DNA of 64,000 nt from Acidobacteriota bacterium (GTDB lineage: Bacteria; Acidobacteriota; Terriglobia; Acidiferrales; UBA7541): the NCBI GenBank assembly GCA_013289585.1, contig JABCZR010000005.1, positions 110,117-174,116 of the forward strand. Reading direction: 5' to 3'. The notes under the pieces are model-generated. The model searched no databases and was not told the DNA's origin. It saw only the letters and a program-made list of their open reading frames with translations. Each line of letters begins with the position of its first letter. Within the stretch, counting starts at the first letter, position 1. Below, piece by piece: positions 1 through 64,000 of this stretch. A program made the translations under genes and the position numbers.

Positions 1-810
1 CTGGCGACGCTCCGAGATCGCAGCATCAAAAAGCCCATGAAAATTATTTACGGGATGCTCTCGATGGGCTGGCGCGGTTCGGCGCGGCACTGGCATCGCT
101 ACCAGTCGGCTTATCTGTTGCTGGCCGGACTGGCAACGCCGCTGGTTCTTTCCGTGCACACGGTCGTGAGCTTTGACTTCGCGGTGGCGATCGTTCCCGG
201 CTGGCACACCACGATTTTCCCGCCGTACTTTGTCGCCGGGGCGATTTATTCCGGTTTTGCCATGGTTTTGACCATTGCGATTCCGCTGCGCAAGGCCTAC
301 AACCTGGAAGACTTCATCACCATGCGCCACCTGGACAACATGGCCAAGGTCATGCTGGCCACCGGGCTCATTGTTGCCTATGGGTACTTCATCGAATTTT
401 TCATGGCGCTTTACAGTGGAAACAAATTTGACGTTTTCCTGGTGCAGCAACGGCTTCACGGTCCCTACGCTCCGTTTTATTATGCGCTGATCTTGTGCAA
501 CATCCTGACGCCGCAACTGCTCTGGTTTTACAAGATGCGCCACAATGTCGCGGTCCTCTTCATTATGTCCATCGTTGTGAACATCGGCATGTGGTTGGAA
601 CGATTCGTGATCGTGGTGATCAGCCTCACGCGTGACTTTGTGCCCTCGGCGTGGGGCCGGTACAGCCCGACGTTTTGGGACTGGGCCACTTTTATCGGAA
701 CCATGGGAATGTTCGTCACGCTCATCTTCCTGTTTGTGCGCGTGCTCCCGGCGATTTCCATCGCGGAAATGCGCGAACTGGTGGCGGAGACGGCGGAGGA
801 AGAGAAATAA
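1..810 (+). CDS. actC: Alternative complex III subunit ActC (NrfD-like), 5' truncated
   Basis: The reading frame is open from the first base, so this is the C-terminal 269 residues of a longer protein (the family is usually about 450-480 residues). At least six hydrophobic membrane segments can be read, with polar loops such as RKAYNLEDFITMRHLDNMAK that are typical of NrfD/PsrC-type quinol-interacting subunits. In alternative complex III, ActC is a membrane subunit that works with the iron-sulfur subunit ActB and the cytochromes ActA and ActE to oxidise quinol and pass electrons to an oxidase. The stop codon overlaps the next start (TAATG), so it is translationally coupled to actD. The downstream order actD-actE-actF-oxidase supports the identification over other NrfD proteins. 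Confidence 0.9.
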   Translation: MATLRDRSIKKPMKIIYGMLSMGWRGSARHWHRYQSAYLLLAGLATPLVLSVHTVVSFDFAVAIVPGWHTTIFPPYFVAGAIYSGFAMVLTIAIPLRKAYNLEDFITMRHLDNMAKVMLATGLIVAYGYFIEFFMALYSGNKFDVFLVQQRLHGPYAPFYYALILCNILTPQLLWFYKMRHNVAVLFIMSIVVNIGMWLERFVIVVISLTRDFVPSAWGRYSPTFWDWATFIGTMGMFVTLIFLFVRVLPAISIAEMRELVAETAEEEK

Positions 811-1352
811 TGCTGCACCGCTCTCACATTTACGGCGTGATGGGTGAGTTCAGCAGTCCCGAAGAGCTCATTCACGCCGTGGAGAAAGTGCGCGAAGCGG
901 GCTACCGGCGCGTCAACGCCTATTCGCCGTTTCCCGTGGAAGGGCTTTCCGAAGCGCTTGGCTTGAAGCGCAACATGGTGCCCCTGATTTGCCTCATCGG
1001 GGGACTTACCGGGGGCCTCGGCGGTTTTTTCTTCCAATACTGGGTGGCGGTGATCGCGTATCCGCTGAATATCGCAGGCCGCCCGTTGAATAGCTGGCCT
1101 GCGTTCATTCCTGTTACGTTTGAGCTGACGATTCTCGGCGCGGCGCTCTCCGCCGTTCTGGGCATGCTCGCGCTGAACAAACTGCCGCAGCCGCACCACC
1201 CGGTTTTCAATGTACCGCGCTTCACGCATGCGTCGTCAGACCGTTTCTTCGTTTGCATCGAGGCCAAAGACCCGAAATTCCATATCGCGGAATCCGCGCG
1301 CCTCCTGCAGGAACTGCATGCGCACCATATCACCGAGGTGTCCGATGATTAA
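810..1352 (+). CDS. actD: Alternative complex III subunit ActD
   Basis: This 180-residue membrane protein starts at the ATG that overlaps the actC stop, giving MLHRSHIYGVMGEFSS. It has a soluble N-terminal part with the motif AYSPFPVEGLSEALG near residues 38-52, two transmembrane segments at about 58-80 and 95-120, then a soluble tail (residues 140-180). This DUF3341-type architecture is the one found for ActD between ActC and ActE. It carries no cofactor motif and is a structural subunit of the quinol-oxidising complex. A longer upstream in-frame start exists, but it would lie inside actC and is not credible. The 3' end overlaps actE by 8 bases. Confidence 0.9.
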   Translation: MLHRSHIYGVMGEFSSPEELIHAVEKVREAGYRRVNAYSPFPVEGLSEALGLKRNMVPLICLIGGLTGGLGGFFFQYWVAVIAYPLNIAGRPLNSWPAFIPVTFELTILGAALSAVLGMLALNKLPQPHHPVFNVPRFTHASSDRFFVCIEAKDPKFHIAESARLLQELHAHHITEVSDD

Positions 1353-1974
1353 CACCTCGCGGATCCTGATCCTTGCTTGCATTGCTGCGTGCCTGGTATT
1401 CGGCGCCGGTTGCCAGTATCTGCACCAGGACATGGCCAACCAGCCGAAATACACGCCGCTCGCGCCGTCGGATTTTTTTTCCGATGGCCGTTCGGAGCGT
1501 CCGCTGGCTGAAAACACTGTGGCGCATGGTTCGCTTGCGAACGACGAGCTTTTGGTGCCCAAGGATTCGAACGCGTTTCCGCTTCCAGTAAACGAGGAAC
1601 TCCTCGAACGGGGCGAGGGGCGCTACAAAATTTTCTGCACGCCGTGCCACGGATTGCAAGGCGACGGCAACGGCATGATTTCTATGCGCGGCTTTAAGCA
1701 TCCACCTAGTTTTCATCAAGACCGCTTGAGGCAAGAGCCGAATGGCTACATCTACGACGTGGTCGCCAATGGGTTCGGCGCAATGTACGGGTACTCCGCG
1801 CAGATACCTCCCCGCGATCGCTGGGCCATCATCGCCTATGTCCGTGCGCTGCAGCTGAGCCGCAACGCAAAGGCCGCTGATCTTCCGGCGGAGCTCCGCG
1901 AAAAGCTGAATCAAGGCGACGAGCACAAGCAGGAATCAGGAAGCAAGAAGGATTTGACGGGAGGCAGCAACTGA
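1345..1974 (+). CDS. actE: Alternative complex III mono-heme cytochrome c subunit ActE
   Basis: This 209-residue protein starts at an ATG inside the end of actD. Its N terminus is a lipoprotein-type signal (hydrophobic residues 7-20 ending GAGC, Cys23), so it is probably lipid-anchored on the outer face of the membrane. One heme c site is seen, FCTPCHG, with Cys98, Cys101 and His102; the Met in GAMYGY is a good distal ligand. This is the mono-heme cytochrome of alternative complex III that passes electrons from the complex towards the caa3 oxidase. Its stop overlaps the actF start by one base (TGATG). Confidence 0.92.
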   Translation: MINTSRILILACIAACLVFGAGCQYLHQDMANQPKYTPLAPSDFFSDGRSERPLAENTVAHGSLANDELLVPKDSNAFPLPVNEELLERGEGRYKIFCTPCHGLQGDGNGMISMRGFKHPPSFHQDRLRQEPNGYIYDVVANGFGAMYGYSAQIPPRDRWAIIAYVRALQLSRNAKAADLPAELREKLNQGDEHKQESGSKKDLTGGSN

Positions 1975-3161
1975 TGGCTGCGCAGGAATATCGGGCGCCG
2001 GAGAGCATCGGCCGCCTGCAACAGCGCGCGCTGTTTGTAGGAGGCGTCGCATTGCTGGTTTCTCTGCTTGGGGTGATGCGCACGCCGGGACTTTTCTATC
2101 AATCCTATTTGATGAGTTTCATGCTGATCTGCGGCTTGACGCTTGGCTCACTGGGGCTCCTGATGTTGCAGCACCTGACGAGCGGCCAGTGGGGCATTAT
2201 CATTCGGCGCTCGCTGGAATCGGCCACGCGGACGATTCCTCTGCTCGCCGCATTTTTCCTGCCGATTGCTTTATTCGGCATGCATCACCTTTACAGCGCG
2301 TGGCTCGACCCGGAAGAGGTAAAGAAAGAGCCGCTGTCAGATTTTCAACAAAGGTATTTGACAGCCGGCGGCTTTTACATGCGCGCGGTGATTTATTTCG
2401 CAATCTGGCTGCTCTTGATGTACCTCTTTAACCGTTGGTCGGAAGAGCAGGACGCCAACCGGGAAGACCGCGCTCTGCGCCGCCGCTTCAAGATGTTCGC
2501 CGGCCCCGGCATTATTCTTTACGTGTTTGCGATGAGCTTTGCGGCCATCGACTGGGTCATGTCGCTGTCGCCGCACTGGGCTTCGACGATTTACGGTTTC
2601 CTCTTCGTAGCCGGGCAGTTGATTTCCTCGATGGCGTTCATGATCGCCATCGTAGTGCTGCTCGCGCGCACCGAGCCTTTCGCGAGCGTTTTGCAAAAGC
2701 GCCATCTGCACGATCTGGGAAAACTGCTCCTGGCGTTCGTCATGCTCTGGGCATACTTCGATTTCTCGCAGTTGCTGATCATCTGGTCGGGGAATCAACC
2801 CGAGGAGATCAGTTTTTACCGCACGCGGCTTTATGGAGGCTGGGGAGTGGTTGCTGTTATCGTCCTGGTCTTCCACTTCTTCGTGCCGTTTTTCCTGCTG
2901 CTGTCACAGGACGTAAAGCGCAACGCGAAGGTGCTCCCGAAGATCGCCCTATGGCTGATCTTTATGCGCCTCGTCGATCTCTTCTGGATGACGCGGCCGG
3001 AATTTACCTCGCAGGCCGCGCCGACGTGGCTCGACATTGTCCTGCCGCTGGCGCTCGGTGGATTGTGGCTGGGCTTTTTCGCGTTTCATTTGAAGCAGCA
3101 CCCCTTGTTGCCTCTGGGCGACCCGAAACTTGAGGAGGCCATTGAGCACCATGAGCACTGA
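1974..3161 (+). CDS. actF: Alternative complex III integral membrane subunit ActF
   Basis: This 395-residue polytopic membrane protein has about ten hydrophobic segments. ActF is a shortened paralogue of ActC found at the end of the act gene set; the sequence AAIDWVMSLSPHWASTIYGF (about residues 183-202) is characteristic of the ActF family. It contributes to the membrane domain proposed to bind quinol and support proton movement. It is translationally coupled to actE through a TGATG overlap. The C-terminal tail is His/Glu-rich (EEAIEHHEH) and overlaps the next gene. Confidence 0.9.
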   Translation: MAAQEYRAPESIGRLQQRALFVGGVALLVSLLGVMRTPGLFYQSYLMSFMLICGLTLGSLGLLMLQHLTSGQWGIIIRRSLESATRTIPLLAAFFLPIALFGMHHLYSAWLDPEEVKKEPLSDFQQRYLTAGGFYMRAVIYFAIWLLLMYLFNRWSEEQDANREDRALRRRFKMFAGPGIILYVFAMSFAAIDWVMSLSPHWASTIYGFLFVAGQLISSMAFMIAIVVLLARTEPFASVLQKRHLHDLGKLLLAFVMLWAYFDFSQLLIIWSGNQPEEISFYRTRLYGGWGVVAVIVLVFHFFVPFFLLLSQDVKRNAKVLPKIALWLIFMRLVDLFWMTRPEFTSQAAPTWLDIVLPLALGGLWLGFFAFHLKQHPLLPLGDPKLEEAIEHHEH

Positions 3162-3618
3162 GTCTCACGAACATGGCCTGGGCACGGGCGAAGAACCGCG
3201 CCACGCCGACGTTTCGTTTGAAAAGAGCGACGTTCAGACCGGGTCTATCTACGGCTATTTATTGGCACTGGGGCTCGCGGTCGTCGTATCCATGGCGATT
3301 TGCATTTTCATTTTTCGATTCACCATGAATTTTGCGGCTTCTTCCGATACGCCTCCACCGCCTTCGCGAGCGGTGCTTGGCCAGGACTATCGGGCGCTTC
3401 CCCCGGAGCCTCGGCTTCAAGGCGTTCCCGGACACACAACCGATCCCCAGCAAGACATGCGCGACAAATTAAAGGCCGACAACGAAGAGAACGAACAGAC
3501 GCGTTGGATCGATCGAGGCTCCGGCATCGCCCAGATTCCTGTGAAAGAGGCGATGAAGATTATTGCGGAAAAAGGATTGCCGGCGGTTCCCGCGCCGCCC
3601 GCGGAGAAAAAGAAGTGA
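3151..3618 (+). CDS. Uncharacterised single-span membrane protein of the ACIII-oxidase operon
   Basis: I do not recognise a named family. The start chosen is the ATG at 3151, preceded by GAGGAGG at 3132-3138, giving 155 residues. A polar His-rich N terminus (about 1-35) is followed by one transmembrane helix (about residues 38-62). An external Pro-rich stretch (about 70-80) follows, and a conserved-looking segment near 125-145, TRWIDRGSGIAQIPVKEAM. It lies between actF and the SCO gene in the same polycistron, overlapping actF by 11 bases. A role as an accessory or assembly subunit of the ACIII-caa3 assembly is inferred from position only. Confidence 0.8.
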   Translation: MSTESHEHGLGTGEEPRHADVSFEKSDVQTGSIYGYLLALGLAVVVSMAICIFIFRFTMNFAASSDTPPPPSRAVLGQDYRALPPEPRLQGVPGHTTDPQQDMRDKLKADNEENEQTRWIDRGSGIAQIPVKEAMKIIAEKGLPAVPAPPAEKKK

Positions 3619-3622
3619 TGCG

Positions 3623-4501
3623 ATGAGGAAAGTTCGCACCATCCTCGGAATAGCAGCACTGTTGCTGGCGGCGTCTGCTCTGCAGGCGCAGACCGTCCCT
3701 GGCAACCTGGGCCCGACGGCTGCGACCATGCCGCCGGCTTTGCAAAACGTCGGGTTCGAGCCGCAACTCAATGCGCAGATGCCGCTCGACCGTTCCTTCC
3801 GCGACGAATCCGGCCGCAGCGTGCAACTCCGCGAATACTTCGGGCAGAAGCCAGTCGTCCTGGCATTCGTTTATTACGGTTGCCCGATGCTTTGTAATCA
3901 GGTTCAGCAGGGCGTTGTCGGCACGCTGCGCATGCTCTCTTTCAATCCCGGCCGCGACTATGAAGTTGTTTTCATCAGCTTCGATTCGCGCGAAACACCG
4001 GAGATGGCCGCGGAAAAGAAGAAGGCCGCGCTCGCGCATTTCCGCCGTCCGGAGACGAATTCCGGCTGGCATTTCCTCACCGGTTCGCAGGAATCCATCG
4101 ATGCGGCAACGCACGCCGCGAATTTCCGCTATAACTTCAGCTCCAAGACGAATCTATTCGCTCACGCCAGCGGGGTGATGGTGCTCACGCCCGATGGCCG
4201 CATCTCCCGATATTTCTACGGTGTCGAATATCCCGGCCGGGACATGCGCCTCGGCCTCGTCGAAGCTTCCGAGGGAAAAATCGGCACGCCCATCGACCAC
4301 GTGTTGCTCTTCTGCTACCAATATGATCCCACTGCAGCCACGTATAGCGCCGCGATCCTCAAGATCATTCGCCTGGGTGGCGTCCTGACCATTCTTTGTA
4401 TCGTCGGGGGAATTTTGATTTTCCGCCGCCGCGATGCCCGTCTGCAGCAGGCGAAGCTTCGGCAGACATCCGGCAGTTTCGCAGAAAGAGGAGCTCACTA
4501 A
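3623..4501 (+). CDS. SCO1/SenC/PrrC-family copper chaperone
   Basis: This 292-residue protein starts at MRKVRTILGI and has an N-terminal signal sequence (about residues 5-22). The thioredoxin-like SCO domain contains the copper-binding CxxxC motif in YGCPMLCNQ and the partner histidine in LFAHASGVM. A C-terminal transmembrane helix (about 250-270) is followed by a basic tail, so it is tethered to the membrane with the copper site outside. SCO proteins deliver copper to the CuA centre of cytochrome oxidase subunit II, which is encoded immediately downstream. The gene begins 5 bases after the preceding stop. Confidence 0.93.
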   Translation: MRKVRTILGIAALLLAASALQAQTVPGNLGPTAATMPPALQNVGFEPQLNAQMPLDRSFRDESGRSVQLREYFGQKPVVLAFVYYGCPMLCNQVQQGVVGTLRMLSFNPGRDYEVVFISFDSRETPEMAAEKKKAALAHFRRPETNSGWHFLTGSQESIDAATHAANFRYNFSSKTNLFAHASGVMVLTPDGRISRYFYGVEYPGRDMRLGLVEASEGKIGTPIDHVLLFCYQYDPTAATYSAAILKIIRLGGVLTILCIVGGILIFRRRDARLQQAKLRQTSGSFAERGAH

Positions 4502-4504
4502 GCC

Positions 4505-5488
4505 GTGCAGTCGCAAGTGCCACTATATCCGGAGCAGGCGTCCAACTTCGCACCACATGTGGACAACCTGATGCTTTTTATTACGCTGATCTGCCTCTTT
4601 TTCGCGGTCGCCGTAACCGTGGCGATTATTATTTTCTTCTTCAAATACCACCGCAAAAAGCCCGATGACGTCGGAGTTCCCATCCACGGAAACATGATTC
4701 TGGAAGCCGCGTGGATGATCGTGCCGCTGATCCTCGCGATGGCCATGTTCGGCTGGGGCGCCGTCGTATACGTGGATTACCGGCGCGCACCGCAAGATAC
4801 GCTGGACATTTATGTCATCGGCAAACAATGGATGTGGAAGGCGCAGCAGCCAAACGGGTTGAAGGAAATCAATGAACTGCACGTTCCCGTGGGGAAAGAT
4901 GTTCGCCTGATCCTCGCGAGCGAAGACGTCATCCATGACTTTTACGTTCCCGCGTTCCGGGTAAAAATGGACGTCGTCCCGGGCCACTACAACACCATGT
5001 GGTTCCGTCCCACGAAGGCGGGGCGTTACCATTTCTTCTGCTCCCAGTATTGCGGCACGAATCACGCGATTATGGGTGGCTGGGTTACCGTCATGGAGCC
5101 ATCTGAGTATGCCGCGTGGCTTTCCGGCACGTCTGGCAGCGGCGGCAATCCTGTTGTAGCCGGCGAAAAACTCTTTACAGAGAAGGCCTGCGCCACCTGC
5201 CATGTCGGCGCCGGTGTGGGCCGCGCGCCATCGCTGAACGGCGTCTACGGCGCAAAAGTACTTCTGGCTGATGGCTCCACGGTGATTGCCGACGAAGCTT
5301 ACATTCGCGAATCCATTTTGCAGCCCAACGCCAAGATTGTGGCCGGGTATCAGCCGGTGATGCCCACATTCCAGGGACAAGTGACGGAAGAGCAGATCCT
5401 CGCTCTGACCGCGTATATCAAGTCTCTGCAGTCGCAGCCGGTGCCCGAGAAGGGCTCCGGAGTCGCGCCGGCCACGGAGAAGAAATAA
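4505..5488 (+). CDS. ctaC: Cytochrome c oxidase subunit II, caa3 type (fused cytochrome c)
   Basis: This 327-residue protein uses a GTG start. Two transmembrane helices (about 21-47 and 65-90) precede the cupredoxin domain. CuA ligands are visible: His144, Cys179, Cys183, His187 and Met190, in FFCSQYCGTNHAIM. A C-terminal cytochrome c domain carries CATCH at 229-233, which makes this a caa3 oxidase: electrons enter through the attached heme c instead of a soluble cytochrome. No N-terminal lipobox is seen. It sits between the SCO chaperone and subunit I, as expected. Confidence 0.96.
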   Translation: MQSQVPLYPEQASNFAPHVDNLMLFITLICLFFAVAVTVAIIIFFFKYHRKKPDDVGVPIHGNMILEAAWMIVPLILAMAMFGWGAVVYVDYRRAPQDTLDIYVIGKQWMWKAQQPNGLKEINELHVPVGKDVRLILASEDVIHDFYVPAFRVKMDVVPGHYNTMWFRPTKAGRYHFFCSQYCGTNHAIMGGWVTVMEPSEYAAWLSGTSGSGGNPVVAGEKLFTEKACATCHVGAGVGRAPSLNGVYGAKVLLADGSTVIADEAYIRESILQPNAKIVAGYQPVMPTFQGQVTEEQILALTAYIKSLQSQPVPEKGSGVAPATEKK

Positions 5489-5491
5489 GTC

Positions 5492-7168
5492 ATGAGTACG
5501 ACGACACTGCCAGCGCCGGTTCACAAAATGCCGCGCGAGGACTACCTGAACGCCACGTACGGGCTTCGCTCGTGGCTGCTCACCACGGACCACAAGCGCA
5601 TCGCCCTGCTGTACCTTGGATCGGTCACGGTTTTCTTTTTCATCGGCGGCCTCTTCGCTACCATGATCCGCATCCACTTGCTCACGCCGAATGGGTTCCT
5701 GGTCACCCCGGAAACCTACAATAAACTCTTCACCATGCACGGCGTGGCGATGATTTTCTTTTTCCTGATTCCCTCGATCCCGGCCGTGCTGGGAAATTTC
5801 CTGATTCCCCTGATGATCGGCGCCAAGGATCTCGCCTTCCCGAAGCTGAATCTTCTGAGCTGGTACATCTATCTCGTCGGCGGCTGCTTCGTGCTCTATT
5901 CCTTCGGTACCGGCGGCCTGGACACGGGCTGGACGTTTTATACTCCGCTGAGCAGCGTCTATTCGAACTCCGCGGTCACGCCGGCCGTCATCGGCATTTT
6001 CATCAATGGTTTCTCATCGATTCTGACCGGCCTCAACTTCATCGTCACCATTCACACCATGCGCGCGCCCGGCATGACCTGGTTCCGGCTCCCACTTTTC
6101 GTTTGGGCGCATTACGCCACCAGCCTTGTCATGGTACTGGGGACGCCGGTTATCGCCATCACGTTGCTTCTTGTTGGCCTCGAGCGGATGTTTCACTTGG
6201 GCTTTTTTAATCCGGCGCTGGGCGGCGATCCCATCCTGTTTCAGCATCTCTTCTGGTTTTACTCGCACCCAGCCGTGTACATCATGATTCTTCCCTCCAT
6301 GGGTGTGATCAGCGAGATCATTCCCACGTTTGCGCGTAAACCGATCTTTGGATATTCCTTCATTGCTGGGTCGAGTATCGCCATCGCCGTCATAGGTTTT
6401 CTGGTTTGGGCCCATCACATGTTCGTCACGGGCGAGTCTACCTACGCCGCGCTGACGTTTTCCTTCCTCAGCTATCTGGTGGCGATTCCCTCCGCCGTGA
6501 AGGTGTTTAACTGGACCTCGACGCTTTACCAAGGCTCGATCTCCTGGGACACGCCGATGATCTATGCCTTCGGTTTCATCGGGCTCTTCCTCATCGGTGG
6601 CCTCACCGGACTTTTTCTCGCCTGCCTGGGCCTGGACATCCACATTCACGACACCTATTTCGTTGTCGCCCACTTCCACTACATCATGGTCGGCGGCGCG
6701 GTCATGGGTTACGTAGGCGGCCTGCACTTCTGGTGGCCGAAGATCACCGGCAAGCTCTATCCCGAAGTCCTGGCGCGCATTGCCGCGGTGACACTATTCG
6801 TCGGCTTCAACCTGACTTTCTTTCCGCAATTCATGCTTGGCTATATGGGAATGCCGCGCCGCTACCACACCTATCCGCCGGAGTTCCAGGTGCTCAACGT
6901 GTTATCCACCGCAGGCGCTTCGATTCTCGCGCTGGGCTACCTGCTCCCCATGCTCTATTTGACCTGGTCCATGCGTTACGGCCGAGTCGCGGGACCAAAT
7001 CCCTGGCCGGCCACCGGACTCGAATGGAAGACGGCTTCGCCTCCTCCAACGGAGAATTTCGATGTTACGCCGGAGGTTGACTGGGAGCCGTACGACTTCA
7101 GGAATCGGCCCGATCTCGGCCTGGCAGCAAGCGGGCCATTGCCCGCACCTGCGCACGGAGACGATTAG
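5492..7168 (+). CDS. ctaD: Cytochrome c oxidase subunit I (heme-copper)
   Basis: This 558-residue, twelve-helix subunit is the catalytic core that reduces oxygen to water and pumps protons. The CuB/Tyr cross-link motif is present as [15 protein letters not shown], the CuB histidine pair as WAHHMF, and the heme ligands as [17 protein letters not shown], typical of A-type heme-copper oxidases. It starts 3 bases after subunit II. The final 45 residues are hydrophilic and Pro-rich. No frame disruption is seen. Confidence 0.97.
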
Positions 7169-7184
7169 TCATTTGGCTTTCTTG

Positions 7185-7208
7185 TTGGGGCGGACTTCAG
7201 TCCGTCCT
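7185..7208 (+). repeat. GC-rich hairpin in the ctaD-ctaE gap
   Basis: The 68-base gap between subunits I and III contains a 9-bp stem (7188-7196 with 7199-7207, one G-T pair) built on GGGCGGACT/AGTCCGTCC with a minimal loop. No T-run follows directly. It may be a processing or attenuation hairpin that sets the ratio of oxidase subunits, or a REP-like element. Which of these applies cannot be told from one copy. Confidence 0.5.
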
Positions 7209-7236
7209 GCTGTTGACTTAGGAATAGGAGCACCGA

Positions 7237-7968
7237 GTGCATCGCACCGGAGAGCTGTACGGACATTTTGAAACGCTGGAGCAGCAGAAGGATTCCGCTG
7301 CGTTGGGCATGTGGATTTTCCTGGTCACCGAAGTTTTGTTCTTCGGCGGCCTGTTCCTGACCTACACCATTAATCGCCACGCGTTCAGCGTCGCGTTCGG
7401 CGCCGCCAGTAACACGCTGGACTTGAAACTCGGTGGCGGCAACACGGTCGTGCTGATCCTCAGCAGCTTGACGATGGCTATGGCAGTCTGGTCGGCGCAG
7501 GTGGGCAAGAAGCAATGGGTCAGTATTTTTCTGATCGCGACGCTCGGTCTCGGCACCATATTCCTTGGCGTCAAGGTCATCGAATACAAGCAGAAGTTCG
7601 ACCATCATCTGATTCCCGGCTCGAGCTTCGATATGCGGTACCACTCCGAGCATCCCGGGCCTAACGATGATCCAAAGGAAATCGCCGCCGAGAAAGAGGA
7701 GCTGGAAAAGGCTTTTGCTGTAGACCCGGACATCAACGCCCACGCCCAACTTTATTTTTCGCTGTACTTTGGAATGACCGGCTTGCACGCCCTGCATATG
7801 ATTGTCGGCGCAGGCTTGCTGCTCTGGCTCATCAAGGGATCCTTTGCCGGTCGCTACACGCCGCAGTACAACACGCCCGTCGAAATCGTGGGCTTGTACT
7901 GGCACTTCGTCGATATCGTTTGGATCTACCTGTTCCCGTTGTTATATCTGATTGACCGGCACCAGTAG
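7237..7968 (+). CDS. ctaE: Cytochrome c oxidase subunit III
   Basis: This 243-residue protein uses the GTG at 7237, with GGAATAGGAG at 7221-7230 as the ribosome-binding site. The subunit III signature is seen in ALGMWIFLVTEVLFFGG near the N terminus and in GLYWHFVDIVWIYLFPLLY at the C terminus. About five hydrophobic segments are present. A hydrophilic insertion of roughly 45 residues (about 125-170, with DDPKEIAAEKEELEKAF) separates the third and fourth helices and makes the protein longer than typical 200-210-residue bacterial homologues. It stabilises the subunit I core. Confidence 0.94.
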   Translation: MHRTGELYGHFETLEQQKDSAALGMWIFLVTEVLFFGGLFLTYTINRHAFSVAFGAASNTLDLKLGGGNTVVLILSSLTMAMAVWSAQVGKKQWVSIFLIATLGLGTIFLGVKVIEYKQKFDHHLIPGSSFDMRYHSEHPGPNDDPKEIAAEKEELEKAFAVDPDINAHAQLYFSLYFGMTGLHALHMIVGAGLLLWLIKGSFAGRYTPQYNTPVEIVGLYWHFVDIVWIYLFPLLYLIDRHQ

Positions 7969-7989
7969 GAGAGTTTGGGAGAGCACTCC

Positions 7990-8319
7990 GTGTCCGAACA
8001 TATCGTTTCGCCGAAAATCTACTTGGTTATCTTCCTGACGCTGATGGCCGGCACGGCCGCCACCGTATGGGCGGCTTATCACAACTTCGGCGCTTTCAAT
8101 ATCGTTATCGCGCTGGCCATCGCAACCTTCAAGGCCACGCTCGTCGTGCTCTACTTCATGCATGCGCGCTACAGTCCGAAGCGCACCCAGCTTGTAATTG
8201 TCTGCTCCATCTTTTGGCTCGCCATTATGCTGGTCCTCACCCTCGCGGATTACCGCACGCGCGGGATGCACGAGAGCCGGCTCGCACCTCCGTCCAATTC
8301 GAATCTCGTTCGTGCGTAG
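7990..8319 (+). CDS. ctaF: Cytochrome c oxidase subunit IV-like small subunit
   Basis: I prefer the GTG at 7990 (109 residues), preceded by GGGAGAG at 7978-7984, over a TTG fifteen bases upstream. Three transmembrane helices are visible. The sequence ATFKATLVVLYFMHARYSP is typical of the prokaryotic COX4 family (caa3 subunit IV), which helps assemble or stabilise the CuB site. It is the last gene of the respiratory operon; no further same-strand gene follows for more than 500 bases. Confidence 0.9.
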   Translation: MSEHIVSPKIYLVIFLTLMAGTAATVWAAYHNFGAFNIVIALAIATFKATLVVLYFMHARYSPKRTQLVIVCSIFWLAIMLVLTLADYRTRGMHESRLAPPSNSNLVRA

Positions 8320-8853
8320 GCGAATCTTCTGAAATTTCATGTCGGTTCTGGCACCGGTTGCGCGAGAGTCCGTTGCGGCTTCCTCGAAACACACCTTCGC
8401 CGTGTTCGGTGTTGATCGGGGTGTGGTGGGGTAATCGGCGAAAGTGATAGGGGGAGTAGCGAACCGGCCCAGCCCTCAATCCCCTAAAGGGATCCTCGGC
8501 TCGCCTCCCCCACGCGTTTTGAAGTGCAAACCCTTCGCCATACCTAAACCTTTTGTTTTCAATAAACTGGCGAATGAATTCTGAGTAAAAAGCTCTACCT
8601 ACCCCGCAAAATTACCTGCCTGCCCTCACCGTAGTACTACCTGAAACGAAACTGTCCCACCCTTCTTTTTTTAGCTGTTTCCCTGCTCATACTCTTCCTC
8701 GCAGGCTTGGGCGTCATTTCAAGCCTCTCTATTTAAAAGACTTATTACGCCGCCTTGACCGCCGCGAACACTCCCTGTTATTGTAAAAAGTTATTCTGGC
8801 CTCAGTCTGTCCGCTGGGTGTCAGGGCTCCTGTGGAGGGAGCGCTTTCGACTC
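8320..8853. other. Intergenic region, ctaF-uvrA, with an imperfect inverted repeat
   Basis: No gene was found in these 534 bases. The main structure is a long imperfect inverted repeat: GGGGGAGTAGCGAACC at 8450-8465 against GGCTCGCCTCCCCC at 8498-8511. Inside it is a smaller ATCCC/GGGAT hairpin (8479-8493). It could act as a transcription stop after the oxidase operon, although a clean T-run is missing. The remainder is less GC-rich and holds a candidate uvrA promoter near 8755. Confidence 0.45.
8755..8783 (+). promoter_or_regulatory. Candidate sigma70 promoter of uvrA
   Basis: TTGACC at 8755-8760 and TTATTG at 8778-8783 are separated by 17 bases and lie about 70 bases before the chosen uvrA start. 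The -10 match is moderate. No LexA-type box was recognised. Confidence 0.3.
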
Positions 8854-11724
8854 ATGGGCCTGACCAAACTGGTAATCCGGGGCGCGCGCCAGCACAACCT
8901 GAAAAATATCAGCGTCGAAATCCCTCGGAACTCCCTGACCGTGATAACCGGACTCTCCGGATCGGGAAAATCCTCTCTGGCCTTCGACACGATTTACGCG
9001 GAGGGCCAGCGCCGCTACGTTGAATCGCTATCCGCCTACGCTCGTCAGTTCCTCGATCAGATGGAACGCCCGGAAGTCGACGTGATCGAAGGCCTTTCTC
9101 CTTCGATCGCCATCGAGCAGAAAACCACCACGCGCTCTCCGCGCTCCACCGTGGGCACCATCACGGAAATTTACGATTACCTCCGCGTGATCTACTCCTC
9201 CGTCGGCGTTCCGCATTGCCCCAACTGCGGCAAGCCCATCACGCGCCAGTCCAGCGAACAGATTGTCCAGTCCATCCTGCACGGCGAGATCTGCAAATCC
9301 GATGACCGCGTCATGATCCTTGCGCCCATCGTTCGCGGCCGGAAAGGGGCCTTCCGCAAGGAACTGGAAAAATTCGCGCAGGACGGTTACGTCCGCGTTC
9401 GAATCAACGGGGAACTATTCCCGCTCGACGATCTGCCAGTGATCGACAAGCGCAAGAATCACACCATCGAAATCGTCATCGACCGTCTGCTCGTTAAGCA
9501 GGGCATCGCTGCGCGCCTCGAGCAATCCATCGCCACCGCGCTCAAGCTTGCAAGTGGGCTCGTCACCGTCGCCGTGGTCGGGGGCAAGGAGCACGTCTTT
9601 TCCGAAAAGCTGGCGTGTCCCGACTGCGGCATTTCCGTTCCGCAGCTGGAGCCGCGTTCCTTCAGCTTCAATTCACCCTATGGCGCTTGTCCCGCGTGCA
9701 ACGGCCTCGGCTCGAAGTACGATTTCGATCCGTCGAAGATCATCGTCGATTGGACTCGCCCGCTGTTTGACGGGGGCCTCGGCGTAGGCTCCGGCTCCGC
9801 CATCCTCAAGCGCACTCTGGAACTCGGCGCCTACGCGCACGGCTTCGAGCTTGAGACTCCATTCGAAAAGTTTCCCGCACGCGTGCAGAACATGCTTTTG
9901 TACGGCTATCCGCCCTCGAACGCCTCATCGGAAGAAAGCGAAGCCGCAAAAAAGAAATCCAAAAATGAAAAAGGCTTCCGCTTCCCCGGGATCCTGAAAT
10001 TCCTGGAAAGAAATCTGGAAGAAACCAATTCCGATACTTACCGCGAATGGATCACGCAGTACATGTCCGCAACCCTTTGCAACACCTGCCACGGCAAACG
10101 CCTCCGCCCCGAATCGCTCGCGGTGAAGCTCGCGGGGTGGTCGATTGCTGATTTCACCGCTTTTTCTCTCAGCGCCGCGCGTCCCGCGGTGGACAAGATC
10201 CTCGCGCATCTCACCGCGCGCCAAAAAGAAATCGCCGCTCGCCCCCTCGAGGAAGTCGCCGAGCGCATTGATTTCCTGCTCGCCGTTGGCCTCGGCTATC
10301 TCAGCCTCGATCGTTCCGCCGCCACGCTTTCCGGCGGCGAAGCCCAGCGCATTCGCCTGGCCACGCAAATTGGCTCGCGCCTTCGCGGAGTCCTCTACGT
10401 TCTCGATGAGCCCAGCATCGGCCTCCATGCCCGAGACAACGATCGCCTCCTCGGCTCCCTCGAGCATCTTCGCGATCTCGGCAACACTGTCCTGGTCGTC
10501 GAGCACGACGAAGACACCATCCGCCGCGCCGACTTCGTCGTTGATCTCGGCCCCGGCGCCGGCAATGCCGGCGGCTACCTTGTCGCCCAGGGCAAACCGC
10601 AGCAAATCGAAGACACGCCCGGCTCGCTCACCGGCCAATACCTCAGCGGCGCCGCCAAAATCCCCGTGCCCGAAAAACGCCGCAGCCCCAACGGCAAAGT
10701 CATCCAGATTCTCGGCGCCAGCGCCAACAATCTCAAAGATGTGGACATCACGCTTCCGCTCGGCTTGCTCACAGTCGTCACCGGCGTCTCCGGCTCCGGC
10801 AAGTCCACCCTCGTCAACGACATTCTCTATCGCGCCCTCGCGCAGAAACTCTATCGCTCCTCGGAAGCGCCCGCCGCGCACCGCGAAATCCTCGGCGCCG
10901 ATCAGATCGACAAAGTCATTGAGATCGATCAAGCCCCCATCGGCCGCACGCCGCGTTCGAATCCCGCCACCTACACCGGTGTTTTCGCGCCCATCCGCGA
11001 TCTTTTCGCCATGCTCCCCGAATCGCGCGAGCGCGGCTACCGCCCCGGCCGCTTCAGCTTCAATGTGAAGGGTGGCCGCTGCGAAGCCTGCCAGGGCGAC
11101 GGCCTCCGCCGCATCGAAATGAATTTTCTTCCGGATGTTTACGTGATGTGCGAAGTCTGCCGCGGCCGCCGCTACAATTCAGAAACGCTCGCCGTCCGCT
11201 ACAAGGGCCATTCCATCAGCGATGTTCTGAATCTGCCTTCCTCCGACGCGCTGAAGCTGCTCGAAAACATTCCGCAAATTAAGCAAAAGCTCGCCACGCT
11301 CGTCGAAGTCGGCCTCGGCTACGTCACTCTCGGCCAGTCCGCCACCACGCTTTCCGGCGGCGAAGCCCAGCGCATCAAGCTGGCCCGCGAACTTTCGAAA
11401 CGGCAGACCGGCCGCACGCTCTACATCCTCGACGAGCCCACCACCGGCCTGCATTTCGACGACGTTCGAAAGCTCCTCGACGTCCTGCAGCGCCTGGTCG
11501 ATCTCGGCAACACCGTCCTCATCATCGAGCACCACCTCGACGTCATCAAGCAAGCCGACTGGGTCATCGACCTCGGCCCCGAAGGCGGCGAAGGCGGCGG
11601 CCGCATCGTCGCCCAGGGCCCCCCCGAACTCGTCGCCCGCACAAAAAAATCCTACACCGGGCAGGTCCTCGCCCGCGTCCTCGGCATCTCCAACAACGGC
11701 CACCACAACGGCAACGCCAAGTAG
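8854..11724 (+). CDS. uvrA: Excinuclease ABC subunit A
   Basis: This 956-residue protein starts at [19 protein letters not shown], the conserved UvrA N terminus; a longer in-frame extension is not conserved in character. Two ABC ATPase modules are seen: Walker A motifs [13 protein letters not shown] and [13 protein letters not shown], and signature motifs [16 protein letters not shown] and [15 protein letters not shown]. Zinc-finger CxxC pairs occur in CPDCG...CPACNG and CEACQG...CEVCRG. UvrA dimers scan DNA for bulky lesions and load UvrB in nucleotide excision repair. A Lys/Ser-rich linker (about residues 350-375) interrupts the first module, as in many UvrA proteins. Confidence 0.98.
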
Positions 11725-11806
11725 CTGCCTCGCAGCGGTCTAAAGTAGTCGATCAGTATCCGATTATCTGACTTGGAAGGAGTTAGTGGAGAATGTGGAC
11801 CAACCT

Positions 11807-12325
11807 TCAGTTCTCCAACCAATTTGCGTTAAGCATCAAAAGGAATCCGCATACGAATGCTAGATTTCCGATCAGTACGCTTATGCTTGAACTATCCAGA
11901 CGCAATGGTTCACAAGGATTAGGCTGGCCCAAGTAAATCGAGACGAAGATGAACGCCACGGCGACGGCAAAATTCCAGTAATAAGAGTTCATTTTAGGGG
12001 CATGCATCCTTGGGGGTGCGCTGTTTTCTTCCGTGGACGTTAGAGAGGCATCTCTTTCAATTTGCGATTGATCTCCACGATGAAGAGCCTGTTCTCTCAA
12101 ACGCCAGCCCTCCCAACGTAAAGCTTCCACGATCCCGATGGTAGATACGAGTATCGCCAGGGACGAGAGGAGTGCTTTCCAAGAGGCATTGCATTTTGGC
12201 GGCGTTACATCTTTCCCGTAAACCCTGCGACTACTATGAAGGCTGTTCCTATTAATAGAACGCAAAAATCCCGAACTAAGACCCGGCGCCAGTTGTATCC
12301 GAACATTTCGGAGAGAGTCTAACAT
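11807..12325 (-). CDS. Hypothetical three-span membrane protein
   Basis: I do not recognise this 172-residue protein. Three hydrophobic segments are convincing: ALLSSLAILVSTIGIVEAL (about 50-68), a segment near 115-132 and SISVLIGNLAFVCGFLLML near the C terminus, with a polar loop between the first two. By eye its DNA is clearly less GC-rich than its neighbours, which may mean recent acquisition. There is no convincing ribosome-binding site at the listed ATG, so the start is uncertain. It is convergent with uvrA. Confidence 0.45.
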   Translation of the reverse strand: MLDSLRNVRIQLAPGLSSGFLRSINRNSLHSSRRVYGKDVTPPKCNASWKALLSSLAILVSTIGIVEALRWEGWRLREQALHRGDQSQIERDASLTSTEENSAPPRMHAPKMNSYYWNFAVAVAFIFVSIYLGQPNPCEPLRLDSSSISVLIGNLAFVCGFLLMLNANWLEN

Positions 12326-12490
12326 GCGTTATTCAGGGGACGAAGGCGCTCAAATTACTGAATAGAGGGATGTGCTGGGCGATCTCCTTTTAAGTCCTGA
12401 TTGATGCGCAAATCGGAACCCGATCTACGCTGCTCGGTCTCGCCTTCACTTGGTATTGCGCTCCGTGCGGGTTAGAGTATCCCCTGCTCC

Positions 12491-13495
12491 ATGAGCATCT
12501 ACTCTATCCATCCCATCACTCTCGGCGCGGTCCACACCTACCCGCTCGCCTCGCGCAAAAGCAAAGTCAGCGTCCGCGACTTCGCGAAGCCTTCGACTGC
12601 GAACACGTCGCTCAAAAAATTTCTCGATTCCCTCCCGAACATTCTCGCCGCCCAAGATCTTCGCCACCTCCTCGCCGCCATCCACCGCGCGCGCAAACAG
12701 CGCAAAGCCATCCTCTGGGGCCTCGGCGGCCACCTCATCAAAGTTGGCCTTGGCCCCATCCTCATCGATCTGATGAAACGCGGCTTCATCTCCGGAATCG
12801 CCATGAACGGCGCTGCCCTCATCCACGATTTCGAAATCGCCCTCGCCGGCAACACTTCCGAAGACGTCGAAGCCGGCCTCGGCGCAGGCCAATTCGGTAT
12901 GGCCGCCGAAACCGGCCAGTACATCAACGAAATCGCCAAGCTCTCGCATCGCATTCGAATCGGCTACGGCGAAGCCGCCGGCCAGTTCCTCTCGAGCGGT
13001 ATCCTCAACGTCAAACACGCCGATTCCAGCGTCCTCCTCGCCGCCTACAAACACCGCATCCCCGTCACTATCCATCTCGCCATCGGGACCGACATCCCCC
13101 ACATGCATCCAGCCGCCAACGGCGCAGCCCTCGGCGATGCCACCCACCACGACTTCCGCCTCTTCTGCGCCCTCGTCGAGCAGATGCATCCCGGCGGCGT
13201 CTATCTCAACTGGGGCTCCGCCGTCCTGCTCCCGGAAGTTTTTCTCAAAGCTGTCAGCGTCGTCCGCAATCTCGGCGTCCCGCTTCGCCCCATCACCACC
13301 GCGAACTTCGACTTTATCCAGCACTACCGTCCGTTGCACAATGTAGTGAAGCGTCCCACCGCGTCCGCCCAGGGACGCAGCGGACCTGAATCGCACGGCT
13401 ACGCCATTACCGGCCACCACGAGCTGCTCATGCCGCTCGTCGCCGCCGCGTTGGCCGCCGGCTGGCCAAAAAAGTCGCCGCCTGGAAAACGATGA
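12491..13495 (+). CDS. Deoxyhypusine-synthase-like protein
   Basis: This 334-residue protein resembles the bacterial deoxyhypusine-synthase-like group (COG1899-type Rossmann proteins). Characteristic segments are ISGIAMNGAALIHDFEIALA (about 98-117), HMHPAANGAALGDATHHDF (about 200-218) and GGVYLNWGSAVLLPEVFLKA (about 235-254). Archaeal and eukaryotic enzymes transfer an aminobutyl group from spermidine to eIF5A; bacteria lack that substrate, and some bacterial relatives act on polyamines. The actual reaction here is unknown. The last four bases overlap the next gene (ATGA). Confidence 0.6.
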   Translation: MSIYSIHPITLGAVHTYPLASRKSKVSVRDFAKPSTANTSLKKFLDSLPNILAAQDLRHLLAAIHRARKQRKAILWGLGGHLIKVGLGPILIDLMKRGFISGIAMNGAALIHDFEIALAGNTSEDVEAGLGAGQFGMAAETGQYINEIAKLSHRIRIGYGEAAGQFLSSGILNVKHADSSVLLAAYKHRIPVTIHLAIGTDIPHMHPAANGAALGDATHHDFRLFCALVEQMHPGGVYLNWGSAVLLPEVFLKAVSVVRNLGVPLRPITTANFDFIQHYRPLHNVVKRPTASAQGRSGPESHGYAITGHHELLMPLVAAALAAGWPKKSPPGKR

Positions 13496-14484
13496 CTCTC
13501 TTCGACGACAATCCGTTCAATCCGTACGATCACAATCCGGAACCTCCTTCCGGCGAAGCGTCGTTCGAATCACCGTCAAAGGAACCCGTGGCCCCCTTGC
13601 TTGCTGGCGATCCCATTTCTTACGCCGCGCTCGGTACAACGGCCCCAACACCCGCGGCATCCCTTCTCCCCGAAGACCTGCGCATCTCCTGGTCCTGGCC
13701 GCACCTCCTGGTTTCCATCGTATTTTTTTTCGCCAGCCAAATCGCTATCGGCCTCGTGGCCCTTGCATACTATTCGATGAACCGCCACCTGTCGCAAAGC
13801 CAGCTCAGGAAATTTCTTGAAACGGATCCCAAATTTCTTGTGGGTACGACCATCCTGTGGTCCGCGCTCATGCTTCTCTTTCTCTACGTCACGCTTGCCG
13901 TACTGCGCGACTTGCCCTTCTGGAGTTCTCTCGGCTGGAAAAAGTTCAGCGCCAATCCGGCTGACCCAAAGGGCCGCCCCTGGATGTATTTTCTATCGGG
14001 TTGTGGATTGTCTCTCTTCGTCGCCATCGCCAGCTCGCGCGTAAAGGACGCCGATCACACCCCGATCCAGGAACTTTTCAAGAATCGCACGGGCGCTTTG
14101 CTGCTTATGGCTATGGCCGTCTTTGTTGCGCCGCTCGTGGAGGAAACTCTTTTTCGCGGTTACTTGTATCCTGTCCTGGCGCGAATTTTTTCTTCTGTCG
14201 CCCAGTTTTTTGGCATGGAATCTCCCACGGCGCTTCGCACCGGCGTGGGTTCCAGCATTCTTGTAACCGGCGTGCTCTTCGGTCTCCTGCACGCCCCTCA
14301 GCTGGGTTGGACCGTGGGTCTCGTCGGTCTCCTGACCCTCGTGGGCGTCATTTTCACCTTTGTCCGCGCCTGGACCGGCACGGTTCTCGCCAGTTTCCTT
14401 CTGCACCTCGGCTACAACTCTTTCATTGCCATCGCCACGGTCATTGGCACCAAGGGTTTCACGCACCTGCCTCCGCATCCCTGA
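13492..14484 (+). CDS. CPBP-family intramembrane glutamic protease
   Basis: This 330-residue protein has a long polar N terminus (about 1-65) followed by about seven to eight membrane segments. The ABI/CAAX-protease motif EETLFRGYLYP lies near residue 215, and the later motifs LLHAPQLGW and FLLHLGYNS supply further conserved residues of the family (Glu-Glu, Arg and His). CPBP proteases cleave or bind peptides within the membrane; in bacteria many are linked to peptide maturation or self-immunity, but nothing here defines a substrate. It is coupled to the preceding gene by an ATGA overlap. Confidence 0.85.
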   Translation: MTLFDDNPFNPYDHNPEPPSGEASFESPSKEPVAPLLAGDPISYAALGTTAPTPAASLLPEDLRISWSWPHLLVSIVFFFASQIAIGLVALAYYSMNRHLSQSQLRKFLETDPKFLVGTTILWSALMLLFLYVTLAVLRDLPFWSSLGWKKFSANPADPKGRPWMYFLSGCGLSLFVAIASSRVKDADHTPIQELFKNRTGALLLMAMAVFVAPLVEETLFRGYLYPVLARIFSSVAQFFGMESPTALRTGVGSSILVTGVLFGLLHAPQLGWTVGLVGLLTLVGVIFTFVRAWTGTVLASFLLHLGYNSFIAIATVIGTKGFTHLPPHP

Positions 14485-14491
14485 GTTCGCC

Positions 14492-14854
14492 ATGCCGCTC
14501 AAAGGTCCTGTCCCCATCCTTTATGTGGCAGACATCGAGAAGACCATTCGCTTCTATTGCGACGTGCTTGGATTTCGCTGCGCTAATCGCTTCGAAGGTT
14601 GGGCATCGCTTCAGCGCGACTCCGCGGAGATCATGCTTTCTCTTCCGAACGAGCATCTTCCGTTCGAAAAGTCCCTTTTCACTGGCTCCTTCTATTTTCA
14701 CTCCAACGATGTGGATGCACTCTGGGCCCAGCTTCGCGAAAAAGTCGACTTGGTCTATCCCATCGAAAACTTCGAGTACGGCATGCGCGAGTTCGCTATC
14801 CGCGACATCAATGGATACATCCTGCAGTTCGGCCAGGAAATTTCCTCACCCTGA
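14492..14854 (+). CDS. VOC-family (glyoxalase/bleomycin-resistance fold) protein
   Basis: This 120-residue single-domain protein starts at MPLKGPVPILYVADIEKT, 7 bases after the protease stop. The opening motif, the FYCDVLGF segment and the closing FAIRDINGYILQFGQ are typical of the vicinal oxygen chelate fold. The terminal Glu of the fold is replaced or shifted (LQFGQE), so metal binding is uncertain. VOC proteins dimerise and can be isomerases, dioxygenases or drug-binding proteins; no specific function is claimed. Confidence 0.85.
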   Translation: MPLKGPVPILYVADIEKTIRFYCDVLGFRCANRFEGWASLQRDSAEIMLSLPNEHLPFEKSLFTGSFYFHSNDVDALWAQLREKVDLVYPIENFEYGMREFAIRDINGYILQFGQEISSP

Positions 14855-14922
14855 TTTCATAACGCCATTTCTATCCTTAGCCGTCTCCCCGTACAATAGA
14901 AGTCTGCGAGGGCATCGCCGAA

Positions 14923-16014
14923 ATGTACGTAGCGCAACCCATCGAATGGACGGACCGCGGCGTGGTCATGCTTGACCAGCGCCTGCTTCCCGGCGAGGAA
15001 GTCTCCTACACCTACACGGATTATCGCGAAGTTGCCAAAGCCATCCGCGAAATGGTGATTCGTGGCGCGCCTGCCATCGGCGTTGCCGCCGCCATGGGCG
15101 CCGCTCTTGGTGTGCTGCACTCGTCCGCGAAATCCGTCGAAGCGCTTCGCCCTGAATTCATCGAAATCTGCGACGCGCTCGCGAAAACCCGCCCCACCGC
15201 GGTGGATCTTTTCTGGGCTCTCGAGCGCATGAAGCGCCGCTTCGCTGAACTGACCTCGCGGGCTTCAGATCTTGGCAAAATCAAGCAGGGAATGGTCGAG
15301 GAAGCTCAGCAGGTCCATTTCGAAAAAAAGTCCACCGACGAAGCTATCGGACGCTTCGGCGCGGAATTCATGCCCCGCGAAGGCCACGTCATGACCCAAT
15401 GCAACGCCGGAGCGCTCGCTACCGCTGGCATCGGCTCGGCCCTTGGCGTTATTCGCGTTGCATTCGAACAGGGCAAAAAGCTTCACGTGCTCGTTCCCGA
15501 AACACGCCCATACCTTCAGGGTGCGCGCCTCACCGCCTGGGAACTGCACAAAGGCGGCATTCCGCTCACGCTGATCACCGATAATATGGTCGGACACTTC
15601 TTGAAGACGGCAAAAGTTGGCGCCGTCGTCACCGGCGCGGACCGCATCGCCGCCAACGGCGACACCGCCAATAAAATCGGCACTTACCAGATCGCTGTCC
15701 TGGCCAGGGAAAACAACGTTCCCTTTTATATCGCCGCGCCGGTTTCGACCTTTGATCTCTCCATTCCCGATGGCGATCACATCCCCATCGAGGAACGTTC
15801 CGCCGCCGAAGTCACCCATCTCCAGGGCATCCGCATCGCCCCCGACGTCCACGCCGCGCATCCCGCGTTCGACGTCACCCCCGCCCGCTATATCGCTGCC
15901 ATCTTCACGGAACGCGGCGTCGCACGCGCCCCGTACACCGAATCCCTTCGCGCCCTCGCCACCACTACGCATTCGATCGCCGCGCCCTCGCCCGCGTCAT
16001 CCTCCGTCCGATAG
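14923..16014 (+). CDS. mtnA: S-methyl-5-thioribose-1-phosphate isomerase
   Basis: This 363-residue enzyme of the methionine salvage pathway converts methylthioribose-1-phosphate to methylthioribulose-1-phosphate. Diagnostic segments are [14 protein letters not shown] near residue 46, the active-site Cys in [10 protein letters not shown] near 160 and the catalytic Asp in [20 protein letters not shown] near 236-255. These also occur in related eIF2B-like proteins, but the N-terminal RGAPAIG block points to MtnA. A TACAAT -10-like hexamer lies at 14892-14897, just before the start. The C-terminal tail is Ala/Ser-rich. A strong terminator follows at 16081. Confidence 0.95.
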
Positions 16015-16080
16015 CTATTCTCCTTGACACTGCCATAGCCATTCAGTACAATTTTCTTTGTAGATAACTCCGTTTGGAGT

Positions 16081-16102
16081 GCGGCGGCTTGCCGCCGCTT
16101 TT
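16081..16102 (+). terminator. Rho-independent terminator after mtnA
   Basis: A perfect GC-rich stem (GCGGCGG with CCGCCGC, loop CTTG; 16081-16098) is followed by TTTT. It is preceded by GTTTGGAGT, and the same flank-hairpin-CTTTT arrangement recurs at 16841-16871 with a different stem, so it also belongs to a small dispersed hairpin family. Confidence 0.7.
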
Positions 16103-16192
16103 CTTCCAGCCAGGTATCGACCCAACGCGCCCAATCTTCCTATGTTGATCCATGCGGGGAGTAGTCTCTGCAATTATATTAACCTCTAAACC

Positions 16193-16312
16193 CTTTAGAA
16201 TGAATACTTGTAGGAGTGCTCGTAAGTGTTCATTCTAAAGTATTTACAGGAACGCTAACTCCTTTAGAATGCGCACTTACAAAAAAGGGGGGGATAGGGG
16301 GTGCCGGGGCGG
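16193..16312 (+). repeat. TTTAGAATG repeat element with G-rich tail (copy A)
   Basis: A 17-base arm (CTTTAGAATGAATACTT, 16193-16209) has an inverted partner at 16224-16240, matching at 16 of 17 positions around a 14-base loop. A third, direct unit CCTTTAGAATGCGCACTT sits at 16261-16278. It is followed by A6 and the G-rich run 16287-16312 (G7, ATA, G5, TGCC, G4). The same core words and the same A-run/GGGGGATAGGGGG tail recur at 43398-43518. No coding potential was seen. Confidence 0.7.
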
Positions 16313-16349
16313 TACGGACCGGGCACATCCTTGACTTCGCTTTTTTCTT

Positions 16350-16790
16350 TTACACCGGCCGGATCGCCATCACCGTCCGCCCTCGCCGGCTGAACCATGC
16401 GAAAAATGCCAGTATTTGCTTCCAGGGAAAATACTTCTTGTTCAGCAATTGCGTACCGTGTTCCGCCTCATCGCCAGTCACGATTTCGGCGCGCGCCTCT
16501 ACCCAGTCCCCCTGCACGTTGCCCCTCACGTCGCACGGCGCAATCCTTATACGCGGATTGTTGCGGATTCGTTTCGCTTTACCCGAATCGCCGATCGTGT
16601 ACACATAGAGCCTTGCCTCACTCGAATCAACGCTCGTGGACGGATCCGCCGCGAACCACACCGGCGTCTTCACGCCATCGCCGCTCTTCTTGAACGTCTC
16701 GAGGTTCAGATACTTGTGCCCCGCGAACGCCGCAAATCCCATCGCATCACTCCCATCCACGCTCATCCGTGACAGCCGTTCGATGCGCAC
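16350..16790 (-). CDS. PPOX-class (flavin/F420-split-barrel) oxidoreductase
   Basis: This protein of up to 146 residues (a start at the ATG nine codons in is also possible) has the split-barrel pattern of the pyridoxamine-phosphate-oxidase-like/F420-dependent family. The key segments are KYLNLETFKKSGDGVKTPVW near the N terminus, then the strand LYVYTIGDSGKAKRIRNNPR and finally APCDVRGNVQGDWVEARAEI. Relatives reduce substrates with F420H2 or bind flavin or heme. Which cofactor applies cannot be read from sequence. It is convergent with mtnA. Confidence 0.8.
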   Translation of the reverse strand: MRIERLSRMSVDGSDAMGFAAFAGHKYLNLETFKKSGDGVKTPVWFAADPSTSVDSSEARLYVYTIGDSGKAKRIRNNPRIRIAPCDVRGNVQGDWVEARAEIVTGDEAEHGTQLLNKKYFPWKQILAFFAWFSRRGRTVMAIRPV

Positions 16791-16810
16791 GATTCTACAC
16801 GGGTCACAAA

Positions 16811-16839
16811 CATAAAAGGCAGGCCAACGAAGGCCTGCC
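16811..16839 (-). terminator. Rho-independent terminator (minus strand)
   Basis: On the minus strand GGCAGGCC pairs with GGCCTGCC (16818-16825 with 16832-16839, six-base loop) and is followed by TTTTATG. It lies downstream of the secreted-protein gene that ends at 16925 and before the PPOX gene. Confidence 0.65.
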
Positions 16840-16840
16840 C

Positions 16841-16871
16841 TTTGGAGTGCGGTAGCGTAGCTACCGCTTTT
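16841..16871 (+). repeat. TTTGGAGTGCGG hairpin element (second copy)
   Basis: TTTGGAGT precedes a perfect 8-bp stem GCGGTAGC/GCTACCGC (16849-16856 with 16860-16867), followed by TTTT. The flanks match the mtnA terminator at 16073-16102 while the stem differs, so the fold is kept and the sequence is not. Confidence 0.5.
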
Positions 16872-16924
16872 CCGTCAACCGCCCGCCCCAACTCAGCGAG
16901 GCTCGAAGGTTTCGCAGCGTGCCC

Positions 16925-17443
16925 TTATTTCGTCCGCACGTACGTCACGTCTTCCGTGAAAGCATCTTTCTGATCCTTCCGGAATGTCCAGGTCGTCTTG
17001 AAATGATCGCTGTCGATGAACGTGTACGTCGCATGATCCATGTGCCCGGCGTCGGCGCTCTTCAAATTCGAAATGCTTACCAGTTCGAATTTCAGCGTCT
17101 TGCTATCCGGAGCATACGTCCCGCGCATGGTCGGCTGATTTCCAGCCATGCAGTAGTGCGTTAGCTTCAGTTGGTCGCCGTCCAGGTAATACAGCGTGAT
17201 CATCTCCACCGGCTTCCCGTCTTCCACCATGCGGAACTTTTCCAGCACTGCCGTGCCGCCCGACGTCAGCTCCAGGTCCAGAGTCGCCTTGTTCATGTTT
17301 GATTTGTCGGTCTCCCAGTGGCCCACCAATGATTTGAGCTGCTCAAAAGCCACCGCACCATTGCTCCCCGCTAAGCCAGAGCGCGGAACCGCGAATGCCA
17401 CTGCGATCAAACCAACTGCGATTATTCTTGCTGCTCGATTCAT
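16925..17443 (-). CDS. Conserved hypothetical secreted protein
   Basis: This 172-residue protein starts at MNRAARIIAV with GGGAGC upstream; a 51-residue longer frame has no supporting features. A cleavable signal peptide (about 1-25) is followed by the domain beginning AFEQLKSLVGHWETD and containing paired Gly/aromatic strands such as YYLDGDQLKLTHYC. The pattern suggests a lipocalin-like beta-barrel of the DUF1579 kind, but this is a judgement by eye. It is probably periplasmic; ligand unknown. Confidence 0.75.
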   Translation of the reverse strand: MNRAARIIAVGLIAVAFAVPRSGLAGSNGAVAFEQLKSLVGHWETDKSNMNKATLDLELTSGGTAVLEKFRMVEDGKPVEMITLYYLDGDQLKLTHYCMAGNQPTMRGTYAPDSKTLKFELVSISNLKSADAGHMDHATYTFIDSDHFKTTWTFRKDQKDAFTEDVTYVRTK

Positions 17444-17525
17444 TTTCTTGCTCCCTTCGAAATGTTTCTGCTTGAGATTATTCGCCTCGATCAATAAGCC
17501 AGATGAAAAACCGTCAAGACTAACT

Positions 17526-17891
17526 CTAATGGTGAGACCCAGCCGCGCCCACATCCTGTCCGAATTTCTGCGTGCAGAACCCCACGATGAGGCCAAGCAA
17601 CATTCCCGGCAGCATGATGTCCCAGAACAACGCCATCCCCGCGCGCAGAATCACCAAGAAACTCAGCAACGCAGCAATCGCAATTCCCGCAAGGACTCCA
17701 ACCAACATCGAATCCGCCTTTTGAGAGACGTACCCGATGAGCACTCCGGAAACGAGCCCCTTCAACATGGAAAATATAATCACACTCCCCATCACCGGCG
17801 CCAGCGACGGTTCGAAAAACCCCGTCAATCCATCCAGCAGTCCCAGCGTGCCGCCGAGCGCCAGTCCTAGCATCGGTTTCGAAAGGCTCAT
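17526..17891 (-). CDS. Small four-helix membrane protein, paralogue 1
   Basis: This 121-residue protein starts at MSLSKPMLGLALGG. Nearly all of it is hydrophobic, with four predicted spans and many Gly residues. It aligns along its whole length with the protein encoded at 18353-18712: both begin with LxLGxxLGxxDGxT, continue through a KGLxxGV segment and end with a LPGxxxGxIVGxxTQ segment. No function is recognised. A VOC gene lies between the two paralogues, all on the same strand. Confidence 0.75.
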   Translation of the reverse strand: MSLSKPMLGLALGGTLGLLDGLTGFFEPSLAPVMGSVIIFSMLKGLVSGVLIGYVSQKADSMLVGVLAGIAIAALLSFLVILRAGMALFWDIMLPGMLLGLIVGFCTQKFGQDVGAAGSHH

Positions 17892-17931
17892 TGCTTTCTC
17901 CCCCACAACCACGGGTGGCGCGCCCACAAAG

Positions 17932-18297
17932 TTACTTCGCATTCGAATCGGGTTGCATTACGCCGAACAGATTTCCTTCCGTGTCCGTTAAGTACGCGAA
18001 GTATCCAACGCCCGGGATAGGCGTTTTTGGCATCACCAGCGTTCCGCCGGCTTTGGTCACCGCACCCACCGCCGCATCCACCGACTCCACACCGATCGTG
18101 TTCGTGGTTGTCCTGACCGTGGTATTCTTCATCAGCCCGCCGTTGATTCCCGGCGTTCCTTCCGCCCCCGTGTTCACCATCCAATACTCCATTGGGCCCG
18201 GCCACTTTTCGATTTTCCAGCCGAACGCTTTTTTGTAAAACGCCGCCGCGCGCTCCGGATCGCTCGCCGGTATTTCAAAATGGACGACTCGAGACAT
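17932..18297 (-). CDS. VOC-family protein
   Basis: This 121-residue protein with the vicinal oxygen chelate fold starts MSRVVHFEIPASDPERAAAF and has FYKKAFGWKIEKW and the closing strand YLTDTEGNLFGVMQP. The DPERAAAFY opening is that of the large CFP32-like/glyoxalase subgroup. A ribosome-binding site GGAGGAG lies just upstream (minus strand, about 18301-18308). It may be an antibiotic-binding or small-molecule-modifying protein; no substrate is proposed. Confidence 0.85.
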   Translation of the reverse strand: MSRVVHFEIPASDPERAAAFYKKAFGWKIEKWPGPMEYWMVNTGAEGTPGINGGLMKNTTVRTTTNTIGVESVDAAVGAVTKAGGTLVMPKTPIPGVGYFAYLTDTEGNLFGVMQPDSNAK

Positions 18298-18352
18298 GGT
18301 TCTCCTCCTAATTTAGACCGAGAAAGTTTTTGGTGCTTTCCGTTAGCGCGAT

Positions 18353-18712
18353 CTAGCGCGTCGCCGGTGCCGCCGCCGAAGCGCCACCGTATCGCTGCGT
18401 GGCGTAACCCACGATCATTCCAACAATGCTGCCCGGCAGGATGATCTCGAAATAGTAGCCGTGCTGCATGTACGCCACGAGGAACGCCAAGACAAAACCA
18501 ACGGCCACCCCAAACGCGATCCCCAGTGGCACCGAATTTACTTTGCGGGCAAAAATTCCAGCCGCGACGCCGGCGATGAGTCCTTTGATGGTTGACCCGA
18601 TGATGATCCCCACCAGTTGGGCGCGCACCGCCGGCGTAAACCAAGCTGTTGCTCCGTCAATCGCCCCCAGTAAGGTCCCCAATAAAAGTCCCAGCAACAC
18701 TTTGTTCATCAC
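18353..18712 (-). CDS. Small four-helix membrane protein, paralogue 2
   Basis: This 119-residue protein, MMNKVLLGLLLGTLLGAIDG at its N terminus, is a full-length paralogue of the product at 17526-17891, with the same helix layout and C-terminal GMIVGYATQRYGG. The protein is Gly-rich and has no charged catalytic residues inside its helices. The duplication with a VOC gene between copies suggests an ancestral tandem duplication followed by divergence. Confidence 0.75.
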   Translation of the reverse strand: MMNKVLLGLLLGTLLGAIDGATAWFTPAVRAQLVGIIIGSTIKGLIAGVAAGIFARKVNSVPLGIAFGVAVGFVLAFLVAYMQHGYYFEIILPGSIVGMIVGYATQRYGGASAAAPATR

Positions 18713-18778
18713 ACCCTCCGTTACTCCCTGTCTCTCTCTTTACCGTTCTTTACAACCAATCCCAGAATTCCTTTACGC

Positions 18779-19816
18779 CTATCGATGCATAAAGAGCAGA
18801 ATCAACACCCGCATCACCAAGTAGGCTGCAATCAGCAATATAAAGAACCGGTAACGCCGGTAAAAGCGCACCGTTTTTTCAATAATGCTTTCGCGATGCG
18901 CCGCTACCGCCAATCCGTCTAGGTATCTCGAAACGTCCAGCGCCAGCTCCTGAACGGCGGGATATCGTTCTGCCGCTGCCGCGGTTGTCGCTTTCGCGCA
19001 GATGGCCGCCAGGGATTTCTCGATGCGCGGGCTTGCCGCCGCGGATATTTGCCCCGGTTTCCCCGTCAGCAAAAAGCGCAGCAACGCGCCAAGCGAAAAA
19101 ATATCACTGCGCGCATCTATTTGTTGCACGTCGCCACGCGCTTGTTCCGGCGACATATATCCCGGAGTGCCCATCACCGTGCCGTGTTCCGTTACCTCGG
19201 AAATTCCTGTGACGCCGCCCGCCGCGACAGGGGACTTCAGCGATTCGAATATCGTCGCTTCAGGATCAACTTCCTGCCCGCTGCGCAACATTCCCTCGCG
19301 CAGAATTTTCGCCAGTCCCCAATCCATCACCAATACTTCGCCGAACGGCCCGACCATGACATTCGCAGGTTTCAGGTCGCGGTGTAGCACGCCGTGCGCA
19401 TGTGCGAATCCCACCGCATCGCAAATTCGTAGAAACAGCCGCAACCGATCCGGTATCGAATTCACTGAGGCAATGTACCGGTCCAGCCGCAGGCCTTCCA
19501 CGAATTTCATCGCGTAGAACACGCGGCCATCCGCAAGTGTCCCCACATCGTGCACCGGGACGATTCCGGGATGCTCAAGGCGAGCGAGTACGCGTGCTTC
19601 ACGGAGCAGCCGTTTTGCGAGATCGCTTTCCCTTCCCGGCACATCCAGAATTTTCAGTGCTACGCGCCGCTGGAGCTTTTCATCTTCCGCGGTGTACACC
19701 ACTCCCATTCCGCCGCGCGCCACTCGTTCCAACAGGCGATACGGCGTCCCCGCAAGATCGGGGATTTCCGCGCCGTCTCGCAGTCGATCCAATGCGCGGT
19801 CGGAGAGGAATTTCAT
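18779..19816 (-). CDS. Membrane-anchored Ser/Thr protein kinase
   Basis: This 345-residue Hanks-type kinase has a glycine-rich loop (RGGMGVVYTA), the invariant Lys in VALKIL, the catalytic loop HRDLKPANVM and the metal site DWGLAK (DFG replaced by DWG, common in this family). GTPGYMSPEQARGD marks the activation segment. A short C-terminal basic region and one transmembrane helix (about 322-340) leave only a few residues beyond the membrane, so there is no external sensor domain. The gene overlaps the upstream sigma-factor gene by 4 bases (ATGA), so the two are translationally coupled and probably act together. Confidence 0.93.
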   Translation of the reverse strand: MKFLSDRALDRLRDGAEIPDLAGTPYRLLERVARGGMGVVYTAEDEKLQRRVALKILDVPGRESDLAKRLLREARVLARLEHPGIVPVHDVGTLADGRVFYAMKFVEGLRLDRYIASVNSIPDRLRLFLRICDAVGFAHAHGVLHRDLKPANVMVGPFGEVLVMDWGLAKILREGMLRSGQEVDPEATIFESLKSPVAAGGVTGISEVTEHGTVMGTPGYMSPEQARGDVQQIDARSDIFSLGALLRFLLTGKPGQISAAASPRIEKSLAAICAKATTAAAAERYPAVQELALDVSRYLDGLAVAAHRESIIEKTVRFYRRYRFFILLIAAYLVMRVLILLFMHR

Positions 19817-20571
19817 TTCGCCTCCCAGCCGAACGCCGCGCGCGCTTCGCGTTGGAATTCTTCTTCGCTGCCGCAGATTTCCCGAAGCCGCTCCAGCGCG
19901 ATTCTGCGAAATTCACGCCGCGCCCACGCCAGGGCGTTGGTCACATCCGTCAACGGGATTCCATATTCCTGCGCCAATTGCTCGTAAGAAATCCTTTCGT
20001 TGCCGTCGAGGTCGTAAGCTTCGAAAAGGAGAAAAGTCCTCTCGCGTTCTTTCGCCAGGCACAGTTCGCGCAATTCCTCCACCGCCAGCGCAAAAAGGCT
20101 CCGCACCCACTCCTTTTCGAAAAACTCTTCCAGCGATTCCGGTGAGGGTATCGCCGCAGGGTCCATCACTGCCGCGCCCAGTTCTTCCTCCGCACCGGGA
20201 AAATCCAGCGCCACATGCAGCACATTTCCGCCGCGCTTCAGCCGTCGCCCGGCTTTGTCCTCATTCATCACAAAACTATCCACGCAGAGTCTCAAATAAG
20301 TCCGCAGGCGGCTCTTTTTCGGATCAAATCTATCGAGCAGCTCCCGCTCCAGGAGCTCCATGAAAAATCCCTGCGTCAAGTCCTGCGCGGCGTCCGCTGG
20401 CCGGTTCCACCTTAAGCGGATGTATTTGTAAACGGGTTTCCAGTAAGCCGCACACAGCGCTTCGAGAGCGCGCTCGCGCTCCTCTGAATCAATGCTGCGC
20501 GCCGCTTCAATCACCGACCGCCGTGTCGGTGGAAAGCGGTCGCCGCCATGTTGTTCGTCGCCCTGCGTCAT
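19813..20571 (-). CDS. ECF-type sigma-70 family factor linked to a Ser/Thr kinase
   Basis: This 252-residue protein carries a sigma-2 region (ALCAAYWKPVYKYIRLRWN with AAQDLTQGFFMELLER, a DLTQGFF-type variant of region 2) and a sigma-4-like C-terminal part (ISYEQLAQEYGIPLTDVTNA, then WARREFRRI). It is longer than typical 190-residue ECF factors, with an acidic linker around residues 125-150. There is no anti-sigma gene; instead a kinase gene overlaps its 3' end. ECF groups controlled by kinase phosphorylation are known, which makes phosphorylation of this sigma factor a reasonable inference. Confidence 0.85.
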   Translation of the reverse strand: MTQGDEQHGGDRFPPTRRSVIEAARSIDSEERERALEALCAAYWKPVYKYIRLRWNRPADAAQDLTQGFFMELLERELLDRFDPKKSRLRTYLRLCVDSFVMNEDKAGRRLKRGGNVLHVALDFPGAEEELGAAVMDPAAIPSPESLEEFFEKEWVRSLFALAVEELRELCLAKERERTFLLFEAYDLDGNERISYEQLAQEYGIPLTDVTNALAWARREFRRIALERLREICGSEEEFQREARAAFGWEAK

Positions 20572-20674
20572 TTCAAGTCCTGTTCGCGTTGACTGGCGTA
20601 GTTCGAAAGGAGTCTATGCAGGACGGGTGAGGCTGACAAGCGGCGATTCGATGGGTCCGAGTTGTTCGCGGCGT

Positions 20675-22003
20675 TCATTCGTAGCGGAGAGCTTCGACGG
20701 GGTCGAGGCGGGCGGCTTTCCAGGCGGGATAGACGCCGAAGACGATGCCGATCAGTGCACAGAGAATCAGCGCGGTAAGAACCCAGAAGAGCGAGAGCAC
20801 GGCTGGCATCTTCAATCCGTAACGCATGAGCAGGCAGAGGGCGGAGCCGAAGAAGACGCCAATGACGCCGCCGACACCACTGAGAGTTACGGCTTCAATC
20901 AGGAATTGAGCGAGGATGTTGTTGCGCTTCGCGCCGATGGCCTTTCGAATGCCGATCTCGCGCGTGCGTTCCGTCACGCTGACAAGCATGATATTCATCA
21001 CGCCGATTCCGCCGACGATTAAGCCCACCGATGCGACGGCAAACATGAGAATAAAAATCAAGCCGCTAATCTTGTTCCACAAATCGAGAAAATAGTCCGA
21101 AGTAAAAAGCGCAAAGTCATCGGGCTTGTTATTCGAAAGGCGGCGTTTGCGGCGCAACAGGTCGCGGATTTCTTCTACGGCTTCTCCCACCTTCTCCGGA
21201 TCGCGGGCCTTGGCGAATAACACGTAGTCTTTTTGGTTGGGATAGAGTTTGCGAAGCGTAGTCACCGGCATGTACGCGGAGTTATCCTCGGGATTCGAAC
21301 CGCCGGAAATGCCCTGTCTTTGTTTCTCCAGCGTTCCGATGACGGTAAAAACCTGGCCATCGATGATCACTTCCTTGCTGATGCTGTTTTCCGGCGATTC
21401 TGGAAAGAGAACTCGAACAGTATCATAGCCCAGCAAAACGACCGGGGCACGGTGCTCCGCGTCCGTTTCGTTGAAGAAACGGCCACTCTCGATCTTGAGA
21501 TCAAAAATCTCTCCGATAGACGGCTGATTCCCCTGCAAAATCACGTTTTTAGCGCGGTAGGCGCCCCGGCGTACGTCCTCCGTGCCGGAACCGAATTGCG
21601 GCTGGAAAATGCGCATGGACGCCGAAGCCGCCTTGACGTGCGGGAGCCGCGCAATGTCCTCTGCCCACTCCGGCAAGAGTTCCTTGCGTGTGAACCAATC
21701 ACTCGGCGGCCGCGAGAGGGAAGCCCACGGGAAGCGGTACGCGATGATGGTGTCCGAACCGAGGGAGCGAATGCCGCCGAGCACATTTTCATTGAGCCCA
21801 TTGATCACCGCGGTCACGGTGATCACTGTGGTGATCCCGATCACGATTCCCAGAATGGTGAGCGAAGAACGCAGCTTGTTCTTGCGCAGTGTGTCAAGGG
21901 CCAGACGAACTTCCTCCCAGAGCTTCAGCGCCCCTTCTTTCTTCTTGCGGGCGCGCGCCGGAAGGACGGCGGTTCCCGGCAGAGTTTTTTCAAACGTGGC
22001 CAT
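20675..22003 (-). CDS. MacB/FtsX-type ABC transporter permease
   Basis: This 442-residue protein has an N-terminal membrane helix (TILGIVIGITTVITVTAVI, about 48-66), a large periplasmic domain (about 70-305) and three C-terminal helices. It carries the MacB signature GGIGVMNIMLVSVTERTREI followed by GIRKAIGAKR. Such permeases work with an ATPase and often an adaptor protein in export or in mechanotransmission across the periplasm. It is 11 bases downstream of a paralogous permease; no ATPase gene is adjacent. Confidence 0.9.
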   Translation of the reverse strand: MATFEKTLPGTAVLPARARKKKEGALKLWEEVRLALDTLRKNKLRSSLTILGIVIGITTVITVTAVINGLNENVLGGIRSLGSDTIIAYRFPWASLSRPPSDWFTRKELLPEWAEDIARLPHVKAASASMRIFQPQFGSGTEDVRRGAYRAKNVILQGNQPSIGEIFDLKIESGRFFNETDAEHRAPVVLLGYDTVRVLFPESPENSISKEVIIDGQVFTVIGTLEKQRQGISGGSNPEDNSAYMPVTTLRKLYPNQKDYVLFAKARDPEKVGEAVEEIRDLLRRKRRLSNNKPDDFALFTSDYFLDLWNKISGLIFILMFAVASVGLIVGGIGVMNIMLVSVTERTREIGIRKAIGAKRNNILAQFLIEAVTLSGVGGVIGVFFGSALCLLMRYGLKMPAVLSLFWVLTALILCALIGIVFGVYPAWKAARLDPVEALRYE

Positions 22004-22014
22004 TTGACGCTCTC

Positions 22015-23316
22015 TTACTCCGACCGCAGCGCTTCTACAGGATCAAGCTTGGCGGCCTTGGACGCTGGATAGGTTCCGAAGAAAAGACCCACGCTCAACG
22101 CCACCAGCAGACCCCCAATCACGGACCAGAGCTGCACGGCGCTGGGCAGCGGCGAAACCACGGACACCAGCTTGGCCACCAGGACTCCCCCGATTACACC
22201 AATGGCCCCGCCGATCACGGCTACTGTGGACGATTCAATCAAGAACTGAAGCAAAATGTCGCTTCGCCGCGCTCCCAGCGCCTTGCGAATGCCGATCTCG
22301 CGGGTGCGCTCGGTCACCGAGACCAGCATGATATTCATGATGACGATTCCGCCGACAACCAGCGAGATAGATGCGATGGCAATGGTGACAGCGAAAAACG
22401 AGCCGCTGATGTCCTTCCACAACGACAGAAAAGAATCGCTGGTCTCAATCGCAAAATCATCCTTGGCACCGTAGGCCAGATGGTGGCGCCCGCGCATGAT
22501 CTGGCGGACTTCGTCCACGCTCTCCTGTATTTTTGCAGCGGATCCCGCGCGCGACGTCACGCGCAGGGAATCCTGCTGATTGCCATACTCTTTCTTGTAG
22601 GTGGTCAACGGAATGATCACCCAATTGTCCAGCGAGGTTCCCAGCGCTGAGCCCTGTTTTTTCCCCACGCCGATCACTTCGCAGGGAACGTTGTTCCAGC
22701 GAATCTCTTTCCCGACGGGATCAATGCCCGGCATCAGGTTTTCGACCAGATCATTGCCGATCACGCAGACGGGAGCGGCTCCCCGCATGTCCGCTTCCGT
22801 CATGTGACGCCCGCTCACCAGGTCCACGTCATACAGCTCCGCCATCTGCGGCGTCCACGCGCGCAGATTGGTGTCCTTGAGAGAGTTCACGCCGCTTTTG
22901 GTTTCGACACGTCCGCCGAGAGAAGCACCAACTTCTTTGCAGGTCTTGCAGTAATCGCGCACCGTTTCGTAGTCGTCGTAGGTGATGCGCTTGCGCTTTT
23001 GAAATTCGAGCCATTCATCGACGTTGGTGATTATAGATGGCTGGCGCGAGAGTCCGAAAACGTCGGCGCCCAGCCGGAAAACTTTCGTCGCGACATATTG
23101 GTTTGCGCCGTTAATCAGGCTGACCACAGCGATGACCGCCGCAACGCCGATAACCACGCCGATAAGCGTCAGCACGCTGCGCAGTTTGTGCGCCCACAGG
23201 CTGGACGCGGAAATCACGACAGCCTCGGAGAGGTTCATCGTTCTGCGGGACGCCGAGCGTGTCGGGGTTGAGATAGGGTGCGACCCTGAAATCCTGGACG
23301 CGAGCGCCTCCGGCAT
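22015..23316 (-). CDS. MacB/FtsX-type ABC transporter permease
   Basis: I chose the ATG at 23316 (433 residues, MPEALASRISG) because AGGGAGAG lies at the right distance upstream on the minus strand. A shorter start at MNLSEAVVIS is possible but has no clear ribosome-binding site. The architecture is the same as the downstream paralogue: one N-terminal helix (TLIGVVIGVAAVIAVVSLI), a MacB periplasmic domain and three C-terminal helices with IMNIMLVSVTERTREIGIRK. The two permeases may form a heteromeric transporter using an ATPase encoded elsewhere. Confidence 0.9.
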   Translation of the reverse strand: MPEALASRISGSHPISTPTRSASRRTMNLSEAVVISASSLWAHKLRSVLTLIGVVIGVAAVIAVVSLINGANQYVATKVFRLGADVFGLSRQPSIITNVDEWLEFQKRKRITYDDYETVRDYCKTCKEVGASLGGRVETKSGVNSLKDTNLRAWTPQMAELYDVDLVSGRHMTEADMRGAAPVCVIGNDLVENLMPGIDPVGKEIRWNNVPCEVIGVGKKQGSALGTSLDNWVIIPLTTYKKEYGNQQDSLRVTSRAGSAAKIQESVDEVRQIMRGRHHLAYGAKDDFAIETSDSFLSLWKDISGSFFAVTIAIASISLVVGGIVIMNIMLVSVTERTREIGIRKALGARRSDILLQFLIESSTVAVIGGAIGVIGGVLVAKLVSVVSPLPSAVQLWSVIGGLLVALSVGLFFGTYPASKAAKLDPVEALRSE

Positions 23317-23463
23317 AGACTCTCCCTGCCTAAGTATACGCAAAAAGGCGGCTTACAATTTCAGCAGCAGAACGGCTGTAACCCGAAATCGGACTGGGGA
23401 CTCAATCTTTGGGGAAAAAGAGTCCATTCTCAATGAATTCCAAATGCGATCTAATGAAACGGC

Positions 23464-24123
23464 TTAGCCCTGGTGCCGGATGCGTTCGGCGAGCGTCCGC
23501 GCGCGCTGACGGGCAATTCCGACAAAATGGTCATCTCCGGCAATCTGATCGAGCATGGGAAGGACCCGTTGCGGCTCCGGCAAAAGGCTGCGGTTGAGAT
23601 CGGATTCGAATTGCAGCAAGGCATCGTTGATGCCCAGCCGATCGTAGCGCATCCGGCGCAAAATCAGGTCGACGTGTTCCTGCTGACGCGCGAGGCCTTC
23701 GAAAATCTGCAGAAGCTGCGCCGCGGCCGAATTCAAGGTGTAATTGAATTTTGTTTCGTGAACTTCGGCCCCAGACTCCCATCGAAATGTTTTTTCGCCA
23801 AGATTAGCGATTTTGCGATGGGTATCGAGGTCTTGTCCTTCGAAATGATTCAACTGCGCCGCCAACGCGAACATTTTTGCGCGCAGTCCTGCGCTCACTA
23901 GGAACGGCGAAGCGCCGGCGTCTTCATCCAGCTGGCGAATCTCGTACGCCGCGGTGTCCGAATCCTCGCGCACGGAAATCTCGATGAATTCCGGCGAGCT
24001 GGACTTGAACACACGCCGAAAGGTCATCTTAATGCCGGCCGGGGCGGGCGCAGAGTGCGCCGCGCCTGCCGAGAGGCAAGCCAGTCCGAGCAAAAGCGCC
24101 AATCGTGGAAAGGAATTTCTCAT
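23464..24123 (-). CDS. Conserved hypothetical secreted protein
   Basis: This 219-residue protein has a clear signal peptide (LALLLGLACLSAGAAHS). The mature part contains a beta-rich stretch (FRRVFKSSSPEFIEISVRED) followed by a helical C terminus ending in basic residues. I recognise no family. It overlaps the ruvC stop by 4 bases (ATGA) and is therefore coupled to it, an unusual partner where ruvA or ruvB would be expected. Confidence 0.75.
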   Translation of the reverse strand: MRNSFPRLALLLGLACLSAGAAHSAPAPAGIKMTFRRVFKSSSPEFIEISVREDSDTAAYEIRQLDEDAGASPFLVSAGLRAKMFALAAQLNHFEGQDLDTHRKIANLGEKTFRWESGAEVHETKFNYTLNSAAAQLLQIFEGLARQQEHVDLILRRMRYDRLGINDALLQFESDLNRSLLPEPQRVLPMLDQIAGDDHFVGIARQRARTLAERIRHQG

Positions 24124-24794
24124 CGCGAAAATACGATGCGTGGAAGCTTACTTCGAGTTGCGCCCGTTCGAATGCCAGCCGCTACAGCTGCAGCACCCGT
24201 TGCGGCACCCAAGACCCGAGAGCGCGCCAGAATATTTTCCCGCGGCAGGCCGAACCGCCTGCGCGCTTGTTCGGTCTGCAAGTGGCACAACGCTACTGCG
24301 AGCGCGTCCGCGGCATCCGAGGGTTCCGGCGTTTCCGTCATGGAAAGCAGTGCGCGCACCATGATTTGCACTTGCCGCTTGTCCGCGTGCCCGTGGCCGG
24401 CAACGGAGGCTTTCACTTCGCGAGGCGCGTAACTGTGTACTTCCAGGCCGTGCTGTGCGGCCGCCAGCAGCACGACGCCGCGCACTTCCGCCAGCCGCAA
24501 CGCGGTGCGTATGTTCAGCGCGCTGAAAATGTTCTCGACGGCCATGGCGTCCGGTGCAAATTCCTCGATCAACCGGCAGAGCAGCGCGTGCACATCTTGC
24601 AGCGTGGCGCCCGCGCACTCCTTGCGGCGTTTGGCCGCGACCGTCAGTGCACCATAATGCAGCATTCGACAGCAGCGCCCGTCGCTCTCCACGATACCGT
24701 AGCCCGTGGGCCCGGCCGAAGCCGGGTCCACACCGAGCACGCGCATCCAGCCCTTCTTCCCATTCATTCCGCCGGCTGGAGTTGTCGTGCTCAT
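24120..24794 (-). CDS. ruvC: Holliday junction resolvase RuvC
   Basis: The 224-residue product starts at MSTTTPAGGMNG (GAGG upstream); a start nine codons later is also possible. The RNase-H-like active site is visible: Asp in VLGVDPASAGPTGYGIV, Glu in AMAVENIFSALN and the C-terminal acidic pair in SDAADALAVALCH. RuvC cuts four-way DNA junctions bound by RuvAB during recombination. It has a basic C-terminal extension of about 35 residues compared with E. coli RuvC. The gene lies between yebC and a secreted protein; ruvA and ruvB are not in the window. Confidence 0.95.
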   Translation of the reverse strand: MSTTTPAGGMNGKKGWMRVLGVDPASAGPTGYGIVESDGRCCRMLHYGALTVAAKRRKECAGATLQDVHALLCRLIEEFAPDAMAVENIFSALNIRTALRLAEVRGVVLLAAAQHGLEVHSYAPREVKASVAGHGHADKRQVQIMVRALLSMTETPEPSDAADALAVALCHLQTEQARRRFGLPRENILARSRVLGAATGAAAVAAGIRTGATRSKLPRIVFSR

Positions 24795-24873
24795 CGCCTC
24801 AAGTTTACGGCCTTCTGTGCATCGCTGCCAGAGCTTTGTACCGCGCTTGTGAGACGTGAACATGCACTTCAAG

Positions 24874-24906
24874 AAAAACGGCCAGCCCGCGTGGCGGACT
24901 GGCCGT
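24874..24906 (-). terminator. Rho-independent terminator after yebC
   Basis: On the minus strand ACGGCCAG and CTGGCCGT (24899-24906 with 24878-24885) form an 8-bp stem followed by TTTTT. It lies 20 bases beyond the yebC stop, so ruvC may have its own promoter in the short gap. Confidence 0.75.
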
Positions 24907-24925
24907 GAAAAAAACACAAAGCGAA

Positions 24926-25681
24926 TCAGTTCGCGCCGACGGCTGCCTGAATTTCGGACTCATCAATATCGAAGTTGGCGTAGACATGCTGCACGTCGTC
25001 GTGTTCTTCGAGCGCCTCCACCAGCCGCACCATTTGCGTGGCCTGCGGGCCGGTCAGCTTGACGTAGTTCTGCGGCACCATGGCAATTTCCGCGGACTCC
25101 GGTGTGATCCCTGCTTTCGTCAGCGCCTCTTTCACTTTCTCCAGCGCCTCCGGAGGTGTCACGATGTACCAGGACGATCCATCGTCCTTCATATCTTCAG
25201 CGCCGGCTTCCAGCACGATGTCCAGCATCTTGTCTTCGCTTGCGGTTTCTTTGGGTACGCTGAGCTCGCCTTTACGGCTGAACATCCACCCCACGGCTCC
25301 GGCTTCCGCGAGGTTGCCGCCATTCTTGCCCATCAAGTGGCGGAATTCGCCAACCACACGATTGCGGTTGGTGGTGACGACCTGAATCAGCATGCCCACG
25401 CCGCCGGGGCCATAGCCTTCGAAGGTGGCTTCCTCATACTGCTCGCCTTCGAGCTGACCCGTGCCGCGCAGAATCGCGCGCTCGACGTTTTCGCCCGGCA
25501 TATTCGCAGCCTTAGCTGCCAGAATAGCAGTTCGGAGCCGTGGGTTTGAATTCGGTTCGCCGCCGCCAATGCGCGCGGCAATGCTGATTTCGCGAATGAT
25601 TCGCGTGAAAACGCGGCCACGCTTCGCGTCTGTCGCGCCCTTCTTGTGTTTAATCGTGGCCCATTTTGAATGCCCGGACAT
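24926..25681 (-). CDS. yebC: YebC/PmpR-family translational/transcriptional regulator
   Basis: This 251-residue protein starts MSGHSKWATIKHKKGATDAK, the highly conserved YebC opening, with GAGGA upstream. The three-domain family pattern is complete: N-terminal basic helical domain, GYGPGGVGMLIQVVTTNRNR in the middle and the acidic C terminus. Family members have been described as transcription regulators and, more recently, as factors that help ribosomes through difficult proline-rich sequences. Its location next to ruvC is common in bacteria. Confidence 0.96.
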   Translation of the reverse strand: MSGHSKWATIKHKKGATDAKRGRVFTRIIREISIAARIGGGEPNSNPRLRTAILAAKAANMPGENVERAILRGTGQLEGEQYEEATFEGYGPGGVGMLIQVVTTNRNRVVGEFRHLMGKNGGNLAEAGAVGWMFSRKGELSVPKETASEDKMLDIVLEAGAEDMKDDGSSWYIVTPPEALEKVKEALTKAGITPESAEIAMVPQNYVKLTGPQATQMVRLVEALEEHDDVQHVYANFDIDESEIQAAVGAN

Positions 25682-26019
25682 GACACATCCTCTTTTGTTT
25701 TGTGTGACCCTGGCTCGTAGGGTCATTCATGAATGAATTTTGCGACGTAGAGCGGTTTTCGGGAAAACGGCCGGATGGCGGCCGATGATCACGCTGACCG
25801 ATTTACTGTCGCCCAGAAAAACGGCACCAGTGCGGAGACTTACGGTGAACCGCAAACCCCTATCAACCGTTTCGCGGCTGCACTTCCCTCAGGACTTCCA
25901 GAGTTTAGCACAGCCGCCCACGCCGCGAAACGGGTTATACTTTTACCGGGGCATCTCCTTGCGTTCGATAGACTTCCGCGTCGCCGCCGCGCTTTACGCC
26001 GAGAACTTCGAGTCTTGCC
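25682..26019. other. Divergent intergenic region, yebC / glycosyltransferase cluster
   Basis: No gene was found in these 338 bases. In the yebC leader two palindromes touch: GACCCT/AGGGTC (25706-25711 and 25719-25724) and the perfect CATTCATGAATG (25724-25735). The rest has no clear repeat. Confidence 0.5.
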
Positions 26020-27288
26020 ATGCCTGAGCGCCGCTATCGTGTTCTCGCCGTGGCCGCCCACCCCGTCCAGTATATGGCCCCGATTTTCCGCCGCATGGCA
26101 GTGCACCCTGCCCTGGATCTCCACGTGGCTTACTGTAGCCTGCGTGGCGCCCAGGCCGGCCATGATCCTGAATTTGGCGCCAGCATCCAATGGGATGTGC
26201 CGCTGCTTGACGGTTATTCGTGGTCAGAAGTGCCCAATCATGGCTCGGGCGATGAATCGTTTTTCGGCCTCCGGAATCCCGGCATGTGGAAGCTTATCCG
26301 CAAGGGGAACTACGACGCCGTTTTGTGCTTCACTGGCTATCTCAACGCTACCTTCTGGATCGCGTGCCTCGCCGCGAAGTATTCAAAGGCTTCATTTCTG
26401 TTCGGTACAGACGCGACCACGCTTTCTTCCCGGGACGGCCGAGCTTGGAAATCTACCCTCAAGAAAATCATCTGGCCACGGCTGTTTCGGCTAGCGGATC
26501 AGGTGATCGTTCCGTCCTCTGGATCACGCGATCTAATGCATTCTCTCGGGATTCCCGCGGACCACGTCACGTTGACCCCTTACTCCGTTGACAACGATTG
26601 GTGGATGAAAAAAGCATCGCAGGTAGATCGCGTTGCAGTCCGCGAATCTTGGGGCGCCGCTCCGGAAACCGCCGTGATCCTGTTCTGCGCAAAACTCCAG
26701 GCCTGGAAGCGACCATTGGATCTTCTTCGCGCTTTTACGAGGGCAAGACTTTCCGACGCGCTGCTTGTCTTCGCCGGTGAGGGGCCACTTCGCTTGCAAC
26801 TCGAGTCGGAAGCACTCTCTTCGGGGATAGCCCCCTACGTCCGTTTTCTGGGCTTCATCAATCAGTCCCAGCTTCCTGCTGTCTACGGCTCTGCCGATCT
26901 CCTGGTTCTCCCTTCGGATTACGAACCCTTCGCGGTTGTCGTCAACGAAGCGATGTGCTGCGGGTGCCCTGTCGTCGCGAGCGATCGTGTCGGCGCCGCG
27001 CGCGATCTTGTCGCGCCTGTGGCTCCCGAATTCATCTTTCCTTGCGGAAATGTTGAGGCGCTTTCAACGATTCTGAGAGATGCTCTCGCCGATCGAATCC
27101 GTCTGCAAGCCCTTGCTCGCTCCGCCCTGGCGTACATCCGCGCTTGGTCGCCGGAGCGCAACATTGCGGCCACCGTCGACGCGATTCAAATCTCCGTTTC
27201 GCGGTCTGGCCGAGGCCTGGCCGTCACAGCTTATGAATCTCACGCTCCCCAAAGCACCCAGGCCGCGGCGCCTAAGCTCCCCGAATGA
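26020..27288 (+). CDS. GT4-type glycosyltransferase
   Basis: This 422-residue GT-B fold glycosyltransferase has an N-terminal domain opening VLAVAAHPVQYMAPIFRRM and a C-terminal nucleotide-sugar domain with the family motif SDYEPFAVVVNEAMCCGCPV (EX7E retaining motif). It probably transfers a sugar to a lipid-linked glycan in the cytoplasm during polysaccharide synthesis. It opens the surface-glycan cluster and overlaps the next glycosyltransferase by 4 bases. Confidence 0.88.
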   Translation: MPERRYRVLAVAAHPVQYMAPIFRRMAVHPALDLHVAYCSLRGAQAGHDPEFGASIQWDVPLLDGYSWSEVPNHGSGDESFFGLRNPGMWKLIRKGNYDAVLCFTGYLNATFWIACLAAKYSKASFLFGTDATTLSSRDGRAWKSTLKKIIWPRLFRLADQVIVPSSGSRDLMHSLGIPADHVTLTPYSVDNDWWMKKASQVDRVAVRESWGAAPETAVILFCAKLQAWKRPLDLLRAFTRARLSDALLVFAGEGPLRLQLESEALSSGIAPYVRFLGFINQSQLPAVYGSADLLVLPSDYEPFAVVVNEAMCCGCPVVASDRVGAARDLVAPVAPEFIFPCGNVEALSTILRDALADRIRLQALARSALAYIRAWSPERNIAATVDAIQISVSRSGRGLAVTAYESHAPQSTQAAAPKLPE

Positions 27289-28457
27289 AACTTCTTCTTT
27301 ACTCGCACTTCTTCCCTCCCAGTATCGGTGGTGTCGAAACCATCGTTCTTTCCATCGCCCGTGGGCTCGCTGAACTCCGCGAATCGAACGGTGCGCCGCA
27401 ATTCGAAATTACGCTGGTTACGCAAACTCCGGCAGGAAACTACCACGACAGCGCAAATCCGTTCCGCACGATTCGCCAGCCAGGGCTTCTTAACCTCTGG
27501 CGGCTCGTTCGAACCGCAGATGTTGTTCACGTCGCCGGCCCCGCGTTCGCGCCTCTCCTCCTGAGCCTATTGGCGGGAAAACCTTTCGTCGTCGAGCATC
27601 ATGGCTTTCACACTATTTGTCCCAATGGCCAGCTTCTGATCGAGCCCGCAGGCGTGCCCTGCCCCGGCCATTTCATGGCTGGTCGCCAGACGGAATGCCT
27701 CCGCTGCAATTCGAGTCAAGGATGGATCGCAACGTACAGACTTTGGCTTCTGACCTTCGTGCGCCGATTCCTCTCCGCCCAAGCCGCCGCCAACATCTCA
27801 CCCACGCAGTGGCTCGGAGACCTCTTGCTACTCCCTCGCACCGTCTCCGTTCCCCACGGACTCGAGGCCGGGGAAGCAATTTCACGCCCCGCGCCACTTC
27901 CCAACACGCCCGTGATTGCATTTCTTGGCCGTCTCGTCACCACGAAGGGTGTGCGGGTCTTGCTCGAAGCCGCGCGCATCCTCCGTGATCAGAATCGATT
28001 ATTCGAGCTTTTGATCATCGGCGACGGACCCGAACGGAGATCGCTTGAACAGTTCGTTCATGACGCACAAATGGACGCCCAAGTTTGTTTTGTTGGCCGT
28101 CTCAGCGGACCACAGGTTGAGGCCTCTTTGGCACGGGCTTCCGCTGTGGTTGTGCCGTCGCTCGGAGGAGAAGTTTTTGGTCTGGTTGTCGCGGAAAATA
28201 TGCTGCGAGGTCTGCCTATCGTGGCTTCGGATCTTGGCGCCTTTGTTGAGGTGCTGGGAGGCGTCGGCCTCGTCTTCCGAACCGGCGACGCCGAAGGTCT
28301 CGCCAGTGGCCTCGCGCGGCTCCTGGTCGACCCCTCGTTGGCGACGCGCTTGGGCAATGGCGGGCGTGAACGCGCGCTCCATTTTTGCAGCAAGAGCCGT
28401 ATGATAGAAGCGCACGCCCGCGTCTACCGGGATGTCTACGCCACGGCGATATCTTGA
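27285..28457 (+). CDS. GT4-type glycosyltransferase
   Basis: This 390-residue protein has the GT4 N-terminal loop SHFFPPSIGGVETIVLSIAR and C-terminal motifs IAFLGRLVTTKGVRVLLEAA and VPSLGGEVFGLVVAENMLRG. A cysteine-rich segment, CPGHFMAGRQTECLRC (about 125-141), lies in the N-terminal domain and is seen in a subset of GT4 enzymes. It is coupled to both neighbours by overlaps (ATGA before, one base after). Confidence 0.9.
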   Translation: MKLLLYSHFFPPSIGGVETIVLSIARGLAELRESNGAPQFEITLVTQTPAGNYHDSANPFRTIRQPGLLNLWRLVRTADVVHVAGPAFAPLLLSLLAGKPFVVEHHGFHTICPNGQLLIEPAGVPCPGHFMAGRQTECLRCNSSQGWIATYRLWLLTFVRRFLSAQAAANISPTQWLGDLLLLPRTVSVPHGLEAGEAISRPAPLPNTPVIAFLGRLVTTKGVRVLLEAARILRDQNRLFELLIIGDGPERRSLEQFVHDAQMDAQVCFVGRLSGPQVEASLARASAVVVPSLGGEVFGLVVAENMLRGLPIVASDLGAFVEVLGGVGLVFRTGDAEGLASGLARLLVDPSLATRLGNGGRERALHFCSKSRMIEAHARVYRDVYATAIS

Positions 28458-28945
28458 TGCTGCACACCACCACAAACAGCGGGCTCCACGAATTCGTCGG
28501 AGAACGTGCGCTTGCCAGGTGCGCGCGTTCCGGGGTGCGCGCCGTTGATCTCGGCGCGGGTCCTGGCGCCGTGGTCACCCGCCACACCAAACCCACTGTG
28601 AATGGAGTGGAGAGCAGATTCGGTACGCTCGTCGTTGAGATGGGCATCGGAGGGCTCACTCTTTGGTTGGTGATGAGCTTTTCCATCATCGTTGCCGCAT
28701 GGGGCGTCGTAAAGAAGCTCAAGGGATCGCCATGGTTCCCGATCGCCTTTATGATCTTCTGGTACGCCTTCCCATTACTGCTGCCGATGACCTTCAATGG
28801 TATCCAGCCTTACGAAGATTTTGTCCTAAACGCGTTTCTTTGGCTGCTTCTCGGCATCCTGTTCCGACTGCCCACGATTACCATTTCCGAACAATTCGCG
28901 GGCGTGAACCCCTATCCCAACAACCGCCGCATGTGGATGCGCTGA
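28457..28945 (+). pseudogene. C-terminal remnant of an O-antigen polymerase/ligase-like protein
   Basis: The frame from the ATG at 28457 gives 162 residues. From about residue 50 on, it reads as the end of a Wzy/O-antigen-ligase-like membrane protein: GVESRFGTLVVEMGIGGLTL, a following helix, FPIAFMIFWYAFPLLLP and LNAFLWLLLGILFRLP. Full-length proteins of this kind have about 400-450 residues and ten or more helices, so most of the protein is missing. The first 40 residues are hydrophilic and unlike a membrane protein. Either a deletion removed the 5' part or the locus is misassembled. A truncated but translated protein cannot be excluded, since both ends overlap or abut intact genes. Confidence 0.6.
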
Positions 28946-28946
28946 C

Positions 28947-30152
28947 TTGCGGATCGCCGTCGTTTCCCCGTTCGTTGACCGCCGCCATGGCACCGAACGC
29001 GCACTCGCCGAACTTCTTGAACGCCTGGCGCGCGACCAACAATGTGAAATTCATCTTTACGCTCAGCGCGTTGAGAATCTTTCGATGGATCGTTCCGGTT
29101 CAGTTCCTGCCCGCGGAGCGGGCGCCATCGTCTGGCACAAGGTTCCTGCTTTTCCAGGGCCGCATCTCCTGCAATTCCTCGCTTGGTTAGCATTGAATTC
29201 GTTTTGCCGCCGTTGGGATCGCTGGGTGCACGGCATTCGTTGCGACCTGGTACTCTCTCCCGGAATCAACTGTCTGAACGCCGACGTCGTCATCGTTCAC
29301 GTACTGTTTCATCGCCTCACGGAACTAGCGCGCGAAGAATCGTCCGAATCGGCCACACCTGGATTTCTCCGTGCGATCCACCGCCGCACTTACTATGCAT
29401 TTCTGACCGCACTGGAAAAGCGCATTTACTCGAACCCTCGAGTTTCGATTGCCGCCGTCTCCCAACGCACCGCGAGCCTTCTTGAGAAATATTTCGGGCG
29501 CCACGATGTCCGTGTCATCCCTAACGGGGTTGACACCGTGCAATTTTCGCCCGCGATGCGACTGGCGCGCCGCGACCGAGCGCGTGCGCTCCGCCAGTTT
29601 CACGAAACGGATTTTGTGTTTCTAGTGATCGGCAACGACTGGCGCAACAAAGGCCTTCCCGCTATTCTCGAAGCCATGCAAAAATTGTCGAGCACTCCAG
29701 CGAGGCTTCTCGTTGTCGGCAACGATTCCTCCACGCCTTTTCGCGCTATGGCGGAGAATCTTGGTATTCACGATCGATGCGTTTGGGAGCCGCCGACTGC
29801 CGATATTCTCGATGCTTATGCCGCCGCCGATATCTACGTCAGTCCCAGCCGCGAAGATTCTTTCGGCATGCCCGTCGCCGAAGCAATGGCCTGCGGACTA
29901 CCCGTGATTACCTCCAAGTTTGCAGGCGTGTCCTCGCTAATTGACGATGGTATTGATGGATTTGTCCTCCCCGACCCGCACGATGTGGAATCGCTCGCGA
30001 AGCTGATTCGCATGCTTTACGAGAAACCGGAATTACGAAGCCGTATGGGGCAAGCCGCGGCAAAGATCATTCTCGAATGGACCTGGGAGCGCAACGCCGG
30101 CGCTATCTGGCAATTACTACAAGAAGCAAGCGCCAAGAAGCCTTCTTCCTGA
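28947..30152 (+). CDS. GT4-type glycosyltransferase
   Basis: This 401-residue protein uses a TTG start one base after the preceding stop. The N-terminal acceptor domain begins RIAVVSPFVDRRHGTERALA. The C-terminal domain has VIPNGVDTVQFSP, LVVGNDSSTPFRAMAENLGI and the retaining motif SREDSFGMPVAEAMACGLPV. This is the pattern of GT4 mannosyl- or glucosyl-type transferases; donor and acceptor cannot be assigned. It is the last gene of the glycan cluster and is convergent with the gene that follows. Confidence 0.9.
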   Translation: MRIAVVSPFVDRRHGTERALAELLERLARDQQCEIHLYAQRVENLSMDRSGSVPARGAGAIVWHKVPAFPGPHLLQFLAWLALNSFCRRWDRWVHGIRCDLVLSPGINCLNADVVIVHVLFHRLTELAREESSESATPGFLRAIHRRTYYAFLTALEKRIYSNPRVSIAAVSQRTASLLEKYFGRHDVRVIPNGVDTVQFSPAMRLARRDRARALRQFHETDFVFLVIGNDWRNKGLPAILEAMQKLSSTPARLLVVGNDSSTPFRAMAENLGIHDRCVWEPPTADILDAYAAADIYVSPSREDSFGMPVAEAMACGLPVITSKFAGVSSLIDDGIDGFVLPDPHDVESLAKLIRMLYEKPELRSRMGQAAAKIILEWTWERNAGAIWQLLQEASAKKPSS

Positions 30153-30187
30153 AGTGAAATTGGAACGCGCCGAAGCGCAACTCTGGT

Positions 30188-31096
30188 TCAGTGTTTAGCG
30201 CTGCGCGCTTGCACGGCTTTTCTTGTTGCCATCAGAGTGAACGTCAGCGTTTCCTTCGGAATCTCCGTCACGAACGGACCGATCATCCATCCAAGCCCCG
30301 TAGGAATGTCCCGCGTCAGCGATGCCACTTCGCTTTGCACGTAAACTCCGCCGTCAGCTTCTTCCATCCTCCACCATGTTTCCATTCGCCAAAGGAACCC
30401 GTCGTCGTCGCCCGGAGTTTTTTCCCGTTCATCGGCCTTGCCCGCATTCTCTACTTCCGCGATGCGCACAGCCGAGCTCCGGCTATGAGCTTTTCCCGGC
30501 GCGTCATGGAAATATTCCACTTCATGCTCCGTGTTCATTACGACTGTGATCACTTTGTGCCGTCGAAACCGCAGGTAGACGCGGTAATGGTCGCCATTTC
30601 TGGCCTCGAGTTTCGAACGCTCCACATCCGGCGAATAATAGACCGACTGCTTGTCATAATCCTCCAGGACCCCCAGCACATCGTCGAGCTTCGCTCCGGG
30701 AATGAAAATGGCCCCGGTCCAATGATGGATCATTCCCCCCGGACACGAGACGGCCTGCCCGTTCTCCAGTGTTTGCAGTTTCTGCACCATCACTTCGCCG
30801 CGTTTCAGCGCCGCGTACGCCTCCGCCCGCCGCTCCGAAGGCAGGCCATCGATCCACAGCAGATTCACGCCGCGTTTTAACTCTGCTTCGTTCCTGGCCT
30901 CGGTCAGTTGTACGTATCGTTCGAACGCTCGCAAGGTTCCGGTCTTTAGCTCTGGCAGCGCCGCTTCACCGGCTTTCGCCATGCCAGCACTCCCCGTCTG
31001 CAGAGTTAGCAGAAGAAGCCACATGCACGCCATCAGCGCAGCTCTATAGCTTTTGCCTTTCACGTGTCGCGCAATCCTTTCAGGTGGGCAGATCAA
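30188..31096 (-). CDS. Hypothetical secreted protein
   Basis: This protein of up to 302 residues (the first 20 may be untranslated, since a start at MACMWLLLL would place the signal peptide at the N terminus) has a hydrophobic signal LLLLTLQTGSAGMAKA. The mature part is soluble, with LRFRRHKVITVVMNTEHEV in the middle and a C-terminal stretch SEVASLTRDIPTGLGWMIGP that resembles START/SRPBCC-like lipid-binding folds. The last point is an impression only. It is a single transcription unit. Confidence 0.75.
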   Translation of the reverse strand: MICPPERIARHVKGKSYRAALMACMWLLLLTLQTGSAGMAKAGEAALPELKTGTLRAFERYVQLTEARNEAELKRGVNLLWIDGLPSERRAEAYAALKRGEVMVQKLQTLENGQAVSCPGGMIHHWTGAIFIPGAKLDDVLGVLEDYDKQSVYYSPDVERSKLEARNGDHYRVYLRFRRHKVITVVMNTEHEVEYFHDAPGKAHSRSSAVRIAEVENAGKADEREKTPGDDDGFLWRMETWWRMEEADGGVYVQSEVASLTRDIPTGLGWMIGPFVTEIPKETLTFTLMATRKAVQARSAKH

Positions 31097-31552
31097 CTAT
31101 TTCCCGAACGTTATCATTCCGCCGCACTTTACAGATGGGCTGCCCTGTCCCGCCCCTCTAGGATGCAAGGCGAATGCCGCTCAATGCAAAGGCAGGACCA
31201 GGCGGGGAGTCACGCCTGCTTTCATTCTGTTCAAGTTGGATCTAGAGGAAAGCTGGAAAGAGAGTGGCGGGTTGGGAAGCTCGCACACGGCTCCTTGCGG
31301 AGCCGCTGTCCCCGCGCGGCCCCCAACCCGTTCTTCAGACATTACGCACCTGCAATGGGTGCCTCAATGGGTCGCCAGAGCCACGCGACGGGGTACGAGG
31401 GTAGTAGTACAGCGCGGCTATGGGAATTCATTTCCTGGGACTTCGGTCGAGAATAACCCGTGTATTATCAGCACACTATAGAGAAAGGAGCGATGGACAA
31501 GTGTCTTCTCAAACCGAATAGTACTATCCCGCGCCACAGCCGATGGGGTCTT
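31097..31552. other. Intergenic region next to a degraded gene
   Basis: No credible gene was found. There is a GGCTCC/GGAGCC hairpin near 31280-31300. At 31479-31494 a good ribosome-binding site (AAAGGAG) precedes an ATG at 31492, but that frame has only 38 codons and runs antisense into the broken DUF2231 gene. It may be the orphaned 5' end of a gene lost in the same rearrangement. Confidence 0.35.
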
Positions 31553-31904
31553 TTATCCCGGCCCATTCACTCCGCTGAGAAATCCGCCCAAGTGGCCGGT
31601 CAAGCATAACTACCGCCGCGACGAAGGCTTCGATTGGCAAGCGATACGCCGGCAGGGTTTCAGGGTCGTTTCGCTGCGCCCGGAAGTGAATCCAGAAAAC
31701 AAACCAAATCAGCACCGGCACGGTCGCTATCGCGGCCGCGGCCAGATTGCAGTACGCGGCTGCGGGGTACATGCTTCGTTTTGCCCCGCGCGCAAGAACA
31801 TCGAACAGAACGCCAATAAGGAACAGCGCGATGGGAAAGTGAATCAGCACTACATGCTGTGCGTGTTTGGCTGGAAACGCCGCTTTGATGTCAAAGGGAT
31901 GCAA
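31553..31904 (-). pseudogene. DUF2231-type membrane protein, frameshifted and internally deleted
   Basis: The first 64 residues (MHPFDIKAAFPAKHAQHVVL, then HFPIALFLIGVLFDVLARGA) are a normal DUF2231 start. The frame then jumps from AAAAIATVPV directly to LIWFVFWIHFRAQRN; family members have about 30-35 more residues, including membrane helix parts, at this point. Near 31598-31604 one extra T (CTTGACC where CTGACC is expected) shifts the frame. In the corrected frame the protein ends LTGHLGGFLSGVNGPG with a stop at 31553, exactly the family C terminus. Two independent lesions favour a true pseudogene over a sequencing error. It was the last gene of the cupredoxin/phosphoesterase operon. Confidence 0.75.
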
Positions 31905-31917
31905 GTCTTCTCCTCGC

Positions 31918-32277
31918 TCACTGCACGACGACTTTGCCGGTCATCTTCGGATGAATCGAGCAGAAGTACGGATAAGTGCCCGCTTTGCTGAATGTGAAGG
32001 AGAACTTCTCATCCGTGTCGAGCACTTTGGACTTGAACGTCTTCGAATCATCCGCGCTGACCACCGTGTGCGGGATGTCATCTTTATTAGTCCACGTCAC
32101 CGTCGTTCCCACGGGCACCGTCAGCGTCCCCGGCCCGAACGTGAAGTTATCGATCTTCACCTCCATCGTTTCCGTCTTCTGCTGTGCGCGGACCTCGAAG
32201 CTTTTCTGACCTGGACCAAACACTCCCATTCCGAGCGCCAGCACCGCCAGCCCTCCAATAGACACACTTCTCCCCAT
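31918..32277 (-). CDS. Plastocyanin/cupredoxin-family secreted copper protein
   Basis: This 119-residue protein has an N-terminal signal sequence (about 1-31). The type-1 copper ligands are all visible: His in DDIPHTVV and Cys, His and Met in YFCSIHPKMTGK. It is probably a periplasmic one-electron carrier or copper-binding protein. It lies 64 bases downstream of the metallophosphoesterase gene and 13 bases upstream of the broken DUF2231 gene on the same strand. This arrangement suggests a small redox or copper-related operon. Confidence 0.9.
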   Translation of the reverse strand: MGRSVSIGGLAVLALGMGVFGPGQKSFEVRAQQKTETMEVKIDNFTFGPGTLTVPVGTTVTWTNKDDIPHTVVSADDSKTFKSKVLDTDEKFSFTFSKAGTYPYFCSIHPKMTGKVVVQ

Positions 32278-32341
32278 GTTTTTTCTCCTTTTTTGGCTAT
32301 CTCAGATTTGAATCAACTTCCCTGTTTGATTTTTTTTGGGC

Positions 32342-33310
32342 TCACGCCAGCGTCGAGTCCACTACTCCCAGCGCGTGTTGCCCCTGTACGTAGTTCACAT
32401 CCGTGATTCCCAATACGCTCTTTAATTGTTCGGCCGGCACCTTCATCGGTCCCGGCGAATCAGCCTTGCCCGGCGCCGGTTGCGGAAATGCCGTTGACGC
32501 CGCGGTATGAAATGTCACGTTGCCTTCTACCTTCTGCATCGTCTGGTGAATGTGCCCGTTCAGAACCGTCACCGAACCGAACTTTTTCAGATACGCCAGT
32601 GCCTGCGCGCTGTCTTCCGTTCCCCAGCCCCATTCCGGATACACCGACCATAGCGGAATATGCGCGAATACCACGATCGGTGTGCTGGTCTTCAAATGCT
32701 TGACGTCATCTTCCAGCCACTCGAGCTGCTCCTGCCCCAGCGTTCCCAGCCCCCCCGCCTTCAGATTCATTACGTTGACCAGCCCCACGAAGTGCACGCC
32801 CTTCTTTTCGAAGCTGTACCATCCTCCGCCCTTACTGCTCTTTCCAAAGCGTTCCAGGAATTGCTTCCCGTCATCATTCAAGACGTCGTGTTCGCCCGGA
32901 ACGTAAAACACGTCCTTGGGCTTGGCGCTCTTCAGGATCTGTTCGACGGCATCGAACTCTTCGGGCTTGGAAAGGTGGCTGATGTCACCCGTATGCAACA
33001 TAAACTCCGGCGCCGCCGACAATCCATTGATCTTGTCCACCGCGGCCTTCAGCGTCCCCGCGACGTCTGCGTTCGCGGGCTTATTGAATCCCATGTGGCT
33101 ATCGCTGATCTGCACAAAGCTCAGCTCACCCATGGTTTCCTTTGAGCCTGGTGCCGGAAGTCGGCTCAAGCTATAAGACTTCAAGACGCCGCCTTGGATC
33201 ACGCAGAATGCTCCAGTTCCCGCCCAAGCCATGCACTTCAGGAATCCACGCCGGTCAATCCCATCGTGGTTGTGATCGTGCAAAATCTCATCCCTCACCT
33301 TGCCAGCCAT
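32342..33310 (-). CDS. Tat-exported metallophosphoesterase
   Basis: This 322-residue protein starts at MAGKVRDEIL with an excellent AAAGGAG site. A twin-arginine signal (DRRGFLKCMAWAGTGAF, about 19-35) points to folded export through Tat. The calcineurin-like metal-site motifs are FVQISDSHMGF, HTGDISH, PGEHD (usual N of GNHD replaced by E), FAHIPLW and NGHIHQ. The enzyme probably hydrolyses phosphoesters in the periplasm with a two-metal centre; the substrate is unknown. It heads the operon with the cupredoxin. Confidence 0.92.
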   Translation of the reverse strand: MAGKVRDEILHDHNHDGIDRRGFLKCMAWAGTGAFCVIQGGVLKSYSLSRLPAPGSKETMGELSFVQISDSHMGFNKPANADVAGTLKAAVDKINGLSAAPEFMLHTGDISHLSKPEEFDAVEQILKSAKPKDVFYVPGEHDVLNDDGKQFLERFGKSSKGGGWYSFEKKGVHFVGLVNVMNLKAGGLGTLGQEQLEWLEDDVKHLKTSTPIVVFAHIPLWSVYPEWGWGTEDSAQALAYLKKFGSVTVLNGHIHQTMQKVEGNVTFHTAASTAFPQPAPGKADSPGPMKVPAEQLKSVLGITDVNYVQGQHALGVVDSTLA

Positions 33311-33469
33311 CGCTTCTCCTTTAGGTGTAAACACACCAAGTTCCTTTGCTATTTACCGTCGCCCTTACCTGCCATCTCTCTTGGGAGGGCGGCGCGGGTG
33401 AGAGAGTCCAGGGAGCCCGCGCCGCGTATGGGACGTGTTTCATTCGTCCAGACCAGCCAGGGCCGCCGG

Positions 33470-33538
33470 TTATTCCCGTTTTTTTCGCTTACCACCCCGG
33501 TGCTTTATTCGTCACACCCAAGGGGCTTTCGGGAATAA
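33470..33538. repeat. Widely spaced inverted repeat
   Basis: TTATTCCCG at 33470-33478 is matched by CGGGAATAA at 33530-33538, with 51 bases between. It lies in the divergent gap between the phosphoesterase and the ECF sigma-factor genes and could be a regulator site. No further support. Confidence 0.3.
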
Positions 33539-33564
33539 AATAGCCCCGCAGGCGGTTCTTGCCC

Positions 33565-34131
33565 ATGAGTGGCTCTGACCAGGGAAGAGGCTCGGACTTG
33601 TTGGACGTGCAGGACCGCGCGCGCTTCGAGCAGCTTGTGCTGCCGCATCTCGACGCCGCGTTCAATCTCGCAAGATGGCTCTTGAGGAGCCGCGCGGATT
33701 CGGAAGATGTCGCGCAGGAGGCTATGCTTCGCGCCTACCGTTTTTTCCGCGGGTTTCACGGCGGAGATGCGCGCGCATGGCTTCTGCAGATCGTTCGCAA
33801 TACGTGCTACACCTGGTTGGAGAAGAATCGCCCTGTGGAACTTATGACTGAATTCGACGAAGAATTGCATCCGCAGCCCAGCGCGTCTCCCGAGGCTCTG
33901 GCCATCGCCGGTGACAATCGAGACCGCCTAAACCGCGCCCTCGAGACCCTTCCTCCGCGTTTTCGCGAAGTTCTCGTCCTTCGAGAGCTGGAAGGCTGCT
34001 CCTATAAGGAAATTGCGGTCATCACTTCCATTCCGATCGGCACAGTGATGTCCGCGCTGGCGCGCGCTCGCCAGCGGCTGCAGCGCGCCCTCACGCTCTC
34101 CCCCGCGCAGGAGGCTTCCCGTGGGCTGTGA
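33565..34131 (+). CDS. ECF sigma factor
   Basis: This 188-residue protein is counted from the ATG at 33565 (a TTG two codons earlier is possible). Region 2 is seen as LDAAFNLARWLLRSRADSED with VAQEAMLRAYRFFRGF, and region 4 as LPPRFREVLVLRELEGCSYK with IPIGTVMSALARARQRL. It recruits RNA polymerase to an unknown regulon. The zinc-finger anti-sigma gene overlaps its end by 11 bases, the usual arrangement for coupled synthesis and control. Confidence 0.94.
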   Translation: MSGSDQGRGSDLLDVQDRARFEQLVLPHLDAAFNLARWLLRSRADSEDVAQEAMLRAYRFFRGFHGGDARAWLLQIVRNTCYTWLEKNRPVELMTEFDEELHPQPSASPEALAIAGDNRDRLNRALETLPPRFREVLVLRELEGCSYKEIAVITSIPIGTVMSALARARQRLQRALTLSPAQEASRGL

Positions 34132-34876
34132 TTACACGCGCACTGCTCTGCACGGGTATCTGGATGGCGAGCTGGACGCCACTCGCGCCGCGGAATTCGA
34201 ACGGCATCTCGAAGGTTGCCGGGAGTGTGCCAACACACTCGGAGCGGAGGAATCTCTGCGCTCCTCCCTGCAACGCTCCGGTCTTTACGAACACGCCCCC
34301 ATATCGCTTCGAAAGAAGATTCGAGCTGACCTCGATGCCGCGACTGCTCCCGCTATAGCTTCCCGGATTCCAGTCTGGCGCTGGTTCGCAGTTGCCGCCG
34401 CGATTCTGATTGTCGCGTCCGTCTCCTGGTACGCGTGGCCACGCCTGCAGAGCAGTGCAACCTCTTCTCCCGTGACCGCCGCGGAGATCATTGACGCGCA
34501 TATCCGTTCGCTTCAGCCGGGCCACCTCACGGATGTTGCCTCCACCGACCAGCACACCGTCAAACCCTGGTTCAACGGCAAGCTCGCGTTCGTCCCTCCA
34601 GTCAAGGATTTTACGGAAGAGGGATTTCCGCTCATCGGCGGCCGTCTGGATGTCTTGAATGGTCAAGACGTTGCCGCGCTCGTCTATGCGCGCCGCAAGC
34701 ATCTCATCAACGTATTTGTCTGGCCCACAAAAGAGCCGGATACACCCATCCACCCTCCAGGCTCAAGGCAAGGCTATCAATGGGTCCATTGGCGTCATCA
34801 AGGGATGGAATTCTGCGCTGTCTCGGACGTCTCCGCATCCGATCTTCACGAACTAGCCCAGCTCATTTATCAATAA
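34121..34876 (+). CDS. Anti-sigma factor with zinc-finger (ZAS) domain
   Basis: This 251-residue protein uses a GTG start inside the sigma gene. The N-terminal HGYLDGELD...HLEGCREC pattern supplies the His-Cys-Cys zinc site of anti-sigma domains. One transmembrane helix (about 88-106) separates it from a C-terminal extracytoplasmic domain that contains AALVYARRKHLINVFVWP, seen in other anti-sigma/ChrR-associated membrane proteins. It probably sequesters the upstream sigma factor and releases it on an envelope signal. Confidence 0.92.
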   Translation: MGCDYTRTALHGYLDGELDATRAAEFERHLEGCRECANTLGAEESLRSSLQRSGLYEHAPISLRKKIRADLDAATAPAIASRIPVWRWFAVAAAILIVASVSWYAWPRLQSSATSSPVTAAEIIDAHIRSLQPGHLTDVASTDQHTVKPWFNGKLAFVPPVKDFTEEGFPLIGGRLDVLNGQDVAALVYARRKHLINVFVWPTKEPDTPIHPPGSRQGYQWVHWRHQGMEFCAVSDVSASDLHELAQLIYQ

Positions 34877-34938
34877 GGCAAGCTGCGCCGCTTTCCTGAT
34901 CTCTGTTCTCTGATCTCTATCTCTGCCCTGCGGCCATC

Positions 34939-35328
34939 CTACTGCTGCGGCTTGCTCTTCACATACGCCTTGGGTATTTCCTTCGCATAGATCAACCGCA
35001 GCGTCACCGTTTTCGTCTGTCCGGAACGCAGGCTCACGTTCTTCTCCCATTCGGAAAAAACGCCCTTGCCGGAAGCCCGGACATCGTAGTTGTCCGACCT
35101 GAGCTGGGTAATCGTAAAATGTCCGTGCGAATCCGCGTGCACCGCATGCGGCGCGTTACCCCCGGACGACTGATAGGACACGCTCGCGTGCGGCACCGGC
35201 TTGTCATCCGGGCCCAGCACCACGCCGCTCAGCGTTGCCGAATGTTTGTTCTGCGGCTCGGCGGTCACCCCGTGCGCCGTCGCCAGCGCCGCCGCAAAAA
35301 TCGTCACGAAAAAAAGTCCCCGTCTCAT
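34939..35328 (-). CDS. Secreted carboxypeptidase-regulatory-like domain protein
   Basis: This 129-residue protein starts at MRRGLFFVTIFAAALATAHG (AGGA seven bases upstream); an in-frame ATG six codons earlier is an alternative. After the signal peptide one CarboxypepD_reg-like/Ig-type domain follows: LSGVVLGPDDKPVPHASVSY, then DSHGHFTITQLRSDNYDVRA. Such domains are abundant in acidobacterial secreted proteins and bind or stabilise; there is no catalytic motif. Confidence 0.8.
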   Translation of the reverse strand: MRRGLFFVTIFAAALATAHGVTAEPQNKHSATLSGVVLGPDDKPVPHASVSYQSSGGNAPHAVHADSHGHFTITQLRSDNYDVRASGKGVFSEWEKNVSLRSGQTKTVTLRLIYAKEIPKAYVKSKPQQ

Positions 35329-35522
35329 TCTTTTATCCTCGTCCATGCTCCCTCGGCGGAGCACGGGAAACTGCGCCTCTCCTGGATCGCGAGGCAAACT
35401 TCAGCTTCGTAACTATGAGTGTAAAGCCCGTCGGCCTAGAGGAATCGCCGGTCGCCGGGAATGTGTTGCACCACCAACCTGCCACATCGTACAGGTAGGC
35501 ATTTTCAATGCTTTTCGCGGAA

Positions 35523-37943
35523 TTATTCGTTTCGCAAAGCTACGGCAGGGTCCACGCGCGCCGCGCGCTGCGCCGGAATCACGCATGCCACCATGGCCAC
35601 CAGAACCAGCGCCGCGGCCGTCGCCGCATAAATTCCCGGCGCCACCAGAGTCACCCCATACAGCAGTGTTCGCAACAGCGCGCCCAGCCCTGCCGCCAGC
35701 GCCCCGCCTGCCAGCAATCCAATAGCGCTCAGTTTCATTCCGCGTCCCAGAATCATGCGCGTTACGTCTCCGGGCTTTGCGCCCAACGCCATGCGCACAC
35801 CAATCTCCCGCGTCCGCTGCGCTACTGCATACGCCAGCACACCGTATACACCCAGGCACGCCAGCACCAGCGCCAGCCCCGCGAATACTCCAAGCAAAAC
35901 CATCGGCCGCGTGCGGTCCGCCACGTCCGCCTCAATCAATTGATCCATGGTGCGCACGTACGACACCGGCTGCTGCGGATCCACGGCCCACACCGCCCCT
36001 TCCACCATTTTGATTGTGCTCGCCGGATCGTTCGACGTTCGTACCACCAGCATCGAAAATCCTTGCGGCTTCTGCACCTGCGTCACCGGCACGTATACCG
36101 TCGGCTTCATCTCATACAAGAGCCCGCGCTCCCGGATGTCGCGCACCACACCGGCAACCGTCCACCAGGGATTTTTTGTTTCGTCCTCGTCGTTGCCAAA
36201 TCGAATGCGTTTACCCACCGCGCTGCGGCCCGGCCAGTGACGTTTGGCAAGAAATTCGTTGACGACAACGACGCGCGATCCGTCTGCATGGTCGCTCTCT
36301 TCGAGCAGTCGCCCTTCTTTCACATTCGCTCCCAGCATCTCCAGATAGCCCGGCGTCACTTCCCGGTACAGCGCGTCGTTGAACTCTCCCCTCGGCAGCG
36401 ATGCTTCGCCCTCCACGTTGTAGCCCTCTGTGTCTCCAATGGTCATGAACGGCGCGTCCGACCCGAATCCCGCTCCCTTCACTCCCGGAAGCGCGCGGAC
36501 GTTTTCCTCCACCGCGCGGAAAAACCCGCGAACCTTTTCATCCGTGTCGTATTTCTTTTGCGGCAGCGGCACTCCCATCGTCAGCAGATGATCGGCGCGG
36601 AATCCCAGCTCCTGTTTCCGCAGATTCCAGAGCGTCTCGATCATCAGCCCCGCGCACACCAGCAGCGCGAAGGCCAGAGCGAATTGTCCTACCACCAGCG
36701 TGTCTCGCAGCCGCAATCCGCCTCGCGATTCTCCCCCTCGTCCGCCTTCCTTCAGCGATTCCTGTAGCGGCACGCCGCTAGCTCGCAGCGCGGGCGCGAA
36801 TCCAAACAGCATTCCCGCGGCAATCGAAATCCCCGCCGTGAACAGCAGCACCGGTCCGTTCCATTCGAATCCACCGCCCGCTTGCTCCGGCATTAGGCTC
36901 CCGAAGAGGCCCCAGCACATCTTCCCGACCCACAATCCCAGTAGCCCGCCGGCAACTGACAGTACCAGGCTCTCGGTTAGCAGTTGTGACGCAATCTGCC
37001 ATCGCGATGCTCCCAGCGCCAGCCGCACCGCCATCTCTCTTCGCCTGCCTGTGGAACGCGCCAGCAGCAGGTTCGCCAGGTTCGAACACGCGATCAGCAG
37101 CACAAACACCGAAGCCACTTGCAGCACCAGCAGCCCGCTCCGCGCATCCCCCGCATACTCTTTTTCAATCGGCACCACCACCGCGCCAAGCTTCGCATTC
37201 GAATCCGGGTACTGCTTCTGCAGGTCTGCAGCGACTCGTTCCATATCTTTCTGCGCCTGTTCGGGTGTCACTCCTGGCTTCAGCCGCGCCACCACCGTCA
37301 GGAAATGCGATTGCCTCCGCGCCCACTGCTCCGGCGTAAATGCCATCGGTACCCAGTAGTCGCTGTTTTTCCGGTCGCTGAAAAAGAAATCCTTCGGCAT
37401 CACGCCGACCACTTTTGTTTGTATCCCGTTCAGCAGAATCGACCGGCCGATGAAGGACTCATCTCCGCCAAAACGTCTCCGCCACAGGTTGTAACCCAGC
37501 ACCACCACCGGGGTTTGCGCCTTGTCCTCTTCCGCAGTGAACGGACGTCCCAAGGCCGGCTGCACGCCCAGCACATCAAAAAAATTCGACGTCACCTTCT
37601 TGCCCGAGAGCTGTTCCGGCTGGCCGTCTCCCGTCAGGCTGGCGGTCACAAATCGCGTCGCCGCCATGTCCGAAAACACATGGTTCTGCGCCCGCCAGTC
37701 CACGTAGTTCGCCGGCGCCGGCGTGTTGTTGGCGAAGCCCAGGAACGACATGTCTTCCCATACAATGACCAACCGGTGAGGCTGGGCCCACGGCAAGGGC
37801 TTTAGCAGCACCGCCTCCACCGCGCTGAAAATGGCAGTATTCGCTCCAATCCCCAGCGCCAGCGCCGCGATGGCGATCGCGAAAAACGCAGGGCTCTTGG
37901 TGATTTGCCGGAAGGTGTACCGCAAGTTTGCAAGGAGGTTCAT
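35523..37943 (-). CDS. ADOP-type ABC permease (acidobacterial duplicated orphan permease)
   Basis: This 806-residue protein begins with the family N terminus RYTFRQITKSPAFFAIAIAA followed by LALGIGANTAIFSAVEAVLL. It contains two MacB periplasmic domain/FtsX permease halves: the first with LLIACSNLANLLLARSTGRR near residue 285 and the second ending with QRTREIGVRMALGAKPGDV. Such duplicated permeases are encoded in many copies in Acidobacteria without a neighbouring ATPase, hence the name. Substrate and partner are unknown. It is a single-gene unit in the window. Confidence 0.95.
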   Translation of the reverse strand: MNLLANLRYTFRQITKSPAFFAIAIAALALGIGANTAIFSAVEAVLLKPLPWAQPHRLVIVWEDMSFLGFANNTPAPANYVDWRAQNHVFSDMAATRFVTASLTGDGQPEQLSGKKVTSNFFDVLGVQPALGRPFTAEEDKAQTPVVVLGYNLWRRRFGGDESFIGRSILLNGIQTKVVGVMPKDFFFSDRKNSDYWVPMAFTPEQWARRQSHFLTVVARLKPGVTPEQAQKDMERVAADLQKQYPDSNAKLGAVVVPIEKEYAGDARSGLLVLQVASVFVLLIACSNLANLLLARSTGRRREMAVRLALGASRWQIASQLLTESLVLSVAGGLLGLWVGKMCWGLFGSLMPEQAGGGFEWNGPVLLFTAGISIAAGMLFGFAPALRASGVPLQESLKEGGRGGESRGGLRLRDTLVVGQFALAFALLVCAGLMIETLWNLRKQELGFRADHLLTMGVPLPQKKYDTDEKVRGFFRAVEENVRALPGVKGAGFGSDAPFMTIGDTEGYNVEGEASLPRGEFNDALYREVTPGYLEMLGANVKEGRLLEESDHADGSRVVVVNEFLAKRHWPGRSAVGKRIRFGNDEDETKNPWWTVAGVVRDIRERGLLYEMKPTVYVPVTQVQKPQGFSMLVVRTSNDPASTIKMVEGAVWAVDPQQPVSYVRTMDQLIEADVADRTRPMVLLGVFAGLALVLACLGVYGVLAYAVAQRTREIGVRMALGAKPGDVTRMILGRGMKLSAIGLLAGGALAAGLGALLRTLLYGVTLVAPGIYAATAAALVLVAMVACVIPAQRAARVDPAVALRNE

Positions 37944-38194
37944 GACTTAGAAACGAGGAAACGCCCCAAATGTTTCCTCTTTTTTCGGCCTACAAGGCTC
38001 CAGCTAGTCTTCCGGGCGATTCCTGCCGTGAGCGGCACAGGAGCACCGTCAAAAGCTAGCCTCCGTTAGTGGCAATCCACTCCCTTGCACAATAATTTTG
38101 TTAGGATTCACAGGAGTTTGAGAATGACGCCAGAAATGGCCGCAGGCATAACTGATCATGTTTGATCCATAAATAAGATTGAGGATTCGGCAAA

Positions 38195-38440
38195 ATGAAG
38201 CACTCCCGAACGAAGATGCTCATATTGGCGGTACTTTTTGTTCTCGGCACTGCGATTGGCTGCCGGGTTGAATTTCGTCCACTCACAAGCAGCCGTGCTG
38301 GAATATTTGCTCTTCCTGGGATCTTCTTTTCCTTAGTTTTTGGCATCGGTCCTCACGGATCAACGAGCCTATATCTTTGGACAGGGCCCCTCTGTAACGG
38401 CGTCGCCTATGCTGCACCCATTGCTCTTGCGTTCTGGTAA
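38195..38440 (+). CDS. Small hypothetical lipoprotein/membrane protein
   Basis: This 81-residue protein has a lipobox-like signal (LILAVLFVLGTAIGC) and two further hydrophobic stretches (GIFALPGIFFSLVFGIG and NGVAYAAPIALAF). GAGGA lies 12 bases before the ATG, a somewhat long spacing. I do not recognise it. The hydrophobic pattern makes a chance frame less likely, but expression is not established. Confidence 0.5.
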   Translation: MKHSRTKMLILAVLFVLGTAIGCRVEFRPLTSSRAGIFALPGIFFSLVFGIGPHGSTSLYLWTGPLCNGVAYAAPIALAFW

Positions 38441-38561
38441 AGGTCCAAAAGTTCAAACTGACACTCTGCCCCTTTTGAAGGGTCGGACCTTGGCCGTCGC
38501 GGGTTTTGAAGTGTATCGCGCCTTGAAATACGTCTGAACTTGCGACGCGCAAGATCTTTCG

Positions 38562-40721
38562 CTACAGCGTGACATCCAACTGCAGTTCCTGGATCATCTT
38601 CTGTAACACTGCGTTTGCCAGTTGCTGCTCTGTCTCGGTCCCTTGTTTCCCCTTGCGCAGCGTATCCAGCTGTGTTTCTTCCTCGTCGAGTTGCTTGGTA
38701 TAGCGCTGTAATAGCGTCTTCTCTTCCGCACTGCCCTTAAGTGCTTTCATGTTCTCTCGCAAGCGTCCCTGGTCGGTGAAAATCTGATCGATCGACTTTT
38801 GCTGCATCTTGATCATTGCGTCGAAGTCCGCCACCACTTTCTTTTGCGCCACGATTCCTCGCAGTGCCTTTTCAATCTGCGGATTGATGGACTTCTGCCG
38901 TAGAAAAAATTCGATCTGCTCGTCGGTCACGCTGTTCAACGCATACTGTGTGTAAAGCGGCTTAGCTTCGTTCACCACCAGCCGCTCGGTCTTTTTCGGC
39001 TCGATGTTCAAGCGAAAGCGGTATAGCCCCGGAGCCTTCTCCTCCGGCTTTGGGCCGTCTTCGGCAAGTTTCCATTCCGGCCGTGCGGGATGCTCAATCA
39101 CGAGTGCCCTTGCGGTGGAATCTTCGTTTCGTACGATGTACGTTTTCTTTTCGCGTTCCTCGCTCGTGGTAGTCAATATGCCGCGGTAAATGCGCACGCG
39201 GGTCACGCGCTCGTGCCCGCTGTCTAGCTTTGCGTCCACAAGCAGCCCCAGGTCCGTGGCGTAGGAAAGCAGTCGCCGTTCGCCCGGCTTGATCGCTTCC
39301 ACCAGGCCTTCACCTGCGAACGTATTGCCGTCCAGCACGCTGAAGCTTCCGCCGTCCAGCGTCAGCGAACTCGCGTTGTTCACCCACAACGCGCGCAAGG
39401 GCCGCGCTTCTCCGAGCGATTCGCTCCACAACGAAACTCTTTCTGCCGCGATGTCCGTCTGCAGAATCGGCACCAGCGCCGACTGGTTCTTTCGAATCGT
39501 CACGCGTTCCTTCAGCTTGTATTCGAAGAGATCGCCAAGCGCGTTTCCCTCCGCAACTGGCTCGCTCTCCTCCCGCGCTTCCTCGACTTCCGCTTCGTCT
39601 ACGCTCGATGGTTTTGGAGATGGTAGCGCCCCTCCCATGCCACCGACAACTCCACCGATAACGCCACCCATCGATCCGCCCGCGACCCCTCCCGGTACGC
39701 CAACCATCATGCGGGGCGCGAGTAGAGGGGACATTGTCTCCAATGTTGCTGCATGCGTCTGCGGAGTCAGCTGCACGCTCTCGGGCAGCGGCACAACCGG
39801 ACGCCTTCCGTAGTACGGTTGCGAAAGCTGTTGAATAAACGAATGCGGCGCGCCCGCCACCAGCGATACCTCCACGTCATTCCAATCCTCGCCGATGGTG
39901 TTGTCCACGATGGCCCAGCCCTGTAGCAGCGGTCTCTTCTCCGCTTTGGATCGCAGCACAATTCGGTAGGTCGTTTTCCAGATAGGTACTTCGCTGATAT
40001 AGCTTACATACAGGTTTCGCTCGCCCGCGCCAGTCGTCGAAATCGTCATGCGCCGCAGATCCTGATCGCGCGAGGATGCGATCAGACCAAGGTATCGCTC
40101 CACTTCCACTTGCAAATCTTTTTCGGCGATGCGAACGCTGGTGGCCGGGGTCACCTCCGCGGTGCGTACTTCACCGCTGTCGCTCACCAGGGAAATCTCC
40201 GTCCACTCCTTCGTTTCGTTGTCTTTCTCGCGCGATTTTTTCTCCACGCTGAGCAGTTTTCCAGACATCGCCGCACCGCTGCCGCTTCGCACTTCCAGCT
40301 TCGCTCCGCGCAAGGCTCCAAGAAAATCACCGACCGTCGGATTCTCTCCCAGCGTCAATCGCAGCGTTGCCAGTCTCCGCGCCAGCGGTGCTTCCGAGTT
40401 GTAATCCACGCCGGATATTTTTCCGCCTGACAAATCGAGCACCGTCAGCGACTTCAGCACGTCGTTCAACTGCGCGCTCGTGAAGTCCACGTGCACTTCC
40501 TGGCTTCCGCGCACTCGTCCCAGATGTTCGAAATACCCGACGCCATTCTTGTAAAGCACCACCCGCCGCACCGGTAGCTTCGCCGCGGAAGCATTCGCGC
40601 TCTCCCGCGCCAACGCTGTTTCCGCGCTCGGCAGTTTCGTTGCAGTGGCTGGTTTCTGCTGCCCCGGACTTGATTGGCAGAGGAGAATGGAAATACAAAA
40701 TGCTGGCAGGACCTGTTTCAC
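38562..40721 (-). CDS. Large secreted DUF4139-like protein
   Basis: I chose the GTG at 40721 (719 residues, VKQVLPAFCISILL) because GGGGGTG lies just upstream and it puts the signal peptide at the N terminus. The body resembles DUF4139/mucoidy-inhibitor-like proteins: an N-terminal strand block (VRRVVLYKNGVGYFEHLGRV), a middle domain with VSYISEVPIWKTTYRIVL and the linked ETLRVVVNE-type region near 600. A Gly-rich flexible linker (GVPGGVAGGSMGGVIGGVVG) lies at about 325-350. The last 130 residues form a long helical coiled coil (QKSIDQIFTDQGRLRENMKA and following). It is probably extracytoplasmic; function unknown. Confidence 0.85.
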   Translation of the reverse strand: MKQVLPAFCISILLCQSSPGQQKPATATKLPSAETALARESANASAAKLPVRRVVLYKNGVGYFEHLGRVRGSQEVHVDFTSAQLNDVLKSLTVLDLSGGKISGVDYNSEAPLARRLATLRLTLGENPTVGDFLGALRGAKLEVRSGSGAAMSGKLLSVEKKSREKDNETKEWTEISLVSDSGEVRTAEVTPATSVRIAEKDLQVEVERYLGLIASSRDQDLRRMTISTTGAGERNLYVSYISEVPIWKTTYRIVLRSKAEKRPLLQGWAIVDNTIGEDWNDVEVSLVAGAPHSFIQQLSQPYYGRRPVVPLPESVQLTPQTHAATLETMSPLLAPRMMVGVPGGVAGGSMGGVIGGVVGGMGGALPSPKPSSVDEAEVEEAREESEPVAEGNALGDLFEYKLKERVTIRKNQSALVPILQTDIAAERVSLWSESLGEARPLRALWVNNASSLTLDGGSFSVLDGNTFAGEGLVEAIKPGERRLLSYATDLGLLVDAKLDSGHERVTRVRIYRGILTTTSEEREKKTYIVRNEDSTARALVIEHPARPEWKLAEDGPKPEEKAPGLYRFRLNIEPKKTERLVVNEAKPLYTQYALNSVTDEQIEFFLRQKSINPQIEKALRGIVAQKKVVADFDAMIKMQQKSIDQIFTDQGRLRENMKALKGSAEEKTLLQRYTKQLDEEETQLDTLRKGKQGTETEQQLANAVLQKMIQELQLDVTL

Positions 40722-40910
40722 GATGCACCCCCGCCGATTCGAATTGCTTGCCAGACCACCCAGATGCGAGCTCAATCCACGGCGTTGTCCGGTTTTTTAG
40801 ATTACTTCTGAACAAACCATTTGATTGCAGGTAGCGCCGCTTCTCCCGGTCGTGCAGAAGCTTTGTCTCCTGTGGAATACTTAGACACCAGTCCACGTTC
40901 AGGAGTTCCG

Positions 40911-41174
40911 ATGCCACGCTACCTTACCCAGCACACTCTCGCTTGCCTCACCCGCCAGGGTGCTGAAGCTCTTGCCCAGCGCATGCAGGCCGGCGGCACC
41001 GCCCGCGCCGAGCGCGTCCTCGTCAACATGCTCGAAGGCAAAATGTTCGTCGAGTTCCGCTCCGATTCCCGCGAAGCCCTCGAGGGCTGGCTCAAGACCG
41101 AAGGCATGCATTTCGATTTCCTCGTTCGCATCGAATGGGAAATGCATGGCGATCAGCTTCACATCGCCGAGTAG
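40911..41174 (+). CDS. Conserved hypothetical small protein
   Basis: This 87-residue protein has a perfect AGGAG site six bases before the ATG. It begins MPRYLTQHTLACLTRQGAEA and contains VLVNMLEGKMFVEFRSDSRE and WLKTEGMHFDFLVRIEWEM. The alternating pattern suggests a small ferredoxin-like alpha/beta (ACT/DUF4242-like) fold. No catalytic residue set is obvious. It lies divergently from the DUF4139-like gene. Confidence 0.75.
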   Translation: MPRYLTQHTLACLTRQGAEALAQRMQAGGTARAERVLVNMLEGKMFVEFRSDSREALEGWLKTEGMHFDFLVRIEWEMHGDQLHIAE

Positions 41175-41340
41175 CCGCCACGCGCATTCTGCCTTTCGCC
41201 GCGCGGTCATCTTCTGGGAACTTGACGCCCCAGGAAGTTTCTTCAAAAAGCACAATACTAAAACGATTCAGTCTCGCACTTCCCGCGGAATGCGATGATG
41301 GGACAAGGGTGCATTCCATTTCCAAAGTGAAAGGAACTTG

Positions 41341-42240
41341 ATGAAGAAGCTGCGCTTCCTCGTTTCGTTGACCACGCGCGAGAACGACTATCAGTTGGAA
41401 CAGGCCGCCGCGGCCCAGGAAGCTTCGCGGAAGCTCGGTGTCGAGCTCGAAATTCTCTACGCCGACAACGACGCGATTACCCAAAGCACGCAGATCCTGA
41501 AAGCCGTCCAGGCCGCCCCCGAATTGCGCCCCGACGCCATCGTGTTCGAACCGGTCGGGGCTACGTCCTTGCCGCAGGTCGCGCGCACCGCGGTTGGCGC
41601 GGGCATCGGCTGGGCCGTCCTGAATCGCGAAGCGGAATATCTCACGGAGCTCCGCCGCACTTCGCGCATCCCCATTTTCTCCATCAGCTCCGACCACAAG
41701 GAAATCGGCAAAATCCAGGGCCAGCAATTCGCCGCGCTGCTGCCTCGCGGCGGTTCGATTCTCTATATTCAGGGGCCCTCGGAGAATTCCGCGGCCAAGG
41801 ATCGTACCGCCGGCATGCACAGCACTCTGCCCCCGAATATTCAAGTCACCGCCCTGCGTGGCCAATGGACCGAAGAAAGCGCGCAAAAAAGCATTTCGTC
41901 CTGGATGCGCCTGAACCTCGCGCACAAAAGCGGCGTTGACCTGGTCGGCGCGCAGAATGACGCCATGGCCATCGGTGCGCGCAAAACTTTTGAAGGCGCT
42001 GCCAACGGCGACGAGCGCGAGCACTGGCTGCGCCTGCCCTACACCGGCGTGGACGGTCTGCCAAAAACCGGGCAAACCTGGGTGCGCACCGGCTCGCTCA
42101 AGGCCACGGTGATCGTCCCGCCCAACGCCGGGCAAGCCATCTCCACCATCGCCGAGTCCATCAAGACCGGCACGGGAGTTCCCGAGCGCTCGTACACCGT
42201 TCCCACTTCCTTTCCGCCGCTGGAGAAGCTCGCGCGCTGA
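41341..42240 (+). CDS. Periplasmic-binding-protein-like sugar-binding domain without signal peptide
   Basis: This 299-residue protein starts at MKKLRFLVSLTTRENDYQLE with AAAGGAAC upstream. It has the class-I periplasmic binding protein (LacI/RbsB-type) fold: RPDAIVFEPVGATSLPQVAR, GAGIGWAVLNREAEYL and IGKIQGQQFAALLPRGGSIL. Unlike RbsB-type proteins it has no signal peptide, and unlike LacI it has no helix-turn-helix domain. It is therefore probably cytoplasmic, perhaps a sensor or ligand-binding partner. No transporter genes are adjacent. Confidence 0.8.
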   Translation: MKKLRFLVSLTTRENDYQLEQAAAAQEASRKLGVELEILYADNDAITQSTQILKAVQAAPELRPDAIVFEPVGATSLPQVARTAVGAGIGWAVLNREAEYLTELRRTSRIPIFSISSDHKEIGKIQGQQFAALLPRGGSILYIQGPSENSAAKDRTAGMHSTLPPNIQVTALRGQWTEESAQKSISSWMRLNLAHKSGVDLVGAQNDAMAIGARKTFEGAANGDEREHWLRLPYTGVDGLPKTGQTWVRTGSLKATVIVPPNAGQAISTIAESIKTGTGVPERSYTVPTSFPPLEKLAR

Positions 42241-42515
42241 TGGCGTTCGCCGCGCTCCCGGTAACGCCGCTCTCTCTGCGAAATCGCCTGAACCACAAAT
42301 AAATTCACATAGTTCTATGTCCGTTTCGGGGACGTTAAGAATGCGCGGCGCGGAGCCTCCAGCCATTTTGGGATGACCGGAATCGCGACGTTCTGTCCCA
42401 CAAGCGGTCACTTTTCCGCGTGAGAAAAGTTTTGCCTCGCCTCATTACCCTTTTATTTTCTATGCTTTGCGCCAGATGGCCCGGTGGTGCTCCGACTGCG
42501 ATTCTCCTCCGCGTC

Positions 42516-43247
42516 ATGTGCAGCACATCCATCAGTTTCGATAGCACCACCCGCGCGGGCCTCCTGCTCCAGGCTCGCAAGGGCGACCGCGAATCGCTCG
42601 CCAAGCTGATCCTGCCCTACGGGCCCTCGCTCTACCTCGGCGCCCTGCGGCTGACGCGCAATCCCGCCGAGGCCGAAGACGTCCGCCAGGAATCGTTTCT
42701 GAAAGTCATTTCGCGCCTCGAACAGTTCACCGGAAGCCAGAACGAATCGCGCGACGATTTGCACGCCTGGGTTTCCCGCATCGCCGCCAACGCCTCCATC
42801 GATGTGATCCGCAAGCGCCGCGACGGCAAATTTGTCTCGCTCGAAGAGCCCAGCGGCGCCGGCGAAGGGACGCTCGGAAGCAACGTGGCCGCGCCGGAAG
42901 ACAATCCCGAACAACGCTTTGCCCACCGCGAAATGCGCAAGCACCTCGCCGATGCCATCAAGCAGCTTGCTCCGGATCTGCGCCAGGTCTGCCTGCTCCG
43001 CGACGTCCTGCAATATTCCACCCAGGAAGTCGCCGATCGCCTCGGAATCTCCGCCATGGCCGTCCGCCTGCGCCTCTTCCGCGCCCACCGCCGCCTCCGA
43101 GAAAAATTGAATTTCCTCCTCCAGCCAAGGAAAGACCGCCAGGCCCTCGCCGCGGCGCCAACGCGCGCCCAGCTCCGCCCCGCGGAGTGCAAGCACGAAG
43201 ACCGCATCCCGCTTCCCGCCTTCGCCGAATTCGCCTGCGGCGATTGA
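42516..43247 (+). CDS. ECF sigma factor
   Basis: I chose the ATG at 42516 (243 residues, MCSTSISFDSTTRAGLLLQ); upstream in-frame starts give an extension without sigma features. Region 2 reads YLGALRLTRNPAEAEDVRQE with SFLKVISRLEQF; region 4 reads LAPDLRQVCLLRDVLQYSTQ with ISAMAVRLRLFRAHRRLRE. A C-terminal extension of about 40 residues with a Cys (AECKHEDRI) follows region 4. No anti-sigma gene is adjacent, so control is not apparent. Confidence 0.88.
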   Translation: MCSTSISFDSTTRAGLLLQARKGDRESLAKLILPYGPSLYLGALRLTRNPAEAEDVRQESFLKVISRLEQFTGSQNESRDDLHAWVSRIAANASIDVIRKRRDGKFVSLEEPSGAGEGTLGSNVAAPEDNPEQRFAHREMRKHLADAIKQLAPDLRQVCLLRDVLQYSTQEVADRLGISAMAVRLRLFRAHRRLREKLNFLLQPRKDRQALAAAPTRAQLRPAECKHEDRIPLPAFAEFACGD

Positions 43248-43260
43248 GGTTTGTACGAAC

Positions 43261-43317
43261 GGGTTTACCCCGCCATCTCGCCATCATTCATGTAGATGCG
43301 GGTTTACCCCGCCATCT
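43261..43317 (+). repeat. Two direct copies of GGGTTTACCCCGCCATCT
   Basis: Identical 18-base words lie at 43261-43278 and 43300-43317, start to start 39 bases. Each contains the short inverted pair GGGT/ACCC. They begin just downstream of the ECF sigma stop. Confidence 0.7.
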
Positions 43318-43397
43318 TCCATGAGTCAGTCGGGCCAGAGGCCAGACCCGAAAGCGCTATAATCCTTTCACCGGTCACCCTTCACTTTTCCCCAAGT

Positions 43398-43518
43398 CTT
43401 TTAGAATGCGCAGTTCCGCAAAACCCGTTCATAACCCCTTTAGAATGCGCACTTCCAAAAACTCGGCACTTAAAGTCCTTTAGAATGCGCAGATGCAAAA
43501 AAAAAGGGGGATAGGGGG
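43398..43518 (+). repeat. TTTAGAATG repeat element with G-rich tail (copy B)
   Basis: Three direct units with core TTTAGAATGCGCA lie at 43400, 43439 and 43479 (spacing 39 and 40 bases). The last is followed by an A-run and GGGGGATAGGGGG (43506-43518). The core and the tail are shared with 16193-16312, 27 kb away. Confidence 0.75.
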
Positions 43519-43576
43519 TAAATTTTCAACCAGGCGCCCGACATAGCCGCCGCAACACAACAACGGCGCGAAAACC

Positions 43577-43613
43577 TTTATGTCGCAAATAAAGTGATGC
43601 TACAATGTATCAC
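43577..43613 (+). promoter_or_regulatory. Candidate promoter/operator of the toxin-antitoxin operon
   Basis: A TACAAT -10 hexamer (43601-43606) lies inside an inverted repeat GTGAT (43594-43598)/ATCAC (43609-43613). The -35 candidate (TTTATG, 43577-43582) is weak. Transcription would start close to the ATG at 43614, so the antitoxin message may be leaderless and autorepressed at this site. Confidence 0.4.
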
Positions 43614-43856
43614 ATGAGAAAAGCTACCGTGCGCGACCTTCGCTACCGGTTTCCCGCCGTCGAAAGACTTCTAGGCGAGGGCGAGGAGATCCAAATCACC
43701 AAACGTAAGCGCATCATTGCGCGCTTGTTGCCGATCAAGGCCAAGGGTTCCACGAAGCGTCCGGACTTTCTGGCGCGGCTGAAGAAGCTTTACCGCGGCC
43801 GCGCGCAGAAGGTGACCAGCGCTGAACTCCTGTCCGAGGAGCGCGACCGCTCTTGA
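43614..43856 (+). CDS. Type II antitoxin, Phd/YefM- or VapB-like
   Basis: This 80-residue protein starts at MRKATVRDLRYRFPAVERLL (an ATG three codons earlier lies within the -10 box). The N-terminal pattern, with VRDLRYRFPAVERLLGEGEE followed by IQITKRKRIIARLLP, is typical of the DNA-binding half of Phd/YefM-type antitoxins. The C-terminal half would wrap the toxin. It overlaps the toxin gene by 4 bases (TTGA). Confidence 0.85.
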   Translation: MRKATVRDLRYRFPAVERLLGEGEEIQITKRKRIIARLLPIKAKGSTKRPDFLARLKKLYRGRAQKVTSAELLSEERDRS

Positions 43857-44281
43857 GCGTCTACGCGGACACAAGTTTCCTGGCCTCGCTCTACGTTTTG
43901 GATGCCAACTCCGCCCTCGCCGCCGCGCACATGAAACGCGCCCAGCTTCCTCTGCTGATCACGTCGCTTGGGGAGCTGGAACTTACCAACGCCATCTCGC
44001 TGCGGCTGTTCCGGAAAGAGCTGCCCTCCGCAATGGTCAAAGCTGCCCACGCGCTGGTCCGCAAAGACGTCCGGGACGGAGTCGTCCTGATCCGAGCACT
44101 TCCTTCAACCGCATATGAGAGAGCTAAACAGATCGCGCGAAAGCGGACACCGCGCCTGGGAACCCGGACGCTCGATCTGCTCCATGTGGCCTCCGCTCTC
44201 CTGCTCGAAGCCGGCAGCTTGTGGACCTTCGATAGCCGTCAGGCAAAATTGGCTGCCGCCGAAGGGCTCCGTGTGCTCTGA
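43853..44281 (+). CDS. PIN-domain toxin (VapC-like ribonuclease)
   Basis: This 142-residue protein uses a TTG start overlapping the antitoxin stop. The PIN acidic residues are visible: Asp in VYADTSFLASLYV, Glu in SLGELELTNAI, Asp in GTRTLDLLHVASA and Asp in WTFDSRQ. VapC toxins cleave tRNA or rRNA with Mg2+ or Mn2+; the target here cannot be predicted. The adjacent antitoxin would block the active site. Confidence 0.92.
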   Translation: MSVYADTSFLASLYVLDANSALAAAHMKRAQLPLLITSLGELELTNAISLRLFRKELPSAMVKAAHALVRKDVRDGVVLIRALPSTAYERAKQIARKRTPRLGTRTLDLLHVASALLLEAGSLWTFDSRQAKLAAAEGLRVL

Positions 44282-44382
44282 CCTGCCGATTTTCAGAGGC
44301 CAGGAAACGCGTCACAAGTTCTTTGCGGAAAATAGGGGGAGAGAAGGATAGAATCTAGGCTCTTCCTCTGCCCAGGAGGACT

Positions 44383-44718
44383 ATGGACCAAGAAGAGCGC
44401 CGCCGAAATCCTCGCTATACCTTCATCGGATCGATCGAAATGCGTCAGGGAACTTCGGAAGACAAGATCACGGCGAAGGTGCGCGAACTCAGCTTGAACG
44501 GTTGCTACGTGGAAACGGTAAGTCCTTATCCGATCGGGACGGGACTGACCGTAAAGGTCTTCACAGCGACGGAATTTTTTGAGGCGCAAGCCTCGGTGAT
44601 CTACGTGGACGAAAATCAGGGCATGGGTCTGATGTTTCGAGAAACGAAACCGTATTACATCGCAGTTTTGAGGAAATGGCTGCTCTCGGCAATGATTGGA
44701 AAAAAGGTGAGCGGCTAG
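44383..44718 (+). CDS. PilZ-domain protein
   Basis: This 111-residue single-domain protein starts MDQEERRRNPRYTFIGSIEM; the RRRNPR stretch corresponds to the RxxxR c-di-GMP-binding motif. A second conserved part reads VRELSLNGCYVETVSPYPIG (the D/NxSxxG motif as LSLNG). It probably binds cyclic di-GMP and influences motility, adhesion or polysaccharide output. AGGAGG lies just upstream (44374). Confidence 0.88.
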   Translation: MDQEERRRNPRYTFIGSIEMRQGTSEDKITAKVRELSLNGCYVETVSPYPIGTGLTVKVFTATEFFEAQASVIYVDENQGMGLMFRETKPYYIAVLRKWLLSAMIGKKVSG

Positions 44719-44903
44719 CGGATTCGTTTTTTTTCAGCGAAATACTTCTTCGACGGTTACCACGCATTCCGGATTAGAAATCATTCTGAAAGTTGCACCC
44801 GCGCATTTCTCCCACCTCGCCGACTTCAGCCCAAAGTTCGAACACACTTCCAGCGTAGAGTTCACGGAGAGGGGAAAAGCGACGGGAACAGGGGGTGACC
44901 GGT

Positions 44904-45302
44904 TTACTTGTCCGCGCGGCCGCCGACAACTGTGCGGGCGTCGGGATGCTTGGGTGACCAGTCTTCCGGAGGAAACGCCACGCGCCAGAATGCGGGGCGT
45001 GGCACGGTAAACTCCAGGCCCACTTCGGCCTTGCCACTGCGCACGGGACCGAGAAACACCACGTGACATTCCTGTTCCTCTTCGGTCTTGACGTGGCGCA
45101 ACTGGACGACGCTGCCGCTGGTGACGCGGGCGGCAAGCAATACCAGTGCACCGTGTGCGTTAATGGCGAGAGTTTCCGTAAATTCCTCGAAGTTCTGGCC
45201 CTGAGCGTCCACGCCTCGAAGACGAAGGGGGATTTGCATCAGCACGCGCTGGCTGCGGCGCCGCGCCCCCGAATTCGAAGGTGTGATCGGACTTTGAGCC
45301 AT
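44904..45302 (-). CDS. PilZ-like domain protein
   Basis: This 132-residue protein starts at MAQSPITPSNSGARRRSQRV. The first conserved motif is present as RRRSQR (RxxxR), but the second is degenerate (TLAINAHGALV, with NxHG instead of DxSxxG), so c-di-GMP binding is doubtful. The C-terminal strand block (GPVRSGKAEVGLEFTVPRP) fits the PilZ barrel. It faces the other PilZ gene convergently; the two are not close paralogues. Confidence 0.8.
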   Translation of the reverse strand: MAQSPITPSNSGARRRSQRVLMQIPLRLRGVDAQGQNFEEFTETLAINAHGALVLLAARVTSGSVVQLRHVKTEEEQECHVVFLGPVRSGKAEVGLEFTVPRPAFWRVAFPPEDWSPKHPDARTVVGGRADK

Positions 45303-45390
45303 ACAACCTCTCTGCAACAACTATACGCGTGGCCAACGGATTGTCGAGACACTCCCCGGCAACGGTACACAAACTCGACACCGGGATTTT

Positions 45391-46731
45391 TCAGGCGCGT
45401 TGATCGATGGGGACGTAGTGGCGTGTGTCGTGGCCGAGATAGATCTGCCGTGGCCGCGCGATTTTCTGTTCGGGATCGAGCAGCATCTCTTCCCACTGCG
45501 CGATCCAGCCGGAGGTGCGCGGAATGGCGAACAAAACGGGGAACATGGTCATGGGGAAACCCATGGACTGGTAGATAAGGCCGGTATAGAAGTCCACATT
45601 GGGATAAAGTTTGCGCTTCACGAAATATTCGTCTTCGAGGGCGATGCGCTCGCATTCGAGAGCGATTTCGAGAAGCGGATTTTTTCCCATGAGATCGAAA
45701 ACTTCGTAGGCGATGTGCTTGATGATGCGCGCGCGGGGATCGTAATTTTTGTAAACGCGATGGCCGAAGCCCATGAGCTTCACTTCGCCGGCTTTGACGC
45801 GCTTGATGAATTCCGGAACTTTCTGGATCGACCCGATTTCCATCAGCATGCGCAAGACTTCTTCGTTGGCGCCGCCGTGGAGCGGGCCATAGAGCGCGGC
45901 GATGGCGGCGGCCGTGGCGGAGTACGGATCGACGTGGGAGCTGCCGACGCCGCGAATGGTATTGGTGGAACAGTTTTGCTCGTGGTCCGCGTGGAGAATA
46001 AAAAGAACGTCGAGGGCGTGCTCCAAGGTGGGGTTCGGCCTGTATTTCATTTCCGACGTGCGGAAAAGCATGTTCAGGAAATTTCCTGGATAACTCAGAT
46101 CGTTATCCGGATAAACGAAGGGCATGCCCAGCGTGTGGCGGTAAGAAAACGCGGCAATCGTCGGCATCTTGCCGACGAGGCGGTAGGTCTGCTTCTTGCG
46201 CGATTCGGCGCTGAAGATATCTTTCGCGTCGTGATAAAAAGTCGAGAGTGCGGCAATCGTGGAGATGGTCATGCCCATCGGATGGGCATCGTAGTGAAAA
46301 CCATCGAGAAATTTCTTGATGCTCTCGTGAATGTAGGTGTGGTGCGTGACGTTGTACGTCCAGTCCTTGAGCTGCTCGGCGGTGGGGAGCTCTCCGTTCA
46401 GCAGCAAGTAGGCCGTTTCGAGATAAGTGCTTTTTTCCGCGAGATCTTCGATGGGGTAGCCACGGTATCGCAGGATGCCGGCGTCGCCATCGATGTAGGT
46501 GACCCTGCTGATGCACGAAGCGGTGTTGTTGAACGCCGGATCGTAGCTCATCATGCCAAATTCTTTAGGATCGACCTTGATCTGGCGCAGATCGGCGGCG
46601 CGGATGGTGTCGTGGGTGATGGGGACTTCGTAGGATTTGCCGGTGCGATTGTCGGTAATCGTGAGGGTTTCTCGGGGCGCAGCGGTGCCTTCGGGTTTTT
46701 TCGTTTGGGTTGCGGACAGCGGGGAGTCCAT
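45391..46731 (-). CDS. gltA: Citrate synthase
   Basis: The 446-residue enzyme starts at MDSPLSATQTKK (GAGG upstream); a longer frame exists. It condenses oxaloacetate with acetyl-CoA at the entry of the TCA cycle. Catalytic residues are in place: His in FILHADHEQNCSTNT, His in LYGPLHGGANEEVLRM and Asp in NVDFYTGLIYQ. The N-terminal beta domain (TLTITDNRTGKSYEVPI) identifies the type II, GltA-like, hexameric and usually NADH-sensitive class. It is a single-gene unit. Confidence 0.97.
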   Translation of the reverse strand: MDSPLSATQTKKPEGTAAPRETLTITDNRTGKSYEVPITHDTIRAADLRQIKVDPKEFGMMSYDPAFNNTASCISRVTYIDGDAGILRYRGYPIEDLAEKSTYLETAYLLLNGELPTAEQLKDWTYNVTHHTYIHESIKKFLDGFHYDAHPMGMTISTIAALSTFYHDAKDIFSAESRKKQTYRLVGKMPTIAAFSYRHTLGMPFVYPDNDLSYPGNFLNMLFRTSEMKYRPNPTLEHALDVLFILHADHEQNCSTNTIRGVGSSHVDPYSATAAAIAALYGPLHGGANEEVLRMLMEIGSIQKVPEFIKRVKAGEVKLMGFGHRVYKNYDPRARIIKHIAYEVFDLMGKNPLLEIALECERIALEDEYFVKRKLYPNVDFYTGLIYQSMGFPMTMFPVLFAIPRTSGWIAQWEEMLLDPEQKIARPRQIYLGHDTRHYVPIDQRA

Positions 46732-46891
46732 CGAGCCAACCTCTGCGGCGGCAACAAATCCTGATTGCTTTACCACTGTACACCAAAGGGGGCGCCGCCG
46801 GGAACTGGCCGGAAGGGCGGGGCAAAGTGATGAAATTGGGAGAGTTGCGGGGGGGGAGGGGCGGGGAAGGTGGCAGGGCAGAGTATACCTC

Positions 46892-46920
46892 TTGACAATA
46901 GTCGTTATAACGAGTATTAT
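46892..46920 (+). promoter_or_regulatory. Strong sigma70 promoter with palindromic operator upstream of the pirin gene
   Basis: Consensus TTGACA (46892-46897) and TATTAT (46915-46920) are separated by exactly 17 bases. The spacer contains a perfect 12-bp palindrome TCGTTATAACGA (46902-46913), where a bound repressor would block RNA polymerase. It lies 26 bases before the pirin start. Confidence 0.75.
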
Positions 46921-46946
46921 GGGCTCCGCAAACCCGGAGGTAGGTG

Positions 46947-47645
46947 ATGATTAACATTCGCAAGAGCAACGAGCGCGGCCACGTCAATCACGGCTGGCTG
47001 GATACACATTTCACTTTTTCGTTCGCGGATTATTTCGACCCGGAGCACGTGCAATTCCGCACGCTGCGGGTGATGAACGACGACCGCGTGGCCGGGGGCG
47101 GTGGTTTTCCGAAGCACCCGCACCGGGACATGGAAATCGTAACGTACGTGCTGGAAGGCGCGCTGGAACACAAGGACAGCATGGGCAACGGGTCGGTGAT
47201 CAAGCCCGGCGACGTGCAGTACATGAGCGCGGGAACCGGCGTGGCGCACAGCGAGTTCAACGCCTCGAAGACGGAGCCGGTGCACTTGTACCAGATCTGG
47301 ATGCTGCCCGAAAAGCAGGGACTGAAGCCGACGTACGACCAGAAAAACTTCAGCGAAGCGGAGAAGCGCGGGAAACTGCAACTGGTGGCCTCGCCGGACG
47401 GGCGCGAGGGTTCGGTGAAAATCCGCCAGGATAACGAGCTGTACGCAACGGTCCTTGGCGCAGGTGAAACGGTGAGGCATGAACTGAAGAAAGACCGGCA
47501 CGCCTACGTGCAAGTGGCGCGCGGCAGTGTGAAGCTGAACGGCACGAAGCTGGAGGTGGGCGACGGCGCGGCGATCTCCGCGGAGAAGGCCGTGGAGCTG
47601 ACCGGAGTCGAAAACGCTGAGGTGCTGGTGTTTGATCTGGCTTGA
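46947..47645 (+). CDS. Pirin-family cupin protein
   Basis: This 232-residue bicupin starts MINIRKSNERGHVNHGWLDT with GGAGG at 46936. The metal-binding pirin motif is clear: GGGFPKHPHRDMEIVTYVLE and, further on, GTGVAHSEFNAS. Bacterial pirins (YhhW-like) have quercetinase activity or modulate enzymes and transcription under oxidative stress. An inducible, repressor-controlled promoter is predicted from the upstream sequence. It is convergent with the metal operon and shares its terminator. Confidence 0.94.
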   Translation: MINIRKSNERGHVNHGWLDTHFTFSFADYFDPEHVQFRTLRVMNDDRVAGGGGFPKHPHRDMEIVTYVLEGALEHKDSMGNGSVIKPGDVQYMSAGTGVAHSEFNASKTEPVHLYQIWMLPEKQGLKPTYDQKNFSEAEKRGKLQLVASPDGREGSVKIRQDNELYATVLGAGETVRHELKKDRHAYVQVARGSVKLNGTKLEVGDGAAISAEKAVELTGVENAEVLVFDLA

Positions 47646-47879
47646 AGGACAGCGCAGGTTTCGAATTCCCGGGTTATGCGCTATCCGAGCACGAAGCTTT
47701 TGTTTCGGAGAGCTGCTTGTGACGTCTGATGTGCCGAATTCGGCGACGGATGACTTTCGACGCAAGGCGTAGCTGCCGCTCCGAACTATCGAAAACAAAA
47801 ACCAAACCCGAAGGTGGAACAAGGGCTGCTGAGGTCTGAAGCGTCAAACCGGAATGATAGAAGTCAATGCATAATACTT

Positions 47880-47923
47880 AAAACAACGAGGGCCGCGCTC
47901 CTGGCGCGGCCCTCGTTGTTTTA
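47880..47923. terminator. Bidirectional rho-independent terminator
   Basis: A very long stem pairs AAAACAACGAGGGCCGCGC with GCGCGGCCCTCGTTGTTTT around a five-base loop (centre near 47901). It can stop pirin transcription on the plus strand and the metal operon on the minus strand. It overlaps the stop codon of the [2Fe-2S] gene (47921-47923). Confidence 0.88.
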
Positions 47924-48298
47924 CTTGCGAAATGGATGGAGAGTATGGCGCGCGAATTCTCTTGGAAGGGGCAAGAGTTCACCCGCATCTCTGGACCTAG
48001 AGGCCCAATCAACAAGCGCCCGATATTGTTCAAATTCTGTAATTTCCCCGAACCACTGCGTCCCGCTCTCGTTAGAAATGGTTACTACGTTAGGGAGATC
48101 ACACGGTCCCAGGCAGCCGCTGATAGTTAGTTGCACCCTCTTCAGCAATCCTCTGGCACGCCACTCCTTCTTGAGCCAGTCCACCGGAACCGGAGGTCTG
48201 CCGTTTTCGGTATTTCCACAGCAACATCCTTGGCAAACCGTAAGATGCCCAATAACGAGCCGCTTCGTTGCCAGTGCGTGCGTGGAATCAGAAGACAT
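47921..48298 (-). CDS. Thioredoxin-like [2Fe-2S] protein
   Basis: This 125-residue protein starts at MSSDSTHALATKRLVIGHLT. Cysteines fall in two groups: Cys22, 25, 26 and 27 (VCQGCCCGN) and Cys62 and 66 (SGCLGPCDLPNVV). This is the spacing of thioredoxin-like [2Fe-2S] ferredoxins, with two extra Cys in the first group. It starts 10 bases after the P-type ATPase gene, so a role as a metal- or redox-linked partner of the exporter is likely. This link rests on position. Confidence 0.85.
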   Translation of the reverse strand: MSSDSTHALATKRLVIGHLTVCQGCCCGNTENGRPPVPVDWLKKEWRARGLLKRVQLTISGCLGPCDLPNVVTISNESGTQWFGEITEFEQYRALVDWASRSRDAGELLPLPREFARHTLHPFRK

Positions 48299-48308
48299 AG
48301 ATTCTCGC

Positions 48309-50279
48309 TTAGTCCTGCGCGGCCTCGGAGGTTTGGGAAAACAGTCCGTGCACCAGACCATGCGCCGAAGAGACTGGCGGAAGCAGCCGCGCGGAGTTCA
48401 GGATGAACGTCATTTCCGAAGAAACGTGTATGAATGCAGCCAGAAGCGGATTTAGAAATCCAAACGCGGCCAAGCCGACCCCGATGCTGTCAACGACCAG
48501 CGTCCCGACAAAGTTCTGCATGATCGTGCGACGGCACCGCCGGGCGATGGACAGAGTTTCGACAAGTTTCGAGAGATCATTGCCAATGAGAACGACGTTT
48601 GCGCTCTCTCGCGCAACGTCGGTACCAGCGCCCATCGCGACGCCAACCGTAGCCTTCATCAGAGCAGGAGCGTCATTGACTCCGTCGCCCACCATAACGA
48701 CGTTGTGGCGCGCCGCCGTGAGCCGGCTAACGAATGCAAGCTTGTCCTCGGGCAAGAGTTCAGCGGCAATCTCGTCCACGCCCAGTTTCCCTCCGATGTC
48801 CTCAGCCACAGCCTTGGAATCTCCCGTGAGAAGAACTGCCTTCAATCCCATTGATTTGAGGTCGCGTATCGCTTTCGTTGCCTCGGGCCGAAGCGTATCG
48901 GCGACCACCAGAGTTCCAAGGAACTTGCCTTCTTGGGCCACAAAAATCTCCGAATCCGTCTGCGAGGCTGTGATTGTTGGGATCGAAATACGATGCCCCT
49001 CAAGAAACACACGATTGCCGACGATGATTTCGATACCCTCACGAACCGCGACGATTCCTTTCCCAGGTGTGTAATCGAATCTTTTTGGTTCTTCGGCGGA
49101 GATGCCCATCTTTGACGCCTTCTTCAGAATTGCCTTGGCGACTGGATGCTCGGAACGTGATTCCGCCGTCACCGCCGCTTGCAGCAAGGAAGCAGCGAGA
49201 ATGTGGTCCGCGGGGCGAACGTCAACGACCTCGAGGGTGCCGTAGGTCAGAGTCCCCGTCTTATCCAGGAGAATCGTATCGATGTTAGCGAGCGCTTCGA
49301 GATATAGACCGCCCTTGATGATCGAGCCGAGTTGCGCGGAACGTCCAATCCCGCCAAGAATCGCCAAGGGGGTTCCCGCAGCGATCCCGCACGCACCGGC
49401 TACGATGACTACAGAAATTGTCGAACGCATATTGTGAGTGATCAGGAATGTGAGAGCAGCGGCTCCAAGTGCGAAGTAAACCAAATAGCCCGCAAGGCGG
49501 TCCGCGATTCCTTGAATGGGGGCACGCGACTTTTCCGCCCGTTCAACCGCGTCTATGATCTTGCCGAATGTAGTGTCACGCCCCATCCGATCTACCCGGA
49601 TTTCGAGCGCGCCGGACTGATTGATCGTTCCGGCATTGACTGACGTTCCCCTGATCTTTTCCGCAGGCATCGATTCACCCGTGATCGTTGCCTGATCGAC
49701 GAAAGAGTGGCCTCCGGCGACAACCCCATCTACTGGAATTCGTGTCCCCGGCTTCACGAGAACAATTTCACCTGGAGCGATTTCCGTCGTCTCGACGTCT
49801 TGCCAGGATTCGTTTCTACGCACCGTGGCGGTTGTGGGCAAGAGACCAACCAAGTGACGAATGGCCGCGCGGCCTCGCCCGACCGTAAGTCCTTCTAGGA
49901 TTTCGGCGACGAGAACAAAGAGAGTGATCACAAGTGCCGTGAAGATTTCACGGATCGCCAGGGCGGCAACGATGGCGATGGCCATGGAAAGCTCCATCGT
50001 CATGCGACGCTGAACGATGTTCTCGTACGCTTCGTGGAATATCGGGAAACCACCAACAATCGTACAAACGACTCCAATGCCCGTTATGTAAGGATTCCGC
50101 GCGCCGCCGAGAAACCAGATGGCTCCTGCCGCCGCAGCCACAAACAAGACGCGGTTGATCTCACGCCAATTCAAAGCATGCTCGTGACCGTCTTCATGGT
50201 CGGAATGATCTAATGAGAGCTTTTCGGCTTCGTCGGCATTCTTCGCAGTTTCGGCTTGTTTCAATTCCGCTTGGGTCAT
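48309..50279 (-). CDS. Heavy-metal P-type (P1B-like) ATPase with unusual metal-site motif
   Basis: This 656-residue pump has the full P-type core: DKTGTLT (phosphorylated Asp339), TGES (200-203), SEHPVAKAIL, and GDGVNDAPAL. The membrane metal motif, CPC in most P1B pumps, reads AGACGIAAGTP: first Cys to Gly295 and the invariant Pro to Ala296, with Cys297 kept. The N terminus lacks a heavy-metal-associated domain but is His-rich (HSDHEDGHEH, 25-34). It presumably exports a divalent metal from the cytoplasm. The adjacent RcnR-like sensor points to Ni or Co. Confidence 0.92.
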   Translation of the reverse strand: MTQAELKQAETAKNADEAEKLSLDHSDHEDGHEHALNWREINRVLFVAAAAGAIWFLGGARNPYITGIGVVCTIVGGFPIFHEAYENIVQRRMTMELSMAIAIVAALAIREIFTALVITLFVLVAEILEGLTVGRGRAAIRHLVGLLPTTATVRRNESWQDVETTEIAPGEIVLVKPGTRIPVDGVVAGGHSFVDQATITGESMPAEKIRGTSVNAGTINQSGALEIRVDRMGRDTTFGKIIDAVERAEKSRAPIQGIADRLAGYLVYFALGAAALTFLITHNMRSTISVVIVAGACGIAAGTPLAILGGIGRSAQLGSIIKGGLYLEALANIDTILLDKTGTLTYGTLEVVDVRPADHILAASLLQAAVTAESRSEHPVAKAILKKASKMGISAEEPKRFDYTPGKGIVAVREGIEIIVGNRVFLEGHRISIPTITASQTDSEIFVAQEGKFLGTLVVADTLRPEATKAIRDLKSMGLKAVLLTGDSKAVAEDIGGKLGVDEIAAELLPEDKLAFVSRLTAARHNVVMVGDGVNDAPALMKATVGVAMGAGTDVARESANVVLIGNDLSKLVETLSIARRCRRTIMQNFVGTLVVDSIGVGLAAFGFLNPLLAAFIHVSSEMTFILNSARLLPPVSSAHGLVHGLFSQTSEAAQD

Positions 50280-50321
50280 GATGGAGTCACCATTTCTGTA
50301 AAATCCTGAGCTTTTGCGCTT

Positions 50322-50600
50322 CTACTTTAGGTAGGTCCGTACTACGTCGATGAGCTCTTCGGCCGCTTTCACCTGTGGAGCGTTCTTGCCAGACTTTGGG
50401 TCGAGGACGTGGAATCGGATATGACCCTCCAGCACTTCCGCCATTAGGCCGTTCAAGGCACCACGACAGGCGGCCATGAGTTGAAGCACGCTGGAACATT
50501 CGTGCTCGCCGTCGAGCGCCCGTTCGATGGCTTCCACCTGTCCGCGAATGCGTCGAACGCGACTCAAGAGTTTGGCTTTGTCTTTTGTTGTGTGCGCCAT
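50322..50600 (-). CDS. CsoR/RcnR/FrmR-family metal-sensing repressor
   Basis: This 92-residue all-helical DUF156 protein shows the four-residue metal fingerprint His3, Cys35, His60, His64. This is the set known for the Ni/Co sensor RcnR, and differs from the Cys-His-Cys set of copper-sensing CsoR. The protein would bind DNA as a tetramer and be released when metal binds. It is the first gene of an operon with the P-type ATPase (42 bases downstream) and the [2Fe-2S] gene. A candidate operator lies just upstream. Confidence 0.93.
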   Translation of the reverse strand: MAHTTKDKAKLLSRVRRIRGQVEAIERALDGEHECSSVLQLMAACRGALNGLMAEVLEGHIRFHVLDPKSGKNAPQVKAAEELIDVVRTYLK

Positions 50601-50620
50601 TCGTTCCGCCCTCCAACTAT

Positions 50621-50643
50621 AATATACTCTAGTATAGTATATT
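50621..50643 (-). promoter_or_regulatory. Operator/promoter of the metal-export operon
   Basis: Two nested inverted repeats are seen: AATATACT (50621-50628) with AGTATATT (50636-50643), and TATACT with AGTATA around CT (50623-50636). TATACT-type -10 hexamers overlap them on the minus strand. The TACT...AGTA half-sites recall RcnR operators, but the G-tract in their centre is missing. It lies 21 bases upstream of the regulator start. Confidence 0.6.
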
Positions 50644-50814
50644 GCGCATAGCAGGCATATTGAACTTCCTCGTGAACGCTTGACGCACTTCCCCCTCGCT
50701 GACTTTACTGGTTGTGCTGTTTCCCTTTTTCAATCATGGACGCAAACGTAGTCCAACGAATCGATTGTCCCGGCAAAAACCCGGAGCACAAGTCGCTCAT
50801 GTGAGGGGATGGAG

Positions 50815-52623
50815 CTAGAGCAGGCCCAGGTGATCGGGATACTTGGCTTGCAGGGAACTTACCAAGAGCTCAAACGCGGGAAGCTCGCGCAGGTTTTTGA
50901 GCCAAGGATCTTTCAGAAAAAAAGGCCAGCAGGCAAATCCCGTGCTGACACTTCGTTCAAGCCAGGCAAACGCAGGCGCTGCTTGCCCAAGCAGGGCAAG
51001 AATGCATGCGAGTTGATAGTAGCTGTGGTGCGTGTGTCCAAAGGATTTCGGACTCGCACAAGCGGTGGTCAGGCAGTCCAGAGCCTTGCTTTCTTTCCCC
51101 GTCAACGCATAAAAGACGCCTTGGAGACTGGCGATCATCGGTTCTTCGGGCAGAAGCCGGGCCGCCTCATCCAGGAGAGCTTTTGCTCCTTTCATATCTC
51201 CGGTCATCATCGCCAACTGCGGAGCGAAGTAGACGGGATACTTATTGGCGGGATTCTCCGCTCGCCACGCTTGAATTTCCTCCCGTGCCAGATCGTATTC
51301 CCGATTCCAAATGTAGACTTGCACGATGCTGTGGCTGATGGCTTTTCCAGGATGAAATGCCCGTCCTCTCTCATACATGGCACGAGCGTGGTCGAGGAGC
51401 CCGATGTGCGCAAGGATTGTGCCGAGACGGTTGTAAGCGTGGGGCTGATTGTTCTGCAGGGCAAGCGCTCGCTTGAGTTCGTCAATCGCATCAAGGTGTT
51501 GGAAGTTCCTCGACGGCCCCCAGAGTAGAAAGGCTTTGGCGACGTGTCCTTCGGGCAAATCCGGATCCAGTTCAAGCGAGCGGCAGCAATGAAACTCGGC
51601 CTTCTCCAACCAGGCGCTCCCTGGATCGAATTCAAAGTGACGCGTGGCACACACAAAAGAAAGGACAGCATGCGCGAGAGAAAACGCCGGATCTCGAGTG
51701 ACCGCATTGCTCAAATGTTGAGCTGCTTCGTCAAGGGTCGCCGGCTCACCGTATGAACTAATCCGGTAGCCTCGCATGAATTCCGCATAGGCAAGAGGGT
51801 CCTTGCTATATCGGGGGTGGCGTTGCAAAACCGCTGGACCCAGCGGCCGGTTCAATGCCGCAGCAATTTGTTTCGCTATCTCGTCCTCAAGTTGGGACAA
51901 GTGGTTTACGTCCAGATCGCATTTTTTAGTGAAGCAAGCACTCTGCCTCTGGGCGTCAAACATTTTCAGGGCCAGGCGCCATACGCCCTTTGACATTTGA
52001 ATGGCGCCGCGGACTACAAAACGCGCACCAAGGCGGGCCGCCGTCTCCGAAGCGGAAGCGTCGGCGGGCACATTCAGCACCGCTGAAATCGGCAGAACGT
52101 CTATGCCCGGCAGATTTCCGAGGCGCGTGACCAGGGCATCGGCAAAACCCAGGCATATGCCAAGGTCATCCGGGGTACTCCCTATAAGCGTCAGCGGCAA
52201 GACGGACAACGTCGATGGCTCACGCCAGCCCCCTACTTTCTCGGCACTGACCTCGCGCATAGCTCCCGATGCAAGATCGGATTGCCGATAACGCGCATCC
52301 ATCACGCGCACGGGTCCGATGAACCGGTACCCTTTGCCCACCACGGTTTCCAGAAAGCGCGGTTTAACGGAGTTATCACCCAGCGCCGTACGGATTTTTC
52401 GCACGATGTTGTTGATATTGGGCTCGGTATCGACAAACAGATCCGAGCGCCACAATTTCGCGACGATTTCGCTGCGCGATACCAACTGCTCCCGCCGGCT
52501 GACCAGAAAAATCAGCAGGTCCATGGGCTTCTTCTCGAGCTTTACTCTTCGCCCGGATCGGCGAAGCTCGTATCGCCCCAAGTCCAACTCGATATCGACC
52601 ACCGATGGGTGTCTGCGTTGCAT
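50815..52623 (-). CDS. CadC-like winged-helix regulator with TolB-like and TPR domains
   Basis: This 602-residue protein has an OmpR/PhoB-type DNA-binding domain at 1-105 (KPMDLLIFLVSRREQLVSRS, and VVGKGYRFIGPV at its end). A TolB-like/adenylate-cyclase-associated domain follows at about 140-250 (LGICLGFADALVTRLGNLPG, then ARFVVRGAIQ). The C terminus holds tetratricopeptide repeats (about 280-590). No membrane helix is evident, unlike CadC, so it is probably cytoplasmic. It is divergent from a cupin gene and probably controls that region; the ligand is unknown. Confidence 0.88.
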   Translation of the reverse strand: MQRRHPSVVDIELDLGRYELRRSGRRVKLEKKPMDLLIFLVSRREQLVSRSEIVAKLWRSDLFVDTEPNINNIVRKIRTALGDNSVKPRFLETVVGKGYRFIGPVRVMDARYRQSDLASGAMREVSAEKVGGWREPSTLSVLPLTLIGSTPDDLGICLGFADALVTRLGNLPGIDVLPISAVLNVPADASASETAARLGARFVVRGAIQMSKGVWRLALKMFDAQRQSACFTKKCDLDVNHLSQLEDEIAKQIAAALNRPLGPAVLQRHPRYSKDPLAYAEFMRGYRISSYGEPATLDEAAQHLSNAVTRDPAFSLAHAVLSFVCATRHFEFDPGSAWLEKAEFHCCRSLELDPDLPEGHVAKAFLLWGPSRNFQHLDAIDELKRALALQNNQPHAYNRLGTILAHIGLLDHARAMYERGRAFHPGKAISHSIVQVYIWNREYDLAREEIQAWRAENPANKYPVYFAPQLAMMTGDMKGAKALLDEAARLLPEEPMIASLQGVFYALTGKESKALDCLTTACASPKSFGHTHHSYYQLACILALLGQAAPAFAWLERSVSTGFACWPFFLKDPWLKNLRELPAFELLVSSLQAKYPDHLGLL

Positions 52624-52771
52624 AAGTCTTGCAGGGGATTATCCGCTAAGAATCAGTAATTTACGACGATATACGAAAGATAGATAAGCAGTAGGGCCTC
52701 TTCATTGGCAACGCCCGCTTCTCAAATCATCATTGCACTAGTTGGTTTAACTTTCAGATGGAGGTCTTAAC

Positions 52772-53263
52772 ATGAAACGGAATTTGCTTCTTGCGCTTGC
52801 AGTGGTTGGATTCCTCGCCGGAGCAGGAGAGTTTTCCACCCTAATCACGCAGGCTCATCTACACGAAAATAGCGCGTTGACCCCGGATAACATCCCCTGG
52901 GGACCGGCACCGCCGGTGGTGCGACCCGGGGCACAGTTTGCGGTGCTGGAGGGTGATCCCACTGGCTCCAGCGGCGACTACACCATTCGCCTGAAAATGC
53001 CCGATGGGTTCCGCATCTCGCCCCATTGGCATCCCAAGCGGGAGAACGTCACGATCATTTCCGGGACCCTTAAGGTTGGGATGGGAGATGAGTTTGACGC
53101 CAACAAAACGAAAGCGTTCGTAGCGGGGAGTTTCGCCTATCTCGACCCCGATATGCACCACTACGTGATGGCGGTGGGAGAAACAATTGTGCAGGTCCAC
53201 GGCCAGGCTCCACTGCAGTTTAACTACGTCAATCCCGAAGATGACCCGAGCCACAAGAAGTAA
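52772..53263 (+). CDS. Secreted cupin-domain protein
   Basis: This 163-residue protein has a signal peptide (LLLALAVVGFLAGAGEF). The cupin fold is seen in LKMPDGFRISPHWHPKRENV followed by TIISGTLKVGMGDEF and LDPDMHHYVMAVGET. His residues in PHWHP and in MHH plus the Glu are candidate metal ligands. It is probably periplasmic, perhaps a dioxygenase or a small-molecule-binding protein. It is divergent from the CadC-like regulator (148-base gap) and precedes a methyltransferase. Confidence 0.88.
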   Translation: MKRNLLLALAVVGFLAGAGEFSTLITQAHLHENSALTPDNIPWGPAPPVVRPGAQFAVLEGDPTGSSGDYTIRLKMPDGFRISPHWHPKRENVTIISGTLKVGMGDEFDANKTKAFVAGSFAYLDPDMHHYVMAVGETIVQVHGQAPLQFNYVNPEDDPSHKK

Positions 53264-53407
53264 GCTGCTTTTCCCACGCAGGACAGGTGAAAACTGTCAG
53301 CACCAAGCGGTCGGGGAGGCGGCGACGGCTACCCCAACCGCTTCCTGGGCCAAACCCGAATCACTAGATGTAAGTTCAAAAAAATCACAATTTCGAAGGA
53401 GAAGAAA

Positions 53408-54463
53408 ATGGCAGTCAACATGGACAAACTAAACGTATTCGTCGGGCAATTTGTTGGGGATCTAGGAGCTGCGGTCCACGCCGGTATGGTGGTGATTGGG
53501 GAAAAGCTGGGGTTGTACAAGGCTCTCGCCGAAGGCCCCTTGGACTCCGCCGAGCTTGCCGCCAGAACCAATACAGATGAAAGGTATGTGCGTGAATGGC
53601 TGGGTTCGCAGGCAGCGGGCGGCTACGTCACGTACAACGAAAAGACGCGCAAGTTCAGCCTGAACGAAGAACAGGCGTTTACACTGGCAAACGAAGACAG
53701 TCCCGCTTACATTCCAGGGGCATTCCAACTGGTTCTCGGCTCTCTCTCCGCTGTACCCAGGATTACCGAGTCGTTCCGCTCCGGCGCAGGCATGGGCTGG
53801 CACGAGCACGACGCCGACGTGTTTCATGGTTGCGAAAAATTCTTCCGGCCGGGGTACGCAGCCAATCTTGTAAGTTCGTGGATCCCTTCTCTGCAAGGTG
53901 TAAAGGCCAAGCTCGAAGCCGGCGCGCGAGTGGCCGATGTGGGCTGTGGCAAGGGCGCTTCTACCGTGCTGATGGCCAAAGCCTTTCCAAATTCACAATT
54001 CTTCGGTTTTGACTATCATGACAAATCCATTGAGGGGGCTCGCGCAACGGCCTCGCGACAAGGTCTCGCGGATCGCGCGATGTTTGCGGTGGCGAGCGCC
54101 AAGGGATTTCCCGGCAAGGACTACGACCTAATCACCGTATTCGATTGCCTCCACGACATGGGTGACCCTGTAGGAGCCGCGACTCACGTGCGCAATGCAC
54201 TGAGCAAGGATGGCACGTGGATGATCGTCGAACCGTTTGCGCACGACGAGCTGAAGGACAATCTGAATCCAGTCGGCCGCGTGTACTACTCCTTCTCAAC
54301 TCTGTTGTGTACGCCATGTTCGCGTTCGCAGGAAGTGGCGCTGTGCCTGGGCGCGCAGTCCGGGGAGAAGCGGATTCGCGAGGTGGTCACCGCAGCCGGC
54401 TTCAGCCGTTTCCGGCGCGCTGCAGAGACACCGTTCAACATCGTCTATGAAGCTCGTCCCTGA
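53408..54463 (+). CDS. Class I SAM-dependent methyltransferase
   Basis: This 351-residue protein starts MAVNMDKLNVFVGQFVGDLG with AGGAGAAG upstream. An N-terminal winged-helix dimerisation domain (LGLYKALAEGPLDSAELAAR and ERYVREWLGSQAAGGYV) precedes the Rossmann domain. Its motif I is VADVGCGKGASTVLMAKAFP near residue 177. The layout is that of the S-adenosylmethionine-dependent rRNA/small-molecule methyltransferases annotated as methyltransferase-domain/transcriptional-regulator-like proteins. The substrate is unknown. It lies 144 bases after the cupin gene and could share its control. Confidence 0.88.
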   Translation: MAVNMDKLNVFVGQFVGDLGAAVHAGMVVIGEKLGLYKALAEGPLDSAELAARTNTDERYVREWLGSQAAGGYVTYNEKTRKFSLNEEQAFTLANEDSPAYIPGAFQLVLGSLSAVPRITESFRSGAGMGWHEHDADVFHGCEKFFRPGYAANLVSSWIPSLQGVKAKLEAGARVADVGCGKGASTVLMAKAFPNSQFFGFDYHDKSIEGARATASRQGLADRAMFAVASAKGFPGKDYDLITVFDCLHDMGDPVGAATHVRNALSKDGTWMIVEPFAHDELKDNLNPVGRVYYSFSTLLCTPCSRSQEVALCLGAQSGEKRIREVVTAAGFSRFRRAAETPFNIVYEARP

Positions 54464-54591
54464 GCAGCGCGTTACGCGGGTCTTGCGGCGTTCTTTGAAT
54501 AGGGCGGGCACATTCGAATAGAAGAAGAAGCAGCACGAGGCACGCAGAGAGTCTTTGCTCCCTGCGCGCTTTGCAGTTTGAAAGGGCAATG

Positions 54592-55713
54592 CTACCCGCG
54601 GGTACGGTGGAATTCGCGCATGAAAGTGGTGAGGGCTTCGACGGCTTCGAGGGTGACGGCGTTGTAGAGAGAGACGCGCATACCACCGACGGAGCGGTGG
54701 CCTGGGGTGCCGACAAGGCTGGCAGCGGCGGCGTCTTTCGCAAACTGTTTTTCCAGGTTTTCGTCGCCATTGGCGACGCGGAAGACGACGTTCATTTTCG
54801 AGCGCGATTCTTTCTCGACGGGGCAACGGTAGAAGCCATTACTGGATTCGATCGTATCGTAAAGGAGTGTAGCCTTGGCGTCGTTGCGTTTTTCGATGGC
54901 AGGGACGCCGCCTTCGGATTCGATCCATTCGAGGACCAGGCCGACAATGTATACCGCGAAGGTCGGAGGCGTGTGGTAGAGAGACTTCTCCTTGATGTGC
55001 GTACGGTATTGAAGGACTGTGGGGAGATTTTTGTCGGCGCGCTCGGCGAGATCCTTTCGAATGATCACCACGGTGACACCGGAGGGGCCGAGATTTTTCT
55101 GGGCGCCAGCGAAAATCACTCCAAACTTATTCACATCAATCGAGCGCGAGGCGATGTCGGAAGACATATCGGCGACCAGCGGGACGTTGCCAGTTTCCGG
55201 CAGCGTGTTCCACTGCGTGCCTTCGATGGTGTTGTTGGTGCAGATGTGGACGTAGGAAGCGCCCGGTGAAAACTTGATTTCGTCCTTCCGAGGAACGCGG
55301 ACAAATTTCACGGGTTCGGTGGAGGCGGCGATGTTATGGAGAATTCCTTTCTTTAGCTCACCGATCGCTTTCGCGGTCCACATTCCGGTATGAAGAACGT
55401 CGACAGGCTTGCCGGGCAGGCAGAGGTTCATGGGGGCCATGGTGAACTGCATGCTGCCGCCGCCTTGAAGAAAGATCACCGCGTAATCGTCCGAAATTCC
55501 GAGGAGACTGCGGAGCTTTTGTTCGGCGGCGGCGATAATGCTTTCGAATTCGGGTGAGCGATGGCTCATTTCCATTACAGACATGCCGCTGCCGCGCCAA
55601 TCGAGGAGTTCTTCGCGGATGCGCTCCAGGACGGGTAATGGAAGCGCTCCGGGGCCCGCATTAAAGTTAATCGCGCGCTTGATTGATTGTTCGGAAAGCG
55701 TGGACGAAGTCAC
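54592..55713 (-). CDS. serC: Phosphoserine aminotransferase
   Basis: This 373-residue PLP enzyme of serine synthesis converts 3-phosphohydroxypyruvate and glutamate to phosphoserine. The N terminus INFNAGPGALPLPVLERIRE, the segment GSGMSVMEMSHRSPEFESII and the PLP lysine in FAGAQKNLGPSGVTVVI are diagnostic. Phosphate-binding residues RVSLYNAVT occur near the C terminus. The fold and length match the class V family. It is divergent from the peptide-modification cluster and need not be functionally linked. Confidence 0.97.
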   Translation of the reverse strand: MTSSTLSEQSIKRAINFNAGPGALPLPVLERIREELLDWRGSGMSVMEMSHRSPEFESIIAAAEQKLRSLLGISDDYAVIFLQGGGSMQFTMAPMNLCLPGKPVDVLHTGMWTAKAIGELKKGILHNIAASTEPVKFVRVPRKDEIKFSPGASYVHICTNNTIEGTQWNTLPETGNVPLVADMSSDIASRSIDVNKFGVIFAGAQKNLGPSGVTVVIIRKDLAERADKNLPTVLQYRTHIKEKSLYHTPPTFAVYIVGLVLEWIESEGGVPAIEKRNDAKATLLYDTIESSNGFYRCPVEKESRSKMNVVFRVANGDENLEKQFAKDAAAASLVGTPGHRSVGGMRVSLYNAVTLEAVEALTTFMREFHRTRG

Positions 55714-56062
55714 GACGGGAGATTCCTCTTTCTTTAAAAATTTGCAGCGGTGTAGGGACGCGATTTGCGCTGCCGTCTAAGTACTCCAGAATAACAGAAT
55801 CCGCTGAGCATCCGAAAAGCGTTGGGACGCCCCGATGGAGCTGAACCTGCGAAAGGTTTCAAATAGCTAAGACGGCACGTAGCACCAAGGTGCGGAGATT
55901 TCGCACGGCGGAAACTCGTTGAGGAATTGAGCAACGTACCCTTGACTTGGTGGGGGGGGTACGCGCAAAACTACTATAGCTTCCTTCCCCGAGGGGCTTG
56001 CAAAAGCGAGACGACGCCATGGTACCCCGCGCCGGCGCGCTCGCGCGACGCACTTGAGGAGC
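55714..56062. other. Divergent intergenic region, serC / RiPP cluster
   Basis: No gene was found in these 349 bases. A TTGACT hexamer near 55942 is followed by an unusual run of eight Gs (near 55951-55958) and by TACTATAG (55972-55979). No standard -35/-10 spacing fits. Promoters for both serC and the peptide cluster must lie here. Confidence 0.4.
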
Positions 56063-56851
56063 ATGTTGAACGCACCGGACGCCAATTCAGGGGGCGGTCG
56101 GCAGCAGCAATTCGAGTTGTCGATCGGCTGTGTGCCCTTCCGGCTCCAAATGACCGACCCGCAACTTTACGACGCGGCATCGGTGCGCTACGCCGCGTTT
56201 ACGGGGGCGGGAGCGCAGCCCATCCACATTGCATTGAACAATTTTTCCATCGAGGAACGCGAGCCGGCCGAATTTGCCTATGAATTTGAAGGCGCGGTGC
56301 TGCGGGATAGTTCAAGCCAAACAAATTTTGACGGCGTTGGCAACGAGTACGCGCTGGATTCGCTGCTGCGCGTTCTGCTGAGCTGGAAGCTCGCGGGCCG
56401 CAGCGGTTTTCTTTTGCACGCCGCCACGGTCATTCGCCATGGAAAGGCCTACGTTTTCACGGGCAGATCGGGCGCAGGGAAGAGCACCATCGCCTCGCTG
56501 TCGCCGGAAGGAAGCGTGCTTACCGACGAGATATCGCTGCTGCGGCGCGAAAACGGGGAGTGGAGAGCGTACGGGACGCCTTTCTGGGGGGAATTTCGCG
56601 CGGCAGGGTCGAATACCAGCGCGCCGGTGAAAGGGATTTTCCGGCTGGTCCAGGCGTCAGAAAATCGAGTCGCGCTTCTTCGTCCGGTCGAGATGCTTCG
56701 CGCACTCTTGCCGAACGTATTGTTTTTTTCTGCCGAGTCCGAGGCCAACCGGCGGCTTCTGGGAATTCTCGCGCAGGCTGCTGAGGAAATTTCGAGTTAC
56801 GAGCTGGCGTTTCGCAAAGATCAAACGTTTTGGGAGGTTCTTCCCGAATGA
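56063..56851 (+). CDS. HPr-kinase-like ATPase of the RiPP cluster
   Basis: This 262-residue protein uses the ATG at 56063 (a TTG nine bases upstream is the alternative). The C-terminal half holds the HprK-like P-loop: LLHAATVIRHGKAYVFTGRS with Walker A GRSGAGKST at 134-142, then VLTDEISLLRRENGEWRAYG. The N-terminal half lacks the true HPr-kinase regulatory domain. HprK-related proteins of this size occur repeatedly in peptide-modification clusters with PqqD and a radical SAM enzyme; their exact job is unknown. It is coupled to the PqqD gene by an ATGA overlap. Confidence 0.85.
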   Translation: MLNAPDANSGGGRQQQFELSIGCVPFRLQMTDPQLYDAASVRYAAFTGAGAQPIHIALNNFSIEEREPAEFAYEFEGAVLRDSSSQTNFDGVGNEYALDSLLRVLLSWKLAGRSGFLLHAATVIRHGKAYVFTGRSGAGKSTIASLSPEGSVLTDEISLLRRENGEWRAYGTPFWGEFRAAGSNTSAPVKGIFRLVQASENRVALLRPVEMLRALLPNVLFFSAESEANRRLLGILAQAAEEISSYELAFRKDQTFWEVLPE

Positions 56852-57150
56852 CGAGCAAACCGTCCGCTTGCTGGCAGAAGAATCCCGCCTTGGCGTGGAG
56901 AGAAATCGACGAAGCGACAGTCATTATTTCACCGACGGACAGCGTGATGCATGAGCTGAACGACACGGGAAGCTTTCTCTGGAAAAATATTGATGGCCAG
57001 AGGTCGGCGGCGGAGCTGGCGGAGCTGCTTGCGGAAAGTTATGAGGTGACGCCGGACGTGGCGTTGAACGACACGCAAGCGCTGCTCGAAGAGATGTCTA
57101 CGCGGAAACTGGTGGTGCCGGTCTCGGCGTCCGGCGGAGAGTCACGTTGA
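56848..57150 (+). CDS. PqqD-like RiPP recognition element
   Basis: This 100-residue protein starts MTSKPSACWQKNPALAWREI. The PqqD pattern is seen in ATVIISPTDSVMHELNDTGS with FLWKNIDGQRSAAELAELL and YEVTPDVALNDTQALLEEMS. PqqD proteins are winged-helix carriers that bind the leader peptide and deliver it to the radical SAM enzyme. Overlaps of 4 bases at both ends tie it to the HprK-like and radical SAM genes. Confidence 0.92.
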   Translation: MTSKPSACWQKNPALAWREIDEATVIISPTDSVMHELNDTGSFLWKNIDGQRSAAELAELLAESYEVTPDVALNDTQALLEEMSTRKLVVPVSASGGESR

Positions 57151-58355
57151 GCACAAGCGCAGCAGCGGGCGCCACGCCCGTCATGGACCGGCTGATCTCG
57201 CGCACGGTGCTCCGGCACCAGCCGCTGAGCGTGCATTTCGATTTGACGTACCGTTGCAACGAACGCTGCGTGCACTGCTACCTGGATCACGAAGACCACG
57301 GCGAACTGACGACGGCCGAGTGCCTGGCGGTGATGAAGGAGTTGGCGAGCGCGGGGACGCTGTTTCTTACGTTCAGCGGCGGAGAGATTTTTCTTCGGCC
57401 GGACCTCTACGAGATTCTGGCGGAGGCGCGGCGCTTGCATTTCGACCTCAGCCTGAAGACCAACGCGCTACTGGTGACGGAAGAACGCGCGGCGCGGTTA
57501 CGCGAATATGGTGTGCGGCGCGTACAGATCAGCGTTTACAGCGACATTCCGGAAGTGCACGATGCAATTACAAAGGTTCCCGGGTCGCTGCAGCGGACGC
57601 TGGCGGCGATTCCGCTGCTGTTGGAACAAGGGTTGCAGGTAAAGCTGGCGTGTCCGCTGATGCGGGAGAATTTGCTGGCGTACCGCGGGGTGATGGCTTT
57701 AGCGGAAAAGCTGGGCGTTCCGTACGTATTGGACCTGACAATCACGCCGATGATGGACGGCAACGAAGCGCCGCTGGCGCATCGCATACCGGTTTCCTCG
57801 CTTCTGCCAGTGATGCAGGATCCCACGTTGCATGCGTGCAAACCGCAGCCGACTGCTGAAGCAACCCGTGCCAGGCAGGAGTTTCCGGCGGCGATCGGGA
57901 GTGCTGTTTCGAGCGGCATCGAGAATGCGGCGTACGAAGACTTGCCGTGCAGCGCGGGCCACAACAGCTGCTACATTTCGCCCTATGGCGATGTTTTTCC
58001 CTGCGTGCAATTGCCGCAAGCGGCTGGAAACCTGCGGCGCGAACGATTCAGCGATATCTGGTATCACGCGCCACAACTCGAGCGGCTCCGCGGGATTCGC
58101 GAGAGCCAGCTTCCGGTTTGTTCGCGATGCGAAATTCGCAGCTACTGCGAGCGATGCCCGGGGCTGGCGCTGATGGAAGGCGGAGACCTGCTGGGGGCTT
58201 ACGAGCGCGCGTGCGAACTAGCGGAGCAGAAAGCGCAACTGGCCGGTGTGGTTACACCCATCAGCGCGCTGCATAGAGAGCAAGCGGCATTCGCGATGCA
58301 GACAAATTCGAGGAATGAAATCGCTTCATTTGTTGCAAACTCTAGTTCAGACTGA
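57147..58355 (+). CDS. Radical SAM/SPASM peptide-modifying enzyme
   Basis: This 402-residue enzyme uses a TTG start inside the pqqD end. The radical SAM cluster motif is CNERCVHC (Cys37, 41, 44) and GGEIFLRPDL follows. A complete SPASM domain is present: CSAGHNSCYISPYGDVFPC and later CSRCEIRSYCERCPG with a final Cys in ERACELAEQ, enough for two auxiliary [4Fe-4S] clusters. Such enzymes install thioether, C-C or ether cross-links or other modifications on ribosomal peptides. The precursor gene follows 11 bases later. Confidence 0.94.
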   Translation: MSTSAAAGATPVMDRLISRTVLRHQPLSVHFDLTYRCNERCVHCYLDHEDHGELTTAECLAVMKELASAGTLFLTFSGGEIFLRPDLYEILAEARRLHFDLSLKTNALLVTEERAARLREYGVRRVQISVYSDIPEVHDAITKVPGSLQRTLAAIPLLLEQGLQVKLACPLMRENLLAYRGVMALAEKLGVPYVLDLTITPMMDGNEAPLAHRIPVSSLLPVMQDPTLHACKPQPTAEATRARQEFPAAIGSAVSSGIENAAYEDLPCSAGHNSCYISPYGDVFPCVQLPQAAGNLRRERFSDIWYHAPQLERLRGIRESQLPVCSRCEIRSYCERCPGLALMEGGDLLGAYERACELAEQKAQLAGVVTPISALHREQAAFAMQTNSRNEIASFVANSSSD

Positions 58356-58366
58356 GGGAACACGGA

Positions 58367-58537
58367 ATGGCTGACGATCAAAAAAGCTCTCCTCAAGCGC
58401 CTGGCGGAAGCGGCGGCAAGAAGCCATATACGAAGCCGAGCGTTGTTTCTGAACCGATATACGAGACGCTGGCGCTGGCGTGCGGCAAATTGCCGGGCCA
58501 GGGCGGAGTTTGCAACGGCGCTCCCCGACGGTCATAA
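58367..58537 (+). CDS. Candidate RiPP precursor peptide (56 residues)
   Basis: This short gene begins 11 bases after the radical SAM stop, with AGGGA (58355-58359) at seven bases from the ATG. The N-terminal half is polar and flexible (MADDQKSSPQAPGGSGGKK), as in a leader peptide. Next comes PYTKPSVVSEPIYETLALAC, and the C-terminal part contains Cys39 and Cys49 in ACGKLPGQGGVCN, a Gly-rich loop flanked by two cysteines. Size, position, ribosome-binding site and composition fit a substrate of the upstream enzyme. The cross-link type (thioether, disulfide, C-C) and cleavage site are not determined. The product class is not assigned. Confidence 0.82.
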   Translation: MADDQKSSPQAPGGSGGKKPYTKPSVVSEPIYETLALACGKLPGQGGVCNGAPRRS

Positions 58538-58819
58538 AAAAGTGCGGCGCGACAGCCCGAGAGGGCCATGGCGGAGGCTAACCGGCACAGTGAAGTGCTG
58601 TACTTTTGGGCAAACCGGGACTTGTGGTCCATTGACCGTTCCCACCTGAAACTCCACGCTTGTATTCAGAGGCGGTAACAGCTTTATATCCGAACCACTT
58701 CCTTTGTTGCTGCTGTTCGGAAAGGCCCCTACCAGGCGCATCTTGGATTCGAGATATGCGTGCAGTCGCGCGCTTGCGACTGGAAGGACCGCTTTTAGAG
58801 TTTTCGTCTTGAGGAATGG
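58538..58819. other. Unassigned stretch between precursor and peptidase genes
   Basis: I see no gene I can support in these 282 bases. A 36-codon plus-strand frame begins at 58568 and a 69-codon minus-strand frame ends at 58532; neither has a ribosome-binding site or family features. It could hold an untranslated region or a second, unrecognised small peptide. Confidence 0.4.
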
Positions 58820-59368
58820 ATGGAGAATCGGCAGGATCAGCGGAAGAAGTCGAACCGGCTCGGCGGTGAACGCCGGGCTGATGACGCGGCGCGCATTGCG
58901 GAAGCGTTGGCGAAGCGCGGCCACGTTTCCATGCGCGTTCATGGCACGAGCATGCTTCCGTGGGTGCGGCCGGGCAGCGTCGCCTTGATTCGGCAGACTT
59001 CGATCGAAAACGTGCGTTGCGGGGACATCGTCTTGTTCCGACGCGACACGCACCTCTTCGTACACCGTATTGTAGAAAAGCGGGGTTCCCTGGAGACCGC
59101 TCAACTCTTTTCCAAGGGCGATGCACATCCGACATCTGACGGCCCTATGGAACAAGGCCAATTGTTGGGCCGAGTGGTGCGAATTTACCGGGACGGAGAC
59201 GGAATAGACCTCGATGCGCCGGGCCAGCTGGCTTTGGGACTGCTTATTTCGAAACTCTCATTGCACAGCCGTTATTGGTATCCGATGGCAAAATTCGTGG
59301 CCATCGTGACCCGGCCGGTGCGCCGGTTGATGCATCCACGGCGTGTTTCCAACCTCGCGGTTCGCTGA
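58820..59368 (+). CDS. S24/S26-type signal-peptidase-like protease
   Basis: This 182-residue protein uses the ATG at 58820, four bases after GAGGA. The catalytic serine is Ser44 in MRVHGTSMLPWVRPGS. The general base appears to be His82 in LFVHRIV, so the dyad is Ser/His as in SipW/ER-type signal peptidases instead of Ser/Lys. KGDAHPTSD supplies the third conserved box. No N-terminal membrane anchor is seen; a weak hydrophobic stretch lies near 140-150. It probably removes the leader from the modified peptide, judged from position and family use. Confidence 0.85.
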   Translation: MENRQDQRKKSNRLGGERRADDAARIAEALAKRGHVSMRVHGTSMLPWVRPGSVALIRQTSIENVRCGDIVLFRRDTHLFVHRIVEKRGSLETAQLFSKGDAHPTSDGPMEQGQLLGRVVRIYRDGDGIDLDAPGQLALGLLISKLSLHSRYWYPMAKFVAIVTRPVRRLMHPRRVSNLAVR

Positions 59369-59385
59369 TTCCTGCGCGGGAAGTT

Positions 59386-61917
59386 TCAGCTATTTTCCAC
59401 TAAAGCAAACTCGACGCGTTTTCGCATGGGATCGATGCGTTCCGCGCGAACGCCTATGCGATCGCCGAGATGCCATTCCATGGGTTTTGGCTTCGCGCCG
59501 CGGCCACTGCGCACATCGCGGCGACCATCGTGGCTCGAAAGAGCGACCATCGCATGATCGCGTTCGCGATAGACGCAGCGAGCGCCAGCGAAATCTTCCA
59601 GCGCATTGACCGGAATTAGCCCTTCCACGAAGACTTCGAACAGTTCGACGAAGCAGCCGAATTTTTGCACGGAGATGATCAGCGCGTCGTATTCCTCGCC
59701 CAGATGCGCTTCCATAAACTGCGCGGTTTTCCAATCCAGAAGCTCGCGCTCGGCACCGGCGGCGCGTCGCTCGGCTTCGGAAGTTTCCGCGGCGATCTCT
59801 TCAAGATTTCGGTGGGAATAAAGAGTGGACTCAGAACCTCGGGGAGCGGCGGCGTATGCATTGGTCGAAGGGGCGGCATCTCTCGGATGATCGAGCGCCC
59901 ATTTGAGAATGCGATGGACGATAAGGTCCGGGTAGCGGCGGATGGGTGAAGTGAAATGCGTGTATTCATCAAAACCGAGAGCGAAATGGCCGAGCGGCTC
60001 GGCGGCGTAGCGGGCTTGCTTGAGCGAACGAAGCATCAGGTAGGAGATGATGCGCTCTTCCGGTTTGCCGACGACCTTTCGAATGAGGCGCTGGTAATGC
60101 TGCGGCGTGATGCGAATTTCCGCGCCGGGAAGCGCGATCTTCATGCCGCGCTCGCGGCCGTGGCCGTAGGAATCGGGGCGGCCGGCTTTTGCAGGCGAAG
60201 GCACGCGGCCATGGCGGACGGCTACTTCGCGCTGGTGAAGATTTTCGATGCCAAGTGAGTAGCCAAAAGCGCGGGCCAGCTCTTCGAACTCCAGGACTTT
60301 GCGGGCATCTGGCTTTTCGTGGACGCGGTGGAGAGATTCGATGCCGCGCTGGAGGAGATAGCCGTCGACGGCGCGGTTGGCGGAAAGCATGAACTCCTCG
60401 ATCAGCCGGTGTGCGATGTTGCGCTCGCTGCGGGTGATGCTGGTCATGCGCTGCTCGTCGTCGAACTCGATAACGCGCTCGGGGAGATCGAAATCGATCG
60501 AGCCATGCTCGTTGCGGCGCGCATTGAGAAGCAGGGCCAGTTCTTTCATGTCGCGGAAGTGCGGCGCCAGCGCCGCGTAGCGCTCGGTCATCTCGGCGTC
60601 GCCTTCGATCACTTTGTTGACGTTGGTATAGGTCATGCGCTCGGCGGAGCGGATGACGCCGCTTGTCATGCGCGAGGATTTCATGTTGCCGGCGCGATCG
60701 AATTCCATAAGGGCGCTCATGACCAGGCGATCCTCGCGCGGTTTCAGAGAACACATGCCGTTCGAAAGGGATTCAGGGAGCATGGGCACAGCGCGATCGG
60801 GAAAATAGACGGAGGTGCCGCGAAGGCGCGCTTCCAGGTCGAGTACGGTGGCGGTTCGAACGTAGTGGGCGACGTCCGCGATGTGTACTTGCAGATCCCA
60901 CGTGCCATCCGAGCGGTGTTCGACGTAGACGGCGTCGTCAAAGTCGCGCGCGGTTTCGCCGTCGATGGTGACGATCGGGAGATGGCGGAAATCTTCGCGA
61001 TTTGCAAATTCGTTTTCGGTCACAGGGAGGGCGCGCTGCCTGGCTTCTTCCAGGACTTCGGAAGAAAAGATGTGAGGCAAGTGATGTTTGCGAATGATGA
61101 TTTCGATGTCCACACCGAGATCGCCGGGACGTCCCAGGATTTCGAAGACGCGGCCGGTGGGCGCTGCGCCTCCACGCGGGTAACGAGTGAGCTCGACGTT
61201 TACGACTGCTCCGTCGAGTTCGTCGAAACGCGGGATGCGTCTTCCACGGATGCTGGTTTCATCGGAGCCGCTGAATCCCAGCTTCTTCCATAGGCCGGGA
61301 GTGAGTTCCTGGCCCCGGGGGATTTCCACTTCGTGCTGGATTCGAACGTCATACGGCAGGACGGTGTTTCCGTTCGGGCCATAGCGGAATAGACCGACAA
61401 TGCTCGGATGCGCGCGGTCGAGGATTCGAATGATGCGTCCTTCGGCGCGCTGCGCACCAGAAATGCCGCCAGGGCGTCGCTGGATTTTGGCGAGAACATG
61501 GTCACCGTGCATGGCGTCTTCGACGGCGTCGCGAGGGATGAAGACGTCGCCGTCCAGTTGCGGCACCGGAGTATCGGGAACGACAAATCCGTAGCCGTCG
61601 TGATGAAGGACCAGGCGTCCTTTGACTTCATCAATCTGTGCGAACGCGGAGCGCGGGATTTGTTGCGCATGATCCACACGCGGCGTTTGGCCGGGTGTAT
61701 CGCGATCCGGCTTGCGGCTCGGCAAGCGGTAACGCCCGCCCGGCAGTTCCTCGAGGGCATGGCGTTTCTTGAGTTTTGAGAGCATTTTGAACAGGGGGCG
61801 GGTGTCGGCCTTTTTCAAGTGGAGGCCTTGGGAGATTTCGCTTGCAGAGGCTGGTTCCCTCCTAATTTGAAGAAAACGCAATATGTTATCGGGGCTGAGA
61901 TGTGAAGGACGTGGCAT
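59386..61917 (-). CDS. rnr: Ribonuclease R (exoribonuclease II family)
   Basis: This 843-residue 3'-5' exoribonuclease has an N-terminal helix-turn-helix region (1-75), cold-shock OB domains (about 95-260), the RNB catalytic domain with the metal-binding Asp set in VTIDGETARDFDDAVYVEH (about 318-336) and a C-terminal S1 domain ending near 835. It degrades structured RNA and takes part in ribosome quality control. The linked motif GVIRSAERMTYTNVNKVI is typical of RNase R. It is convergent with the peptidase gene of the RiPP cluster (17-base gap). Confidence 0.97.
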   Translation of the reverse strand: MPRPSHLSPDNILRFLQIRREPASASEISQGLHLKKADTRPLFKMLSKLKKRHALEELPGGRYRLPSRKPDRDTPGQTPRVDHAQQIPRSAFAQIDEVKGRLVLHHDGYGFVVPDTPVPQLDGDVFIPRDAVEDAMHGDHVLAKIQRRPGGISGAQRAEGRIIRILDRAHPSIVGLFRYGPNGNTVLPYDVRIQHEVEIPRGQELTPGLWKKLGFSGSDETSIRGRRIPRFDELDGAVVNVELTRYPRGGAAPTGRVFEILGRPGDLGVDIEIIIRKHHLPHIFSSEVLEEARQRALPVTENEFANREDFRHLPIVTIDGETARDFDDAVYVEHRSDGTWDLQVHIADVAHYVRTATVLDLEARLRGTSVYFPDRAVPMLPESLSNGMCSLKPREDRLVMSALMEFDRAGNMKSSRMTSGVIRSAERMTYTNVNKVIEGDAEMTERYAALAPHFRDMKELALLLNARRNEHGSIDFDLPERVIEFDDEQRMTSITRSERNIAHRLIEEFMLSANRAVDGYLLQRGIESLHRVHEKPDARKVLEFEELARAFGYSLGIENLHQREVAVRHGRVPSPAKAGRPDSYGHGRERGMKIALPGAEIRITPQHYQRLIRKVVGKPEERIISYLMLRSLKQARYAAEPLGHFALGFDEYTHFTSPIRRYPDLIVHRILKWALDHPRDAAPSTNAYAAAPRGSESTLYSHRNLEEIAAETSEAERRAAGAERELLDWKTAQFMEAHLGEEYDALIISVQKFGCFVELFEVFVEGLIPVNALEDFAGARCVYRERDHAMVALSSHDGRRDVRSGRGAKPKPMEWHLGDRIGVRAERIDPMRKRVEFALVENS

Positions 61918-62080
61918 AGGGTGTGGCGCCGCAGGGCCGGCGCTAATTCGACATCGTGATTCTAGCCATTTTTTTTGCTTCTTCCGGAACTTTTTTCAGG
62001 ATTCCGGGATTATATAGACAGGCCAACACACGACCGGCTAGTCACCCTCCGTCAGACTGGCCGGCTTCCCCGCAAGGGGA

Positions 62081-62116
62081 AAATAAGGGAGGCGGGACGA
62101 CCTGGCCTGCCTCCCT
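62081..62116 (-). terminator. Rho-independent terminator downstream of the urate-oxidase-N-like gene
   Basis: On the minus strand AGGGAGGC pairs with GCCTCCCT (62086-62093 with 62109-62116, 15-base loop) and is followed by TATTTTCC. It lies 56 bases past the stop of the gene ending at 62173. Confidence 0.6.
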
Positions 62117-62172
62117 ATTCATTTTTCCCTTCGATTACTTTCTCCATATGACTTACCAGCTTTCACCCCGAA

Positions 62173-62955
62173 TCAACGCGGGATGGTGCTGAGGAATGGG
62201 TAGTGGCTGGCGGCGGCCATGAAGAAGAGCATGGGGAAGGAGAGCCAGAAGGAGGTGCGCGCGGTGAGATAGTTCCAGCGCATCAGGCGCTCGGCTTCGG
62301 GCGGCATGGGGACACCTTGTTGGGCGCTGAGGCGCGACCAAGCGATCAGGCGCTTCTGCACACGCCAGACGACTCCCCAAGTATTGAGCAGCATGACCAA
62401 GCCGAGGCCGCCGCCGACGCTGATGGCGAGGTGCGCGTTCGAAACGCTGGGGCCACCGTTCAAGGCGAGGACCAGCCAGGACGCGGCAATCACCACAACT
62501 GAAACTCCGATGACACGAAACCACAGGTTGTTGCGTATCCCGTTCGCGGGAAGCTGCAAGGCGTAGATGAACCCGTACGCGACGAGCCACACCAGCAGCC
62601 ACCACCCAAACCATTTGCCGATGAGCGAGAGGTCGCCCGCGAGTCTCGCATCCACTGAGAGATGAATCGTGAAATAACGGAGTCCTACCAGCACGGTCAC
62701 CAGTGCGGACGAACGAAACCAGCCCATCGCTCCGGGCATCAGCTCGGGATAAATCTTGATCCGCAGTTGGGGATCGCACTGTTTCATCGCGGGCGTGAGT
62801 ACCAGGTTGAAAAAGTAGAGCAAGCCGATCCAGATGATGCCGAAGACAAGATGCAGCCAGCGCAGCGCGATCATTTCGTTGGCGTGCGGGGTATCGAGGA
62901 AAGAGAAGTGCGGCTGCCATTCAGGAAAGGAAAGTGCAAAGAGATAAAATAGCAT
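62173..62955 (-). CDS. Urate-oxidase-N-terminal-like membrane protein
   Basis: This 260-residue protein starts at MLFYLFALSFPEWQPHFSF (GAGG upstream); an in-frame start 23 codons earlier is unlikely. About seven hydrophobic segments are visible. The conserved run RWLHLVFGIIWIGLLYFFNL, then TPAMKQCDPQLRIKIYPELM and WFRSSALVTVLVGLRYF matches the membrane domain (Urate_ox_N, PF06181) found at the N terminus of PuuD-type urate oxidases. The cytochrome c part of that enzyme is absent. Histidines in RWLHL and in HLSVDAR may bind heme. Activity is unknown. Confidence 0.8.
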   Translation of the reverse strand: MLFYLFALSFPEWQPHFSFLDTPHANEMIALRWLHLVFGIIWIGLLYFFNLVLTPAMKQCDPQLRIKIYPELMPGAMGWFRSSALVTVLVGLRYFTIHLSVDARLAGDLSLIGKWFGWWLLVWLVAYGFIYALQLPANGIRNNLWFRVIGVSVVVIAASWLVLALNGGPSVSNAHLAISVGGGLGLVMLLNTWGVVWRVQKRLIAWSRLSAQQGVPMPPEAERLMRWNYLTARTSFWLSFPMLFFMAAASHYPFLSTIPR

Positions 62956-63095
62956 GCATGCACCTCGAGGATCGTCAGGATTCGCCGGCAGAAACACCGT
63001 AGCAATCGTGCGACTAGCCGTCAATTGGGGTGGGCGTGGCCTCTGACTGACGCAATGCTCTCACGCCCAAATCCGCGCTTGGAACGCATCTTCGC

Positions 63096-64000
63096 TCACT
63101 GCGGCTTGGGTTGCGCCGAGAGCGCCTCGCGGAATAACGCCAGATTATATTTGTCTACGACAGCCGTGCCGGTATCCACCCAGCTCGGCAACGGGGCTAC
63201 CGGGGCAGTGCGCCAGTCCTTGAATTCCCGCACCGCGTTGTGGTGTAGGTCGTCAAGGAATTTGAGACCGTAGTAGCTCATCACATAAGGTTTCTGGGCG
63301 ATCGTCGACGCAATAGCGCCGCTTTCGATCAGCGCCAGTGTCTCCGGATCCTTGTCGAAGGCCACGATGGGTACTTTACCCTCCAGACTGAACTGATGGA
63401 GCGCGCTCGCGGCGCCCTGGCCTCCCGTCGCTTCCAGACAAATGATTCCGTCAATTTTTTCTTTTTTGTTAAGCAGCGCGTAGATCTGGTCAAAGGCGTT
63501 GCGCAAATCGCCCTTGTCATCGAGGATCTTTGCCAGCTTCAAGGCTGGAAAATTCTTCAGCGCGTCGGCCACGCCGGCCACGCGATCGTCCAGATTATTC
63601 TGCCCTGGAATGGTGATGACGACGATGTTTCCTTTGCCCGCTACCAGCGCCGCCATGCGCTTCAGGCTTTCTCTGCCGGCCTTGAAATTATCCGTGCCAA
63701 TGTACAGCACGCGTTTCGAATTAGGCACGTCCGCGTCCACGCAGATTACCGGAATGCCCTGCGCCACGGCTTTGTCAATCTCCGACTGGAAGACATCCTG
63801 TCGCGCCGCGGAGATGCAGATTCCCGCGGGGTGCTGTTCCACGGCCTGCCGGAAGATCACTACCTCCCCAGTGGGATCGTAAGTGGTCGGGCCCGTCAGT
63901 TCAGCCTTTACGCCGAGAGTTCTGGCCGCGTCCAGAAAGCCGGCCTGCGCCTCCTGCCAGTACGGCAGATTAATATTGGTAGCAACAAAGACGTAATGTT
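63096..64000 (-). CDS. Sugar ABC transporter substrate-binding protein, partial
   Basis: The frame is open to the window end, giving the last 300 residues (signal peptide and start are outside the window). The class-I periplasmic binding protein fold is clear: YVFVATNINLPYWQEAQAGF, GICISAARQDVFQSEIDKAV, IPVICVDADVPNSKRVLYIG and KVPIVAFDKDPETLALIESG. This is the RbsB/xylose-like pattern that binds sugars for an ABC importer. The permease and ATPase genes, if present, lie outside the window. It resembles the cytosolic binding protein at 41341 only in fold. Confidence 0.9.
   Translation of the reverse strand, partial: HYVFVATNINLPYWQEAQAGFLDAARTLGVKAELTGPTTYDPTGEVVIFRQAVEQHPAGICISAARQDVFQSEIDKAVAQGIPVICVDADVPNSKRVLYIGTDNFKAGRESLKRMAALVAGKGNIVVITIPGQNNLDDRVAGVADALKNFPALKLAKILDDKGDLRNAFDQIYALLNKKEKIDGIICLEATGGQGAASALHQFSLEGKVPIVAFDKDPETLALIESGAIASTIAQKPYVMSYYGLKFLDDLHHNAVREFKDWRTAPVAPLPSWVDTGTAVVDKYNLALFREALSAQPKPQ

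Follow-up and report, generated by a model that had tools for sequence, protein, structure and literature searches.

A recurrent, likely RiPP cassette in Acidobacteria joining a radical SAM/SPASM enzyme to an HprK-like protein, a PqqD protein and a signal-peptidase-like protein

The window analysed here, a stretch of 64,000 nucleotides, carries at 56063-59368 five open reading frames on one strand (Table 1). Their places and strand agree with an earlier sequence-only reading, which had proposed that an HprK-like ATPase, a PqqD protein, a radical SAM/SPASM enzyme, a two-Cys precursor and a Ser/His peptidase together form a new RiPP cluster. The junctions described in that reading were also confirmed: the first two genes overlap at ATGA (56848-56851) and the second and third at TTGA (57147-57150), and an 11-base gap (58356-58366) precedes the ATG of the peptide gene at 58367. 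The gene for the S26 protein starts 282 bases past the peptide gene, the loosest coupling among the five. Genes with Aminotran_5 and RNB domains flank the cassette. There is no exporter within the window cassette, and its five genes include neither an NTP transferase, an MsbA-like exporter, a lasso cyclase nor a B2 protease.

Table 1. Features of the cassette in window coordinates; roles and processing are proposals. LPP, linear polyphosphorylated peptides.
Feature	Positions	Strand	Basis or proposed role
HprK/PEPCK-superfamily kinase-like protein, 262 aa	56063..56851	+	proposed C-terminal-Ser kinase
PqqD-family protein (discrete RRE), 100 aa	56848..57150	+	PF05402; proposed leader-binding subunit
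Radical SAM/SPASM enzyme, 402 aa, TTG start	57147..58355	+	Radical_SAM and SPASM matches
Precursor peptide, 56 aa (stop codon included in coordinates)	58367..58537	+	
Predicted leader, residues 1-34, ending ..PYTKPSVVSEPIYET	58367..58468	+	peptide alignment and LPP leader/cut site (PMC13381572); inferred
Predicted core LALACGKLPGQGGVCNGAPRRS, with C39, K41, C49 and C-terminal S56	58469..58534	+	conservation; cut after T34 inferred
S24/S26 archaeal-type signal-peptidase-like protein, 182 aa	58820..59368	+	triad S44/H82/D101 or D107; proposed leader peptidase

Pfam matches upheld the PqqD identity (PF05402, 9.2e-18) and that of the radical SAM/SPASM enzyme (Radical_SAM, 9.5e-24; SPASM, 2.7e-11). 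BLAST alone recovered PqqD in 47 of 80 homologous loci, and an iterated profile raised this count to 80 of 81, the PqqD-like ORF preceding the radical SAM gene by at most 700 bp. The CxxxCxxC motif of the enzyme comprises C37, C41 and C44, and the SPASM region has eight cysteines (C268, C275, C286, C325, C328, C334, C337 and C356); these three core and eight SPASM-region positions are retained in 74-81 of the 81 loci. In a sequence comparison with the PDB its nearest relative is PqqE (6c8v), and SkfB is a PDB relative too. The top NCBIfam matches of the enzyme were to heme b biosynthesis (AhbD/NirJ, 143 of 500 bits), a role set aside because peptide, RRE and peptidase genes are present; GeoRSP and mycofactocin scored far under the NCBIfam cut-off. 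The S26 protein matches Peptidase_S24 in Pfam (1.5e-8) and TIGR02228, the archaeal-type signal peptidase, at 52.0 bits (cut-off 51.85). Among its 79 homologues S44 is kept in 76, H82 in 79, D101 in 78 and D107 in 77, and this conservation of the triad bears out the 'Ser/His' label.

The HprK-like protein gave no Pfam match above cut-off, and its NCBIfam matches were all sub-threshold (ScmC, 45.3 of 125 bits; HprK_rel_A, 35.8 of 200). The best structural match of its AlphaFold model (pLDDT 90.3) was PEP carboxykinase (PEPCK; Z 14.5, rmsd 3.9 A, 230 residues). HPr kinase was missing from the 50 rows of that comparison, HPr kinase/phosphatase entered the Foldseek list only from rank 41 (E 1.8e-5, TM 0.25-0.27), and a PDB sequence search returned only marginal PEPCK and MsbA matches. 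The 'HprK-like' label thus stands for membership of the PEPCK/HPr-kinase superfamily, with PEPCK as the nearest fold; kinase activity is inferred. The residues H119, K140, D155 and E156 correspond to the His-Lys-Asp-Asp motif, except that Glu replaces the last Asp. H119 is kept in 97 of 98 HprK-like proteins, and K140 and D155 in all 98; the fourth position is Glu in 91 and Asp solely in seven proteins of a second HprK-linked family (family B). As the fourth residue is mostly Glu, these proteins depart from the characterised HKDD motif. A lasso-kinase comparator sought in plasmids with the HprK protein gave just 3 weak places in 3 records, which were not used.

The small gene predicted as a 56-residue, two-Cys precursor is kept beside radical SAM homologues. 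The window peptide has no Pfam match, and neither it nor 51 relatives match any NCBIfam model. The input of our peptide alignment (A1) was restricted to peptides of 50-75 residues ending in Ser, from loci L028 upward plus L014 and L016; 62 passed, and 51 of these were aligned with the window peptide. Y21, P24, L37, C39, K41 and C49 are invariant in the resulting 52 sequences. Since A1 had been pre-filtered for a terminal Ser, its invariant S56 is not evidence. When the last residue was left unfiltered, Ser was found at the C terminus of 69 of 70 distinct peptides and of 12 of 13 further new ones. All nine peptides of family B also end in Ser, and an HprK-like gene adjoins every one of them. 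The base rate, drawn from mechanically chosen flank ORFs of >=250 aa, is 33 of 465. The two exceptions, at L053 and L137 (a second copy in genome G084), have no Cys at the second position either, and both look degenerate. The residue at -3 is basic in most peptides (K in 38 and R in 17 of 70), and the three residues ahead of the proposed cut are FET in 44, YET in 16, FVT in 7, FEV in 2 and FVI in 1 (n=70). The cut site is inferred; A, S or T stands directly before Cys39 in 67 of 70 peptides, and an alternative cut at that point would also suit a signal peptidase. An aromatic residue past Cys39 is absent in 47 of 70, which disfavours aromatic-crosslink chemistry. From its conservation and the comparison with LPP, we infer that the YxxP of the leader is a motif of the RRE-binding type.

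Across the 80 loci, BLAST detected the peptide in 68, the S26 peptidase in 69 and the HprK-like gene in 78, all three being present in 62; one further peptide was found by motif (L070). Neither method found a peptide in 11 loci, of which five have <2 kb of upstream sequence and six (L039, L046, L054, L072, L077 and L098) have >=3.8 kb. With H, Q and R for the HprK-like, PqqD and radical SAM genes, the order is H-Q-R-pep-S26 in the clade of the window and pep-S26-H-Q-R in most other loci, the set occurring in two main orders. Relatives also carry an NTP_transf_5-like gene (33/80 loci) or an ABC-2 permease (19/80). The radical SAM gene is patchily distributed, in 28 of 200 genomes of the class, and the peptide gene is found in 26 of these 28 as against 0 of the 172 others; in G051 and G131 the radical SAM gene is present and the peptide undetected. 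A peptide search of the genomes used A1 as query, E cut-offs varied by query (1e-60 for radical SAM, 1e-20 and 1e-15 for propellers, 1e-3 for the peptide), and the Fisher values take no account of phylogeny. The association of the small gene with the radical SAM gene exceeds chance. The sequence-only reading would have been refuted if no conserved small gene accompanied the radical SAM homologues, and this was not the case in either the loci or the genomes. Its inference that the genes serve one peptide is supported by recurrence and co-occurrence, and the locus is likely to be a RiPP biosynthetic cassette; conservation of the precursor is shown, and modification of the peptide is inferred.

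A large secreted beta-propeller protein is encoded in 24 of the 28 genomes with the radical SAM gene as against 1 of the 172 others. By our reading of coordinates, the propeller and radical SAM genes share a contig in 16 of these 24 genomes, suggesting that the two may travel together. Where the propeller is not on the radical SAM contig, the co-occurrence persists (8/12 genomes versus 1/172). Absence from the same draft contig is no proof of distance, and the searches scored <=6 or <=3 candidates per genome, depending on the search. Loci with this partnership come from Acidobacteria, a Binatus record and several Pseudomonadota; in Thermomonas flagellata SYSU G04041 (L076) a propeller gene adjoins the cassette. 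In the genome of the window the propeller protein is present, unlinked to the cassette, and scores 37.8 bits in a PQQ_2/BamB-type match (cut-off 27.6). Pfam gave no match at E <= 0.1 for six propeller proteins, and the assigned fold depends on a single model (pLDDT 78.7). Among its 50 matches are WD40-type propellers, secreted YxaL, chain 9mge_B of the BAM complex and tetrathionate hydrolase; these are partial (TM 0.16-0.31 of query).

The closest known system is that of LPP from Paenibacillus, published in May 2026, which comprises leader, RRE, HprK-like kinase and peptidase; a SpI-like peptidase cuts after Thr at -1, and the kinase phosphorylates core Ser3 (PMC13381572). Its authors also describe NTP transferase and capsule loci, and say that they were unable to identify their own final product (PMC13381572). 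LPP clusters include an NTP transferase and an MsbA-like exporter, neither of which is among the five genes of the window. A discrete RRE, an archaeal-type signal peptidase I (Ser-His-Asp) and a YxxP...FET leader are common to both systems; an HprK-like kinase would be a further common part, the cassette protein having the superfamily fold and the H, K and D residues but Glu in the fourth position and only sub-threshold HprK-related NCBIfam matches. We read the -1 Thr of LPP as the T of FET because the LPP core starts AQS. The window cassette differs in having a radical SAM enzyme, which is unmentioned in PMC13381572. LPP have variable C termini, whereas the cassette peptides conserve two Cys and the C-terminal Ser. 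The LPP motif YxxPxVLxHQxIxFETxxS (phospho-Ser at +3) is not fully matched, as the cassette peptides keep YxxP and [F/Y]ET but lack HQ and Ser+3, and their P-to-FET spacing is two residues shorter. LPP occur in Bacillota, and the cassette in Acidobacteria and Pseudomonadota.

Paeninodin-type lasso systems (PadeK/ThcoK/PsmN) share with the cassette a YxxP-type RRE leader, a kinase gene accompanied by a conserved C-terminal Ser in the precursor, and in some clusters an NTP transferase (PMC9266682; PMC13381572). In the paeninodin-type systems the kinase phosphorylates this Ser, which is 'extremely conserved' where the kinase is encoded (PMC9266682). The cassette has a radical SAM enzyme in place of lasso cyclase and B2 protease, and its kinase residues are H-K-D-E rather than the H-K-D-D of lasso kinases. 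SynChlorMet (ScmC/D/E/F) likewise brings together HprK-like, PqqD-like and radical SAM/SPASM proteins (NCBIfam), but our proteins fall far under the cut-offs of its models (45.3 of 125, 31.9 of 100 and 107.8 of 400 bits), and that system, to judge from the names of its models, has two radical SAM genes against one here. Sacti- and ranthipeptide systems (AlbA, SkfB) resemble the cassette in the SPASM enzyme, cluster-ligand Cys and Cys-containing core; the cassette enzyme does not reach the AlbA and SkfB cut-offs (77.8 of 850 and 55.3 of 300 bits). In AlbA and SkfB systems the RRE is fused to the enzyme, which is not known to have a kinase partner. The two conserved core Cys would be compatible with a Cys-to-carbon thioether, itself an inference. 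In the literature searched, we found no radical SAM enzyme joined to a kinase/signal-peptidase RiPP module. The claim of novelty thus holds in part: the extension of an LPP-type module by a radical SAM enzyme and by a core with two Cys is new, as are the near-universal C-terminal Ser and the propeller co-occurrence, while the module of the other four part types is already published (PMC13381572).

Comparison establishes that the cassette exists and is conserved, that its peptides share a leader motif, two Cys and a C-terminal Ser, and what the folds and the co-occurrence are. On balance, and by a modest margin, we favour a dedicated RiPP cassette with the following pathway, whose reactions, cut site, step order, export and role are all inferred. 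The PqqD protein, as RRE, would bind the YxxPx[V/F] leader and present the peptide to the radical SAM/SPASM enzyme, which would modify the core, most likely by linking the two conserved Cys as thioethers to nearby carbons (sacti- or ranthipeptide-like). The HprK-like protein would phosphorylate the C-terminal Ser on its side chain; such phosphorylation, as in paeninodin, is suggested by the terminal Ser of 69/70 peptides and of 9/9 in family B. The S26 peptidase would cut after Thr34, freeing a 22-residue core, a further group may go onto the phosphate where an NTP_transf_5 gene is nearby, and the exported product would work with or on the large secreted propeller. Against this pathway, the core has no Ser at +3, where LPP are phosphorylated; the S26 gene, at its distance, could have its own promoter; and the best fold matches of the kinase are PEP carboxykinases rather than HPr kinase.

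The alternative that survives best, and remains possible, is an exported antimicrobial or signalling RiPP (a sactipeptide-like bacteriocin) with the propellers merely co-inherited neighbours. It is favoured by the ABC-2 transporter genes adjoining the cassette (the permease in 19/80 loci), the patchy distribution and the 16 of 24 genomes with both genes on one contig, but the propellers co-occur off-contig too and the window cassette lacks an exporter. We regard as unlikely a second alternative, in which the RiPP machinery is the same but the HprK-like protein serves as an ATP-dependent scaffold or has a different target residue, the terminal Ser being kept for recognition or carboxylate attachment. 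The Glu at position 156 (91/98), the PEPCK folds and the basic -3 residue, which would suit recognition equally, speak for it; the near-complete retention of H119, K140 and D155 and the same terminal Ser in family B, with Asp at the fourth position, speak against it, as does the fact that Glu is a conservative metal ligand. That a redox or other cofactor of the propeller derives from the peptide, as PQQ does from PqqA, is very improbable: PqqD, a SPASM enzyme related to PqqE and the PQQ_2/BamB-type match would fit, but the five cassette genes include no PqqC or dehydrogenase, most peptides have no aromatic residue past Cys39, and BamB-type propellers are not known to need a cofactor.

Returning to the favoured pathway, a bolder reading, no more than a possibility, is that the RiPP serves as a functional component of an extracellular protein and not as an antibiotic: the crosslinked, C-terminal-Ser-phosphorylated and perhaps glycosylated peptide would be secreted and would bind, cap or anchor the propeller. 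Quinohemoprotein amine dehydrogenase, which has a crosslinked small subunit, offers an analogy for such a partnership. The cassette unites radical SAM peptide chemistry with the kinase-signal peptidase module of lasso peptides and LPP, and yields a site-specific prediction, namely a phosphate on the last Ser; its coupling to the propeller provides a testable lead on the purpose of such peptides.

The five genes of the cassette form one unit. Domain searches recovered PqqD, Radical_SAM with SPASM, and Peptidase_S24 in the window's proteins, the peptidase scoring only just above the cut-off of an archaeal-type signal peptidase model. The first, HprK-like protein reached no curated model cut-off; its confident AlphaFold model (pLDDT 90.3) placed it in the PEPCK/HPr-kinase superfamily, with PEPCK nearest. 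The row of HprK-like, PqqD, radical SAM (rSAM)/SPASM, peptide and peptidase genes proposed in the sequence-only reading held with respect to coordinates, overlaps, domain searches and the structural model. The cassette is delimited by two flanking - strand genes, one for a class V aminotransferase and one for an RNB-domain ribonuclease. In the gap before the S26 peptidase gene, sequence blocks around CTGTA..TTT.GGCAA and ATTGACC recur in four close relatives and could possibly be a promoter or control element. Elsewhere in the window, a P-type ATPase gene adjoins an ORF that, purely by eye, resembles a CsoR/FrmR-type metal regulator.

Coordinates of the cassette and of other features discussed
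Feature	Record	Position	Strand	Remarks
Five-gene cassette	window	56063-59368	+	first four genes joined by two start/stop overlaps and an 11-base gap
Gap before S26 gene	window	58538-58819		282 bases
E1-E2 P-type ATPase	window	48312-50279	-	PF00122
92-aa ORF	window	50322-50600
Family B cassette (rSAM/PqqD/HprK)	L021-L027, L154-L162			window's genus
1085-residue propeller-type protein	L146	8189-11446	-	window's genome; CBM96, DUF2341, PQQ_2/BamB-type matches
229-residue ORF	L146	11443-12132	-	overlaps start of 1085-residue protein gene
Tandem copies of the set of peptide, large propeller-type protein and 160-167 aa secreted-looking protein	L034	7181-13090
Peptide gene with ABC-ATPase-like ORF, and HprK-PqqD-rSAM genes, of genome G157	L147, L148	C1:535764, C3:280130		on different contigs

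The nearest records are Acidobacteria MAGs, with rSAM protein identity of up to 89%. A search of 61 genomes (the window's own and relatives) with the rSAM protein found matches at E <= 1e-40 in 19, of which 13 carried the window type (41-100% identity), one of them together with a second type, and six the second type only. The best 80 of 95 loci from a genome collection came mostly from Acidobacteria, and also from Lysobacterales, Burkholderiales, Nevskia, Thermomonas and a Binatus record. BLAST detected the peptide in 68/80, the S26 peptidase in 69/80, the HprK-like gene in 78/80 and all three together in 62/80; a motif scan added one peptide, in L070. A PqqD-like ORF lies directly upstream of the rSAM gene in 80 of 81 loci, the window's included. 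The refuting condition set in the sequence-only reading, that homologous rSAM genes have no conserved small gene beside them, was thus not fulfilled. The gene set recurs in two main orders: the window's clade has HprK-PqqD-rSAM-peptide-S26, and most other loci have peptide-S26-HprK-PqqD-rSAM. Six loci with at least 3.8 kb upstream yielded no peptide (L039, L046, L054, L072, L077, L098). Among 200 genomes of the class, each >= 90% complete, the rSAM gene (E <= 1e-60) is present in 28 and the peptide in 26, all among those 28; it was undetected in the other two.

The 56-residue peptide matched no family in Pfam or NCBIfam, nor did 51 of its relatives match any in NCBIfam. Past a variable N terminus the alignment gave the majority sequence KKPYxKPxFRxExVFETxALxCGKxxxTQxxCxxxxKxS; this alignment was built from Ser-ending rows and was left out of the terminal-residue count. 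Among 70 distinct ORFs, with the last residue unfiltered, 69 end in Ser, as do 12 of 13 additional new peptides; the background is 33/465 flank ORFs of >= 250 residues. The two exceptions (L053, and L137, the second copy in genome G084) also lack the second Cys and are probably degenerate. Nine residues separate the cysteines in 58/70, Gly-Lys directly follows the first in 66/70, and the leader ends in YET in the window and mostly in FET in relatives (44/70). In L034 the peptide gene is repeated in tandem together with those for the large propeller-type and the 160-167 aa secreted-looking protein, and L038 likewise has two peptide genes.

Two published systems offer analogies. For the lasso peptide paeninodin, the precursor is phosphorylated before maturation, on the side chain of its C-terminal Ser, by the kinase PadeK; this Ser is "extremely conserved" wherever a PadeK-type kinase is encoded, and these kinases share a His-Lys-Asp-Asp motif (PMC9266682). 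The paper on linear polyphosphorylated peptides (LPPs), which appeared in May 2026, describes cleavage behind a Thr at -1 by an archaeal-type signal peptidase that depends on the leader-binding RRE, and the addition of 1-4 phosphates to core Ser3 by an HprK-like kinase (PMC13381572). As the LPP core starts with AQS and the motif is FETxxS, we take this Thr to be the T of FET. By analogy, the peptidase would cut the window peptide after Thr34 to give the core LALACGKLPGQGGVCNGAPRRS. Alternatively, the cut could fall just before the first Cys, which would suit a signal peptidase as well; A, S or T occupies the preceding position in 67/70. Under the preferred cut after Thr34, Ser is absent at core +3 and the last residue is the only Ser conserved throughout; we therefore predict, again by analogy, C-terminal Ser phosphorylation of an rSAM-modified peptide, the reactions themselves being inferred. 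Two findings on the HprK-like protein count against this prediction: its best fold matches are to PEPCK rather than HPr kinase, and its fourth catalytic residue is Glu in 91/98 proteins and Asp only in the seven of family B. The conservation of Glu supports function in general without indicating which one. The rSAM enzyme retains three cluster and eight SPASM-region cysteines. Given the two conserved peptide cysteines and the lack of any aromatic residue after Cys39 in 47/70 peptides, we infer that thioether formation is its likeliest chemistry.

The rSAM enzyme of the second cassette, family B, is ~32% identical to the window type. Upstream of its gene PqqD was matched in 5/7 loci, and 7/7 have an HprK-like gene downstream. 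Its peptide (..YEPPKVIRVSLRPEEAVLGHCK..C..C..GS) has YxxP and Cys-Lys in common with the window family and is otherwise unlike it; seven members matched no NCBIfam family. The form ..PEEAVLGHCK..SC...C..GS was found in 9/200 genomes of two genera, and all nine peptides end in Ser with an HprK-like gene close by. Two peptide families thus combine a terminal Ser with a nearby kinase gene.

Flank proteins were clustered and 12 large ones with hydrophobic N termini examined, six of which had no Pfam match. They often end a few bases upstream of the peptide gene, the distance being 3-358 bases in 19 loci, and the single one modelled is predicted to adopt a beta-propeller fold. Near the window's clade (L034, L036) peptide and S26 are separated by a different large protein, one half of which is propeller-like; in genome G036 (L151) the order is HprK-PqqD-rSAM-peptide-1129 aa-1170 aa-S26. 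Either propeller type occurs in 41/80 loci and an ABC-2 permease in 19/80, never together (0/80; Fisher 6e-8), an avoidance that remains unexplained. Across the 200 genomes, either type is present in 24/28 with the rSAM gene versus 1/172 without. In eight of these 24 the rSAM gene's contig has no propeller match, and the association persists without the 16 others (8/12 versus 1/172, p 1.6e-10). The window's genome is among the eight, its secreted-looking 1085-residue protein lying on another contig than the cassette; relatives of this protein occur in 7/200 genomes, all with the cassette's rSAM gene. By our own reading of the ORFs, the surrounding genes resemble polysaccharide synthesis; LPP clusters are also located in capsule loci (PMC13381572). 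Four genomes with the cassette's rSAM gene had no detected propeller (G010, G007, G051, G086). In G034 a propeller adjoins what we read as a putative transposase, and a family-B cassette is present. G157 also has several propeller proteins (contigs C3, C6, C7, C8).

In a literature search that did not cover most subscription journals, we found no paper combining an LPP- or paeninodin-like module with an rSAM enzyme. The cassette is not a member of either type as defined: in the window it lacks the Ser3, NTP transferase and exporter of LPPs, and the cyclase, B2 and His-Lys-Asp-Asp motif of paeninodin. By analogy, it would nevertheless function like an LPP/paeninodin module to which an rSAM enzyme has been added.
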